A DNA stretch of 38,163 bases from an uncultured Mycoplasmatota bacterium (lineage in GTDB: Bacteria > Bacillota_I > Bacilli_A > RF39 > UBA660). The translations under genes were made by a program, and so were the position numbers. Shown here in pieces: positions 1-38,163 of the stretch (positions within the stretch are counted from its first letter, which is position 1; each line of letters begins with the position of its first letter). The stretch is from contig CAMLWN010000008.1 in NCBI GenBank assembly GCA_946490195.1, forward strand, positions 1 through 38,163, written 5' to 3'. Under the pieces are notes generated by a model. The model saw nothing but the letters and a program-made list of their open reading frames with translations. It was not told the origin of the DNA and did no database searches.

Positions 1-73
1 CTTTTCCTTTTTTCATAAAGTTTTCTCTTTTAAACTATTTCACTCTTTTTTACTGCAAATACAGCTTATAAAG

Positions 74-967
74 TTATATTTTTAAATATTTTTTAACAGC
101 TCTCCAAGAACCTAACATACCTACTAAAGAACCTATAACAAGTAAGATTAAAGAAACAATAAGTACAAATGGGAAAGGCTCTACCAAAGTAATAATTTGA
201 GTAAATACATATCCACCAGTCTGATTATATAAAAATACATATCCATAAATACTTATAAGAATAGGAATAATACTACCAAAAACTCCTAAAACAAATCCTT
301 CAAATACAAAAGGAAGTTTAATAGAAGTATTCGAAGCACCCACAAGTCTCATAATTTCAATTTCAGTTCTTCTAGAAAAAATAGTCAACTTAATCGTATT
401 ACTAATCAAAAATGCAGTAACTAAAACTAAAGCAATAACTATAGCAAAAGTTCCAAAACTAACCGCGTCAAAAATACCTATAACATTTTCAACCATTCCT
501 TCACCATACTCGGCACTATTTACAAAATCGAATTCTCGAAGACGATCAGCAGTTTCTCCTAAATTTTTCACATCATCTACTTTTACAATAACAGAATCTA
601 AAAGAGGATTTTCTTCAAAGATATCTAAAGCATTTTCCAAACTTTGATCTTCTTCTTTCATTTCAGCTTTCCACTCATCCTTGCTTTTCATTTCGTAAGA
701 ATCTACATTATCCATTGTTTTCAACGCATTTTCTAATTCTGTTTTTTGTTCATCTGTTACATCTTTATTCAGATAAGCAACAATAGTAAGTTCATGTTCT
801 AAGTCGGTAGTAACTTGCCGAACATTATACGTTAAGCAAATAGCAATAGCAACTAATATTAAGGTAATAGTAGTACAAGCAATAGACGCCATTGATAAAG
901 AAAAGTTACGAAAAACACTTTTAAAAGAATCTCGTATACTTCTAGTCAGTATTCTTAATGCTCTCAT
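74..967 (-). CDS. ftsX: Cell-division ABC transporter permease FtsX
   Basis: FtsX is the membrane subunit of the FtsEX complex, which transmits FtsE ATPase activity across the membrane to control peptidoglycan hydrolases at division. The 297-aa protein has the family layout: a cytoplasmic basic N-terminus, one TM helix (about 20-42), an extracellular domain of about 110 residues, then three TM helices with an FtsX core containing the EIEIMRLVGAS segment. I chose ATG at 967. A GTG at 997 is possible but would overlap ftsE by 56 bases; from 967 the overlap is 26 bases and an AAGGAA ribosome site lies upstream. It is translationally coupled to ftsE. A short open start at 16-1 could be the next gene (often a hydrolase activator), but too little is visible to call it. 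Identification is firm. Confidence 0.93.
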   Translation of the reverse strand: MRALRILTRSIRDSFKSVFRNFSLSMASIACTTITLILVAIAICLTYNVRQVTTDLEHELTIVAYLNKDVTDEQKTELENALKTMDNVDSYEMKSKDEWKAEMKEEDQSLENALDIFEENPLLDSVIVKVDDVKNLGETADRLREFDFVNSAEYGEGMVENVIGIFDAVSFGTFAIVIALVLVTAFLISNTIKLTIFSRRTEIEIMRLVGASNTSIKLPFVFEGFVLGVFGSIIPILISIYGYVFLYNQTGGYVFTQIITLVEPFPFVLIVSLILLVIGSLVGMLGSWRAVKKYLKI

Positions 968-1655
968 GGACTTTATAACTTCCTTTCTTCGTATCACTTG
1001 CTAAAACACCATTTTCAATAACAAGAACTCGTTTTTTCATTCGATTAACAAGCTCTTTGTCATGAGTTGCCATAATAATAGTCGTTCCAAGTTCACGATT
1101 AATTTTATCCAAAATTTTCATAATTCCTTTTGAAGTTTCTGGATCCAAATTTCCTGTTGGCTCATCACAAATTAAAAGCTTTGGATCATTCACTATAGCT
1201 CTCGCAATAGCTACACGTTGCTGTTCACCACCAGATAATTCACTAGGTAAATTTCTTGTCTTTTCTTTTAAACCAACAGCTTCAATAGCTTTTAACACTT
1301 TTGGACGAATTTCATCATTAGGTAATCCTAAAGTTTCCAAAGCAAATGCTACATTCTCATAGACATTCAATTTAGGAAGCAATTTAAAATCTTGGAAAAC
1401 AACTCCCAATTTTCTACGTAATTTATACACTTTAGAATTTCTTAGCTTTGCTACATCAATACCTCCAACAATAACACTACCTTTAGTAGGTTTTTCTTCA
1501 CGGTAAAGCATTTTAATAAAAGTAGATTTACCTGAACCAGTTGAACCAATAACAAAAACAAATTCGCCTTTATCAATAGACACGCTTAAATCAGCAACCG
1601 CGGTGGTTCCATTTTTATAAATTTTATAAGCATGCTCAACTTTAATTAACTTCAC
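942..1655 (-). CDS. ftsE: Cell-division ATP-binding protein FtsE
   Basis: FtsE is the cytoplasmic ATPase partner of FtsX. The 237-aa protein carries Walker A GSTGSGKST (residues 37-45), a Q-loop (VVFQD), the ABC signature LSGGEQQR (about 140-147), Walker B LLICDEPTGNLD and a switch histidine in ATHD. Translation starts at GTG 1655, six bases after a GAGGTG site. A -10-like TATAAT (1686-1681 read on minus) lies just beyond the yitT terminator, so ftsEX probably has its own promoter. The -35 is poor (TTTATA at 17 bases). Length and motifs are typical of the family. Confidence 0.95.
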   Translation of the reverse strand: MKLIKVEHAYKIYKNGTTAVADLSVSIDKGEFVFVIGSTGSGKSTFIKMLYREEKPTKGSVIVGGIDVAKLRNSKVYKLRRKLGVVFQDFKLLPKLNVYENVAFALETLGLPNDEIRPKVLKAIEAVGLKEKTRNLPSELSGGEQQRVAIARAIVNDPKLLICDEPTGNLDPETSKGIMKILDKINRELGTTIIMATHDKELVNRMKKRVLVIENGVLASDTKKGSYKVHESIKNTD

Positions 1656-1690
1656 TTACTACACCTCGCATTATTAGTTTATTATAACAT

Positions 1691-1728
1691 AAAAAAAGCT
1701 CTATATAAATGGTAAATTTTGAGCTTTT
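1691..1728 (-). terminator. Intrinsic terminator of the yitT gene
   Basis: Read on the minus strand, AAAAGCTC and GAGCTTTT form an 8-bp stem around a 19-base loop, followed by TTT. The upstream arm lies within the last codons of the YitT gene, so the terminator overlaps coding sequence. The ftsE -10 follows directly. Confidence 0.6.
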
Positions 1729-2594
1729 ACACCACCATGAACCTCATAGCAATCATTAATAACAAAAAATGCATTTGGATCGACTTCTAAAATAGCCTCC
1801 TTAAACAAATAATAATCTTTATTAGGCACGACACACATTAAAATATGACTTTTTTTCTTAGAATATCCACCCTCCATATCCAAAATTGTAACTCCTGTAT
1901 GAAGCTCATGTAAAATAAAATCTTCAACTTTATCAAGTTCTTTTGTATGAATAAAAAAGAGCTTAGAATTAGAAATACCTATCATAATTCGATCCATAAT
2001 TCCCGTATATATAACTAAAATCAAAATAGCATAAATCATTTGATTAATTCCAAAAACAAAAGCTCCAATTAACACTACAACTCCCTGAATAATTAACGCA
2101 CATTTTCCCTCGGGCATATGAAAGAATTTATTAAAAATACGAACAACGATATCTGATCCACCTGTATCAAAACCCATTTTATAAACTAGACCATAGCCCA
2201 AACCATACAATAAACCTGCAGCCAAAACAACCAACACCATATTATCCAAAACAATATATTGACTTAAAAAAGAAGCTAAAGACTTAGTTAAACTAATGAA
2301 AACCGGATACATCAAACTTCCAACAATCGAAATTCCAGTTCGTTTTACTCCAAGTACCAAAAAACTTACAACCAATAAAATACAAGTACACACATACAAA
2401 AATATTTGAGGATCCCATCCAAATAAAGGTTCAACAACAATCGATAAACCGGTAGTCCCTCCGATAACTAAGTTATAAGGATACAAAAACATATTATAAG
2501 TTAACGCAAGTAAAAAAACACCAATCAAAATAACCAAAATCCGTTTATAAAAATCCTTTTTCATAACAGTTTCTTTAATCTTTTGAATATCCAT
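1701..2594 (-). CDS. YitT family membrane protein (DUF161/DUF2179)
   Basis: This is a polytopic membrane protein of the YitT/DUF161 family with a C-terminal DUF2179 domain. The physiological substrate of the family is not settled. The 297-aa sequence shows about five to six TM helices in residues 15-200, with the glycine-rich GGTTGLS and GFDTGGSDI signatures of the family. A soluble C-terminal domain of about 80 residues follows (SKLFFIHTKELDKVE onward, ending EVHGGVKAQNLPFI). ATG 2594 has an AAGGA site nine bases upstream. The gene is divergent from gerQ and ends in its own terminator. Family assignment is solid; function is unknown. Confidence 0.85.
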   Translation of the reverse strand: MDIQKIKETVMKKDFYKRILVILIGVFLLALTYNMFLYPYNLVIGGTTGLSIVVEPLFGWDPQIFLYVCTCILLVVSFLVLGVKRTGISIVGSLMYPVFISLTKSLASFLSQYIVLDNMVLVVLAAGLLYGLGYGLVYKMGFDTGGSDIVVRIFNKFFHMPEGKCALIIQGVVVLIGAFVFGINQMIYAILILVIYTGIMDRIMIGISNSKLFFIHTKELDKVEDFILHELHTGVTILDMEGGYSKKKSHILMCVVPNKDYYLFKEAILEVDPNAFFVINDCYEVHGGVKAQNLPFI

Positions 2595-2647
2595 ATATCA
2601 TCATCCTTATTTAAATTATAACGAACTTCTAAATGAAAAGCAACAAA

Positions 2648-2656
2648 CATAAAATA
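2648..2656 (+). promoter_or_regulatory. Possible sporulation-type -10 box upstream of gerQ
   Basis: CATAAAATA fits the CATA-N3-TA pattern of sigma-E/sigma-K -10 elements and sits 20 bases before the gerQ start codon. I see no convincing -35 at the usual 14-16 base spacing, so this is weak. In AT-rich DNA the match could be chance. Confidence 0.25.
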
Positions 2657-2675
2657 TAACGAGGTGATAATTTTA

Positions 2676-3029
2676 ATGAATGGCAGTTTTTTTAATACGC
2701 CAACATTTCCAGGTACAACAAAAACACCAATGACTCCACCTGGAAACATCAGTTCCCAAAACTCTCTTCCCTTAGAGCAAAGTTTAATTGAAAATATTTT
2801 AAGATTAAACAAAGGAAAAAAAGTAAAAGTATACGCTTCTTATCCAGATTCAAACGAATGGCGAGACAGAATTTATGAAGGAATTATTGAACAATCAGGA
2901 AGAGACCATTTACTTCTTTCTGATCCATCTACAGGCAACTGGTTTTTACTTAGAATGTTATATATAAACTTCATTGAATTTGGGGAAAAAATCAATTACA
3001 ATCCAGACTACTCAGATACTTTTGATTAA
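2676..3029 (+). CDS. gerQ: Spore coat protein GerQ (YwdL) homologue
   Basis: In Bacillus, GerQ is a coat protein needed for CwlJ-dependent germination and is cross-linked by transglutaminase. The 117-aa product has the family pattern: a low-complexity Pro/Thr/Asn N-terminus of about 30 residues, then the conserved core LPLEQSLIENILRLNKGK, followed by GIIEQSGRDHLLLSDPSTG and a hydrophobic end with YINFIEFGEKINY. I placed the start at ATG 2676, nine bases after GAGGTG; a GTG inside that ribosome site (2664) is less likely. The gene stands alone between divergent yitT and convergent MBL hydrolase, with its own terminator. Identification rests on the core motifs, which I recognise well. It implies a spore-forming (or recently spore-forming) organism. 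Confidence 0.88.
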   Translation: MNGSFFNTPTFPGTTKTPMTPPGNISSQNSLPLEQSLIENILRLNKGKKVKVYASYPDSNEWRDRIYEGIIEQSGRDHLLLSDPSTGNWFLLRMLYINFIEFGEKINYNPDYSDTFD

Positions 3030-3052
3030 GAAACATTTTTGTTTCTTTTTTT
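3028..3052 (+). terminator. Intrinsic terminator after gerQ
   Basis: AAGAAAC and GTTTCTT pair around a six-base loop, and the stem runs into a T tract reaching 3052. It overlaps the stop codon of the convergent MBL hydrolase gene. Confidence 0.8.
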
Positions 3053-3551
3053 ATAAAAATTGTTCCAAAAAAACTTTTTCTTGACCTAATTTTGTTATTC
3101 TTCCGTGACCTGGATACAAAATTGTATCTAAAGGAATAGTTTGTAAAATTTTTTGAATAGATTTTTTCATCAATTCAACATCCCCGCCTAAATCGCATCT
3201 TCCAATAGTATGATAAAAAATAAAATCTCCTACAAACATAATTTTCTCTTCAGGAAAATAAAAAGAAATAGAATCCAAGGTATGCCCAGGATTTGAAAAA
3301 ACCTCATAATGAAATTCCTCTACTTTTTGATTAGCTTTTAAATGATAAAAATTCTCAAGTTCTTTTAAAGCCCCTACATGATCAGGATGAAAATGCGTAA
3401 CTAAGATACCCACGACTTTATAAGGTTTCAAAAAATCTAAAATTTTCTCTTTCTCATCTCCTGGATCAATAAGAATAGCTTCTTTCTTTTCATTTACCAA
3501 AACATAGCAATTTTCTTGAAGTTCTCCAACTACTAAAGTATGTATTGTCAT
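3051..3551 (-). CDS. MBL-fold metallo-hydrolase (glyoxalase II/YqgX-like)
   Basis: A small cytosolic metallo-beta-lactamase-fold hydrolase, 166 aa. The dinuclear metal site is visible as HFHPDH (residues 53-58), a later GHT (NPGHTLDS), the bridging aspartate in FVGDFIF, and the C-terminal PGHG. The FxxxIGRCDLGG segment is typical of the YqgX/glyoxalase II-like subgroup, whose members hydrolyse thioesters such as hydroxyacylglutathione or related thiols. The true substrate cannot be read from sequence. It is shorter than classical glyoxalase II (about 250 aa) because it lacks the helical C-terminal domain. ATG 3551 has a GGTGAT site eight bases upstream. It is a single gene, convergent with gerQ. 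Confidence 0.88.
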   Translation of the reverse strand: MTIHTLVVGELQENCYVLVNEKKEAILIDPGDEKEKILDFLKPYKVVGILVTHFHPDHVGALKELENFYHLKANQKVEEFHYEVFSNPGHTLDSISFYFPEEKIMFVGDFIFYHTIGRCDLGGDVELMKKSIQKILQTIPLDTILYPGHGRITKLGQEKVFLEQFL

Positions 3552-3588
3552 AATTTATCACCATTTTAAATGTAACATAAAAAAATTA

Positions 3589-3617
3589 TTTAAACAAGAA
3601 ACAAAATATGATACAAT
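3589..3617 (+). promoter_or_regulatory. Promoter of the LemA-like gene
   Basis: TTTAAA (3589-3594), 17-base spacer, TACAAT (3612-3617), preceded by TGa as an extended -10. It lies 25 bases before the start codon. Confidence 0.55.
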
Positions 3618-3641
3618 GCTTATAGAATTGAGGCGTGAACA

Positions 3642-4187
3642 ATGGAAACATTTACTATTCTTTTACTAGTAATTATCATAATAGGAATTTTAGCCATATT
3701 ATATATCAATATCTATAATCATATTCAATTTAGCAAAACAAAAATTGAAAAAGTTGAAGGAAACATTGACGAAGATTTAAGAACAAAATACGATTTAATC
3801 GTCAAAGCAGACAATATAATAAAAAATAATTTAAAGGCTAAAAAAGACTATTTAAAAGATTTTATAAATTTAAAAGAAGAAAAAATAAGTAACTTTGATT
3901 TAGAAAGAAAATTAAAAGAAGCTGAAACAATTATCGATACACTTTACGAAGATAACAAAGAATTAAATGAAAATGAAACAATGATAGAAATTCAAGAAGA
4001 ATTTAAAAATATAAATGAAAAACTAGTGGCAGGTATTTCCTATTATAACAAGCATGTTACTGAAACAAACAATTACATCAGAAAATTTCCAAACAACATA
4101 GTTGCTAAAATACACCATGTAAAAGCCAAAACATTTTTTGATGGCAAAGATATGACCGACACAGATATAGAAGACTTTAAATTATAA
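3642..4187 (+). CDS. LemA family membrane-anchored protein
   Basis: The 181-aa protein has one N-terminal TM helix (about residues 4-24) and then a mostly alpha-helical, lysine/glutamate-rich body, as in LemA proteins. The C-terminal part has the family feature of a YYN motif followed by NNYIRKFPNNIVAKI, matching the LemA pattern of a tyrosine-asparagine pair, then a 'fP.n.va' segment. LemA proteins occur widely; their biochemical role is not established. The body lies outside or inside the membrane depending on orientation, which I cannot decide. GAGGCG precedes ATG 3642. It is monocistronic, with its own promoter and a terminator shared with the convergent ATPase gene. Confidence 0.75.
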   Translation: METFTILLLVIIIIGILAILYINIYNHIQFSKTKIEKVEGNIDEDLRTKYDLIVKADNIIKNNLKAKKDYLKDFINLKEEKISNFDLERKLKEAETIIDTLYEDNKELNENETMIEIQEEFKNINEKLVAGISYYNKHVTETNNYIRKFPNNIVAKIHHVKAKTFFDGKDMTDTDIEDFKL

Positions 4188-4214
4188 AAAACTCACAAAT
4201 CCATGTGAGTTTTT
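4186..4214. terminator. Bidirectional terminator between the LemA-like gene and the P-type ATPase
   Basis: AAAAACTCAC and GTGAGTTTTT flank an eight-base loop. The A- and T-rich ends make it work in both directions for two convergent genes. Confidence 0.85.
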
Positions 4215-4225
4215 ATATGGAACAA

Positions 4226-6853
4226 CTATTCTTTAAAAAAATGATTCAATACAGGTTTAAACATTTCAATAATTACTAAACTAACCAAATTAATGAGGAA
4301 CACTAAGAAAAATTGTCCAAGATTTACGACTTGTAAAGAAAAAATTTGACCAATCGGAGTTAAGAATACCAAAAGTTGAACAAGAAGTAAGAAGAAAACT
4401 CCAAGATTTAATTGCTTATTTGAAAAAATTCCTTTTTGAAAAATACCTTCTTTTAAAGAACGACAATTATAAGCAAAAACAAATTCATTTAAAACAACGC
4501 TTAACAAAGCCAAAGTTTGAGCCATTTCTACACCTAAAGAATTAATACTAACAAAATAAACAAGTAATGAAACTCCCGCTTCAACAATAACAGAAAGAAT
4601 TAAAAAGGCTAAAAAATAAGGAGTAAAAATCGGCTTATCTAAACCATTAGGTTTTTTCTTCATATTCTTTTTACTTGATTTTTCAAAAGCTAAACAAATA
4701 GATGGTATAGTATCTGCAACTAAGTCAATATATAAAACATGTAAAGCCAAAATAATTTGATTATTTAAAAACATTCCTAAAATAATTAAAACAATTTCTG
4801 TAAAATTACTAGATAAATTATATAAAACATTAGCAATGACATTATCATAAATTCTTCTTCCTTCATCAACAGCTGTTACAATAGTAGAAAAACTATCATC
4901 AAGTAATAAAATATCAGAAACACTTTTTGTAACATCCGTTCCACTTGCGCCCATTCCAATTCCAACATTAGCAAGTTGCAAAGCTGGAGCATCATTAACA
5001 CCATCACCTGTCATTGCAACGACTTTGCCCTGACGCTGTAAAGCATCAACAAGCAAATACTTATGATCTGGCGAAACTCTTGCAAAAACACTATATTCAT
5101 TTACACATTTTTTTAACTCTTTCGGTGTCATCTTATCTAATTCACTACCTAAAACACCTTTTTCCTCATCTTCAATAATTCCAACTTCACGAGCAATGGC
5201 AAGAGCAGTATCTAAACTATCACCTGTAATCATAATAGGTCTAATCTTAGCACTTTTACATTTTTGAATTGCAGCTTTAACGTCACTTCTTGCTGGGTCT
5301 TTCATAGCTAACATACCAACAAATATCAAGCGACTATTTTCTTCATTTAAATATTTTTCTTCATCTTCATAAGTAGACAAATCTTCTTTATAAGCCAACG
5401 CAATGACTTTTAAAGCTTCTTTAGATAACGCTTCTTCAATTTCTAGAATTCTATCTTTATCTTCCTTAGTAATTTTTTTAACTTCTCCATTTTCTAAAAG
5501 AAAACCGCAACGACTTAATACTGCTTCTGGACTTCCTTTAGTAAACAAAATTTTATCTTGATTCTTTTGATAAACAAAACTCATCATCTTTCGTTCTGAA
5601 TCAAAAGGAATCTCCACAATTTTCTGAAAATCTTTTTGAACATTTTCAACAGATATATTCTTAGTATTCAAAAAATTTAATAAAGCAACGTCTACTGCAT
5701 CTCCAACATATTTATTTTTTTTATCTTTTATTGCCGTATTACAAAGAGCCAAAATAGAAACAATTTTATCATTTTTATGCAAATCAAATTCTTCCAAAGA
5801 TATAATCTTACCATCAAGATATCCTTTAACAACTTCCATTTGATTTAGAGTGAGTGTTCCCGTTTTATCAGTACAAATAATTTCTGTTGCACCAAGAGTT
5901 TCAATGGCAGCCATATTCCGAACTACAGTTTTTTTCTTTGCCATTGCTTTAACTCCAATCATTAAAGTTGAAGTAATCGCAATAGGTAAACATTCTGGAA
6001 CAGATGCAACAATCATCGAAATACAAAGCATAACAACAGTCAAAACATCATAATCTTTTATAATACTAAAGATTAAGACAAACATCACAAGAAAAATAGC
6101 AACCATTGAAATAAAAGTACTTACTTTTTTTACTTTTACTTGCAATAAAGTTATAGGCTCTTCACTTGTATTAATAGCTTTAGCAATTTTACCAATTTCT
6201 GTTTTCATAGAAATAGCTACAACAACTGCAATAACTTTTCCTGAAACTAAATTTGTTCCAGCAAAAACCATATTACTTCTTTCATGTAAAGAAACATTAG
6301 AAACAAGTATTTCATCATTTTTAGAAACAGAATTACTTTCTCCAGTCAAAACAGATTCATCAACTTTAGCAAAATAACTTTCAATAATCCTAGCATCAGC
6401 AGGTACACTATCTCCTGCTTCTAAAACAATAATATCACCGACCACCAAATTTGTAGAAGAGACTTCTTCTATCTTACCATCACGATAAACTTGAACTTTA
6501 GTTATACTATATTGTTTTAACTTTTCAACTGCATCTTCAGCTTTATCTTCTTGTAAATATCCCATTAAAATATTTACAAAAGTTGTTCCCAAAATAACAA
6601 TAGAATCTAAATAATCATGAGTTTCAAAAAGCGCATAGAAAAAGGATAATACACCCACAACTAAAAGAAGAATAACCATAAAATTTTTAAATTGACTTAA
6701 AAAAATTTGAAGCTTACTTCTCCTTTTTTTACCTTGAATAACATTCTCTCCATACTTTTCCAAACGTCTTTTTGCTTCGGCTTTACTTAAACCATTTTTA
6801 GAAGTATTAAAATATTGCAAAACATCTTCTATTTTCTTTTGATAAAATTTCAA
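4226..6853 (-). CDS. Cation-transporting P-type ATPase (P2A, Ca2+-type)
   Basis: An 875-aa ATP-driven cation pump of the plasma membrane. Visible motifs are TGES (170-173, actuator), DKTGTLT (phosphorylated Asp329), a KGSPE nucleotide-binding segment, MITGDS and GDGVNDAPAL (615-624, hinge). Residues that bind Ca2+ in SERCA have counterparts: Glu287 in TM4, Asn682/Glu685 in TM5, and Asp709/Asp713 in TM6 where SERCA has Asn/Asp. This supports Ca2+ (or Mn2+) export. TM4 reads PECLP where most relatives have PEGLP. Translation probably starts at TTG 6853, five bases after GGTGAT; an ATG seven bases upstream is out of frame. An extended -10 (TGgTATACT, 6879-6871) gives a short leader. It is monocistronic. 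Confidence 0.92.
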   Translation of the reverse strand: MKFYQKKIEDVLQYFNTSKNGLSKAEAKRRLEKYGENVIQGKKRRSKLQIFLSQFKNFMVILLLVVGVLSFFYALFETHDYLDSIVILGTTFVNILMGYLQEDKAEDAVEKLKQYSITKVQVYRDGKIEEVSSTNLVVGDIIVLEAGDSVPADARIIESYFAKVDESVLTGESNSVSKNDEILVSNVSLHERSNMVFAGTNLVSGKVIAVVVAISMKTEIGKIAKAINTSEEPITLLQVKVKKVSTFISMVAIFLVMFVLIFSIIKDYDVLTVVMLCISMIVASVPECLPIAITSTLMIGVKAMAKKKTVVRNMAAIETLGATEIICTDKTGTLTLNQMEVVKGYLDGKIISLEEFDLHKNDKIVSILALCNTAIKDKKNKYVGDAVDVALLNFLNTKNISVENVQKDFQKIVEIPFDSERKMMSFVYQKNQDKILFTKGSPEAVLSRCGFLLENGEVKKITKEDKDRILEIEEALSKEALKVIALAYKEDLSTYEDEEKYLNEENSRLIFVGMLAMKDPARSDVKAAIQKCKSAKIRPIMITGDSLDTALAIAREVGIIEDEEKGVLGSELDKMTPKELKKCVNEYSVFARVSPDHKYLLVDALQRQGKVVAMTGDGVNDAPALQLANVGIGMGASGTDVTKSVSDILLLDDSFSTIVTAVDEGRRIYDNVIANVLYNLSSNFTEIVLIILGMFLNNQIILALHVLYIDLVADTIPSICLAFEKSSKKNMKKKPNGLDKPIFTPYFLAFLILSVIVEAGVSLLVYFVSINSLGVEMAQTLALLSVVLNEFVFAYNCRSLKEGIFQKGIFSNKQLNLGVFFLLLVQLLVFLTPIGQIFSLQVVNLGQFFLVFLINLVSLVIIEMFKPVLNHFFKE

Positions 6854-6870
6854 TGAGCATCACCATCTAA

Positions 6871-6879
6871 AGTATACCA
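6871..6879 (-). promoter_or_regulatory. Extended -10 promoter of the P-type ATPase gene
   Basis: On the minus strand TGgTATACT stands 18 bases before the TTG start. No clear -35 is present, as expected for an extended -10 promoter. Confidence 0.5.
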
Positions 6880-6907
6880 CAAATACAATCCATTATTTTT
6901 TTAGAAA

Positions 6908-6948
6908 AGAAAAAAAGACAATTCTTGACAAATTATCTTATTCTTTTC
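6908..6948 (-). repeat. 41-bp direct repeat, copy 1 (duplicated ung terminator)
   Basis: Identical over 41 bases to 8767-8807. On the minus strand it contains AAGATAATT, a seven-base loop and AATTGTCTT with a T tract: a 9-bp intrinsic terminator with one G-T pair. Here it ends the VirD4-like gene. The other copy ends ung. The pair brackets the zinc-ribbon/merR/virD4-like module. Confidence 0.92.
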
Positions 6949-6953
6949 AACAT

Positions 6954-8009
6954 TTAGTTTTTATCAAAAAAATCAAATAAATTAAAACTTTCATATTCAT
7001 TTGATGTAAAATTTGGATATTCTGCAGTGTATTTAGAAATATCTACATTTACATCTAACGAATTTATATCTATAACATTTTTTATAATCTCAAAAATATG
7101 TTTAGGATATTTTTCTTGTAACTCTTCCAAATTATTTGTTATAAAATAAGAAATGGTTTTATTTTGATTTGCATATTCAATAAACTCATCTATATAAGTA
7201 ATTACAGGAAATTTATTCAAATTATCAAATACAAAAACAAATTCAAGATTTTTCTTTTTGATTTGAAATAACAATTGTTCTAATAAAATAATTCCAATCT
7301 TATTTCGATTATCATGTCCAGTAAAGAAAATAGCTGTTTTATCTCCTAATTTAGATAAATCAAGATCAATAGTAGATAAAATATTTAACGTTAAAGGTCT
7401 TCCTAAATAAGGAGCAAGTAGGGTTTTTAAAGTAGATAAAATCCCACCTCGAGTATCAATAGGCGCAAAAACAGTACTTGAAGCTAAACGATAAATTGGA
7501 TCTGTTACTTCTAATTTAGTCAAATATTCTCGCATTTTTAAAATATTTTTCTCACCATCAATATCAATGAAACTCAACATACTAGATAAACTTTGAAGAT
7601 GAATTTCCTCTTCTTTACCCTCTTTAAACAACATAAGAAGTAATGCTACGAAAAAGTCAGCAGCTGTACTTTCCCAAAACGAATCCATAAGACTATTGCT
7701 TTTACAAAGATTTGCAGCCACTCCTTGTAATAATTCTATAGCATATTCTACATTTCCATTTTTATATAATAAATAAGGATAATAAAGAATATTAAAACCT
7801 TGAGACTTTTCTGGATCAGTAAAATTTAGTAAATAAATATTGTAACCTTTTTCTTTTAGAATTTTTTGAAATCTTGGATAATACTCTTCTTTATTATCTA
7901 TAACAAAAAGATTTTTATTTTCATAAATCATTTTTTCCATTTCAGAAAACATGTATCCTCTAGTTTTCCCACTATCCGGCTTCCCAATAAGTAAATTTGT
8001 GTTTTTCAT
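6954..8009 (-). CDS. VirD4/TraG-like P-loop ATPase, soluble, unusual Walker B
   Basis: A 351-aa P-loop protein resembling the ATPase domain of VirD4/TraG type IV coupling proteins. Walker A is GKPDSGKT (about residues 9-16). The next block, LFVIDNKEEYYPRF, corresponds to the coupling-protein 'v.DpKgEl' segment. Then come DPEKSQGFNIL and MDSFWESTAADFFVAL, which match the 'S..fNpl' and 'D.fW...A..ll.al' family features. It lacks the N-terminal TM helices that anchor true coupling proteins. The Walker B region reads FVFVFDNLNKFP, with Asn in place of the catalytic Glu. No relaxase or secretion genes are nearby, so a conjugation role is unlikely. It starts directly at the merR stop (TAA then ATG) and is co-transcribed with it. 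Function unknown. Confidence 0.65.
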   Translation of the reverse strand: MKNTNLLIGKPDSGKTRGYMFSEMEKMIYENKNLFVIDNKEEYYPRFQKILKEKGYNIYLLNFTDPEKSQGFNILYYPYLLYKNGNVEYAIELLQGVAANLCKSNSLMDSFWESTAADFFVALLLMLFKEGKEEEIHLQSLSSMLSFIDIDGEKNILKMREYLTKLEVTDPIYRLASSTVFAPIDTRGGILSTLKTLLAPYLGRPLTLNILSTIDLDLSKLGDKTAIFFTGHDNRNKIGIILLEQLLFQIKKKNLEFVFVFDNLNKFPVITYIDEFIEYANQNKTISYFITNNLEELQEKYPKHIFEIIKNVIDINSLDVNVDISKYTAEYPNFTSNEYESFNLFDFFDKN

Positions 8010-8393
8010 TTATCTCAAATCCTTTCTTTTAACTAATGTGCTTGATATTGGATTAGAACAAATCACCCCATCATGTAATCTTGTTCTTAATTCATCAATT
8101 TTCCGAATTTTTTTATATAAGTTTTCTTGCTCATTATATATCTTATCTTTTTGAATCAAAAAATCTTCATCTTTCCATTGATTCCAATTTTCTTTAATTT
8201 CTTCAAGCATAAAACCAGCTTCTTTTAACTCCAAAATAAGATGTAAATCATCAATTTGATCTGATGTATAATAACGATAACCGCTATATAAATCAATCGT
8301 TGCTGGATTAAACAAATCTATTTCATCATAGTATCTTAAAGTTTTAACGGGGACATTGACAATTTTTGAAAACTCACCAATTTTGTACTTCAT
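8010..8393 (-). CDS. MerR-family transcriptional regulator
   Basis: A 127-aa DNA-binding regulator. The N-terminus is the MerR winged helix: YKIGEFSKIVNVPVKTLRYYDEI, then a wing with GYRYYTSDQIDDL. A dimerising coiled coil (about 75-110) follows, then a short tail ending in KRKDLR. There is no large effector-binding domain, so any ligand would contact the short C-terminus; one cysteine lies there. I placed the start at ATG 8393, seven bases after GGGGG; an upstream ATG at 8429 would overlap the previous gene. It sits between the zinc-ribbon and VirD4-like genes in one transcription unit. The upstream promoter has the 19-base spacer typical of MerR control. Confidence 0.88.
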   Translation of the reverse strand: MKYKIGEFSKIVNVPVKTLRYYDEIDLFNPATIDLYSGYRYYTSDQIDDLHLILELKEAGFMLEEIKENWNQWKDEDFLIQKDKIYNEQENLYKKIRKIDELRTRLHDGVICSNPISSTLVKRKDLR

Positions 8394-8406
8394 TTTATCC
8401 CCCACT

Positions 8407-8682
8407 TTAATATCCATTAAGTTTAGCAACCAGATAAATGATACTTAATATAATTAATAATACCACATAAGGAACTAAAGATATATCATTTTCTGAAACA
8501 TTTTTTCCTTCATCATAAATTTTTTGTTTTTCATACCAATTACGAGAATAAGTTTCTGAAAAATTTTCACATTGATTATTTGTAGTATTAACATATTTTT
8601 TACAAAAAGCACACTTATAAATTCCATCTTTCTTTTTATCTTTCAACTGTAAAAATTCACAGTCAGAACAGTACTTAGCCAT
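8407..8682 (-). CDS. Small zinc-ribbon protein with C-terminal membrane helix
   Basis: A 91-aa protein of unknown function. The N-terminal half has CSDC (5-8), CAFC (about 24-27) and a further cysteine (about 39), suggesting one zinc ribbon. The C-terminal 25 residues form a single hydrophobic helix (VPYVVLLIILSIIYLV) ending in KLNGY, so the zinc domain is probably cytoplasmic and tail-anchored. It is the first gene of a three-gene unit with merR and the VirD4-like gene. It could be a membrane receptor for the soluble ATPase, but that is inference only. ATG 8682 follows a GGGAG site. Confidence 0.7.
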   Translation of the reverse strand: MAKYCSDCEFLQLKDKKKDGIYKCAFCKKYVNTTNNQCENFSETYSRNWYEKQKIYDEGKNVSENDISLVPYVVLLIILSIIYLVAKLNGY

Positions 8683-8706
8683 TCAGTTCACTCTCCCTTA
8701 AAAGTA

Positions 8707-8737
8707 ATTAAATCATTACAGTTAAGTGGAGAGTCAA
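8707..8737 (-). promoter_or_regulatory. MerR-type promoter (19-base spacer) of the zinc-ribbon/merR unit
   Basis: On the minus strand TTGACT (8737-8732) and TTTAAT (8712-8707) are separated by 19 bases, the over-long spacing characteristic of promoters twisted open by MerR-family activators. The left half of the spacer, CTCTCCAC, looks like common MerR operators; the right half is degenerate. Autoregulation is inferred. Confidence 0.6.
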
Positions 8738-8766
8738 GTGAATACAAAGGTTATACAAATTTTCCG

Positions 8767-8807
8767 AGAAAAAAAGACAATTCTTGACAAATTATCTTAT
8801 TCTTTTC
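8767..8807 (-). repeat. 41-bp direct repeat, copy 2 (ung 3' end and terminator)
   Basis: Identical to 6908-6948. This copy covers the last codons of ung and its terminator (9-bp stem, seven-base loop, T7 on the minus strand). It is presumably the original copy, because its 5' part is coding sequence of ung. Confidence 0.92.
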
Positions 8808-9462
8808 TTCCCCAATCAATTTCTTTTAAACCATCTTTTTTTAAAAATTCATTCGTTTTAGAAAAGGGTCTACTTCCAAAAAATCCATACCTTGCTGAAA
8901 AAGGACTAGGATGAGGAGACATAATAATATGATGTATCGGATTGGTAATAAGTTTTGCTTTTTCTTTGGCAAAATTTCCCCACAGAATAAAAACAACAGG
9001 GGTATCTTTTTGATTCACTAATTTAATAATATAATCGGTAAATAACTCCCAACCAAGTTTCCTATGAGAAGCCGGTGTATCTTTAACAACAGTTAAAACA
9101 GCATTTAAAAGTAAAACACCTTCTTTAGCCCAGCCCGTTAAATCTCCATCACTCCGAGGTGGAATACCTAAATCATCATAAAGTTCTTTATAGATATTTT
9201 GTAAAGAAGGAGGAACTTTTACACCTTTTTGAACAGAAAAAGATAGTCCATGTGCTTCCCCTACACCATGGTACGGATCTTGTCCCATAATCACAACTTT
9301 AACGTTATGATAAGGAGTTAATTTTAAAGCTTCAAAAATATGATCATGAGGAGGAAAAATTGTTTTCGTTGCATATTCATGATTTACTATATCCATAAAT
9401 TTATGAAAGCCAGGACTTTCCCAAATAATTTTTAATTTTTCATCCCAATCATTTCCAATCAT
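8797..9462 (-). CDS. ung: Uracil-DNA glycosylase
   Basis: Removes uracil from DNA as the first step of base-excision repair. The 221-aa protein is a full-length family 1 UDG. Motif 1 GQDPYHG contains the water-activating Asp62. Further motifs are VLLLNAVLTV, VFILWGNFAK and HPSPFSA with the catalytic histidine in the minor-groove loop, followed by GFFGSRPFSKTN. ATG 9462 lies about eight bases after GAGGT. Its last codons lie inside the 41-bp direct repeat, so ung marks the edge of the inserted module. The upstream 146-bp gap has unexplained repeats. Confidence 0.97.
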   Translation of the reverse strand: MIGNDWDEKLKIIWESPGFHKFMDIVNHEYATKTIFPPHDHIFEALKLTPYHNVKVVIMGQDPYHGVGEAHGLSFSVQKGVKVPPSLQNIYKELYDDLGIPPRSDGDLTGWAKEGVLLLNAVLTVVKDTPASHRKLGWELFTDYIIKLVNQKDTPVVFILWGNFAKEKAKLITNPIHHIIMSPHPSPFSARYGFFGSRPFSKTNEFLKKDGLKEIDWGRKE

Positions 9463-9512
9463 TACGACTACCTCACATTTCTATAAATAATTTAACATAA
9501 AGTCGATCACAA

Positions 9513-9586
9513 TTCCAAAACTATTTATTTTTTAAAAGTTTTGGAAATATTTTTCCAGAACCATAGAATTCTAAAAAGTTTTGGAA
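9513..9586. repeat. Three copies of a 10-bp AGTTTTGGAA box
   Basis: TTCCAAAACT at 9513-9522 is inverted relative to AGTTTTGGAA at 9537-9546 and 9577-9586. The first two can form a 10-bp hairpin with a 14-base loop; the last two are spaced exactly 40 bases. The boxes occupy the gap between rlmH and ung. No poly-T tail follows on either strand, so this is not an obvious terminator; it may be a protein-binding region. Confidence 0.55.
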
Positions 9587-9608
9587 AAAATAAAATATTT
9601 CATCCATC

Positions 9609-10046
9609 TTATTTATGATAACTTTCATTATTTAAAATCTTAAAACTTCGATAAATTTGTTCTAATAAAATTCCGCGAAATAATCCATGAGGAAAAGTAA
9701 ACTTAGAAAAAGATAAAGCTAAATTTGCTCTTTTTTTAACATCATCATGCAACCCCAAAGAACTCCCAATAACAAAGGTAATTGTAGAATAATTCAAAAA
9801 AAGTTCATCAATCTTCTTAGCCAAATCTTCACTAGACATTACACTTCCTAAAATTTCTAAAGTAATTACATAATCACGAGGAGAAATAAAAGGCAACAAA
9901 TGTTCCTTTTCCTTTTCTAAATTATCCTCATCCTTAACTTCAATAATTTCTATTTTATGATATTTAGATATTCTTTTTTCATAATCCATAATCATTTCTT
10001 TTAAATAATTTTCTTTTATTTTACCGACACACAAAATCTTTATCAT
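9609..10046 (-). CDS. rlmH: 23S rRNA pseudouridine-1915 N3-methyltransferase RlmH
   Basis: A SPOUT-class methyltransferase that modifies pseudouridine 1915 in helix 69 of 23S rRNA on assembled ribosomes. The 145-aa protein is somewhat shorter than the usual ~159 aa but keeps the start (MIKILCVGKIKE), the SAM-binding knot segment FVIGSSLGL (most relatives read GGS.G), the FPHGLFRGILLEQIYR segment and the YHK C-terminus. The start lies inside the 3' end of walJ (26-base overlap), so the two are translationally coupled. AAGGTG serves as ribosome site. It is the last gene of the M23-walJ-rlmH unit. Confidence 0.95.
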   Translation of the reverse strand: MIKILCVGKIKENYLKEMIMDYEKRISKYHKIEIIEVKDEDNLEKEKEHLLPFISPRDYVITLEILGSVMSSEDLAKKIDELFLNYSTITFVIGSSLGLHDDVKKRANLALSFSKFTFPHGLFRGILLEQIYRSFKILNNESYHK

Positions 10047-10803
10047 CGCACACCTTCGTTACTTCGTTTTGCTTAGCACACACAACATCAGAAAAACTCA
10101 TCTCATATTCTTTAAAAGTTTGAAAAAAAGTTTCTAAAGCTTTTTCTTCAGTATTATTATGTTTTGATAAATGCATTAAAATAATTTTCCTTGTATTTTC
10201 ACCAATCAATTTTGTTAAATAAAAACTACTATCTTTATTAGATAAATGTCCTAAAGTTCCTAATACCCGTTGCTTAAGCCATTTAGGATAAGGTCCTTCC
10301 ATAAGCATTTCAATATCATGATTGCTTTCAATCAAATAATAATTTTTATCTTTCAAAAGGGAAAAATATTTTCGATTTAAATACCCGGTATCTGTAAGAT
10401 ATACCAACGATTCCTGACCATCAGACAGAATAAAGTTTCTAGAATCCGTTACATCATGACTTGTTCGAATTGTTTGAACACGAATAGAATCAATATAAAA
10501 ATCATCATCATAAATAACAACATTTTCATAATTTTTTAAAAAATCTAAATCATAGAACATTTTCTCAGTCACATAAACCTTAGGATGAAATTTTTTCAAA
10601 AAAACTTTTAAAGCACTCACATGATCATCATGAGTATGACTAATTAAAATTGCATCTATATTTGTAGGTTCTTCCTGGATTTCTAAAATTTTTTCTTTAA
10701 TATATTTAGCGTTTTTTCCAATATCAATTAATATTTTTACATTGCCAGATGAAAAGAAGGTAGAATTACCTTCACTTCCACTAGCCAAAACAACAGCTTT
10801 CAT
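10021..10803 (-). CDS. walJ: MBL-fold hydrolase WalJ/YycJ (VicX)
   Basis: A 260-aa metallo-beta-lactamase-fold protein of the WalJ/YycJ family. In Bacilli it is encoded with the WalRK two-component system and has been linked to coordinating division and replication or to DNA repair. The metal site shows as HTHDDH (56-61), a later SHD and YLTDTGY, with a C-terminal LMHLSKHNN. The N-terminal ASGSEGNS is typical of the subgroup. It overlaps the M23 gene by ATGA at 10800-10803 and rlmH at its 3' end, so all three are coupled. WalRK, YycH and YycI are not in this window. The walJ-rlmH proximity matches other Bacilli. Confidence 0.9.
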   Translation of the reverse strand: MKAVVLASGSEGNSTFFSSGNVKILIDIGKNAKYIKEKILEIQEEPTNIDAILISHTHDDHVSALKVFLKKFHPKVYVTEKMFYDLDFLKNYENVVIYDDDFYIDSIRVQTIRTSHDVTDSRNFILSDGQESLVYLTDTGYLNRKYFSLLKDKNYYLIESNHDIEMLMEGPYPKWLKQRVLGTLGHLSNKDSSFYLTKLIGENTRKIILMHLSKHNNTEEKALETFFQTFKEYEMSFSDVVCAKQNEVTKVCDDKDFVCR

Positions 10804-12326
10804 CTAAATAAACTCCATGGACTATACCACGTACCACCGTGTAATGGATCTCCTCTTGAAAATCCAAAATGCAAGTGGGCTCCGGTCGAAGAACCACTAC
10901 TACCCATATGACCAATCTGTTGTCCTTTTGAAACGCGATCTCCAACAGAAACCATTAAATCAGTTGTAATATGAGAATACAAAGTATAAAAATTATTCGC
11001 ATGTTGAACAACAATGTAATTACCATAACTCATACCACACATACTTCCATACCAACCAATATTAGCACATGTAGCATTCGTAGCAACAACAGTTCCATCT
11101 TGAGCCGCATAAATTGGTGAACCAAAACCAGTACCAGATATATCTAACGCATTATGGAAATCTCCCCAACGCCACTCATAATCTGTAGTAATAATATATG
11201 GAGTAAGAGTCGGCCAAGCCCAAGTCATACCTGTATCAATATAATTACCATGTGCACTTCCAATATTATAATTATATGAAGGTCCAACCGATGTGATTTC
11301 TTCCACAGATTCTCTTATAGTAACACTGCTAATTACATTCGCGTCTTGTCCACGTTCACCATTTATAATTCGAACCTCTTGAGTAATTCGCTCTAATCCA
11401 GTGACACCTGCTTGTGTAACTTTACTATCTCCTCGCGCCATATTGTAATCAACCACAGTTGATTTCGTAAATGCTTGCTCAACATCCTCAGTAATACGAA
11501 CCTCCTGATATAAAGTCAAAATAGGATTAATAATTCCATTAGATAAAGTATCTCCAATAGCTAAAACAGCATTTTCTCCACGATATTTTGGATTAGCTAT
11601 CAAAAGCTCTCGAACATTTAGTTTACTAGCTTCAGCAATACTAGCTAAAGTATCTCCTTTTTGAACAATATAACTTTGAGTAGGTTCAGTTGTTCCATAA
11701 AGTAAATATTGAGTAAGTTCATCAGCATCTGTAAAAATTTTATCGTGAACAGAAACATAAGCACTTTTAATCGTAACAGTTTCTTCAAATTCCATATGAT
11801 TGATATAAGAACCTACATCTGTAATTTCTTCCTGTGTATTATGAATGTAAGCCTGATAATCCGCTTCATCAACAAAAGTAGTAATAAAATTATGTTCAGC
11901 CTCATAATAAATATCATCATCTAAAACTTGAATCGTAGTAACTTTTTCCTCCTCGTTTTCTGTAGCTGGAGAAGTAATTGTTATTAAATATCCTTGTATA
12001 GTAAAATCACTTTTTTCTTTAATTTTTTCATAAACTTCATTAGCAGATGTAATATCTTCATCATAAGTCACATACTCTAAAATATTAAAACCATTAGGAG
12101 GATACACCTGGTCTACTTTATAAGTATCTTTGATATCTTGTTGCTCTTCGTTAATTAAATTCAAAAGTTCATCTTGATCTTGTATCAATCCAAGTTTCTC
12201 ACCATCTAAATACACTTGATAAACATTTTGGGGAGTAGCATTTTTATTTGGAAAACCAATCCAAACAAAAAGAATGACAAAAAAAATCGTAACTATTCCT
12301 AAAAGTATTTTATCTTTAGTTTTCAT
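10800..12326 (-). CDS. M23 metallopeptidase with LysM and G5 domains
   Basis: A cell-wall endopeptidase or hydrolase activator, membrane-anchored with its body outside. From ATG 12326 it is 508 aa: a TM anchor (about 8-26), a region with no domain I recognise, LysM (YIVQKGDTLASIAEASKLN) for glycan binding, G5 (ARGDSKVTQAGVTG onward, about 75 residues), and a C-terminal M23 domain with HNALDISG and HLHFG zinc ligands. The catalytic residues are intact. The start has AAAGGAG six bases upstream; an earlier ATG (12350) falls in the promoter -10. The extended -10 TGgTATAAT follows the terminator of the upstream gene. Coupled by ATGA to walJ. Confidence 0.9.
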   Translation of the reverse strand: MKTKDKILLGIVTIFFVILFVWIGFPNKNATPQNVYQVYLDGEKLGLIQDQDELLNLINEEQQDIKDTYKVDQVYPPNGFNILEYVTYDEDITSANEVYEKIKEKSDFTIQGYLITITSPATENEEEKVTTIQVLDDDIYYEAEHNFITTFVDEADYQAYIHNTQEEITDVGSYINHMEFEETVTIKSAYVSVHDKIFTDADELTQYLLYGTTEPTQSYIVQKGDTLASIAEASKLNVRELLIANPKYRGENAVLAIGDTLSNGIINPILTLYQEVRITEDVEQAFTKSTVVDYNMARGDSKVTQAGVTGLERITQEVRIINGERGQDANVISSVTIRESVEEITSVGPSYNYNIGSAHGNYIDTGMTWAWPTLTPYIITTDYEWRWGDFHNALDISGTGFGSPIYAAQDGTVVATNATCANIGWYGSMCGMSYGNYIVVQHANNFYTLYSHITTDLMVSVGDRVSKGQQIGHMGSSGSSTGAHLHFGFSRGDPLHGGTWYSPWSLFR

Positions 12327-12349
12327 AAGCACTCCTTTTAACATTTTCA

Positions 12350-12358
12350 ATTATACCA
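12350..12358 (-). promoter_or_regulatory. Extended -10 promoter of the M23-walJ-rlmH unit
   Basis: TGgTATAAT on the minus strand, directly after the T tract of the preceding terminator; no -35 is needed. The predicted leader is only a few bases before the AAAGGAG site. Confidence 0.6.
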
Positions 12359-12359
12359 T

Positions 12360-12388
12360 AAAAAAGAAAGTTCGTAAAATGAACTTTC
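12360..12388 (-). terminator. Terminator of the rplI-dnaB unit
   Basis: On the minus strand GAAAGTTC, a seven-base loop and GAACTTTC are followed by TTTTTT. It lies two bases after the stop codon of the unknown third gene. Confidence 0.88.
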
Positions 12389-12390
12389 AA

Positions 12391-13245
12391 CTATTTCAAA
12401 GTCAACTTTCGAACAAAAGGTTCACCCTTTAAAGCCAAATATTCATCTTTCTGAAAAGAAGTATTCGCAATTTTTCGAATTTTTCTTAACTCTTGCTCAG
12501 ACACAATATTCGTATAAGCATTTGCATATTGAATTTGGCCATCATATATTCCTCTTACAATCGCATAACTTGCATTTTTTAAAAATACATCAGCCATCAA
12601 AGCATTTTCCATTTGTATTTTTTCTCGAAAAGAAAAAGGACTATCAAAAAAAGCTTCTCCAAAAGTTTTTTGATCTAAAAATTTTTTATATTGAACATCC
12701 CCATCAGATAATAATTCTAAGCCTGCATCTTTTCTTAAATACTTACCATAAATCAAAGAATAAACTTGATTAGGATTTGTTCCATAAATATGTAACTCTT
12801 TTGTACTTCGAGATTCGATCTCATCTCTTAATGCTAATTCAAAAGCAAGACGTCTCATTAATTCAAGACCATTCTTACTTAATTTTTTTTCATAATCAGA
12901 CAGATCTATATCAAAAGGATATACCAAATTTAATTTGTCTGAATGACTAGACCCCCAAACAATATTTCTACCAAAATACTTTTCATGATATAAACCTTCA
13001 GAAATATCAACTTCAGGATTTAAAGAACCTCTAGCTTTACAAATATCTTGAAAAAGCTCTTGAAATTCAGGATTTTCATAATAAAAATATAACTTTCTTT
13101 TTAAATCAGATTCACGTACTTGATATACACCATTATTAGTCAAATAAGAAAACAATACTCTAACAAAATCCTCTTCTGTAAATTTTTTCTCTTTTGATAA
13201 GCACGTATTTATTTTCATCTCTTCATGTAAATCAATTTTACTCAT
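12391..13245 (-). CDS. Unknown protein encoded downstream of dnaB
   Basis: A 284-aa soluble protein I do not recognise. It has no signal peptide, TM segment or cysteine motif. It is rich in charged residues and aromatics, with a conserved-looking central stretch FGRNIVWGSSHSDKLN and a helical C-terminus (SEQELRKIRKIAN). ATG 13245 follows GGGAGG at a good distance. The gene starts 21 bases after dnaB and ends at a strong terminator, so it is the last gene of rplI-dnaB. The position suggests a replication- or growth-linked role, but the sequence itself gives no function. Confidence 0.6.
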   Translation of the reverse strand: MSKIDLHEEMKINTCLSKEKKFTEEDFVRVLFSYLTNNGVYQVRESDLKRKLYFYYENPEFQELFQDICKARGSLNPEVDISEGLYHEKYFGRNIVWGSSHSDKLNLVYPFDIDLSDYEKKLSKNGLELMRRLAFELALRDEIESRSTKELHIYGTNPNQVYSLIYGKYLRKDAGLELLSDGDVQYKKFLDQKTFGEAFFDSPFSFREKIQMENALMADVFLKNASYAIVRGIYDGQIQYANAYTNIVSEQELRKIRKIANTSFQKDEYLALKGEPFVRKLTLK

Positions 13246-13266
13246 AATAACCTCCCTAAATTTTCC

Positions 13267-14610
13267 TTATATTTCTTCCATTGGTGAATATGGTTTAAAA
13301 CAACTTTTATTCAACTCAAATAAAATTTGAAATAAACCAGTACTACCACGACGATGCTTAGCAATAATTACATCAACGGGCACGATATTACTTTTATTCT
13401 CAGCTGTTTTGGTTTCAAAATAATCTTGACGATTCAAAAATAATACCAAATCAGCATCTTGTTCAATTGAACCAGATTCACGAAGGTCAGCAAGTCTTGG
13501 TTGATTAGACTCCCGTCTTTCAGCATTACGTGACAACTGTGCAAGGGCAATAACAGGAACCTTTAATTCCATAGCCATCGTTTTAAAAGCACGAGATATC
13601 TCAGAAACTTCGACTTGTCTAGACTCTACTCGACCTCCAGTTGTAACAAGCTGCAAATAATCGATAACAACCAAAGCAAGACCTTTAGGACTAGAGGCAA
13701 GACGTCGACATTTCGCCTTAATTTCAGGAGCTGTTACAGATGCATCATCTTCAATATAAATATTCGTATCGGCAAGCTCACTCATGGCCTCTGTATACCG
13801 TTTCCAATCATTATCGTTTAACATTCCTGTTTTTAATTTCTCGCCTTCAATCTGCCCAACAGAACTAATCATTCGATTAACTAGTTGTTCAGCACTCATC
13901 TCCAAATTAAAAATAGCAACAGCTTTATCCGTACTCATCGCAGCATTTGTCGCAATATTTAAAGCAAAAGCTGTTTTTCCCATACCAGGACGAGCTGCAA
14001 GAATAATAAGTTCACCCTCATGTAACCCAGCAGTTGCTTTATCCAAATCCTTAAAACCAGTTGTAATACCTGTTACGACACTTTTATTTTTGCTCATTCT
14101 CTCTAAATTTTCATGAGCTTCACGTAAAGCTTCAGTAATAGGTTTAAATTCACTCGTCTTACGTGTACGAATAACATTTAAAAGTTTTTGTTCAGAAGTA
14201 TCAAGCAAAGTAGTTAAATTTTCTTCCTCATCATACGCATCTGTAACAATATTTGTAGCGGTATCTATAAGCCTTCTTCTGGTAGCCTTGTCCTTAACAA
14301 TATCCATGTAATAATCCAAGTTTGCACTAGTCGCAACAGAATCAATAATCTCACTTAAATATTCAATTCCACCAATAGCATTCAAATTTTTTTGCTTATC
14401 CAACTCATTTTTCACAGTTGTAATATCAATAGGCGTATTGCTTTTATATAATGAAACCAATGCTGAAAAGATTTTTTTATGAGCATCACTAAAAAACATA
14501 TCTTCCGTTAAATTTTCCATAATTTTTTCCATTGCATATGGATTTAAAAAAGTTACACCTAAAACACTCATTTCAGCTTCTAAATTTTGAGGCATTACTC
14601 TTGATGCCAT
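13267..14610 (-). CDS. dnaB: Replicative DNA helicase DnaB
   Basis: The hexameric 5'-3' helicase of the replication fork (called DnaC in Bacillus). The 447-aa protein has an N-terminal primase-interaction domain (PQNLEAEMSVLG onward, about 1-150) and a RecA-like C-terminal domain with Walker A AARPGMGKTAFALN, then FNLEMS, Walker B LVVIDYLQL and the QLSRNAERR and DADLVLFLNR motifs. I chose ATG 14610, five to six bases after AGGTGAT; a GTG at 14619 lies inside that site. It follows rplI without a gap. No intein is present and the length is normal. Confidence 0.97.
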   Translation of the reverse strand: MASRVMPQNLEAEMSVLGVTFLNPYAMEKIMENLTEDMFFSDAHKKIFSALVSLYKSNTPIDITTVKNELDKQKNLNAIGGIEYLSEIIDSVATSANLDYYMDIVKDKATRRRLIDTATNIVTDAYDEEENLTTLLDTSEQKLLNVIRTRKTSEFKPITEALREAHENLERMSKNKSVVTGITTGFKDLDKATAGLHEGELIILAARPGMGKTAFALNIATNAAMSTDKAVAIFNLEMSAEQLVNRMISSVGQIEGEKLKTGMLNDNDWKRYTEAMSELADTNIYIEDDASVTAPEIKAKCRRLASSPKGLALVVIDYLQLVTTGGRVESRQVEVSEISRAFKTMAMELKVPVIALAQLSRNAERRESNQPRLADLRESGSIEQDADLVLFLNRQDYFETKTAENKSNIVPVDVIIAKHRRGSTGLFQILFELNKSCFKPYSPMEEI

Positions 14611-14619
14611 AATAATCAC

Positions 14620-15060
14620 CTACTTCTTTAAAACAACTTTTAAAGGAAAAATAACTCTTTTATGAAGTTCAATAGTAACTTCATGAGTTCCTAACGAATC
14701 AATCGGATGATCCAACTTTATACATTTTTTATCAATAGAAAATCCCATTTTCTTTAATTCATCACTTATTTGTTTTGTTGAAATCACTCCAAAAACCTTA
14801 TCCTCTTTTCCGGTTTTCACTTGAAAAACAATTTGTTTTTTTTCTAATTCTTTTTGAATATTTTGAAAATCTTTAACTCGATCTTCCTCTTCTAAATGTC
14901 TTTCTAGTAAAGAACGATCTAAAACTTCTTTACTTTTTTTCGTTTCAGGAACAGCCAAACCATTTTTAATTAAATAATTTGTTGCATACCCATCACTTAC
15001 ATTAATGATATCATCTTTTTTTCCTTGACCTTTAACATCTTTTAATAAAATAACTTTCAT
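14620..15060 (-). CDS. rplI: 50S ribosomal protein L9
   Basis: A large-subunit protein binding 23S rRNA domain V. The 146-aa product has the N-terminal RNA-binding domain with the L9 signature ([15 protein letters not shown], then [18 protein letters not shown]), a long connecting helix rich in Lys/Glu, and a C-terminal domain ending in [12 protein letters not shown] 15060 is set by GGAGGT seven to eight bases upstream; an in-frame ATG at 15075 lies upstream of that site. The stop codon abuts the dnaB ribosome site, so the two are coupled. It has its own extended -10 promoter. Confidence 0.96.
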
Positions 15061-15086
15061 TAAAAAGACCTCCAATCACAGTACTT

Positions 15087-15095
15087 ATTATATCA
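15087..15095 (-). promoter_or_regulatory. Extended -10 promoter of rplI-dnaB
   Basis: TGaTATAAT on the minus strand, 27 bases before the rplI start codon, in the gap after the HipA-like gene. Confidence 0.6.
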
Positions 15096-15116
15096 AAAAT
15101 ATTTTAGAAATAAATG

Positions 15117-15980
15117 CTATTTTTTTAAAAAACGCTTTTCATACATTTTCAACATGTTATCTATCTGAGCAATATATTCATCATAACAAATATGACGTAT
15201 AGTATTAGGATGAAGCTTTTTTCCTAAAGACTTCTCAATATCATTTAAAACCTCAGTCTTAGTAGGTATGAGCACAAAAAGTTCTTTAAACAATTCATAA
15301 TACTTTGGTATTGATTCTTCCAACACTTCAATTGGTTTACGTCTTTTTCTAGAATCATGCTCATAATTCTCCAAAGCAACAACATAACGAGTTGAATTTA
15401 AATCCAAGCAAAAACTTCCGTCAAAATCAAAAAAAGGAGCTAAATGAAAAGAAGAATCCTTTAAAACAATAAGGTTACGATAATGCATATCATAATCTCC
15501 TAGTAAAAACTGACAAAAAAACAATTTCACAATATCTTGCATAAGAGAAGAAACAATCACTTCATTATTTAAATCATTTCTAAAAAAATAACATAAAGCT
15601 TGATAAATATCTTCCAAATTATATAAATCAAAAGATTTTTGAATATAGGATTTATGCTTTCGTTTTAAAACAACTTCTAAAAAATACTTATCTAAAATAT
15701 TTTTTAAAGAAAACTCTTTTAAATGATGAGGATTATAACTTGTAGAAACAATTCCTTTGTAGCTTTGATATCTAGCCATATCAAGCGATACAGTTGGTAT
15801 TTCTAAAGCACGCAAAACATAAGTACAAAATAACTGAGAAATAGCTAAAGATTCCGAACAATCTTTAAAATATAATTCCTGACCTTTATAAAATTTTAAA
15901 ATTTCTCCGCCCTTATCTCTAGGAATATGTTGTGCGACTCTTAAAGAATCCAAAATTATATACCCATCTTCTCGTTCCAA
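15117..15980 (-). CDS. HipA-like protein kinase-fold protein
   Basis: A 287-aa protein with the catalytic core of HipA/CtkA-type Ser/Thr kinases. LLGDYDMHYRNL matches the catalytic-loop pattern (Asp, then His and Asn), and LAPFFDFDGSF matches the Mg2+-binding 'DfD' segment. A lysine-bearing N-terminal lobe is plausible (YKGQELYFKDC), but no glycine-rich loop is clear. No HipB-like HTH antitoxin gene lies next to it, unlike classical hipBA. The gene sits between the rpsR terminator and the rplI promoter, interrupting the usual ribosomal-replication order. A TTG start at 15980 fits AGGTGAT five bases upstream; GTG 15989 lies inside that site. Target unknown; kinase activity is inferred. Confidence 0.65.
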   Translation of the reverse strand: MEREDGYIILDSLRVAQHIPRDKGGEILKFYKGQELYFKDCSESLAISQLFCTYVLRALEIPTVSLDMARYQSYKGIVSTSYNPHHLKEFSLKNILDKYFLEVVLKRKHKSYIQKSFDLYNLEDIYQALCYFFRNDLNNEVIVSSLMQDIVKLFFCQFLLGDYDMHYRNLIVLKDSSFHLAPFFDFDGSFCLDLNSTRYVVALENYEHDSRKRRKPIEVLEESIPKYYELFKELFVLIPTKTEVLNDIEKSLGKKLHPNTIRHICYDEYIAQIDNMLKMYEKRFLKK

Positions 15981-15997
15981 AAAAATCACCTATAAAA

Positions 15998-16006
15998 AGT
16001 ATAACA
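15998..16006 (-). promoter_or_regulatory. Extended -10 promoter of the HipA-like gene
   Basis: TGtTATACT on the minus strand, directly continuing from the T tract of the rpsR terminator; the leader would be only about ten bases. Confidence 0.45.
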
Positions 16007-16032
16007 AAAAAAGATACTTTTTAACAAGTATC
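16006..16032 (-). terminator. Terminator of rpsF-ssb-rpsR
   Basis: On the minus strand GATACTT, a six-base loop and AAGTATC are followed by T7. It abuts the rpsR stop codon. Confidence 0.88.
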
Positions 16033-16248
16033 CTATTTAACATATGGAATTAAAGCCATAAATCTTGCATATTTAATTTGTTCAGCAATATGTCTTTGAT
16101 GTTTTGCACATGCACCAGTCATACGTCTTGGTAAAATTTTACCTTTTTCGCTAATATATTTATTAATAATCATAACATCTTTATAATCAACACTTTTTCC
16201 AGCACACATTTGACATATTTTTTTCTTTTTTCTTCTAAATTCAGCCAT
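16033..16248 (-). CDS. rpsR: 30S ribosomal protein S18 (zinc-binding type)
   Basis: A small-subunit protein that forms a heterodimer with S6 on 16S rRNA. The 71-aa sequence has the family core DYKDVMIINKYISEKGK, then ILPRRMTG and the end MALIPYV. It retains CQMC near the N-terminus (Cys12, Cys15) and GACAKHQRH, a C-x2-C plus C-x2-H set suggesting the zinc-binding C+ form, where some Bacilli have lost the ligands. It is third in the rpsF-ssb-rpsR operon and is followed by the operon terminator. Confidence 0.97.
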   Translation of the reverse strand: MAEFRRKKKKICQMCAGKSVDYKDVMIINKYISEKGKILPRRMTGACAKHQRHIAEQIKYARFMALIPYVK

Positions 16249-16265
16249 TTATATAATCTCCTTTC

Positions 16266-16745
16266 CTAGAATGGTAGATCATCATCAGAGAGTGCAATCT
16301 CTTCACCAAAGTCTTTAAAAGGATCTTCACTGACATCAGTTGTTGGTATACTTTGACTTTCTTCATAACTAGGCATTGGTTGAGCAAAACTTGCAGCATC
16401 ATAGTTGGAAGAATCACCAGCTGACGCGTTTCTAGAACCTAAGAACGTAACATTATCTGCAACAATATCTGTCGTATAATGCTTTTGACCATCGGCTCCA
16501 TCGTAACTTCCAGTTTGAATTCTACCTTCAACAGCCACTTGTGAACCTTTCGTACAATATTTAGCAATATTTTCTGCTTGTCTACGCCATGCGACACATC
16601 CAATAAAATCAGTTTGTGGTTGGCCTCCTTGAGGATTAAAAGGACGAGAAACAGCAACTGTAAAACGTGTTACAGCAATACCACTTCCTGTAGTACGCAT
16701 TTCAGGATCTCTAGCTAATCTACCGATTAAAATAACTTTATTCAT
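16266..16745 (-). CDS. ssb: Single-stranded DNA-binding protein
   Basis: Binds and protects ssDNA in replication and repair and recruits partners through its tail. The 159-aa protein has the OB fold (MNKVILIGRLARDPEMR to NVTFLG, about 1-108) and then a flexible acidic linker. It ends in DDDLPF, the partner-binding tip. It lies between rpsF (gap of three bases) and rpsR, the standard order in Firmicutes, and shares their leader and promoter. Confidence 0.97.
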   Translation of the reverse strand: MNKVILIGRLARDPEMRTTGSGIAVTRFTVAVSRPFNPQGGQPQTDFIGCVAWRRQAENIAKYCTKGSQVAVEGRIQTGSYDGADGQKHYTTDIVADNVTFLGSRNASAGDSSNYDAASFAQPMPSYEESQSIPTTDVSEDPFKDFGEEIALSDDDLPF

Positions 16746-16748
16746 TTT

Positions 16749-17039
16749 TTACTCCTCTTCTTGACGAATGATTAAATGTCTTAAAACATTTTCATCTAGA
16801 CGAATTTTACGATCAAATTCTTGAATCGTATCTTTGTTAGCTTCAACTTGCATTACAAAATAATATCCGTTTAATTCTTTTTTAATAGGATATGCAAGCT
16901 TCTTCTCACCTAGTTCTTTGTATTCAACTACTTTTCCTTTTAAGTCACTAATTAAAGACTTAAAACTTTCAGCACATTTTTTAATATCTGCACTTTCCAT
17001 AGTAGCTTTTACAATAAACATGATTTCGTATTTGTTCAT
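16749..17039 (-). CDS. rpsF: 30S ribosomal protein S6
   Basis: S6 pairs with S18 on the 30S platform. The 96-aa protein starts MNKYEIMFIVKATM and has the ferredoxin-like fold pattern, with KVVEYKELGEKKLAYPIKKE and LRHLIIRQEEE at the end. GGAGGTG precedes ATG 17039. It is first in the operon, behind a leader of about 70 bases with two hairpins that may serve S6:S18 feedback control. Confidence 0.97.
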   Translation of the reverse strand: MNKYEIMFIVKATMESADIKKCAESFKSLISDLKGKVVEYKELGEKKLAYPIKKELNGYYFVMQVEANKDTIQEFDRKIRLDENVLRHLIIRQEEE

Positions 17040-17065
17040 TTTCTACACCTCCTTATGGTCTAATG

Positions 17066-17106
17066 GCTTTTTGATTACACAAAAAGCAAGGAGTAATTGC
17101 TTACTC
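17066..17106 (-). promoter_or_regulatory. rpsF leader hairpins (possible S6:S18 autoregulatory RNA)
   Basis: The leader RNA (minus strand) begins near 17108 and forms GAGTAA-GCAA-TTACTC (17106-17091), a stem with a GNRA tetraloop. GCTTTTTG-six bases-CAAAAAGC (17087-17066) follows just upstream of the ribosome site. S6:S18-binding leaders are known ahead of rpsF in many bacteria. I cannot confirm the conserved CCG bulge of that motif here, so the assignment is tentative. Confidence 0.45.
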
Positions 17107-17113
17107 GAAAGTT

Positions 17114-17142
17114 ATTTTAACATTATTAAAATAAAAAGTAAA
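17114..17142 (-). promoter_or_regulatory. Promoter of rpsF-ssb-rpsR
   Basis: TTTACT (17142-17137), 17-base spacer, TAAAAT (17119-17114) on the minus strand. This places the transcript start just before the leader hairpins. The rest of the 308-bp divergent gap, 17143-17298, is AT-rich; a weak TAGATT/AATCTA dyad near 17250 is the only structure I see there. Confidence 0.55.
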
Positions 17143-17298
17143 CCAATATTTAAAATTTTTTTATCTTTATTTGTCTATAATATTCGCTTTACATACCTTG
17201 TAAATCTAAAAACTTACATTTAACACTTTAAATTCTGAAAAACACATAGATTTCTCTGTCAATCTAAAATACTACTTTTTTTAAAGATAAAAATTTAA

Positions 17299-17327
17299 TA
17301 GACAAAAACATAGCCCCATGATACACT
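17299..17327 (+). promoter_or_regulatory. Promoter of the DUF4358-MBOAT-DHHW operon
   Basis: TAGACA (17299-17304), 17-base spacer, TACACT (17322-17327) with TGa before it as an extended -10. It lies 20 bases before the lipoprotein start codon. Confidence 0.6.
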
Positions 17328-17347
17328 TATGCCCGGAGGTAAAAATA

Positions 17348-17815
17348 ATGACACATTTAAAGAAAATTGGTTTAGGATTAATTATCCTTGGAGCTTTATT
17401 CCTAACAGGATGTACAACTAAAGAACAAAACATTGAAGGTTCTTTAGAAGTTATCATGACAAAATTATATGAAGGAATTAGTGAAGAAGAACTACCAATG
17501 GCTTTATCAAATATTGAAATCACAAGCGAAAATGTAGAAAACTACTTAGGAACAAGTGATATCGAATTTGAAAGTGCTTTAGCATCAGAATCAATGGTTG
17601 GTTCAATCGCTCATTCTATCGTCTTAGTACGTGCTAAAGAAGGTCAAGATATTGAAGCTCTAAAAAAGACAATTGAAGAAAACATCAATCCAAACAAATG
17701 GATTTGTGTTACAGCTGAAAATGTTGTTGTCAAAAATAAAGGAAACTTAATTCTTGTCATCATGGCAAATGAATTAGCTCCAAAAATAGAAGAAAACTTT
17801 GACAAATTATCATAA
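17348..17815 (+). CDS. DUF4358-type lipoprotein
   Basis: A 155-aa secreted lipoprotein. The signal peptide has a basic start (MTHLKK), a hydrophobic core and the lipobox LTGC with lipidated Cys22. The mature part resembles DUF4358 proteins, with SMVGSIAHSIVLVRAKEGQD, NPNKWICVTAEN and GNLILVIMAN. These often occur beside MBOAT acyltransferases in Firmicutes; their function is unknown. ATG 17348 follows GGAGGT at seven bases; the longer ORF start upstream lacks support. A small hairpin terminator separates it from the MBOAT gene only 35 bases on, so read-through or partial termination probably sets relative expression. Confidence 0.75.
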   Translation: MTHLKKIGLGLIILGALFLTGCTTKEQNIEGSLEVIMTKLYEGISEEELPMALSNIEITSENVENYLGTSDIEFESALASESMVGSIAHSIVLVRAKEGQDIEALKKTIEENINPNKWICVTAENVVVKNKGNLILVIMANELAPKIEENFDKLS

Positions 17816-17835
17816 GCCTATTAAGGCTTTTTTTT
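17814..17835 (+). terminator. Terminator/attenuator between the lipoprotein and MBOAT genes
   Basis: AAGCCT, four-base loop, AGGCTT, then a T tract to 17835. The stem is only 6 bp and the next gene starts 15 bases later with no visible promoter, so it probably acts as a partial terminator within an operon. Confidence 0.65.
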
Positions 17836-17849
17836 AAAGGAGGATTTTT

Positions 17850-19241
17850 ATGGTATTTTCAAGTATTTCATTTCTTTATTACTTTTTACCATTATGCATA
17901 TTATGTTATTTTCTAATACCAGCAAAATTTCGAAATAAAGTATTATTAATTTTTAGTTTATTTTTTTATTTTTATGGTGAATCCAAATACATCATTGTAT
18001 TAATTTTTTCTTGTTTCTTAAATTACTACGCAGGAAATCTCATTATAAAATATCCTAAAAAGAAAAAGCTTTTGTTAATAACTAACCTAGTTATCAACTT
18101 TGGTTTATTATTTTATTTCAAATATTTTAATTTCTTTATTACAAACATAAACAATTTATTAAATACAGACTTTCCTTTATTACATATAATCATGCCAATT
18201 GGTATAAGCTTTTTCACTTTCCAAGCGACAAGTTATGTAATAGATATTTATAAAGGAGAAATAAAACCAGCAAAAAATGTTTTTGATTTTGCAACTTATT
18301 TAACTTTATTTCCTCAATTAATAGCAGGTCCAATCGTCCGTTATGAAACCGTAGCAGAAGAAATGGAAAATCGAAAAACCACTATTCCATTAGTTGCTTC
18401 TGGATTAAAAAGATTTATTATTGGACTAGGAAAAAAAGTTCTCATCGCTAATCTTCTAGGTGCGTTCACGACGAGTCTAGATACATTAAGCTCCCCAACT
18501 ATTCTAAGCTTTTGGCTAAAAGCTCTAGCTTATACATTCCAAATTTACTATGACTTTTCCGGATACAGTGATATGGCAATCGGTCTTGGCCTAGTATTTG
18601 GTTTTCATTTTTTAGAAAACTTTAATTATCCTCTAACAGCAAAAAGCATAACAGATTTTTGGAGACGTTGGCATATTTCTTTATCCACATGGTTTAGAGA
18701 TTATCTCTACATTCCTCTTGGCGGAAATCGTTTAGGTAAGAAAAAACAAATTAGAAACATTTTAATCGTGTGGTTAACAACTGGATTATGGCACGGAGCA
18801 AGTTGGAATTTTGTTTTATGGGGACTTTATTTTGCCATTCTTCTACTTTTAGAAAAATTTGTTTGGCAAAAATTTCTTGATAAACATAAAATCTTTGCCC
18901 ATATTTCTACATTTATATTAATTATATTTAGCTTTATAATATTTAGTACAGAATCGATAACAGGTATTGGACTTTTCTTCCAAAATTTATTTAATTTTAC
19001 CTTACCATTCACTAATGTAGAAACAAACTTTTATTTAAGTAATTATTTAATCATTTTAATTCTAGCCTTTATAGGAATGGGTCCATGGATAAAAAATCTA
19101 TACAATAAAATTGCGAATTCCAAAACTGGAAAAAAAGTTTTAATCATTGCCGAACCAATGATTTTAATGATTTTACTTTTCATTATAACAGGATATATCA
19201 TCGACGATTCATACAACCCATTTTTATATTTTAGATTTTAG
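17850..19241 (+). CDS. MBOAT family O-acyltransferase (AlgI/PatA-like)
   Basis: A polytopic membrane enzyme that moves acyl (usually acetyl) groups to the outside for transfer onto cell-surface polysaccharides. The 463-aa protein has about ten to eleven TM helices and the family hallmarks PIGISFFTFQATSYVIDIYKG, then LFPQLIAGPIVRYE, YYDFSGYSDMAIG and WRRWHISLSTWFRDYLYIPLGG. The catalytic histidine lies in GLWHGASWNF. AAGGAGG precedes ATG 17850. The next gene encodes a DHHW protein, the usual extracytoplasmic partner, so the pair probably acetylates a wall polymer or exopolysaccharide. Acceptor unknown. Confidence 0.92.
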   Translation: MVFSSISFLYYFLPLCILCYFLIPAKFRNKVLLIFSLFFYFYGESKYIIVLIFSCFLNYYAGNLIIKYPKKKKLLLITNLVINFGLLFYFKYFNFFITNINNLLNTDFPLLHIIMPIGISFFTFQATSYVIDIYKGEIKPAKNVFDFATYLTLFPQLIAGPIVRYETVAEEMENRKTTIPLVASGLKRFIIGLGKKVLIANLLGAFTTSLDTLSSPTILSFWLKALAYTFQIYYDFSGYSDMAIGLGLVFGFHFLENFNYPLTAKSITDFWRRWHISLSTWFRDYLYIPLGGNRLGKKKQIRNILIVWLTTGLWHGASWNFVLWGLYFAILLLLEKFVWQKFLDKHKIFAHISTFILIIFSFIIFSTESITGIGLFFQNLFNFTLPFTNVETNFYLSNYLIILILAFIGMGPWIKNLYNKIANSKTGKKVLIIAEPMILMILLFIITGYIIDDSYNPFLYFRF

Positions 19242-19253
19242 AAGGAGAAAAAT

Positions 19254-20342
19254 ATGAAAGATAAATTAACCATTATTTGTGTTTTAGGTCCTATGATTTT
19301 ATTTTGTATTTTAGGAATAGTAAAACCTGATGACGAACTTTCTAAAGAAGAAAGAAGAAAATTAGAACAAATTCCAAAATTTTCAGTAGCAAATATCTTA
19401 GACAATAGTTACTTCTCTAAATGGACGGATTATTTAACAGACCAATTTCCATTTCGAACAGAATTTAGAAAATTAAAAGGAACCGTTTCTTTAAATCTAT
19501 TACAGAAAAAAGAAGAAAACAATGTAATTCAAATAGAAGATTCCTTATACGAATTAAACACAAGCATCGATAAAAAATCAGTGAGTCATTTTACTGAACT
19601 TCTTAAAAAGACTCTGGATACATATAACAAATCTTCAAATGTTTACTACAGTATTATTCCAGATAAAATTTATTATGTAGATGACCCTAAAATTCCTAAA
19701 TTAAATTATGAAGAACTTGTCTCACAAATCCAAACAGAATTTCAAGATTATTCCTATATCTCATTGTTTGAAGAAGTAAATATAGAAAGTTATTATCAAA
19801 CAGACATCCACTGGAAACAATCCGAATTACAAAATGTGGTTCAAAAATTAAAAGAAGGAATGAACTTACCTAAAACAAACTATACTTGGATTAAACAAGA
19901 AGTATCTCCATTCTATGGTGCTTTAAAATCACGAATTCCAAACAATATAAAAGAAGAAACAATCACATATTACACAAACGATATTATCGAAGAATGTTCT
20001 GTATACAATTACGAAAAACAAAAAATAGAAAAAGTTTATCAAAAAGAAAATATCAACAATTTAGACGGTTATGATGTTTTCTTAAGTGGAGCAACTCCTT
20101 TACTATTTATCGAAAACGAGAAAGCAACTTCAAATAAAGAACTTGTCATTTTTAGAGATTCATTTGCAAGTTCTCTTATTCCATTATTAATTCCAGAATA
20201 TCAAAAAATCACGGTAATTGATCTTCGATACATCGGAAGTGATTATTTAAAAAATATTAAGGAAATCAACTGGCAAGAAAATGCCGATATTTTACTACTT
20301 TACAGTGTTCCTGTAATTAACAGTAGCTATGCTTTAAAATAA
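19254..20342 (+). CDS. DHHW family extracytoplasmic acyltransferase partner (AlgX/AlgJ-like)
   Basis: A 362-aa SGNH-hydrolase-like protein, anchored by an N-terminal TM helix (about 4-20) with its body outside. Family features are DELSKEERRKLEQIPKFS, the DxxPFRTEFRKLKG segment (DQFPFRTEF), YYQTDIHWKQ (the DHHW motif, here D-I-H-W) and the nucleophile block VIFRDSFASSLIP. Such proteins take acetyl groups from an MBOAT partner and transfer them to polysaccharide. It starts 12 bases after the MBOAT gene, with AGGAG upstream. Loss of the first histidine of DHHW is common in Firmicutes homologues. Confidence 0.87.
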   Translation: MKDKLTIICVLGPMILFCILGIVKPDDELSKEERRKLEQIPKFSVANILDNSYFSKWTDYLTDQFPFRTEFRKLKGTVSLNLLQKKEENNVIQIEDSLYELNTSIDKKSVSHFTELLKKTLDTYNKSSNVYYSIIPDKIYYVDDPKIPKLNYEELVSQIQTEFQDYSYISLFEEVNIESYYQTDIHWKQSELQNVVQKLKEGMNLPKTNYTWIKQEVSPFYGALKSRIPNNIKEETITYYTNDIIEECSVYNYEKQKIEKVYQKENINNLDGYDVFLSGATPLLFIENEKATSNKELVIFRDSFASSLIPLLIPEYQKITVIDLRYIGSDYLKNIKEINWQENADILLLYSVPVINSSYALK

Positions 20343-20344
20343 GC

Positions 20345-20373
20345 TTTTCAAAGCAGAAAAAATTTGATAAAAT
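20345..20373 (+). promoter_or_regulatory. Promoter of the CcdA-thioredoxin gene
   Basis: TTTTCA (20345-20350), 17-base spacer, TAAAAT (20368-20373), with TGa as extended -10. Confidence 0.45.
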
Positions 20374-20396
20374 ACCCAAGGCATTAGGAGGTAACT

Positions 20397-21584
20397 ATGT
20401 TAGAAAGTTTTGGATTTATTACTGTATTTTTAGAAGGACTTATCTCCTTCTTCTCACCATGTATTATCCCAATTATTCCTTTATATATGAGTTATTTAGC
20501 AGGAAGCGCTAAAACAGTAAACAAAGATGGTTCCATAACTTACAAAAGAAAAACGACACTTTTACATACTTTCTTCTTTGTTTTAGGAATTTCTGCATCC
20601 TTTTTTCTACTAGGATTATCATTCACAGCTATTGGAAGATTCTTTCAAAATTCCAAACACATCCTTTTAATCATATGTGGAATTCTAATTATCATTATGG
20701 GATTATTTCAAACAGGAATACTAAAAATCAAATTTCTTCAAAAAGAGAAAAAAATTAACGCAAATATCAATATCAAAAAAATGAATCCTTTATTTGCATT
20801 TATTTTAGGTTTTTTATTTAGCTTTGCTTGGACACCATGTGTAGGACCAGCTCTTTCATCTGTGCTTATGATGGCTGGAAGCGAAGAAAATATGTTAATA
20901 GGTAATCTTTATGTTTTATTATATGCAATAGGTTTTATTATCCCTTTTTTAATACTAGGATTATTTACAAATGAAGCCTTAAATCTTTTAAAAAAACATC
21001 AAAAATCATTAATGGGTTTAGTAAAAATAGGCGGAATACTTTTACTCTTCATTGGAGTTCTTCTCCTTTACAACGGAATAAGTGCTCTCCCCAAAAAATC
21101 ATTAAACAGTTGCACCATAAATGAAAATGGCTTATCAAACTGCGGAACAGAAAATAATATAGATTTAAAAATTGCATCAAACTTTACTTTGAAAGATTTA
21201 AACAATCAAGAACACACTTTAGAAAAATATCAAGGCAAAACAATTTTTTTGAATTTTTGGTCTATGACTTGTAAAATCTGCAAAGAAGAATTGGAAAACA
21301 TTGAAAAACTTTATCAGGAATATCAAAATAAGGATGTAATTATACTAACCATAGTAAGTCCAAAAGAAAGTAAAACAACAAAAGAAGAAATAAAAAAATA
21401 TATAGTAGAAAAAAAATATACTTTTCCCATTTTAATTGATGAAGAAAACACAACTTTTGAAAATTACTATATTACATCTTATCCAAATACTTTTATCATT
21501 AAAAATAAAGAAATCAAAGAAAAAATTCCAGGTGCATTAAACTATGAACAATTAAAAGAAGAAATTGAAAAAAATAAAGAGTGA
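20397..21584 (+). CDS. CcdA-type thiol transporter fused to a thioredoxin-like domain
   Basis: Moves reducing power from cytoplasmic thioredoxin to extracytoplasmic thiols. The 395-aa protein joins two domains. Residues 1-240 form a CcdA/DsbD-beta membrane domain with six TM helices and the two reactive cysteines in FSPCIIP and WTPCVGPA. Residues 262-395 form a TlpA/ResA-like thioredoxin domain with active site SMTCKICKE (Cys292, Cys295) and the cis-proline region SYPNTFII. The fusion resembles DipZ-type proteins. The linker has two extra cysteines (NSCTINENGLSNCG) that could form a disulfide. GGAGGT precedes ATG 20397. It is monocistronic. Confidence 0.9.
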   Translation: MLESFGFITVFLEGLISFFSPCIIPIIPLYMSYLAGSAKTVNKDGSITYKRKTTLLHTFFFVLGISASFFLLGLSFTAIGRFFQNSKHILLIICGILIIIMGLFQTGILKIKFLQKEKKINANINIKKMNPLFAFILGFLFSFAWTPCVGPALSSVLMMAGSEENMLIGNLYVLLYAIGFIIPFLILGLFTNEALNLLKKHQKSLMGLVKIGGILLLFIGVLLLYNGISALPKKSLNSCTINENGLSNCGTENNIDLKIASNFTLKDLNNQEHTLEKYQGKTIFLNFWSMTCKICKEELENIEKLYQEYQNKDVIILTIVSPKESKTTKEEIKKYIVEKKYTFPILIDEENTTFENYYITSYPNTFIIKNKEIKEKIPGALNYEQLKEEIEKNKE

Positions 21585-21604
21585 AGAAAAATCACTCTTT
21601 TAAA
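21576..21604. terminator. Bidirectional terminator between ccdA-thioredoxin and the G5 gene
   Basis: AAAGAGTGA, seven-base loop, TCACTCTTT with a T/A-rich tail on both strands. It overlaps the stop codon of the fusion gene and ends the convergent G5 gene. Confidence 0.8.
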
Positions 21605-21608
21605 ATAC

Positions 21609-22700
21609 TTACCAACTTCCACACGCTAAACCATATTTTTCACAATCTTCCAATGTAAGTTTTTGAGTATCAGTTGCCTTATTCGTAAAAAAATAACGCG
21701 TTTCACCTTGATAAGTTGCTTCTAACAAGGCAGAATTTGGTTTCCAAGTAGCAGAGATATGTTCATTTACTTGATTTGTTAAACATTTCTCTGCTATACA
21801 TGTAATAATCGGATTACTATCAACGCTTATAGCTTTAAAATTCATTTCAGTTTCATCGCACATATTTCCAATAGAATTTAAAGTTTTACATAAAGGTCCA
21901 GCATATTCTACATAGGTAGAAGTATTAATATTATAATCACTTATTCCAACCATAACAACTTCATCAACAGAATTTTTTGTTATTTTTTCAGAAAGCTTTT
22001 CTCTTTTAATTTCACGATGACTATTATCATAAGCCACTTTATATGTAACTTCCTTGCTACCCTCTACTCCAGCTGTAGTTACTTTTCTTTCTCCACGCTT
22101 CATATTTACTTCTTGAACTTCTTTTGTTTGATAAGAAACAGGTTCAATTTCTACCGCAACTTCTTCCTTTGTTTCAACACTAGGTAAAGATTCATCACTA
22201 TCTTCTGTATTTTCACTAGTTTCTTCCTCCGTAATCGGATTATCTTCATGATCCCTAGATATAGTAATCGACACATAACCTAAAACCTCACCATTTAAAA
22301 GCAAAGCTAAATGATGTTCACCATCTTCTAAATCAATAGCATCTAAAACTTGCTTCATCCCAGTAATATACTTAACCCCATTTTCTTCCATCACTTCAAA
22401 AGTTCCCACAAATTTTGGTGTAGAATACACATAAACATCCATTTTACTTCCTACTTCTATACCTAAAGAATTAGCAAAAGAGATTTTATCCAAAGATACA
22501 CTTATAGTATCTAATTTTTTATAAGTATTTAATAACTCTTCTGTATCACTAGCTAAAGAACTTGGTTGCTCTGGATCTGTCAAAACAGGTTCATTAGAAT
22601 CTAGTAAATTTCCATCACTAGAAGAATTATTTCTTCCTATAAAAATCAAAACAAAAGCTATAATCAATATCAGAACAACACAAACAATTATGATAATCAT
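21609..22700 (-). CDS. Membrane-anchored G5 domain protein
   Basis: A 363-aa surface protein with an N-terminal TM helix (about 2-22), a Ser/Asp-rich linker, a region of about 90 residues with a fold I cannot name, an acidic low-complexity stretch (EETSENTEDSDES), one G5 domain (KRGERKVTTAGVEG to VDEVVMVGISDYN, about 75 residues) and a C-terminal domain with five cysteines. G5 domains bind glycans or wall components. It resembles the M23 peptidase in its G5 part but has no catalytic domain. The start is uncertain: ATG 22700 has a ribosome site that directly abuts it, and a better TTG at 22743 is out of frame by one base. Confidence 0.75.
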   Translation of the reverse strand: MIIIIVCVVLILIIAFVLIFIGRNNSSSDGNLLDSNEPVLTDPEQPSSLASDTEELLNTYKKLDTISVSLDKISFANSLGIEVGSKMDVYVYSTPKFVGTFEVMEENGVKYITGMKQVLDAIDLEDGEHHLALLLNGEVLGYVSITISRDHEDNPITEEETSENTEDSDESLPSVETKEEVAVEIEPVSYQTKEVQEVNMKRGERKVTTAGVEGSKEVTYKVAYDNSHREIKREKLSEKITKNSVDEVVMVGISDYNINTSTYVEYAGPLCKTLNSIGNMCDETEMNFKAISVDSNPIITCIAEKCLTNQVNEHISATWKPNSALLEATYQGETRYFFTNKATDTQKLTLEDCEKYGLACGSW

Positions 22701-22765
22701 CCTTTTAGAATTTTTTTCCTTTTCTTGTACATTTTTTATTCAATCACACACTCCAATCATAAAAA

Positions 22766-22774
22766 AGTATATCA
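22766..22774 (-). promoter_or_regulatory. Extended -10 promoter of the G5 gene
   Basis: TGaTATACT on the minus strand, immediately after the T tract of the upstream terminator and followed by GGAG at 22754-22751. Confidence 0.5.
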
Positions 22775-22813
22775 CAAAAAAAGAATTGCTAAAACAAATT
22801 TTAAAGCAATTCT
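22775..22813 (-). terminator. Terminator of the 208-aa unknown gene
   Basis: On the minus strand AGAATTGCT and AGCAATTCT flank a 14-base loop, followed by T7. Confidence 0.88.
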
Positions 22814-22830
22814 AAATTTTCCTAATCTTT

Positions 22831-23457
22831 TTAAACGGATACATTAATTTGATTATATTTGATCGTACAAGCTTCTTCTTTCAAAACAAATAAAGTTGCA
22901 ATCACTCGTGCCATTTGTTCATCATTTTTATAAATTGATTTTAATTTATCTAAATCAAAACAAATGAAAGGATAAAGTAAATATTCCAAAGTATTTGGAT
23001 TGGTAATAACTTCTTCATCACAATCATATAAATAATCCAAATTAATCATATACTCTTGAGAAATCCTTCCACTTTCAACCAATCTTTCATTTTTAGTAAC
23101 AAATTCTTTAGAACAAAAAGAATCAACATGCCCAAAACAAAAATTAAAGCGTTTTAAATTTTCGGAAACTAAATCACTTTTTTCATAAAACCAACACCAT
23201 AGTGTTCCATTATTAACAATTGTCTCTGAAATAGTAGAATGATCTGAAACAGAAAAAATGATCATATTTTCGATTTCTTTTCTAAGTTCTTCATAATTAT
23301 TATCTTCAACCGAAAAATCCAAAAGTTTTCTTTCTAACTTTTCTATCTCAATACCCGTAATCTTTGTAAAAACTGTATTTAAAAAAGTTGGATTTGAGTA
23401 AAAAAGCTTTTGAATTGTATCAAAAGTAATGACTTTTCGTACTTCCTTATTTTCCAT
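22831..23457 (-). CDS. Unknown 208-aa protein, possibly a degenerate Rpn/PD-(D/E)XK-type protein
   Basis: A soluble protein with no signal or TM segment. The N-terminal FDTIQKLFYSNPTFLNTVFTKITGI and the middle NLKRFNFCFGHVD to YMINLDYLY recall the layout of Rpn-type nuclease/transposase-like proteins common in gut Firmicutes. The acidic catalytic residues expected between these blocks (an E-x-K pair) are not evident, so it is either inactive or unrelated. I placed the start at ATG 23457 behind GGGGGTGAT; the longer ORF upstream runs through the promoter. It stands alone between two terminators. Confidence 0.55.
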   Translation of the reverse strand: MENKEVRKVITFDTIQKLFYSNPTFLNTVFTKITGIEIEKLERKLLDFSVEDNNYEELRKEIENMIIFSVSDHSTISETIVNNGTLWCWFYEKSDLVSENLKRFNFCFGHVDSFCSKEFVTKNERLVESGRISQEYMINLDYLYDCDEEVITNPNTLEYLLYPFICFDLDKLKSIYKNDEQMARVIATLFVLKEEACTIKYNQINVSV

Positions 23458-23490
23458 TAAATCACCCCCTGTCCTAAGAAAGTGAAGTTT

Positions 23491-23496
23491 ATTATA
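23491..23496 (-). promoter_or_regulatory. -10 box of the 208-aa unknown gene
   Basis: TATAAT on the minus strand, just beyond the T/C-rich tail of the permease terminator; no good -35 is visible. Confidence 0.4.
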
Positions 23497-23510
23497 AAAG
23501 GAAAAAAGAA

Positions 23511-23555
23511 AAAAACTAGCAATTCGACAAAACATGTCATAATTAGCTAGTTTTT
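23511..23555 (-). terminator. Terminator of the ABC exporter operon
   Basis: AAAAACTAGC and GCTAGTTTTT pair as a 10-bp outer stem. An inner AATT/GACA-containing partial stem extends it. It is followed by a T tract on the minus strand, directly after the permease stop codon. Confidence 0.8.
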
Positions 23556-23558
23556 AAA

Positions 23559-26500
23559 TTATTCAACCGATTTTAAAGAATCAATCATATTGATTTTTCT
23601 TAAAATAAAATACGTAATAAATTGAACAACAATAGTAAACAATGTCATAATTAGAAAAGTATACAAATAACTTAAAGCATAAATGTCTTTAACAAAGAAA
23701 ATTTCATCTGTTTCAGCAACTGTCATAACAAATTGATTTAATAAAACGCCAAGCCCTAAACCAAGTAAAATACCAAAGATAGTTAAAACCAGCGTTTCTC
23801 GGTAAACATAAGCTGATACTTCTTTATCATGAAATCCAAGTACTTTTAAAGTGGCAATCTCTCTTGTTCGCTCACTAATGTTAATAGTAGTCAAATTATA
23901 TAAAACTGTAATAGCTAAGAATGTTGAAAAACCAAGAATAAGTAAGACAATATCATTCATACTACGAATAATATCTTGAAACATATCCATACTATCCGTT
24001 ATATATTGAACACTACTAAAATAGCCAGAATCTAATAAAGAATTACCTACTTCACTAATCTTACTGTCATCCATAGTAGTCATTACTGCATTATAACTTT
24101 TCTTTCCAAAAATTTGTTCATAATAAACATCACTCATATATACATAATGATTAACATAATTCTCACTAATTCCTGAAACTTTTAAAACAAACAATTCATT
24201 TTCACTATTACGAATTCCAAAAGTGTCGCCTACCGATACATTTAGCATATCCGCCGTTTTAGAAGAAAGAATTACTCCGTTATTATCCAGCGTTAAAGAA
24301 GTTCCATCAGTTGACCTTAAATGCAAAAAGTTTGAAACAGAAGTCACATCTTGAAAAGCCATCAAATAAATATCAATATTTTTATTATTAGCATTAAAGG
24401 TAAAAGTTTCCATATTCAAAAATCCATAATGCTCAACATCGCTTAATAGACTTGTGACCTCATCACTTACTTCACTAGTCTCTTCATCTAAAAAGAAAAT
24501 TGCATCATAAACTTCAATATCTCCAAATTGCTTATCCATTAAAGAACCTATACTATCTTGAATACCAAATCCTGTAAGAAGTAAAGCTGTACAACCTGAT
24601 ATACCAATTAAAGTCATGACAATTCTTTTCTTATAACGGAATAAATTTCGAACAGTAACTTTCCAAGTAAAACTTAAACGTTTCCATAAAAAGCGAATTC
24701 TTTCTAAGAAAACCTTTTTTCCCATCTTTGGAGCTTCTGGTCGAAGCAAATTCGCTGGCATATATTTAAAATTACGATTAGCGGTAAGATAAGTAACCAA
24801 ACTCATCGCTCCAAAACAAACCACAGCAATAATAAGACTCATAATCAAATTGAAAGAAACTTCTAAATCTGGTAAAACAAACATTGATACATACACACGA
24901 TAAATAATAATTGGTACAATTAAATAACCAACAGTTAAGCCTAAAGCTAAACCAATCGTTGTTGCCAAAAAAACATAGAAAAGATAACTACAAATGATTT
25001 TGGCTTTAGAATATCCTAAAGAAATAAATAACCCTATTTCTCCTCGTTCTTCCTCAATCATTCTTGTCATAGTATTCATTCCCATTAAGAAAGCAACAAG
25101 AATAAAGAAAATTGGAAACACTGCAGCAATAGAATCCACTTTAGTTGCTGAATCAATAAAAGTAGTATACCCTGGATTATCTTCCCTATCAAACAAATAC
25201 CAAACTGGTTTTTCTAGATTAGCAACTTCTTCTCTGGCATCAAGAATTTTTTGTTCAGCCTGAGCTATCTCAGCTAAATATGTTGCATAACCAGATTCAT
25301 AACTAGCGCGTCCAGCAGAAAGTTCAGCCTCTCCATTAAGAAGTTCTTGATGTGCTTCATTTAAAGAAGATAAAGAAGAATTATACTGTTGATTCCAAGT
25401 AGCTTTTCCAGCTTCTAATTCTTTTCTTCCATTTTCTAAAGTAATCTGCGCATTTTGAATTTCTTTTACTCCTTCTAAAGAGGTTTGCAAAGTTTGTAAC
25501 TGACCACTATAACTTTTATACTCATCACTAGAAGGATCCAATGTAGCTAACAATTGATTTAAAGCTTCAATCTGTGTATTTATCTGTTCAATCAAACCAG
25601 CAATTTGATCTAAAGTAATACCATATGCATTTAAAGAATCTTTTAATTTCTTCTCTCCAGCATCCAACTGTGCTTCCGTATCAGAAAAAGTCTTCTCCAT
25701 AGAAATACGAGTATTTTCTAAAGTAGAAACGCCATTATTATAATCAGCCCAACCTTGTTCTAATAAAGCCTGACTATTATCTAGCTCTTTCTTTGCATCA
25801 ACAAATTTTTGATCATTTTCGAGTTTTTGCTTATTCAACTCTTCCTCAGCATCATAAATTTCCTTCATCGCTTCCGCTAAAATTTCTTCATAACGAGCTG
25901 TTTCTCTTATCGGTTTTAACTCTACTAACTCATCATTTAAATAAGATATCGTTTCTTTATAATCATCTTGATAAGCTGTTTTTGAAACACTATCCTTAGC
26001 AGTTAAATAAACTTCTGTATAATATTCCAATGTAAAATTAGAAGGAAGTATATACATAAACGTATCAAGTTTTCCATCACTCACTGTGGAAATTCCTTTA
26101 TTTTCATAAATATACATTGGACTATCCACAATCCCAACAACCGTAAATGTCGTATTTTTAACAAAATCTAAAGCATCACTCTCTAAAGTAATGGTATCCC
26201 CAAGAGCATAAGTTCCCCGTTCTACCAAAACTTCATTTTCATTTTGAAGTCCTCTTCCTTCAATTATAGAAACGCGATTAATATCGTTCAAACATCCATA
26301 TATTTTAGTAGCATTACCATCTAAAACTGTTTCAAAAGAATACCCTGGAACTACTTTATCCACATTATCAAGTTCTTTTAATGAAGCAATATCATCTTCT
26401 GTTAAACCCATTGTACTTACAATTCGGTAATCCATAAGTGAATATTCATCATGATAATTATCCACAGTTCGAATCATATCTGAAGAAGTCTCTCTTACCC

Positions 26501-26600
26501 CAGCAAAAAAAGCACTTCCTAAAGCAACAATAAAAATTAAAGAAAAGAACCGACCTAATGACTTGCGAATTTTAATAAAACTATTTTTAAATAAGTACAT
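23559..26600 (-). CDS. MacB/FtsX-type ABC transporter permease with long coiled coil
   Basis: A 1013-aa permease with two FtsX domains. The N-terminal TM helix (about 15-35) is followed by a large extracytoplasmic domain. A long coiled coil (about 230-460, rich in Ala/Glu/Leu and 'EL..G' repeats) comes next, then three TM helices, a second N-terminal-type TM helix near 660, another extracytoplasmic domain and three final TM helices. The layout matches Firmicute permeases that respond to or export peptides, or that act on the envelope. The start is ATG 26600, sharing one base with the ATPase stop (TAATG); an in-frame TTG at 26606 is less likely. Substrate unknown. Confidence 0.88.
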   Translation of the reverse strand: MYLFKNSFIKIRKSLGRFFSLIFIVALGSAFFAGVRETSSDMIRTVDNYHDEYSLMDYRIVSTMGLTEDDIASLKELDNVDKVVPGYSFETVLDGNATKIYGCLNDINRVSIIEGRGLQNENEVLVERGTYALGDTITLESDALDFVKNTTFTVVGIVDSPMYIYENKGISTVSDGKLDTFMYILPSNFTLEYYTEVYLTAKDSVSKTAYQDDYKETISYLNDELVELKPIRETARYEEILAEAMKEIYDAEEELNKQKLENDQKFVDAKKELDNSQALLEQGWADYNNGVSTLENTRISMEKTFSDTEAQLDAGEKKLKDSLNAYGITLDQIAGLIEQINTQIEALNQLLATLDPSSDEYKSYSGQLQTLQTSLEGVKEIQNAQITLENGRKELEAGKATWNQQYNSSLSSLNEAHQELLNGEAELSAGRASYESGYATYLAEIAQAEQKILDAREEVANLEKPVWYLFDREDNPGYTTFIDSATKVDSIAAVFPIFFILVAFLMGMNTMTRMIEEERGEIGLFISLGYSKAKIICSYLFYVFLATTIGLALGLTVGYLIVPIIIYRVYVSMFVLPDLEVSFNLIMSLIIAVVCFGAMSLVTYLTANRNFKYMPANLLRPEAPKMGKKVFLERIRFLWKRLSFTWKVTVRNLFRYKKRIVMTLIGISGCTALLLTGFGIQDSIGSLMDKQFGDIEVYDAIFFLDEETSEVSDEVTSLLSDVEHYGFLNMETFTFNANNKNIDIYLMAFQDVTSVSNFLHLRSTDGTSLTLDNNGVILSSKTADMLNVSVGDTFGIRNSENELFVLKVSGISENYVNHYVYMSDVYYEQIFGKKSYNAVMTTMDDSKISEVGNSLLDSGYFSSVQYITDSMDMFQDIIRSMNDIVLLILGFSTFLAITVLYNLTTINISERTREIATLKVLGFHDKEVSAYVYRETLVLTIFGILLGLGLGVLLNQFVMTVAETDEIFFVKDIYALSYLYTFLIMTLFTIVVQFITYFILRKINMIDSLKSVE

Positions 26601-27301
26601 TACCAATCAATATCCTTTACTAATTTTGGATTTTTCTGAATTAGAATATCATCTACTTGACCATTCTTTATTTTAATAACTTTATCAGCCATTTCACTTA
26701 TAACTGCATTATGGGTAATAATAATCGTAGTCATATGTTCTTTATGACAAGTATCTTGTAAAAGTTCCAAAATCATTCGTCCAGTTTTAGAATCCAAAGC
26801 TCCTGTCGGTTCATCGCATAATAGGATCTTAGGGTTTTTTGCTAATGCTCTAGCAATACTAACTCTTTGTTGTTCTCCACCAGATAATTGAGCTGGAAAA
26901 TGTCCACTTCTATCTCCCAAGCCAACTTGTTTTAACGTTTCCAAACTATCTTTTGGGTGTTTACAAATTTGACTAGCTAAGCTTACATTTTCTAAAGCTG
27001 TTAAATTTCCAACCAAATTATAAAATTGAAAAACAAAGCCAATATCATAACGGCGATAATCAGTTAAAGCTTTCTTATTAAATTTGGAAACATCTTTTCC
27101 ATCAACAATAACTGAACCACTAGTTGGAGTATCCATTCCACCTAGAATATTTAAAACAGTAGTCTTTCCTGCTCCACTAGGACCTAAAATGACAACCAGC
27201 TCACCTTCATCAATTGAAAAAGAAATATTCTCAATTGCTTTAATTGTAACTTCTCCCATTTGATATGTTTTAGATAATTTTTTCACATCAATAAAAGCCA
27301 T
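26600..27301 (-). CDS. ABC transporter ATP-binding protein (LolD/MacB-type)
   Basis: A 233-aa cytoplasmic ATPase partner of the FtsX-type permease. It has Walker A GPSGAGKT (about 40-47), Q-loop GFVFQFYNL, signature LSGGEQQRVSIARAL, Walker B ILLCDEPTGALD and the switch histidine in ITHN. These match the LolD/MacB/YknY subfamily. GGAGATG precedes ATG 27301. Stop and start overlap with the permease (TAATG) indicates coupled translation. A TATAAT lies about 75 bases upstream without a clear -35. Confidence 0.94.
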   Translation of the reverse strand: MAFIDVKKLSKTYQMGEVTIKAIENISFSIDEGELVVILGPSGAGKTTVLNILGGMDTPTSGSVIVDGKDVSKFNKKALTDYRRYDIGFVFQFYNLVGNLTALENVSLASQICKHPKDSLETLKQVGLGDRSGHFPAQLSGGEQQRVSIARALAKNPKILLCDEPTGALDSKTGRMILELLQDTCHKEHMTTIIITHNAVISEMADKVIKIKNGQVDDILIQKNPKLVKDIDW

Positions 27302-27424
27302 TCATTTCATCTCCTATTTAATTTCACAAAAAATTGTAATCTAGTCATAACAGCGCCATTCTTTCTATTTAAATTATAACGTATTTTCTTTTAAAAAAAA
27401 AGAGCTAACTAAAGAAAAGAAATT

Positions 27425-27447
27425 GTTTTTACTTTTTTGTTAAAAAG
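27425..27447 (+). promoter_or_regulatory. Weak NrtR-like half site upstream of NAD operon 1
   Basis: GTTTTTAC-N7-TTAAAAAG keeps only one half of the 23-bp dyad. It lies 41 bases before the site over the -10, the same offset as the weak site at 32220-32242 before operon 2. It may only reflect shared promoter ancestry. Confidence 0.3.
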
Positions 27448-27450
27448 TGG

Positions 27451-27479
27451 TTGACTTTTTCAAAACTTATTAATATAAT
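27451..27479 (+). promoter_or_regulatory. Promoter of NAD operon 1
   Basis: TTGACT (27451-27456), 17-base spacer, TATAAT (27474-27479). The AAAAAGTGG before the -35 and the -10 region are almost identical to the promoter of operon 2. Confidence 0.85.
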
Positions 27480-27488
27480 GTTAATAAC
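27466..27488 (+). promoter_or_regulatory. Candidate NrtR operator over the -10 (operon 1)
   Basis: CTTATTAA-TATAATG-TTAATAAC, a 23-bp imperfect dyad that contains the -10 box. A repressor bound here would block RNA polymerase. Assignment to NrtR is inferred from the linked regulator gene and recurrence of the motif. Confidence 0.7.
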
Positions 27489-27507
27489 AACTGGCCAGTT
27501 TGTTATT
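27483..27507 (+). repeat. 25-bp near-perfect inverted repeat at the predicted transcript start
   Basis: AATAACAA-CTGGCCAG-T-TTGTTATT is symmetric except for one extra T. It overlaps the predicted start site and is followed by TTTT. It can be a DNA operator or, as RNA, a 10-bp hairpin with a GGCC loop. Confidence 0.6.
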
Positions 27508-27519
27508 TTTAAAAGAAAT

Positions 27520-27542
27520 GTTTTTAACATTCGGTTAATAAG
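27520..27542 (-). promoter_or_regulatory. Candidate NrtR operator in the leader of operon 1
   Basis: Read on the minus strand, CTTATTAA-CCGAATG-TTAAAAAC matches the operator pattern, including the ATG end of the spacer. It lies between the transcript start and the NUDIX start codon. Confidence 0.6.
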
Positions 27543-27557
27543 AAGAGAGATGAAAAA

Positions 27558-28181
27558 ATGAAACCCGAAGAAAAACTAAAAGCTATTGAAGCAATCAAAA
27601 ATTTTAAAACAAAAGAAAAACAACTTTTATCTATATATGAAGAAGGATACCTTGGAAAAAAAAGTTATAAAGTCACTTTAGCAAATGGCGCGACAATGCC
27701 ATGTGAACAAATTACCAAAAGAAAAGATAATGGCGATGCTGTAGTAATTATTCCTATTACAACAGAAGGAAACTATTTAGTAGTAGTTCAAGCACGTCCA
27801 AACACGTATGAAACTGTAGCTATTGAATTTCCAGCCGGTATGGTAGATAAAAATGAAAATAACGAATACGCTGCTATTCGAGAATTAGTTGAAGAAACTG
27901 GATATGTACCAACTAGTGTTTACAAATTAGAAAGTCATTATCAAGACCAAGGATGTAGCAAAGCATTAATTACAACTTATGTTGCTGAAGGATGTCAAAA
28001 AAAACAAGAACAAAAATTAGACGAAGAAGAAAACTTAACCTATATTGAAGTTAATGACCAAGATATTCGAGATTTACTTACTCGAAAAAAAGAAGATTTA
28101 CTTACCGAAATAGGAATGCATGATGCAAACTCAAAAATTGGATATATGACTTTGCAATTAAAAAGACAAAATCTATTATAA
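27558..28181 (+). CDS. NUDIX hydrolase, ADP-ribose pyrophosphatase-like
   Basis: Probably hydrolyses ADP-ribose to AMP and ribose-5-phosphate. The 207-aa protein has a perfect NUDIX box, GMVDKN-E-x7-RELVEETGY (about 94-116), preceded by the aromatic/acidic EFPAG segment typical of ADP-ribose pyrophosphatases. It is first in the NUDIX-pncA-pncB-nadE operon, under a promoter with candidate NrtR sites. In other bacteria ADP-ribose acts as an NrtR effector, so this enzyme could clear the regulatory ligand and feed ribose-5-phosphate to the linked PRPP synthetase. The exact substrate is inferred. Confidence 0.87.
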   Translation: MKPEEKLKAIEAIKNFKTKEKQLLSIYEEGYLGKKSYKVTLANGATMPCEQITKRKDNGDAVVIIPITTEGNYLVVVQARPNTYETVAIEFPAGMVDKNENNEYAAIRELVEETGYVPTSVYKLESHYQDQGCSKALITTYVAEGCQKKQEQKLDEEENLTYIEVNDQDIRDLLTRKKEDLLTEIGMHDANSKIGYMTLQLKRQNLL

Positions 28182-28195
28182 TTTTTTTAAACAAT

Positions 28196-28218
28196 GTTTT
28201 TAACATTTAGTTAATAAG
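28196..28218 (-). promoter_or_regulatory. Candidate NrtR operator upstream of pncA
   Basis: On the minus strand CTTATTAA-CTAAATG-TTAAAAAC. It lies between the NUDIX gene and pncA. A weak promoter (TTGCAA 28152, 19-base spacer, TATAAT 28177-28182) just before it would make this a regulated internal start. Confidence 0.6.
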
Positions 28219-28233
28219 AAAGAAGGAGAAAAT

Positions 28234-28818
28234 ATGGAAAATTTAAAAAATATAAAAGAAGCAATCTTTGTGATTGATATGAATAATGGTTTTTGTGAAA
28301 AAGGAAACCTTGCTGACCCAAGCATAAAACACATTGTTCCAAACATTAGAGAAAATATTAGAAAAACATTAAAAAATGGAGGTGCATTGTTCTTTGTAAA
28401 TGACAAACATACATCAAAGAGCGTTGAACTAACTCGTTATGCACCACATTGTGATACTGAGGAAGAACAAAAAACGATTAAAGAATTAGCAATCTTTGAA
28501 CCATACGCAACAAAAATATTTTACAAAAATTCTACATGTGCTTTATTCGCACCTGGTGTAATAGAAACAATTTTAAAAATGGAAAATATTCAAACAATTC
28601 GAATAACAGGATGCTGTACAGATATTTGTATTATGAACTTTACAGTTGCCTTAAGAAACTTTTTAGATGAAATGAACCTAAACGTCAATATAGAGGTACC
28701 AATAAACGCTGTTGAAACATTTCACATTCCAGATGTTCATGACAGAATTGAAGCAAACAACTTTGGATATCGTGTTATGGAACAAAATGGAATTCGTTTA
28801 GTAAAGGAGTTGAAATAA
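28234..28818 (+). CDS. pncA: Nicotinamidase (isochorismatase fold)
   Basis: Converts nicotinamide to nicotinate, the entry step of salvage. The 194-aa isochorismatase-fold protein shows the catalytic Asp15 in FVIDMNNGF and the nucleophile cysteine in ITGCCTDICIM (Cys127/128). Metal-ligand-like Asp57 and His59 appear in NDKHTS, His72 in APHC, and a lysine (Lys94 or Lys98) in the FEPYATKIFYK stretch. Position next to pncB supports nicotinamidase over other isochorismatase-like hydrolases. AAGGAG precedes ATG 28234. It is followed by pncB after one base. Confidence 0.9.
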   Translation: MENLKNIKEAIFVIDMNNGFCEKGNLADPSIKHIVPNIRENIRKTLKNGGALFFVNDKHTSKSVELTRYAPHCDTEEEQKTIKELAIFEPYATKIFYKNSTCALFAPGVIETILKMENIQTIRITGCCTDICIMNFTVALRNFLDEMNLNVNIEVPINAVETFHIPDVHDRIEANNFGYRVMEQNGIRLVKELK

Positions 28819-28819
28819 T

Positions 28820-30280
28820 ATGCAAGATTTAAACCTTTCCATGGCCAATGACTTTTATGAATTCACCATGAGTCAAGCTTATTTTAATGAAGGAAAAACT
28901 GAAGAAATAGCCGTATTTGATGCGTTTTTCAGAAAAAATCCATTTGATTCAGGTTATGCAATCATGGCTGGTGTAGATAAAATTATTGAAACAATAAACA
29001 ATTTTCATTTTACTGACCAAGATATTGATTTTTTAAGACAAACAAAAGCTTTTTCAGAAGATTTTTTAACCTACTTAAAAAATTTCAAATTTCATGGAAG
29101 TATCTATGCTATTCCAGACGGAACAGTCATCTTTGCAAATGAACCAATTATAACAGTTAAAGCTCCAATTATAGAAGCTCAATTAATTGAAACAATTTTA
29201 TTAAGTTATCTAAATTCACACATTTGCTGGGCAACCTCATCAAAAAGAATTACGGAAGCAGCAAAAGGCATCGGTGTTATGGAATTTGGTCTTAGAAGAG
29301 CAATGGGGCCAATTGCTGGTTTAGACGCAAGTAAATGTGCAATCATGGCTGGATGCATCGGAACTTCAAACGTTTTAAATGCCAAAGAATACAATAGCCT
29401 TCCATTAGGAACCATGGCCCATAGTTTTATTACATCTTTCGATTCAGAATATGATGCATTTTTAGCATATGCAAAAACATATCCAAATAATTGTACCCTA
29501 CTCGTTGATACATATGATGTCATAAAAAGTGGAATTCCTAATGCAATTAAAGTAGCTAAAGATTTTTTACTACCAAACGGATACACTTTAAAAGGAATCA
29601 GAATCGATTCAGGAGATTTAGCTAAATTAGCTAAAGAAGCTCGTAAAATGTTAGATGAGGCAGGTCTTACAGACACCAAAATCTGTGTTTCAAATGGACT
29701 TAAAGAAGATACTATACGTGCTTTAAAAGAGCAAAATGCTCCAATTGATTCTATAGGATTAGGCGACAACATTGTCCTACCCGACCAAGCTAGAGTTGGT
29801 GTCGTTTACAAAAATGTTGCAATAAAAAAAGAGCAAGAATACATTTCAAAAATAAAAGTAAGCAACGAAGAAGCAAAAGCAATTACTCCAGGATATAAAA
29901 AAGTATACAGGTTCTACGACAAAAAAAATGGATTAGCATTAGGAGATGTTATAGCCCTACACAATCAAAAAATTCCGGAAGATGAATTCACGCTTATTGA
30001 CCCAATCAATAATCATAATCAAACCAGAATTAAAAACTACCGCATAAGAGAACTTCAAATTCCTATTTTTATTAAAGGACATCAAGTGTATCAAGACCCA
30101 ACATTACTTCAAAAGCAAAAACTTTGTACACAAGACTTACAAACAATTCCTGATGAAGTCAAAAGATATTTAAATCCTCAACTCTACTTTGTAGACATGA
30201 CAAAAGAGCTTATTACTTTAAAAAGAGAACTAATAAAACAAGCTAAAGAACAAGGAATGAAATTAAATCGAATCAAATAA
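28820..30280 (+). CDS. pncB: Nicotinate phosphoribosyltransferase
   Basis: Forms nicotinate mononucleotide from nicotinate and PRPP, usually with ATP hydrolysis. The 486-aa protein begins with the family pattern LSMANDFYEFTMSQAYF. It has the FGLRRAMGPIAG block, the phosphorylated-histidine region GTMAHSFITSF, GIRIDSGDLAKLAKEAR and the phosphate-binding end GLGDNIV. Length fits the longer PncB2-type group. It starts one base after pncA, with the ribosome site inside pncA's end (AAGGAG). The PRPP it needs could come from the prs-type enzyme of operon 2. Confidence 0.96.
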   Translation: MQDLNLSMANDFYEFTMSQAYFNEGKTEEIAVFDAFFRKNPFDSGYAIMAGVDKIIETINNFHFTDQDIDFLRQTKAFSEDFLTYLKNFKFHGSIYAIPDGTVIFANEPIITVKAPIIEAQLIETILLSYLNSHICWATSSKRITEAAKGIGVMEFGLRRAMGPIAGLDASKCAIMAGCIGTSNVLNAKEYNSLPLGTMAHSFITSFDSEYDAFLAYAKTYPNNCTLLVDTYDVIKSGIPNAIKVAKDFLLPNGYTLKGIRIDSGDLAKLAKEARKMLDEAGLTDTKICVSNGLKEDTIRALKEQNAPIDSIGLGDNIVLPDQARVGVVYKNVAIKKEQEYISKIKVSNEEAKAITPGYKKVYRFYDKKNGLALGDVIALHNQKIPEDEFTLIDPINNHNQTRIKNYRIRELQIPIFIKGHQVYQDPTLLQKQKLCTQDLQTIPDEVKRYLNPQLYFVDMTKELITLKRELIKQAKEQGMKLNRIK

Positions 30281-30297
30281 AAGAAAGGAAAAAAAAT

Positions 30298-32217
30298 ATG
30301 AACAAAAAATTTGGCTTTGTAAGAGTTGCTGCAAGCGTACCAGAAATGAAAGTCGCAAACACAACTTTTAACACAGAAGAAATACTTAAAGAAATTAAAA
30401 ATTTAGAAAAAGAAAAAGTAGATATTGCCCTCTTCCCAGAACTATCCATAACAGGATACACATGCGCAGATTTATTCTCACAAAATCTTCTTTTAGAAAA
30501 AGCTTTAGAAGGACTACAAAAAATCAAAGAAGAAACGAAAAATTATCAGATTATTTCTATTATAGGTATGCCCTTAATTTTGGATAACCAACTCTACAAC
30601 TGTGCTATACCAATTCAAAAAGGAAAAATACTAGGAATTGTTCCCAAAACTCATATTCCCAATTATAATGAATTTTATGAAAAAAGATGGTTTAGTGATG
30701 GAAAAAATATAGTAAACAAAGAAATAGAAATTTTAAACGAAACTGTCCCAATTGGAACCGACTTACTTTTTGAAGACCGAGAACAAAAAGAAATAACATT
30801 TGGTATTGAAATTTGTGAAGATTTATGGAATCCTATTTCTCCAAGCACAAAAGCATGTCAGAAAAATGCAACCATAATTTTTAATCTATCTGCAAGCAAT
30901 GAAATTATTGGAAAACAAGAATATCGTAAAAACTTAATAAAAAATGCCTCAGCAAAAAATATATGCGCGTATATTTATACCTCTGCTGGACCAAACGAAT
31001 CTTCAACCGACTTAGTTTTCTCAGGATATGCCGCTATTACTGAAAATGGAACTATCTTAAAAGAAAATGAACGTTTTAATTTTCAAACAAATCACATCAT
31101 CGAAGATATTGATGTTCAAAAACTTCAGTATACTCGTTTAAAAGCAACAAATTTTAAGAGTGATATAAAAGAAAATGATTTTAGATATATTAAAATCGAT
31201 ATTAAAAACAATAAAAATCATAGCTTAAGAAAATATTCAAAAACACCATTTGTACCATCTTCAAAAGAAAAAAGAAATTCTCGTTGTGAAGAAATTTTAA
31301 AAATACAAGCAATAGGACTAGCCAAAAGATTAAAACACACAGGTATAGAAAAATGTGTCATAGGAATAAGTGGTGGTCTAGATTCTACCCTAGCTTTTTT
31401 AGTAACTATAGAATCTTTCAAAATTCTAAATCTTCCTTTAAAAAATATTATTGGAATAACCATGCCTGGATTTGGAACCACAAAGAAAACTTTAGAAAAT
31501 TCTCAAAAATTATTAGACAACTATGGGGTTACAAAAAAAGAAATCAATATTATTGATTCTTCCCTAGTTCATTTTAAAGATATCGAATTAGATAAAAAAG
31601 ACCGAAGCGTAACCTATGAAAACACCCAAGCAAGAGAAAGAACGCAAATCTTAATGGACATAGCAAATAAAGAAAATGCCTTAGTAATAGGAACTGGTGA
31701 TCTTTCAGAACTTGCCTTAGGTTGGTGTACTTATAATGGAGACCATATGTCTATGTATTCAGTAAATTCATCTGTTCCCAAAACATTAGTGAAATATCTT
31801 GTTGAATATTTTGCAGATACTCAAAAAAACAAAATTTGCAAACAAACACTCAAAAGCATTTTAGATACACCAATTAGTCCTGAATTATTACCGCCAGATA
31901 AATCAGGAAATATAAATCAAAAAACAGAAAATATTGTTGGTCCTTATATTTTACATGATTTCTTTTTATACCACTTCTTAAGATATGGAGCTACCCCAGA
32001 AAAAATAAAATTTTTAGCTCTTCAAACTTTCAAACAAGACTTTGATGAAGAAACAATTACTCATTGGTTAAAATTTTTCTTAAAGAGATTCTTTAATCAA
32101 CAATTCAAACGAAGTTGTTTGCCAGATGGTCCAAAAGTTGGAACAATAAGCCTTTCACCACGTGGAGATTTAAGAATGCCTAGTGATGCAGATGTTAGTA
32201 TCTGGTTAAATTTCTAA
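30298..32217 (+). CDS. nadE: Glutamine-dependent NAD+ synthetase
   Basis: Amidates nicotinate adenine dinucleotide to NAD with glutamine as nitrogen donor. The 639-aa protein joins an N-terminal nitrilase-type glutaminase (Glu in FPELSITGYTC, Lys in PKTHIPNY, nucleophile Cys in GIEICEDLW near 172) to a C-terminal NAD synthase with ATP pyrophosphatase loop GISGGLDST (about 356-364), TGDLSELALGW and the C-terminal FKRSCLPDGPKVG block. All key residues are present. It is last in operon 1, 17 bases after pncB with AAAGGA upstream. I see no strong terminator after it before the next promoter. Confidence 0.96.
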   Translation: MNKKFGFVRVAASVPEMKVANTTFNTEEILKEIKNLEKEKVDIALFPELSITGYTCADLFSQNLLLEKALEGLQKIKEETKNYQIISIIGMPLILDNQLYNCAIPIQKGKILGIVPKTHIPNYNEFYEKRWFSDGKNIVNKEIEILNETVPIGTDLLFEDREQKEITFGIEICEDLWNPISPSTKACQKNATIIFNLSASNEIIGKQEYRKNLIKNASAKNICAYIYTSAGPNESSTDLVFSGYAAITENGTILKENERFNFQTNHIIEDIDVQKLQYTRLKATNFKSDIKENDFRYIKIDIKNNKNHSLRKYSKTPFVPSSKEKRNSRCEEILKIQAIGLAKRLKHTGIEKCVIGISGGLDSTLAFLVTIESFKILNLPLKNIIGITMPGFGTTKKTLENSQKLLDNYGVTKKEINIIDSSLVHFKDIELDKKDRSVTYENTQARERTQILMDIANKENALVIGTGDLSELALGWCTYNGDHMSMYSVNSSVPKTLVKYLVEYFADTQKNKICKQTLKSILDTPISPELLPPDKSGNINQKTENIVGPYILHDFFLYHFLRYGATPEKIKFLALQTFKQDFDEETITHWLKFFLKRFFNQQFKRSCLPDGPKVGTISLSPRGDLRMPSDADVSIWLNF

Positions 32218-32219
32218 TT

Positions 32220-32242
32220 CTTTTTAACATTTTGATAAAAAG
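32220..32242 (-). promoter_or_regulatory. Weak NrtR-like site upstream of NAD operon 2
   Basis: On the minus strand CTTTTTAT-CAAAATG-TTAAAAAG, a degenerate version of the dyad 41 bases before the site over the -10. It can also be read as a short CTTTTTA/TAAAAAG hairpin after nadE. Confidence 0.35.
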
Positions 32243-32245
32243 TTG

Positions 32246-32274
32246 TTGACAAACCTTTTTGTTATTAATATAAT
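32246..32274 (+). promoter_or_regulatory. Promoter of NAD operon 2
   Basis: TTGACA (32246-32251), 17-base spacer, TATAAT (32269-32274): a near-consensus housekeeping promoter, closely similar to that of operon 1. Confidence 0.9.
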
Positions 32275-32283
32275 GTTAATATC
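32261..32283 (+). promoter_or_regulatory. Candidate NrtR operator over the -10 (operon 2)
   Basis: GTTATTAA-TATAATG-TTAATATC, differing from the operon 1 site at two end positions only. Confidence 0.72.
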
Positions 32284-32307
32284 AAATATTTTTTTATTTT
32301 AACATCT

Positions 32308-32330
32308 GTTATTAATTAAATGTTAATATC
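32308..32330 (+). promoter_or_regulatory. Candidate NrtR operator in the leader of operon 2
   Basis: GTTATTAA-TTAAATG-TTAATATC, 47 bases downstream of the -10 site and 20 bases before the first gene. The two arms match those of the -10 site exactly. Confidence 0.7.
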
Positions 32331-32350
32331 AGAATGAGAGGGAGAAAAAT

Positions 32351-32785
32351 ATGGAAGTAACATTAACAATGGAACAAGTAAAACAATTTGTTCAAAAATA
32401 TTATCAAGAAATTGAAAACAAACAAGTAAAAGCACAAATTAGAAATTACAAAGGATATGTAGGATATGGAATGAGCGAACACATAGGATGTATTACAGAA
32501 ATAAAAATAAAAGGCTTTATGAATCTATTAGGAGAACAGATACCATTTGAAGAAAGAATAAGTGAAACCAAGCTACTAGAAATTTTTCAAGAATTGTTTA
32601 AAAAACAAAACATCGAAATAAAAAACTTATATATTGAGTCAGGTATTTCATCTACATATGTTGGATATGGAAAAGGAGAACATGAAGAAAAAAAAGTATA
32701 CTGTAATGGAGTAAAACTTTATCTTTCTAGACAACTAGAAAATTCCTTTAATAGAACTCGAGTTAGAAATGGAGAAAATGTATGA
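32351..32785 (+). CDS. Unknown 144-aa protein heading NAD operon 2
   Basis: I do not recognise this soluble protein. It has a motif repeated about 60 residues apart: YVGYGMSEH in the first third and YVGYGKGEH in the last third, each next to a beta-like hydrophobic segment (TEIKIKGFMNLL; IEIKNLYIESGI). That suggests an internally duplicated fold in which the YGxxEH loops may form paired binding sites. There is one cysteine after each repeat (HIGC and VYCNG). GGGAG precedes ATG 32351. It overlaps the next gene by four bases (ATGA), so it is coupled to the PRPP synthetase gene and regulated with NAD genes. Confidence 0.7.
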   Translation: MEVTLTMEQVKQFVQKYYQEIENKQVKAQIRNYKGYVGYGMSEHIGCITEIKIKGFMNLLGEQIPFEERISETKLLEIFQELFKKQNIEIKNLYIESGISSTYVGYGKGEHEEKKVYCNGVKLYLSRQLENSFNRTRVRNGENV

Positions 32786-33837
32786 CAAATTTAAAATTAA
32801 TTGTTTTAGATAATTGTAAAGAACTAGGAGAAAAAGTAGCTAAATACTTAAAAGAAGACGTCATTGTTCCTATCACAAATGACCGCTTCAGTAACGGAGA
32901 AGGAAAAATAAAAATTGAAGATTCTATCAACGGAAGTGATTTATATATTTTAAGTGATGTAGGAAACTATGGGCTAACTTACAAATTACATGGAAAAGAA
33001 CACGAAATGTCTCCTGATGAACATTTTGCAGATATTAAAAGAGTAATAGCCGCGACAAGTGGACATGCAAAAAAAATTAATGTAATCATGCCTCTACTCT
33101 ATGAATCTAGACAACATAAAAGAAAAGGAAATGAATCTCTAGATTGTGCAATTGCTTTACAAGAACTAGAAAAAATGGGAGTAAAAAATATTATCACATT
33201 TGATGCTCACGACCCAAGTATTTGTAACGCAATTCCTAGACTTCCATTTGAAAACTTCTATCCTACCCATACCATTTTAGAAAATTTGATAGAAAAAGAA
33301 AAATTACATGACCTACTAGTAATTTCTCCGGATATGGGTGCAATGGAACGAGCAAGATATTATGCTGAAATGCTAAATACGGATGTTGGTGTATTTTATA
33401 AAAGAAGAGATTTAAGTAAAGTCATAAACGGAAAAAATCCAATTATTGAACACATGTATATGGGAGCCGACCCAAAAGACAAAGACATTTTAGTAGTGGA
33501 CGATATGATTGCCAGTGGTTCTTCTATGATTGAAGTAGCCCAAAAATTAAAAGATAAAGGAGCAAAAAACATTTACCTTATTGCAACATTCGCTTTATTT
33601 ACGGAAGGAACTGAAAATTTTAAAAAAGCTTATGAACAAAAAATTTTTACCAAACTATACACAACAAACCTATCTTATATACCAAAAGAAATAGAAGAAG
33701 TTAAGTGGCTTACCAAAGTAGACGGTTCTAAATATTTAGCCAAAATTATAAAAACATTGAATAAAAATGAAAATATTGAAAATTTATGGAATGGCAAAAA
33801 AGAAATAATAAAAAAAATAAAGGAGCATCATAAATGA
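32782..33837 (+). CDS. Ribose-phosphate pyrophosphokinase (PRPP synthetase), divergent
   Basis: Makes PRPP from ribose-5-phosphate and ATP, the co-substrate of PncB. The 351-aa protein is longer than typical Prs (about 315) and divergent. It has FSNGEGKIKIEDS, the catalytic-flap-like ESRQHKRKGNESL, FDAHDPS, SPDMGAMERARYYAEML and the PRPP-binding loop ILVVDDMIASGSSM (usual form DDMIDTAGT). A lysine-rich C-terminal tail of about 35 residues is extra. ATGA overlaps join it to both neighbours. The NAD context suggests a dedicated PRPP supply; whether a housekeeping prs exists elsewhere cannot be seen here. Confidence 0.83.
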   Translation: MTNLKLIVLDNCKELGEKVAKYLKEDVIVPITNDRFSNGEGKIKIEDSINGSDLYILSDVGNYGLTYKLHGKEHEMSPDEHFADIKRVIAATSGHAKKINVIMPLLYESRQHKRKGNESLDCAIALQELEKMGVKNIITFDAHDPSICNAIPRLPFENFYPTHTILENLIEKEKLHDLLVISPDMGAMERARYYAEMLNTDVGVFYKRRDLSKVINGKNPIIEHMYMGADPKDKDILVVDDMIASGSSMIEVAQKLKDKGAKNIYLIATFALFTEGTENFKKAYEQKIFTKLYTTNLSYIPKEIEEVKWLTKVDGSKYLAKIIKTLNKNENIENLWNGKKEIIKKIKEHHK

Positions 33838-34544
33838 AAAATTTACAAATAGTAACACCTAGTCAAAAATGTATATTTGATTGCCCCTATTGTATTGCAA
33901 AATCACATAGTCATCAAAATACTTTTCAAGATATTTACCATCAAAATAATACACTGTGGAAAAACAATTTAAGAGAAGTTCTAAAAAAAGATATCACTAT
34001 AAAAAATATAATTATTACTGGAACAAATGAGCCCATGCAATCAAAAGACTGCATTAAAGATATAATTGAAATAGCAAAAAAAGAAAGACCCGATATCACA
34101 TTAGAAATTCAGACGCGTATGTATAAACCAGATGACTTATTAAATAAATTAGACATTGTAGCATACAGTATAGATAATTATCATTTATTAAATAAAATTA
34201 AAGCGCAAGGAAAAATCAGTAGGTATGTAATACTTTTAACAGACAGTTTTAACGAAAAAACATTACATAACATTTTAGAAAAACTGCCCAAAAAAGTAAC
34301 ACAATTAACTTTCAAAGTACTTCAAACAAGCCATGGAATAAATAAAAAAATGGATGTATGGATTGATACTCATAAAATAAATTCTCAAACCATAGAAAAA
34401 TTAAAAACAGATATTAAAAACTATAAAGGCCCTATAAGTATCTTCTTTGACCAAAATTGTATGGACAGTACAGATAGATATAAAATCTTTAGAGAAGACG
34501 GTTTACTTTATAAAGATTGGGAAGATACAAAAGGATTCTTATGA
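33834..34544 (+). CDS. Radical SAM protein of unknown function in the NAD operon
   Basis: A small (236 aa) radical SAM enzyme. The CxxxCxxC cluster motif is Cys13, Cys17 and Cys20 in KCIFDCPYCIAK, binding a [4Fe-4S] cluster that cleaves SAM. IIITGTNEPMQS fits the SAM-amine-binding 'GGEP' position, with Asn-Glu-Pro. No SPASM or B12 domain and no second cysteine cluster is present; one further Cys lies near the C-terminus (FFDQNCMD). Short length resembles activases and QueE-type enzymes. ATGA overlaps with the PRPP synthetase and nadD genes show tight coupling. No known NAD salvage step needs a radical SAM enzyme, so its role is open. Confidence 0.82.
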   Translation: MKNLQIVTPSQKCIFDCPYCIAKSHSHQNTFQDIYHQNNTLWKNNLREVLKKDITIKNIIITGTNEPMQSKDCIKDIIEIAKKERPDITLEIQTRMYKPDDLLNKLDIVAYSIDNYHLLNKIKAQGKISRYVILLTDSFNEKTLHNILEKLPKKVTQLTFKVLQTSHGINKKMDVWIDTHKINSQTIEKLKTDIKNYKGPISIFFDQNCMDSTDRYKIFREDGLLYKDWEDTKGFL

Positions 34545-35113
34545 AAATAGGAGTATTTGGTGGAAGTTTCAATCCAATTCATAACATGCACCTTGAAATT
34601 GCTGAAAGCTTACTTAGAAAAAAATACGTAGATAAAATCATTTTTGTGCCAACTGGTGATCATTATTCATACAAAACTCATATGATTTCGGGAAAAAGTC
34701 GTTTAGAAATGATAAAACTAGCCATAAAAGAAGCTCCAAATTTATCCGTAAGCAACTTTGAACTAAAAGAAAAAATGATTTATACTTATGAAACTCTAAA
34801 TCATTTTAAAAATATCTACCCTACTGACCAAATTTATTTCATATGTGGAACGGATAACTTAAATTATTCAAACACTTGGAAACATCCTGAAGAAATACAA
34901 AAATTTCCTATCCTTGTAATCGAACGTAATAATGAAAAAATAAATTCAAAATTTTTAAATCAAAAGAATATTACCTGTATCCCTATCAAAACCTCTGCTC
35001 TTTCATCTAGTTTAATTCGAGAAAAAATTGAAAATGGAGAAGAAATTACAGGTTTGGTTCCAAAAAAAGTTCAAGAATACATTCAAGAGAAAAAATTATA
35101 TAGAAAGGATTAA
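34541..35113 (+). CDS. nadD: Nicotinate-nucleotide adenylyltransferase
   Basis: Adenylates NaMN to NaAD. The 190-aa protein has the nucleotidyltransferase motif GGSFNPIHNMH (His14, His17; most NadD have HNGH, here HNMH), the ISGKSRLEMIKLAI segment, FICGTDNL and the C-terminal ALSSSLIREKI (the ISSTxIR motif). I placed the start at ATG 34541, overlapping the radical SAM stop by ATGA; an ORF start at 34517 lies inside the upstream gene and lacks support. It is followed after three bases by pncC. Identification is firm. Confidence 0.95.
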   Translation: MKIGVFGGSFNPIHNMHLEIAESLLRKKYVDKIIFVPTGDHYSYKTHMISGKSRLEMIKLAIKEAPNLSVSNFELKEKMIYTYETLNHFKNIYPTDQIYFICGTDNLNYSNTWKHPEEIQKFPILVIERNNEKINSKFLNQKNITCIPIKTSALSSSLIREKIENGEEITGLVPKKVQEYIQEKKLYRKD

Positions 35114-35116
35114 AAA

Positions 35117-35590
35117 ATGTACAAAGAAATTATTGAAAAATTAAAACAAAAAAAATTAACTATTGCAACTATGGAATCCTGCACAGGAGGCGCTATTGTA
35201 AATGAAATCACAAACATTGAAGGTGCCAGTGAAGTACTTCTTTACAGTGCCGTCACTTATAGTAACGAATACAAAATAAAAATGGGTGTAAATAGAAACA
35301 CTATTGAAAAATACTCCGTATATAGTATAGAAACAGCTCGAGAAATGGCAAAAAATATAAAAAAATTTAGTCATGCAGATATTGGCATCGGAATAACGGG
35401 AAAACTAAAAAGAAAAGATAAAAATAATTCTTTTGGTCAAGATAATCAAGTTTTTATAAATATTCTCTATCATAATAAATCTTACGATTACACTTTTACA
35501 GTAACGAAAAAAACAAGAACATCAAACAAAAAAGCTCTAATAAATTTCATCGGAGAACAATTAATAACTTTACTAGAAAAATGTGAATGA
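35117..35590 (+). CDS. pncC: CinA C-terminal/PncC-like nicotinamide-nucleotide amidase
   Basis: Probably deamidates NMN to NaMN, returning a by-product of DNA ligation to the salvage route. The 157-aa protein matches the stand-alone CinA_C domain: LTIATMESCTGG with the likely nucleophile Ser21, ITNIEGASEVLLYSAVTYSN and KIKMGV, then ADIGIGITG. It departs from the family after that: the usual TGIAGP loop is replaced by TGKLKRKDKNN, a lysine-rich stretch. This may alter substrate binding, so activity is not assured. It is the fifth gene of operon 2. The start follows AAAGGA. Confidence 0.82.
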   Translation: MYKEIIEKLKQKKLTIATMESCTGGAIVNEITNIEGASEVLLYSAVTYSNEYKIKMGVNRNTIEKYSVYSIETAREMAKNIKKFSHADIGIGITGKLKRKDKNNSFGQDNQVFINILYHNKSYDYTFTVTKKTRTSNKKALINFIGEQLITLLEKCE

Positions 35591-35609
35591 AAAGATTTGA
35601 AATTAATGA

Positions 35610-35615
35610 TATAAT
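35610..35615 (+). promoter_or_regulatory. Possible internal -10 for nrtR
   Basis: TATAAT at 35610-35615, 25 bases before the nrtR start; no acceptable -35 and no NrtR-like dyad nearby. Transcription from the operon promoter is more likely. Confidence 0.3.
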
Positions 35616-35639
35616 AAAAACAAGATTGAGGTGTTATTC

Positions 35640-36467
35640 ATGCAAAAATATAAAACAGAAGAAGAATTCTTACAAGCATATAATCCAAAAGAATTCGACC
35701 AACTATCTATGACTGCTGATATTTTACTAATAAGCGTTTCAGACCAAGAGCAGGCAAACTATCGAAAAACAAGTAAAAAAATGATGAGTATTTTACTTGT
35801 AAAAAGAGAGGATTATCCATACAAAGATAAATGGTGTCTTCCTGGTGGTTTTTTAGACCCCAATACCGAAACTTTAGAAGAATGTGCAAAAAGAGTATTA
35901 AAAAAAGAAACCAATCTTTCAAATATTTTTCTTGAACAACTATATACTTTTGACGCAGTAAAAAGAGATCCTAGAACTAGAGTTGTTTCAACTGCATATA
36001 TGGCTTTAGTAGACAAAAAAAGATTAACAGACAAAATTAATCCAAATGCAAGCTGGTTTGATATCATTTTAATAGAAGAAAAAAACAATATAATAGAACT
36101 AACTCTAACAAATAATGAAACAACTATCAATTTCAGTATCAAAAAAACATTAAAAGAAAAAACAACAGATCGTTATACTTTCAAAACTCAAAAAAATAAA
36201 GATATTGCCTTTGACCATGATATTGTCATTCTTTCTGGTTTAGAAAGATTAAAAAATAAAATCAGTTATACAGATATTGTATTTAATATGATGCCAAAAT
36301 ATTTTACACTAGGCGAGCTTCAACAAGTCTATGAAGTTATATTAAACAAAAAACTCCTAGATCCAGCTTTTAGAAGAATAATCGCAAATAAAGTTGAAAA
36401 AACCGATTTAGTACAAACCGGAGCAGGCCATAGACCTTCAGCATTATTTAAGTATAAAATGAAGTAA
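35640..36467 (+). CDS. nrtR: NrtR-type NUDIX-related regulator of NAD metabolism
   Basis: A 275-aa transcriptional regulator. The N-terminal NUDIX-like domain (about 20-150) has LVKREDYPYKDKWCLPGGF and a decayed NUDIX box: GFLDPNTE-x7-KRVLKKETNL, where RE and EE of the catalytic signature have become RV and KE. It therefore probably senses a ligand rather than hydrolysing it. The C-terminal winged helix is characteristic of NrtR: ILSGLERLKNKISYTDIVFN, then MMPKYFTLGELQQVYEVIL and DPAFRRIIANKVE. The start is ATG 35640 behind GAGGTG; the GTG at 35631 is part of that site. It ends the NAD operon it is thought to control. Confidence 0.88.
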   Translation: MQKYKTEEEFLQAYNPKEFDQLSMTADILLISVSDQEQANYRKTSKKMMSILLVKREDYPYKDKWCLPGGFLDPNTETLEECAKRVLKKETNLSNIFLEQLYTFDAVKRDPRTRVVSTAYMALVDKKRLTDKINPNASWFDIILIEEKNNIIELTLTNNETTINFSIKKTLKEKTTDRYTFKTQKNKDIAFDHDIVILSGLERLKNKISYTDIVFNMMPKYFTLGELQQVYEVILNKKLLDPAFRRIIANKVEKTDLVQTGAGHRPSALFKYKMK

Positions 36468-36469
36468 AT

Positions 36470-36634
36470 AGAAAGGATTTTAGACGACGAAACTATAGAA
36501 TTATCATGCTATTACTATTATGGATTTAATGCATTTACCGCAAATGAAAGCGTAATTATAATCAACTTACCTAACAAATTTATGATATTAGAAAATCGAT
36601 TTAAAATTTTCAATAATCTTACCATTCCATAAAA
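36470..36634 (+). pseudogene. Open remnant without start codon
   Basis: A reading frame of about 53 codons follows nrtR directly and ends at TAA 36632-36634. It has several aromatic residues (CYYYYGFNAF) and a plausible beta pattern (VIIINLPNKFMILENRF), but no ATG/GTG/TTG near its beginning. It may be the 3' remnant of a gene; it could equally be chance. It occupies the first part of the 516-bp gap before the metallopeptidase; the rest holds the toxin-antitoxin RNAs. Confidence 0.22.
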
Positions 36635-36637
36635 GAA

Positions 36638-36694
36638 TTGTAAAAAAATTTAATCTATAGTATAATGTATATATCAAAGAAATTTGATTATAAT
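36638..36694 (+). promoter_or_regulatory. Tandem promoters of the structured antisense RNA
   Basis: Upstream promoter: TTGTAA (36638-36643), 17-base spacer, TATAAT (36661-36666). A second TATAAT at 36689-36694 precedes GGATACATTTG by six bases, exactly as in the toxin promoter. The spacer before it has the dyad ATCAAA-GAAA-TTTGAT (36673-36688). Confidence 0.65.
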
Positions 36695-36700
36695 TTTAAT

Positions 36701-36790
36701 GGATACATTTGAAGTGCAAATCAGATGCTATCCCATTGTTTTTTGGGTAGGCACCTGAATACAACTAAGTTGTTTCAGATGCCTTTTTTA
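36701..36790 (+). ncRNA. Structured small RNA, probable antitoxin of a type I system
   Basis: A predicted RNA of about 90 bases from GGATAC to the T tract at 36784-36789. It folds as GGATA/TATCC enclosing an ATTTG/CAAAT hairpin, then CTAtCCC/GGGTAG, then a long terminator hairpin (36750-36783) with a 16-bp stem of AGGCAcCTGAA and TTCAGaTGCCT. Its 3' end runs into the convergent toxin ORF (stop codon 36788-36790). The segment GCACCTGAAT (36751-36760) is complementary at nine of ten positions to the toxin leader, because the same sequence recurs as GCATCTGAAT at 36902-36911. There is no ORF. This resembles RNA II of par-type loci. Confidence 0.6.
36750..36789 (+). terminator. Terminator of the structured small RNA
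   Basis: AGGCACCTGAATACAAC, TAA loop, GTTGTTTCAGATGCCT with one mismatch and one bulge, followed by T6. Confidence 0.88.
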
Positions 36791-36865
36791 TTTAAAAAGT
36801 AATATAAAGATTACAATAAATAAAAGGATGATTATAAAATAAAAAGATTTCTCTCTTTTATTCAT
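36788..36865 (-). CDS. 25-aa hydrophobic peptide, probable type I toxin
   Basis: Too short for routine gene calling but well supported. ATG 36865 opens a 25-codon ORF: a charged start (MNKREKS), then about 17 hydrophobic residues rich in Ile, Leu and Phe, ending FK. That is a single membrane-spanning helix, as in small type I toxins such as the Fst and TxpA types, though no sequence family match is claimed. The ribosome site AAAGGG is locked in an 8-bp stem (36899-36892 with 36882-36875), a common way to delay toxin translation. A strong promoter lies 66 bases upstream, and a convergent structured RNA overlaps the 3' end. Confidence 0.62.
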   Translation of the reverse strand: MNKREKSFYFIIILLFIVIFILLFK

Positions 36866-36874
36866 AATATCACG

Positions 36875-36899
36875 CCCTTTCTATTCTTTCTAGAAAGGG
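36875..36899 (-). promoter_or_regulatory. Hairpin sequestering the toxin ribosome-binding site
   Basis: On the minus strand CCCTTTCT, nine-base loop, AGAAAGGG. The 3' arm contains the AAAGGG Shine-Dalgarno of the 25-aa peptide. Confidence 0.75.
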
Positions 36900-36930
36900 A
36901 AGCATCTGAATTTCAAATGTATCCAATATC

Positions 36931-36959
36931 ATTATAGCAAACATATATTTGCTTTGCAA
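36931..36959 (-). promoter_or_regulatory. Promoter of the toxin mRNA
   Basis: TTGCAA (36959-36954), 17-base spacer, TATAAT (36936-36931) on the minus strand. The transcript should start at GGATACATTTGAA near 36924. Confidence 0.8.
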
Positions 36960-36983
36960 ATTCATAACTAGATCTACAAAAAC

Positions 36984-37667
36984 TCAATTTAAATGAATAG
37001 AAGCCTCAGCCTTAAATTCTAAATTATCATAATAATCTTTAGTTTCTAAATACAATCTAGGAGTTTCTTCTACCAAGAGCTCATCATTCTCTAATAACAA
37101 ATAAATATATTCCACACCATAAGTATTCATTACATATTGAAACATTGCACAAAAACTCATGTAATCTGTTCCAAACTTTATTTGTTCTAAAGTAGCACGA
37201 AAAGAAGGTTTCTTAGAACTATATTGATGAGACAAATTTGTTGCAAGACCTTCAGTAAACCATTTATATCCAAGTTTACTTGTTTTTTTCTTCTTTATAT
37301 GACAAATATGAACAAATTCATGAAGAAGTAAATACGCATAATCCTCTACTGAATGATTTCCATGACCTTTTGTTTTTATATACTCCTCATAAGTAGGTAC
37401 AATAAACATTCCATTTCTAGTAACTCCACAAAGCCAATCTGGAATTTGACCATTTTTATCTATTCCCAATTGTTTTTCTAAACAAAAACTTCTAAACTCT
37501 TCTAAGGAAGAAAAAATTTTCACTTTTGCCTTCTCCCCAAAATTTTCCAATTTAAAAAACGAAACAATCTCCTCAGAAATAGTATCTAACATAGTTTCAT
37601 AATTTTTTAAAAACTCTAAATCTTTTTCTGTATGCTCAATTAGCATATATTTTAATTCTTTAACCAT
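36984..37667 (-). CDS. Zinc metallopeptidase (HExxH gluzincin-like), unknown target
   Basis: A 227-aa cytosolic protein without a signal peptide. LLHEFVHICH gives the HExxH zinc site, and WFTEGLATNLS about 25 residues on supplies the third ligand Glu, as in gluzincin-type peptidases related to the basic-secretory and collagenase-like groups. The N-terminal 90 residues are helical and unassigned. I placed the start at ATG 37667 behind GGAGG; the longer frame to 37733 runs into the insertion-sequence end. It lies between the toxin-antitoxin locus and the transposase, so it may be mobile cargo. Confidence 0.72.
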   Translation of the reverse strand: MVKELKYMLIEHTEKDLEFLKNYETMLDTISEEIVSFFKLENFGEKAKVKIFSSLEEFRSFCLEKQLGIDKNGQIPDWLCGVTRNGMFIVPTYEEYIKTKGHGNHSVEDYAYLLLHEFVHICHIKKKKTSKLGYKWFTEGLATNLSHQYSSKKPSFRATLEQIKFGTDYMSFCAMFQYVMNTYGVEYIYLLLENDELLVEETPRLYLETKDYYDNLEFKAEASIHLN

Positions 37668-37711
37668 AAAACCTCCATAAACAGGATAAAAGTATAAATT
37701 TTTAATTGAAT

Positions 37712-37752
37712 AGTCATCGATCCTAGTATTCATCGGGGATTGATGACTTTTT
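37712..37752 (+). terminator. Plus-strand hairpin at the insertion-sequence flank
   Basis: AGTCATCGATCC, 13-base loop, GGATTGATGACT (one G-T pair) followed by T5. It lies just beyond the transposase stop and would stop plus-strand transcription entering the element. Confidence 0.6.
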
Positions 37753-37768
37753 AAATGGTAAAAACCGT

Positions 37769-38163
37769 TTATCTACTTACGATTAAATAACATATAAATT
37801 CAGGAAAAAATTCTTCAAAATCATTGGAGATATGCTTACGGATACGTTCTAAACTTCTATTATATCTAGGCTTTACCCTTGTTAAACATCCTAAAACAAA
37901 TTTATGAACGATTTCTAAGTTTAATAAAGCATTTTTATTGGAGGTTCTATTTTTGTCTTGACAAAATGTAACATCTAAATAAAAATGAATTTTATTTTCT
38001 ACATTCCAATGTGCTCTGACCGTTTTTTCTAGTTCTTCTGCATTCACTGATCTACTTGAAATATAATATCTTTTTTCTACTGTAGTAACTTCCTTATAGA
38101 TTGTTTCATTTTTCGCATTTTTTCTTGTATTTTTTTCTTTGACTTTTTTGATGATTGTTTTTT
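37769..38163 (-). mobile_element. ISAs1-family transposase, 3' part (cut by window edge)
   Basis: The frame is open to the window edge: an ATG at 38047 is internal, and reading continues upstream through KRYYISSRSVNAEEL. The C-terminal part matches ISAs1-family DDE transposases: YYISS, RAHWNVENKIHFYLDVTFCQD, R-T-S-N-K-N-ALLNLEIVHKF and a short C-terminal tail. The HW.vEN.lH..LDV.F.eD segment carries the catalytic Glu. At least 130 residues are visible; the Asp-bearing N-terminal part lies outside. The terminal inverted repeat is not identifiable with one end only. Confidence 0.85.

Follow-up and report, generated by a model that had tools for sequence, protein, structure and literature searches.

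The window analysed here, 38,163 nucleotides of a contig from an uncultured Mycoplasmatota bacterium, carries a gene for a radical SAM protein (hereafter rSAM) in the midst of genes for NAD salvage, which raises the question of what such an enzyme does there. To our knowledge, no characterised step of NAD biosynthesis or salvage uses radical SAM chemistry. A literature search, with subscription journals mostly outside its coverage, found no paper connecting NrtR or NAD salvage to radical SAM enzymes in the way described here. Below, L numbers denote loci and G numbers genomes.

Genomic context and sequence of the radical SAM gene

The gene was found in a cluster with the order NUDIX hydrolase, pncA, pncB, nadE, a small ORF, prs, rSAM, nadD, pncC, and nrtR (Table 1). 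The ORF translation gave a protein of 236 amino acids with cysteines at residues 13, 17, and 20. Its start codon overlapped the prs stop codon (ATGA, 33834-33837), and its stop codon overlapped the nadD start codon in the same manner (ATGA, 34541-34544). The ORF and junction sequences thus bore out the preliminary description of this DNA, in which a 236-aa protein was reported with CxxxCxxC at residues 13-20 and with ATGA overlaps between its gene and both neighbours; its placement of the gene in an NAD salvage operon was likewise confirmed by the cluster of NAD genes ending in nrtR. Since the reading frame was kept in 17 further bacterial loci (46-57% identity) and dN/dS values of 0.11-0.31 pointed to purifying selection, rSAM is a genuine coding sequence, not a chance ORF.

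A single [4Fe-4S] cluster motif was present in the window protein, which contained no SPASM or auxiliary-cluster domain or cysteines. In the alignment of bacterial and phage members, the three cysteines, Thr62, Gly63, Pro67, Arg130, and Lys161 were among the invariant residues, as were Asp206, Cys209, Arg215, Tyr216, Phe219, Arg220, Gly223, and Tyr226. The positions of the C-terminal signature (residues 206-226) were invariant in this alignment except for Asp222, which was Asn in some members.

Three near-identical NrtR-like boxes of the form GTTATTAATWWAATGTTAATATCA were identified in the window (27466, 32261, and 32308), preceding both half-operons of the cluster; none were expected from shuffled sequences. 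A box within two mismatches was also found upstream of the operon in L006, L007, L008, L020, L022, L028, L029, L032, L033, and L034. In L032, it was situated directly upstream of rSAM, there the first gene, and in L022 it preceded a short operon consisting of the small ORF (as at 32351), rSAM, and nrtR. The nrtR gene was present in the window cluster and in most related loci, several other loci being cut by contig ends. Control of the rSAM operon by NrtR, as proposed earlier, is supported by these candidate boxes, one of which lies over a perfect promoter.

The small family-less protein recurred in NrtR operons with and without rSAM (window, 32351-32785; L006, 4678-5082; L022, 7595-7996).

Table 1. 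Features of the NAD salvage cluster and of the radical SAM gene in the window.
Feature	Position	Strand	Evidence and remarks
NrtR-like box upstream of first NAD gene	27466..27489	+	2 mismatches to GTTATTAATWWAATGTTAATATCA; overlaps promoter-like TTGACT-17-TATAAT
NUDIX hydrolase	27558..28181	+	PF00293; same place in relatives
Nicotinamidase-like PncA	28234..28818	+	PF00857 isochorismatase; PRK11609 weak
Nicotinate phosphoribosyltransferase PncB	28820..30280	+	NF006695, 586 bits, above cut-off
Glutamine-dependent NAD synthetase NadE	30298..32217	+	NF002730, 897 bits
Promoter TTGACA-17-TATAAT of second half-operon	32246..32274	+	12/12 consensus matches, sigma-70-type
NrtR-like box over -10	32261..32284	+	Box search; same box upstream of relatives' operons
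Second NrtR-like box	32308..32331	+	Box search
Small protein	32351..32785	+	No Pfam or NCBIfam family; homologues in L006, L022, L060
PRPP synthetase (prs)	32782..33837	+	NF005299, 451 bits (cut-off 327)
Radical SAM protein (main finding)	33834..34544	+	PF04055 Radical_SAM, 34.7 bits (cut-off 29.5); conserved family; model pLDDT 87.8, pTM 0.85
CxxxCxxC cluster-binding motif, residues 13-20	33870..33893	+	Invariant in 20/20 aligned members, phage included
TGTNEP, residues 62-67, GGEP-like SAM-binding motif	34017..34034	+	Conserved in alignment
Family signature D-x2-C-x5-RY-x2-FR-x-[DN]G-x2-Y, residues 206-226	34449..34511	+	Bacteria and phage
Nicotinate-nucleotide adenylyltransferase NadD	34541..35113	+	TIGR00482, 166 bits (cut-off 112)
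PncC / CinA-type NMN deamidase	35117..35590	+	PF02464, 104 bits; TIGR00199 above cut-off
NrtR-type regulator (NUDIX and winged helix)	35640..36467	+	NrtR_WHD PF21906, 58 bits; PF00293

Distribution and neighbourhoods in bacteria and phages

Close-sequence scans with the window protein alone returned nothing from genome contigs, viral contigs, phages, or plasmids, and family members were recovered only by whole-genome searches and alignments. rSAM was detected in 4 of 37 genomes of the genus and in 10 of 386 genomes (8 of 150 genera) of the GTDB family. An alignment-based scan of named genomes yielded 17 loci, all from metagenome-assembled genomes, labelled as Bacilli, Bacillales, Erysipelotrichaceae, Clostridia/Clostridium, Tenericutes, Firmicutes, or Candidatus Ventrenecus. 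With the window, these made up 18 independent bacterial loci (L002-L004 and L010-L019 were mostly from the same genomes and were counted once). A match in genome G374 (L040) was rejected as a family member, as it looked like a TatD-linked-type radical SAM protein beside unrelated genes.

Sixteen of the 18 loci were situated amid NAD biosynthesis genes, one (L022) was beside nrtR alone, and one (L025) stood alone on a 5.6-kb contig with neither NAD genes nor a box. The tight coupling to prs and nadD that had been described held for the window, with its ATGA overlaps, but not for the relatives, in which rSAM was flanked instead by nadE, nadK, pncA, nrtR, or an ADP-ribosylglycohydrolase gene. All four rSAM-positive genomes of the genus were among the seven of its 37 genomes with NrtR (hypergeometric 35/66045, calculated by hand), and the eight rSAM-positive genomes common to both family samples (386 and 338 genomes) were all NrtR-positive, vs. 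103 of 338 overall; both counts ignore shared ancestry. Moreover, rSAM distances tracked those of NrtR, PncB, NadD, PncC, and NadK (Mantel r 0.69-0.84, p ≤ 0.0012).

Most NrtR-positive genomes of the family had no rSAM. A near-identical operon without the gene was found in L060 (genome G034 of the same genus; NrtR 89% identical, prs-nadD gap of about 17 bases), and genome G024 likewise had none. rSAM is therefore an accessory function and not a missing step, and its assignment as an obligatory or missing step of the NAD pathway was rejected on account of L060. The activation of a fixed neighbour, suggested in the preliminary description, is unlikely for the same reason. The idea that rSAM has a fixed partner (prs, nadD, or the small ORF at 32351) was also rejected, since its neighbours differ from locus to locus and the last of these candidates is also present in operons that have no rSAM. 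One copy (L035, 8001-8701) was broken by a frameshift, and the surrounding NAD operon looked intact.

Distant homologues (28-37% identity) were found in three phage types, and in two of the three rSAM was located in an NAD salvage cluster. In the phage represented by L038 and L041, the cluster comprised pncB, an NMN adenylyltransferase-like gene, pncA, Thg1, rSAM, nadE, and pncC; a gene for a major head protein was located upstream of it. On the 333-kb contig of L042, it comprised rSAM, Thg1, NADAR, nadE, pncC, NUDIX, pncB, pncA, and an adenylyltransferase gene. Thg1 adjoined rSAM in both of these phages. In the third type (L037/L039), neither pncB nor nadE was present anywhere on the contigs, which measure 53 and 128 kb and are possibly fragments. 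When the phage proteins were used as tblastn queries against the phage collection, no match was significant, and further viral scans revealed no additional phage type.

The gene content of L038 (4519-10230) and L042 (9986-19485) corresponded to phage NAD salvage by the deamidated route (pncA, pncB, nadE, and pncC). The restoration of NAD by phages against defence is known (PMC12774641). Radical SAM enzymes are unmentioned in a survey of NAD and ADP-ribose systems in viruses (PMC9503650), in which no word starts with 'radical'.

The 16 bacterial loci among NAD biosynthesis genes and the two phage clusters agree with the earlier claim of a tie to NAD metabolism, and a functional link of rSAM to this metabolism is well supported. 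Homologues were not mostly outside NAD operons, and no curated family with another substrate was reached.

A set of 35 NrtR loci from the same family without the window-type rSAM was used for comparison. Unexpectedly, radical SAM genes of other, unrelated kinds were present in related NAD operons, in the position of rSAM or close to it. In L114 (3960-4670, minus strand, 236 aa) and L126 (8473-9258, plus strand, 261 aa), other radical SAM proteins were encoded exactly between prs and nadD; they had no BLAST match to the window protein, and their ends contained a [DN]G stretch followed by Trp, faintly like the end of the window protein (FREDGLLYKDW). In L143, a radical SAM gene was situated between nadD and pncC. 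Genes for RlmN-like radical SAM proteins lay between pncB and nadE in L144 (6045) and, beside the window-type rSAM family, in L006 (7188-8126; 112 bits vs. the RlmN cut-off of 290). MiaB-like radical SAM proteins were encoded in the NAD operons of L118 (2948-4024; TIGR00089, 81 bits vs. the cut-off of 251) and L140 (2903-3934), and a HemN/HutW-like one directly after nadD in L122 (5766-7115). Three consecutive ORFs with CxxxCxxC (2548, 3219, and 4142; 224, 308, and 361 aa) were found directly upstream of pncA in L132.

A further cassette, found in L115 (3357-6365), L124 (1765-4742), and L133 (2334-5360), consisted of a gene for a PnuC-like transporter, a NadR-like or NMNAT gene, a gene for a protein of 124-128 aa with a Ser/Gly/Cys-rich tail, and, following it, a gene for a radical SAM protein of about 300 aa. 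The arrangement resembles a pair for peptide maturation with a link to the uptake of NAD. When accessory ORFs of 150 aa or more were compared, CxxxCxxC was present in 10 of 49 within operons and in 5 of 123 in flanking DNA (Fisher p 0.0015). This was a count of motifs in a modest sample and not a complete annotation; of the five ORFs in the flanks, at least three (L132) were directly upstream of pncA.

Genes for other accessory proteins were also identified. ADP-ribosylglycohydrolase genes recurred in NrtR operons (L012, 629-1489, minus strand; L115, L120, L134, L135, and L139). Pfam-less proteins of 188 and 198 aa, ADP-ribosyltransferase-like by eye, were encoded beside pncC in L114 (2781-3347, minus strand) and L118 (8299-8895, plus strand). 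Proteins of 650-674 aa adjoined pncC in L021 (1945-3918), L143 (7884-9908), and L144 (2200-4152, minus strand), with a methyltransferase domain in L143.

Curated families and predicted fold

No curated family was reached by the window protein, whose best scores were about 20 bits against cut-offs of at least 130. It scored 22.5 bits in the prokaryotic viperin model NF038283 (cut-off 180), 17.5 bits in the pVip model of PADLOC, 16.6 bits in the TatD-linked radical SAM model TIGR04038 (cut-off 129.7), and 19.9 bits in the NrdG-type activase model TIGR02495 (cut-off 131), and no partner glycyl-radical enzyme was recognised in the window operon. A PDB sequence search gave no weighty radical SAM relative, and the PHROG and PADLOC searches gave weak generic matches and nothing more. 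Filing the protein as a prokaryotic viperin was rejected on the curated score. Another radical SAM protein of the same genome (G000:C40:6428-6925, minus strand, open frame of 238 aa) reached 50 bits in the viperin model, which thus responds to unrelated small radical SAM proteins.

Viperins are radical SAM nucleotide dehydratases. AlphaFold2 models were obtained for the window protein (pLDDT 87.8, pTM 0.85) and for a phage protein (pLDDT 86.4, pTM 0.84); these are separate models and not fully independent, since their input alignments have most rows in common. Both were predicted to form a radical SAM barrel, and the leading PDB matches were radical SAM enzymes, with a viperin as the best Foldseek match in both cases. 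PDB entries were ranked by Z-score in a second look (VIA). For the phage model, the top 11 entries were viperins (Z 12.5-13.7), ahead of MoaA (11.5). With the window model, viperins took the first ten places (Z 14.4-15.1, rmsd 3.1-3.3, 210-214 aligned residues), SuiB came next (14.0), and MoaA had a lower rank (12.0). The lead of viperins over other enzymes was no more than about 1 Z in either case; by the rule of the ranking tool, viperin and SuiB are tied for the window model.

In the profile comparison, viperin (61%, E 8e-5) ranked above MoaA (17%) and anSME (8%), these alignments covering the N-terminal part only; the C-terminal halves gave no significant alignment with viperin (E 0.24). 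Lys161, Tyr216, and Gly223 fell on residues invariant in five prokaryotic viperins, in a global alignment only, the local C-terminal match being insignificant. The tyrosine aligned to Tyr216 is presumably the donor residue of viperin. In the mechanism proposed for viperin, a conserved tyrosine would donate a proton and an electron (PMC9642334). Taken as predictions, the models suggest that rSAM is built on the viperin plan.

Possible function and comparison with known systems

Tentatively, and with a little less than even confidence, we regard rSAM as an accessory, NrtR-controlled, viperin-like enzyme that would abstract hydrogen from a nucleotide of the NAD pool and give rise to a modified nucleotide. 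It is probably an active enzyme with a radical reaction, in which Lys161, Tyr216, and Cys209 may have roles. A nucleotide substrate is inferred because of the viperin-like predicted fold and the conserved basic residues; by their sequence conservation, Arg130, Lys161, Arg215, and Arg220 would suit a phosphate-bearing substrate. Most likely, the 5'-deoxyadenosyl radical would take hydrogen from the ribose or the base of a phosphorylated nucleotide, for which nicotinate or nicotinamide mononucleotide, NaAD, NAD, ADP-ribose, and PRPP are candidates. A non-standard nucleotide would be made, repaired, or salvaged (the direction is a guess), at times when NrtR senses NAD turnover.

An alternative use of the same predicted fold is conflict between phage and host, in which an altered nucleotide would be made against the competitor or removed, with NAD depletion and restoration as part of the same conflict. 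The NADAR and Thg1 genes that accompany the phage copies, the ADP-ribosylglycohydrolases among the bacterial neighbours, and the patchy distribution of rSAM would fit this reading, as would the known phage NAD restoration against defence (PMC12774641). It is nevertheless unlikely, as the pVip models of PADLOC and NCBIfam matched weakly and rSAM is tied to, and co-diverges with, housekeeping salvage genes and NrtR, not a defence island.

rSAM might also modify a protein or peptide, either by activating a glycyl-radical enzyme or by maturing a small protein of the operon. Its small size and single cluster resemble PflA and NrdG (an NrdG2 model was matched weakly by 11 of 12 members), SuiB was close in fold rank for the window model, and in related NAD operons another radical SAM gene is paired with the Ser/Gly/Cys-tailed protein of 124-128 aa. 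This reading is rather improbable, however. The flanking genes differ between loci, so that rSAM has no constant neighbour, some operons encode the small protein of 32351-32785 but not rSAM, no partner of this kind was apparent next to the phage copies, and the SPASM and auxiliary-cluster cysteines are absent.

Still less probable is a role in RNA modification or repair within an NAD-needing system, comparable to NAD-dependent RNA end repair. Although Thg1 adjoins rSAM in both NAD-bearing phages, and RlmN-like and MiaB-like radical SAM genes as well as ADP-ribosyltransferase-like ORFs occur in related NAD operons, the seed search recognised no Thg1 beside the bacterial copies, the 236-aa protein is without an RNA-binding domain, and QueE and RlmN ranked below viperin in the fold comparison.

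It is very improbable that rSAM is a hitch-hiker without a mechanistic tie to NAD in NrtR operons that gather accessory genes: unrelated radical SAM genes of several kinds do occur in these operons, as do other uncharacterised genes, and most NrtR-positive genomes are without rSAM, but the NAD linkage persists in phages at 28-37% identity, rSAM co-diverges with the NAD genes, and the same box precedes the L022 operon, where other NAD genes are absent.

The enzyme preferred here, a viperin-like protein acting on an NAD-pool nucleotide, belongs to a family that is tied to NAD operons and has a nucleotide-enzyme-like predicted fold, and is thus a concrete candidate for purification and assay. If its substrate is such a nucleotide, central cofactor metabolism would include an extra reaction, which might bear on the competition of phage and host over NAD. 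A wider idea, which we consider doubtful, is that NAD metabolism has a radical SAM branch, in which the viperin-like enzyme of gut bacteria and large phages modifies or rescues an NAD-pool nucleotide and other radical SAM families entered the same operons independently, with related chemistry.

Among known systems, NrtR-regulated NAD salvage operons contain the same set of pncA, pncB, nadE, prs, nadD, pncC, nadK, and nrtR; the radical SAM member is the difference from those in the literature searched. The closest known radical SAM families include TIGR04038, an NCBIfam model matched by 12 of 12 members (best E 4.8e-8), and TIGR04100. QueE and queuine lyase are small radical SAM enzymes of base metabolism; a PHROG QueE-like model matched 6 of 12 members weakly, and queuine lyase was a Foldseek match to the model, but their fold scores were lower and their family cut-offs were not reached. 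MoaA (GTP 3',8-cyclase) is also a radical SAM enzyme acting on a nucleotide and took the next fold rank for the phage model, but it has a C-terminal second cluster that is absent from rSAM, and its profile match was lower. The viperins (SAND, including prokaryotic ones) share the CxxxCxxC motif and the compact barrel without SPASM, and were the best structural match of the two models. In contrast to them, rSAM shows 13-16% identity in the structural alignments, is shorter at the C-terminus, has its own signature D-x2-C-x5-RY-x2-FR, and is found in an NAD operon and not in a defence context. We regard rSAM as a new subfamily within the known radical SAM superfamily, in a metabolic context where such an enzyme was not expected.
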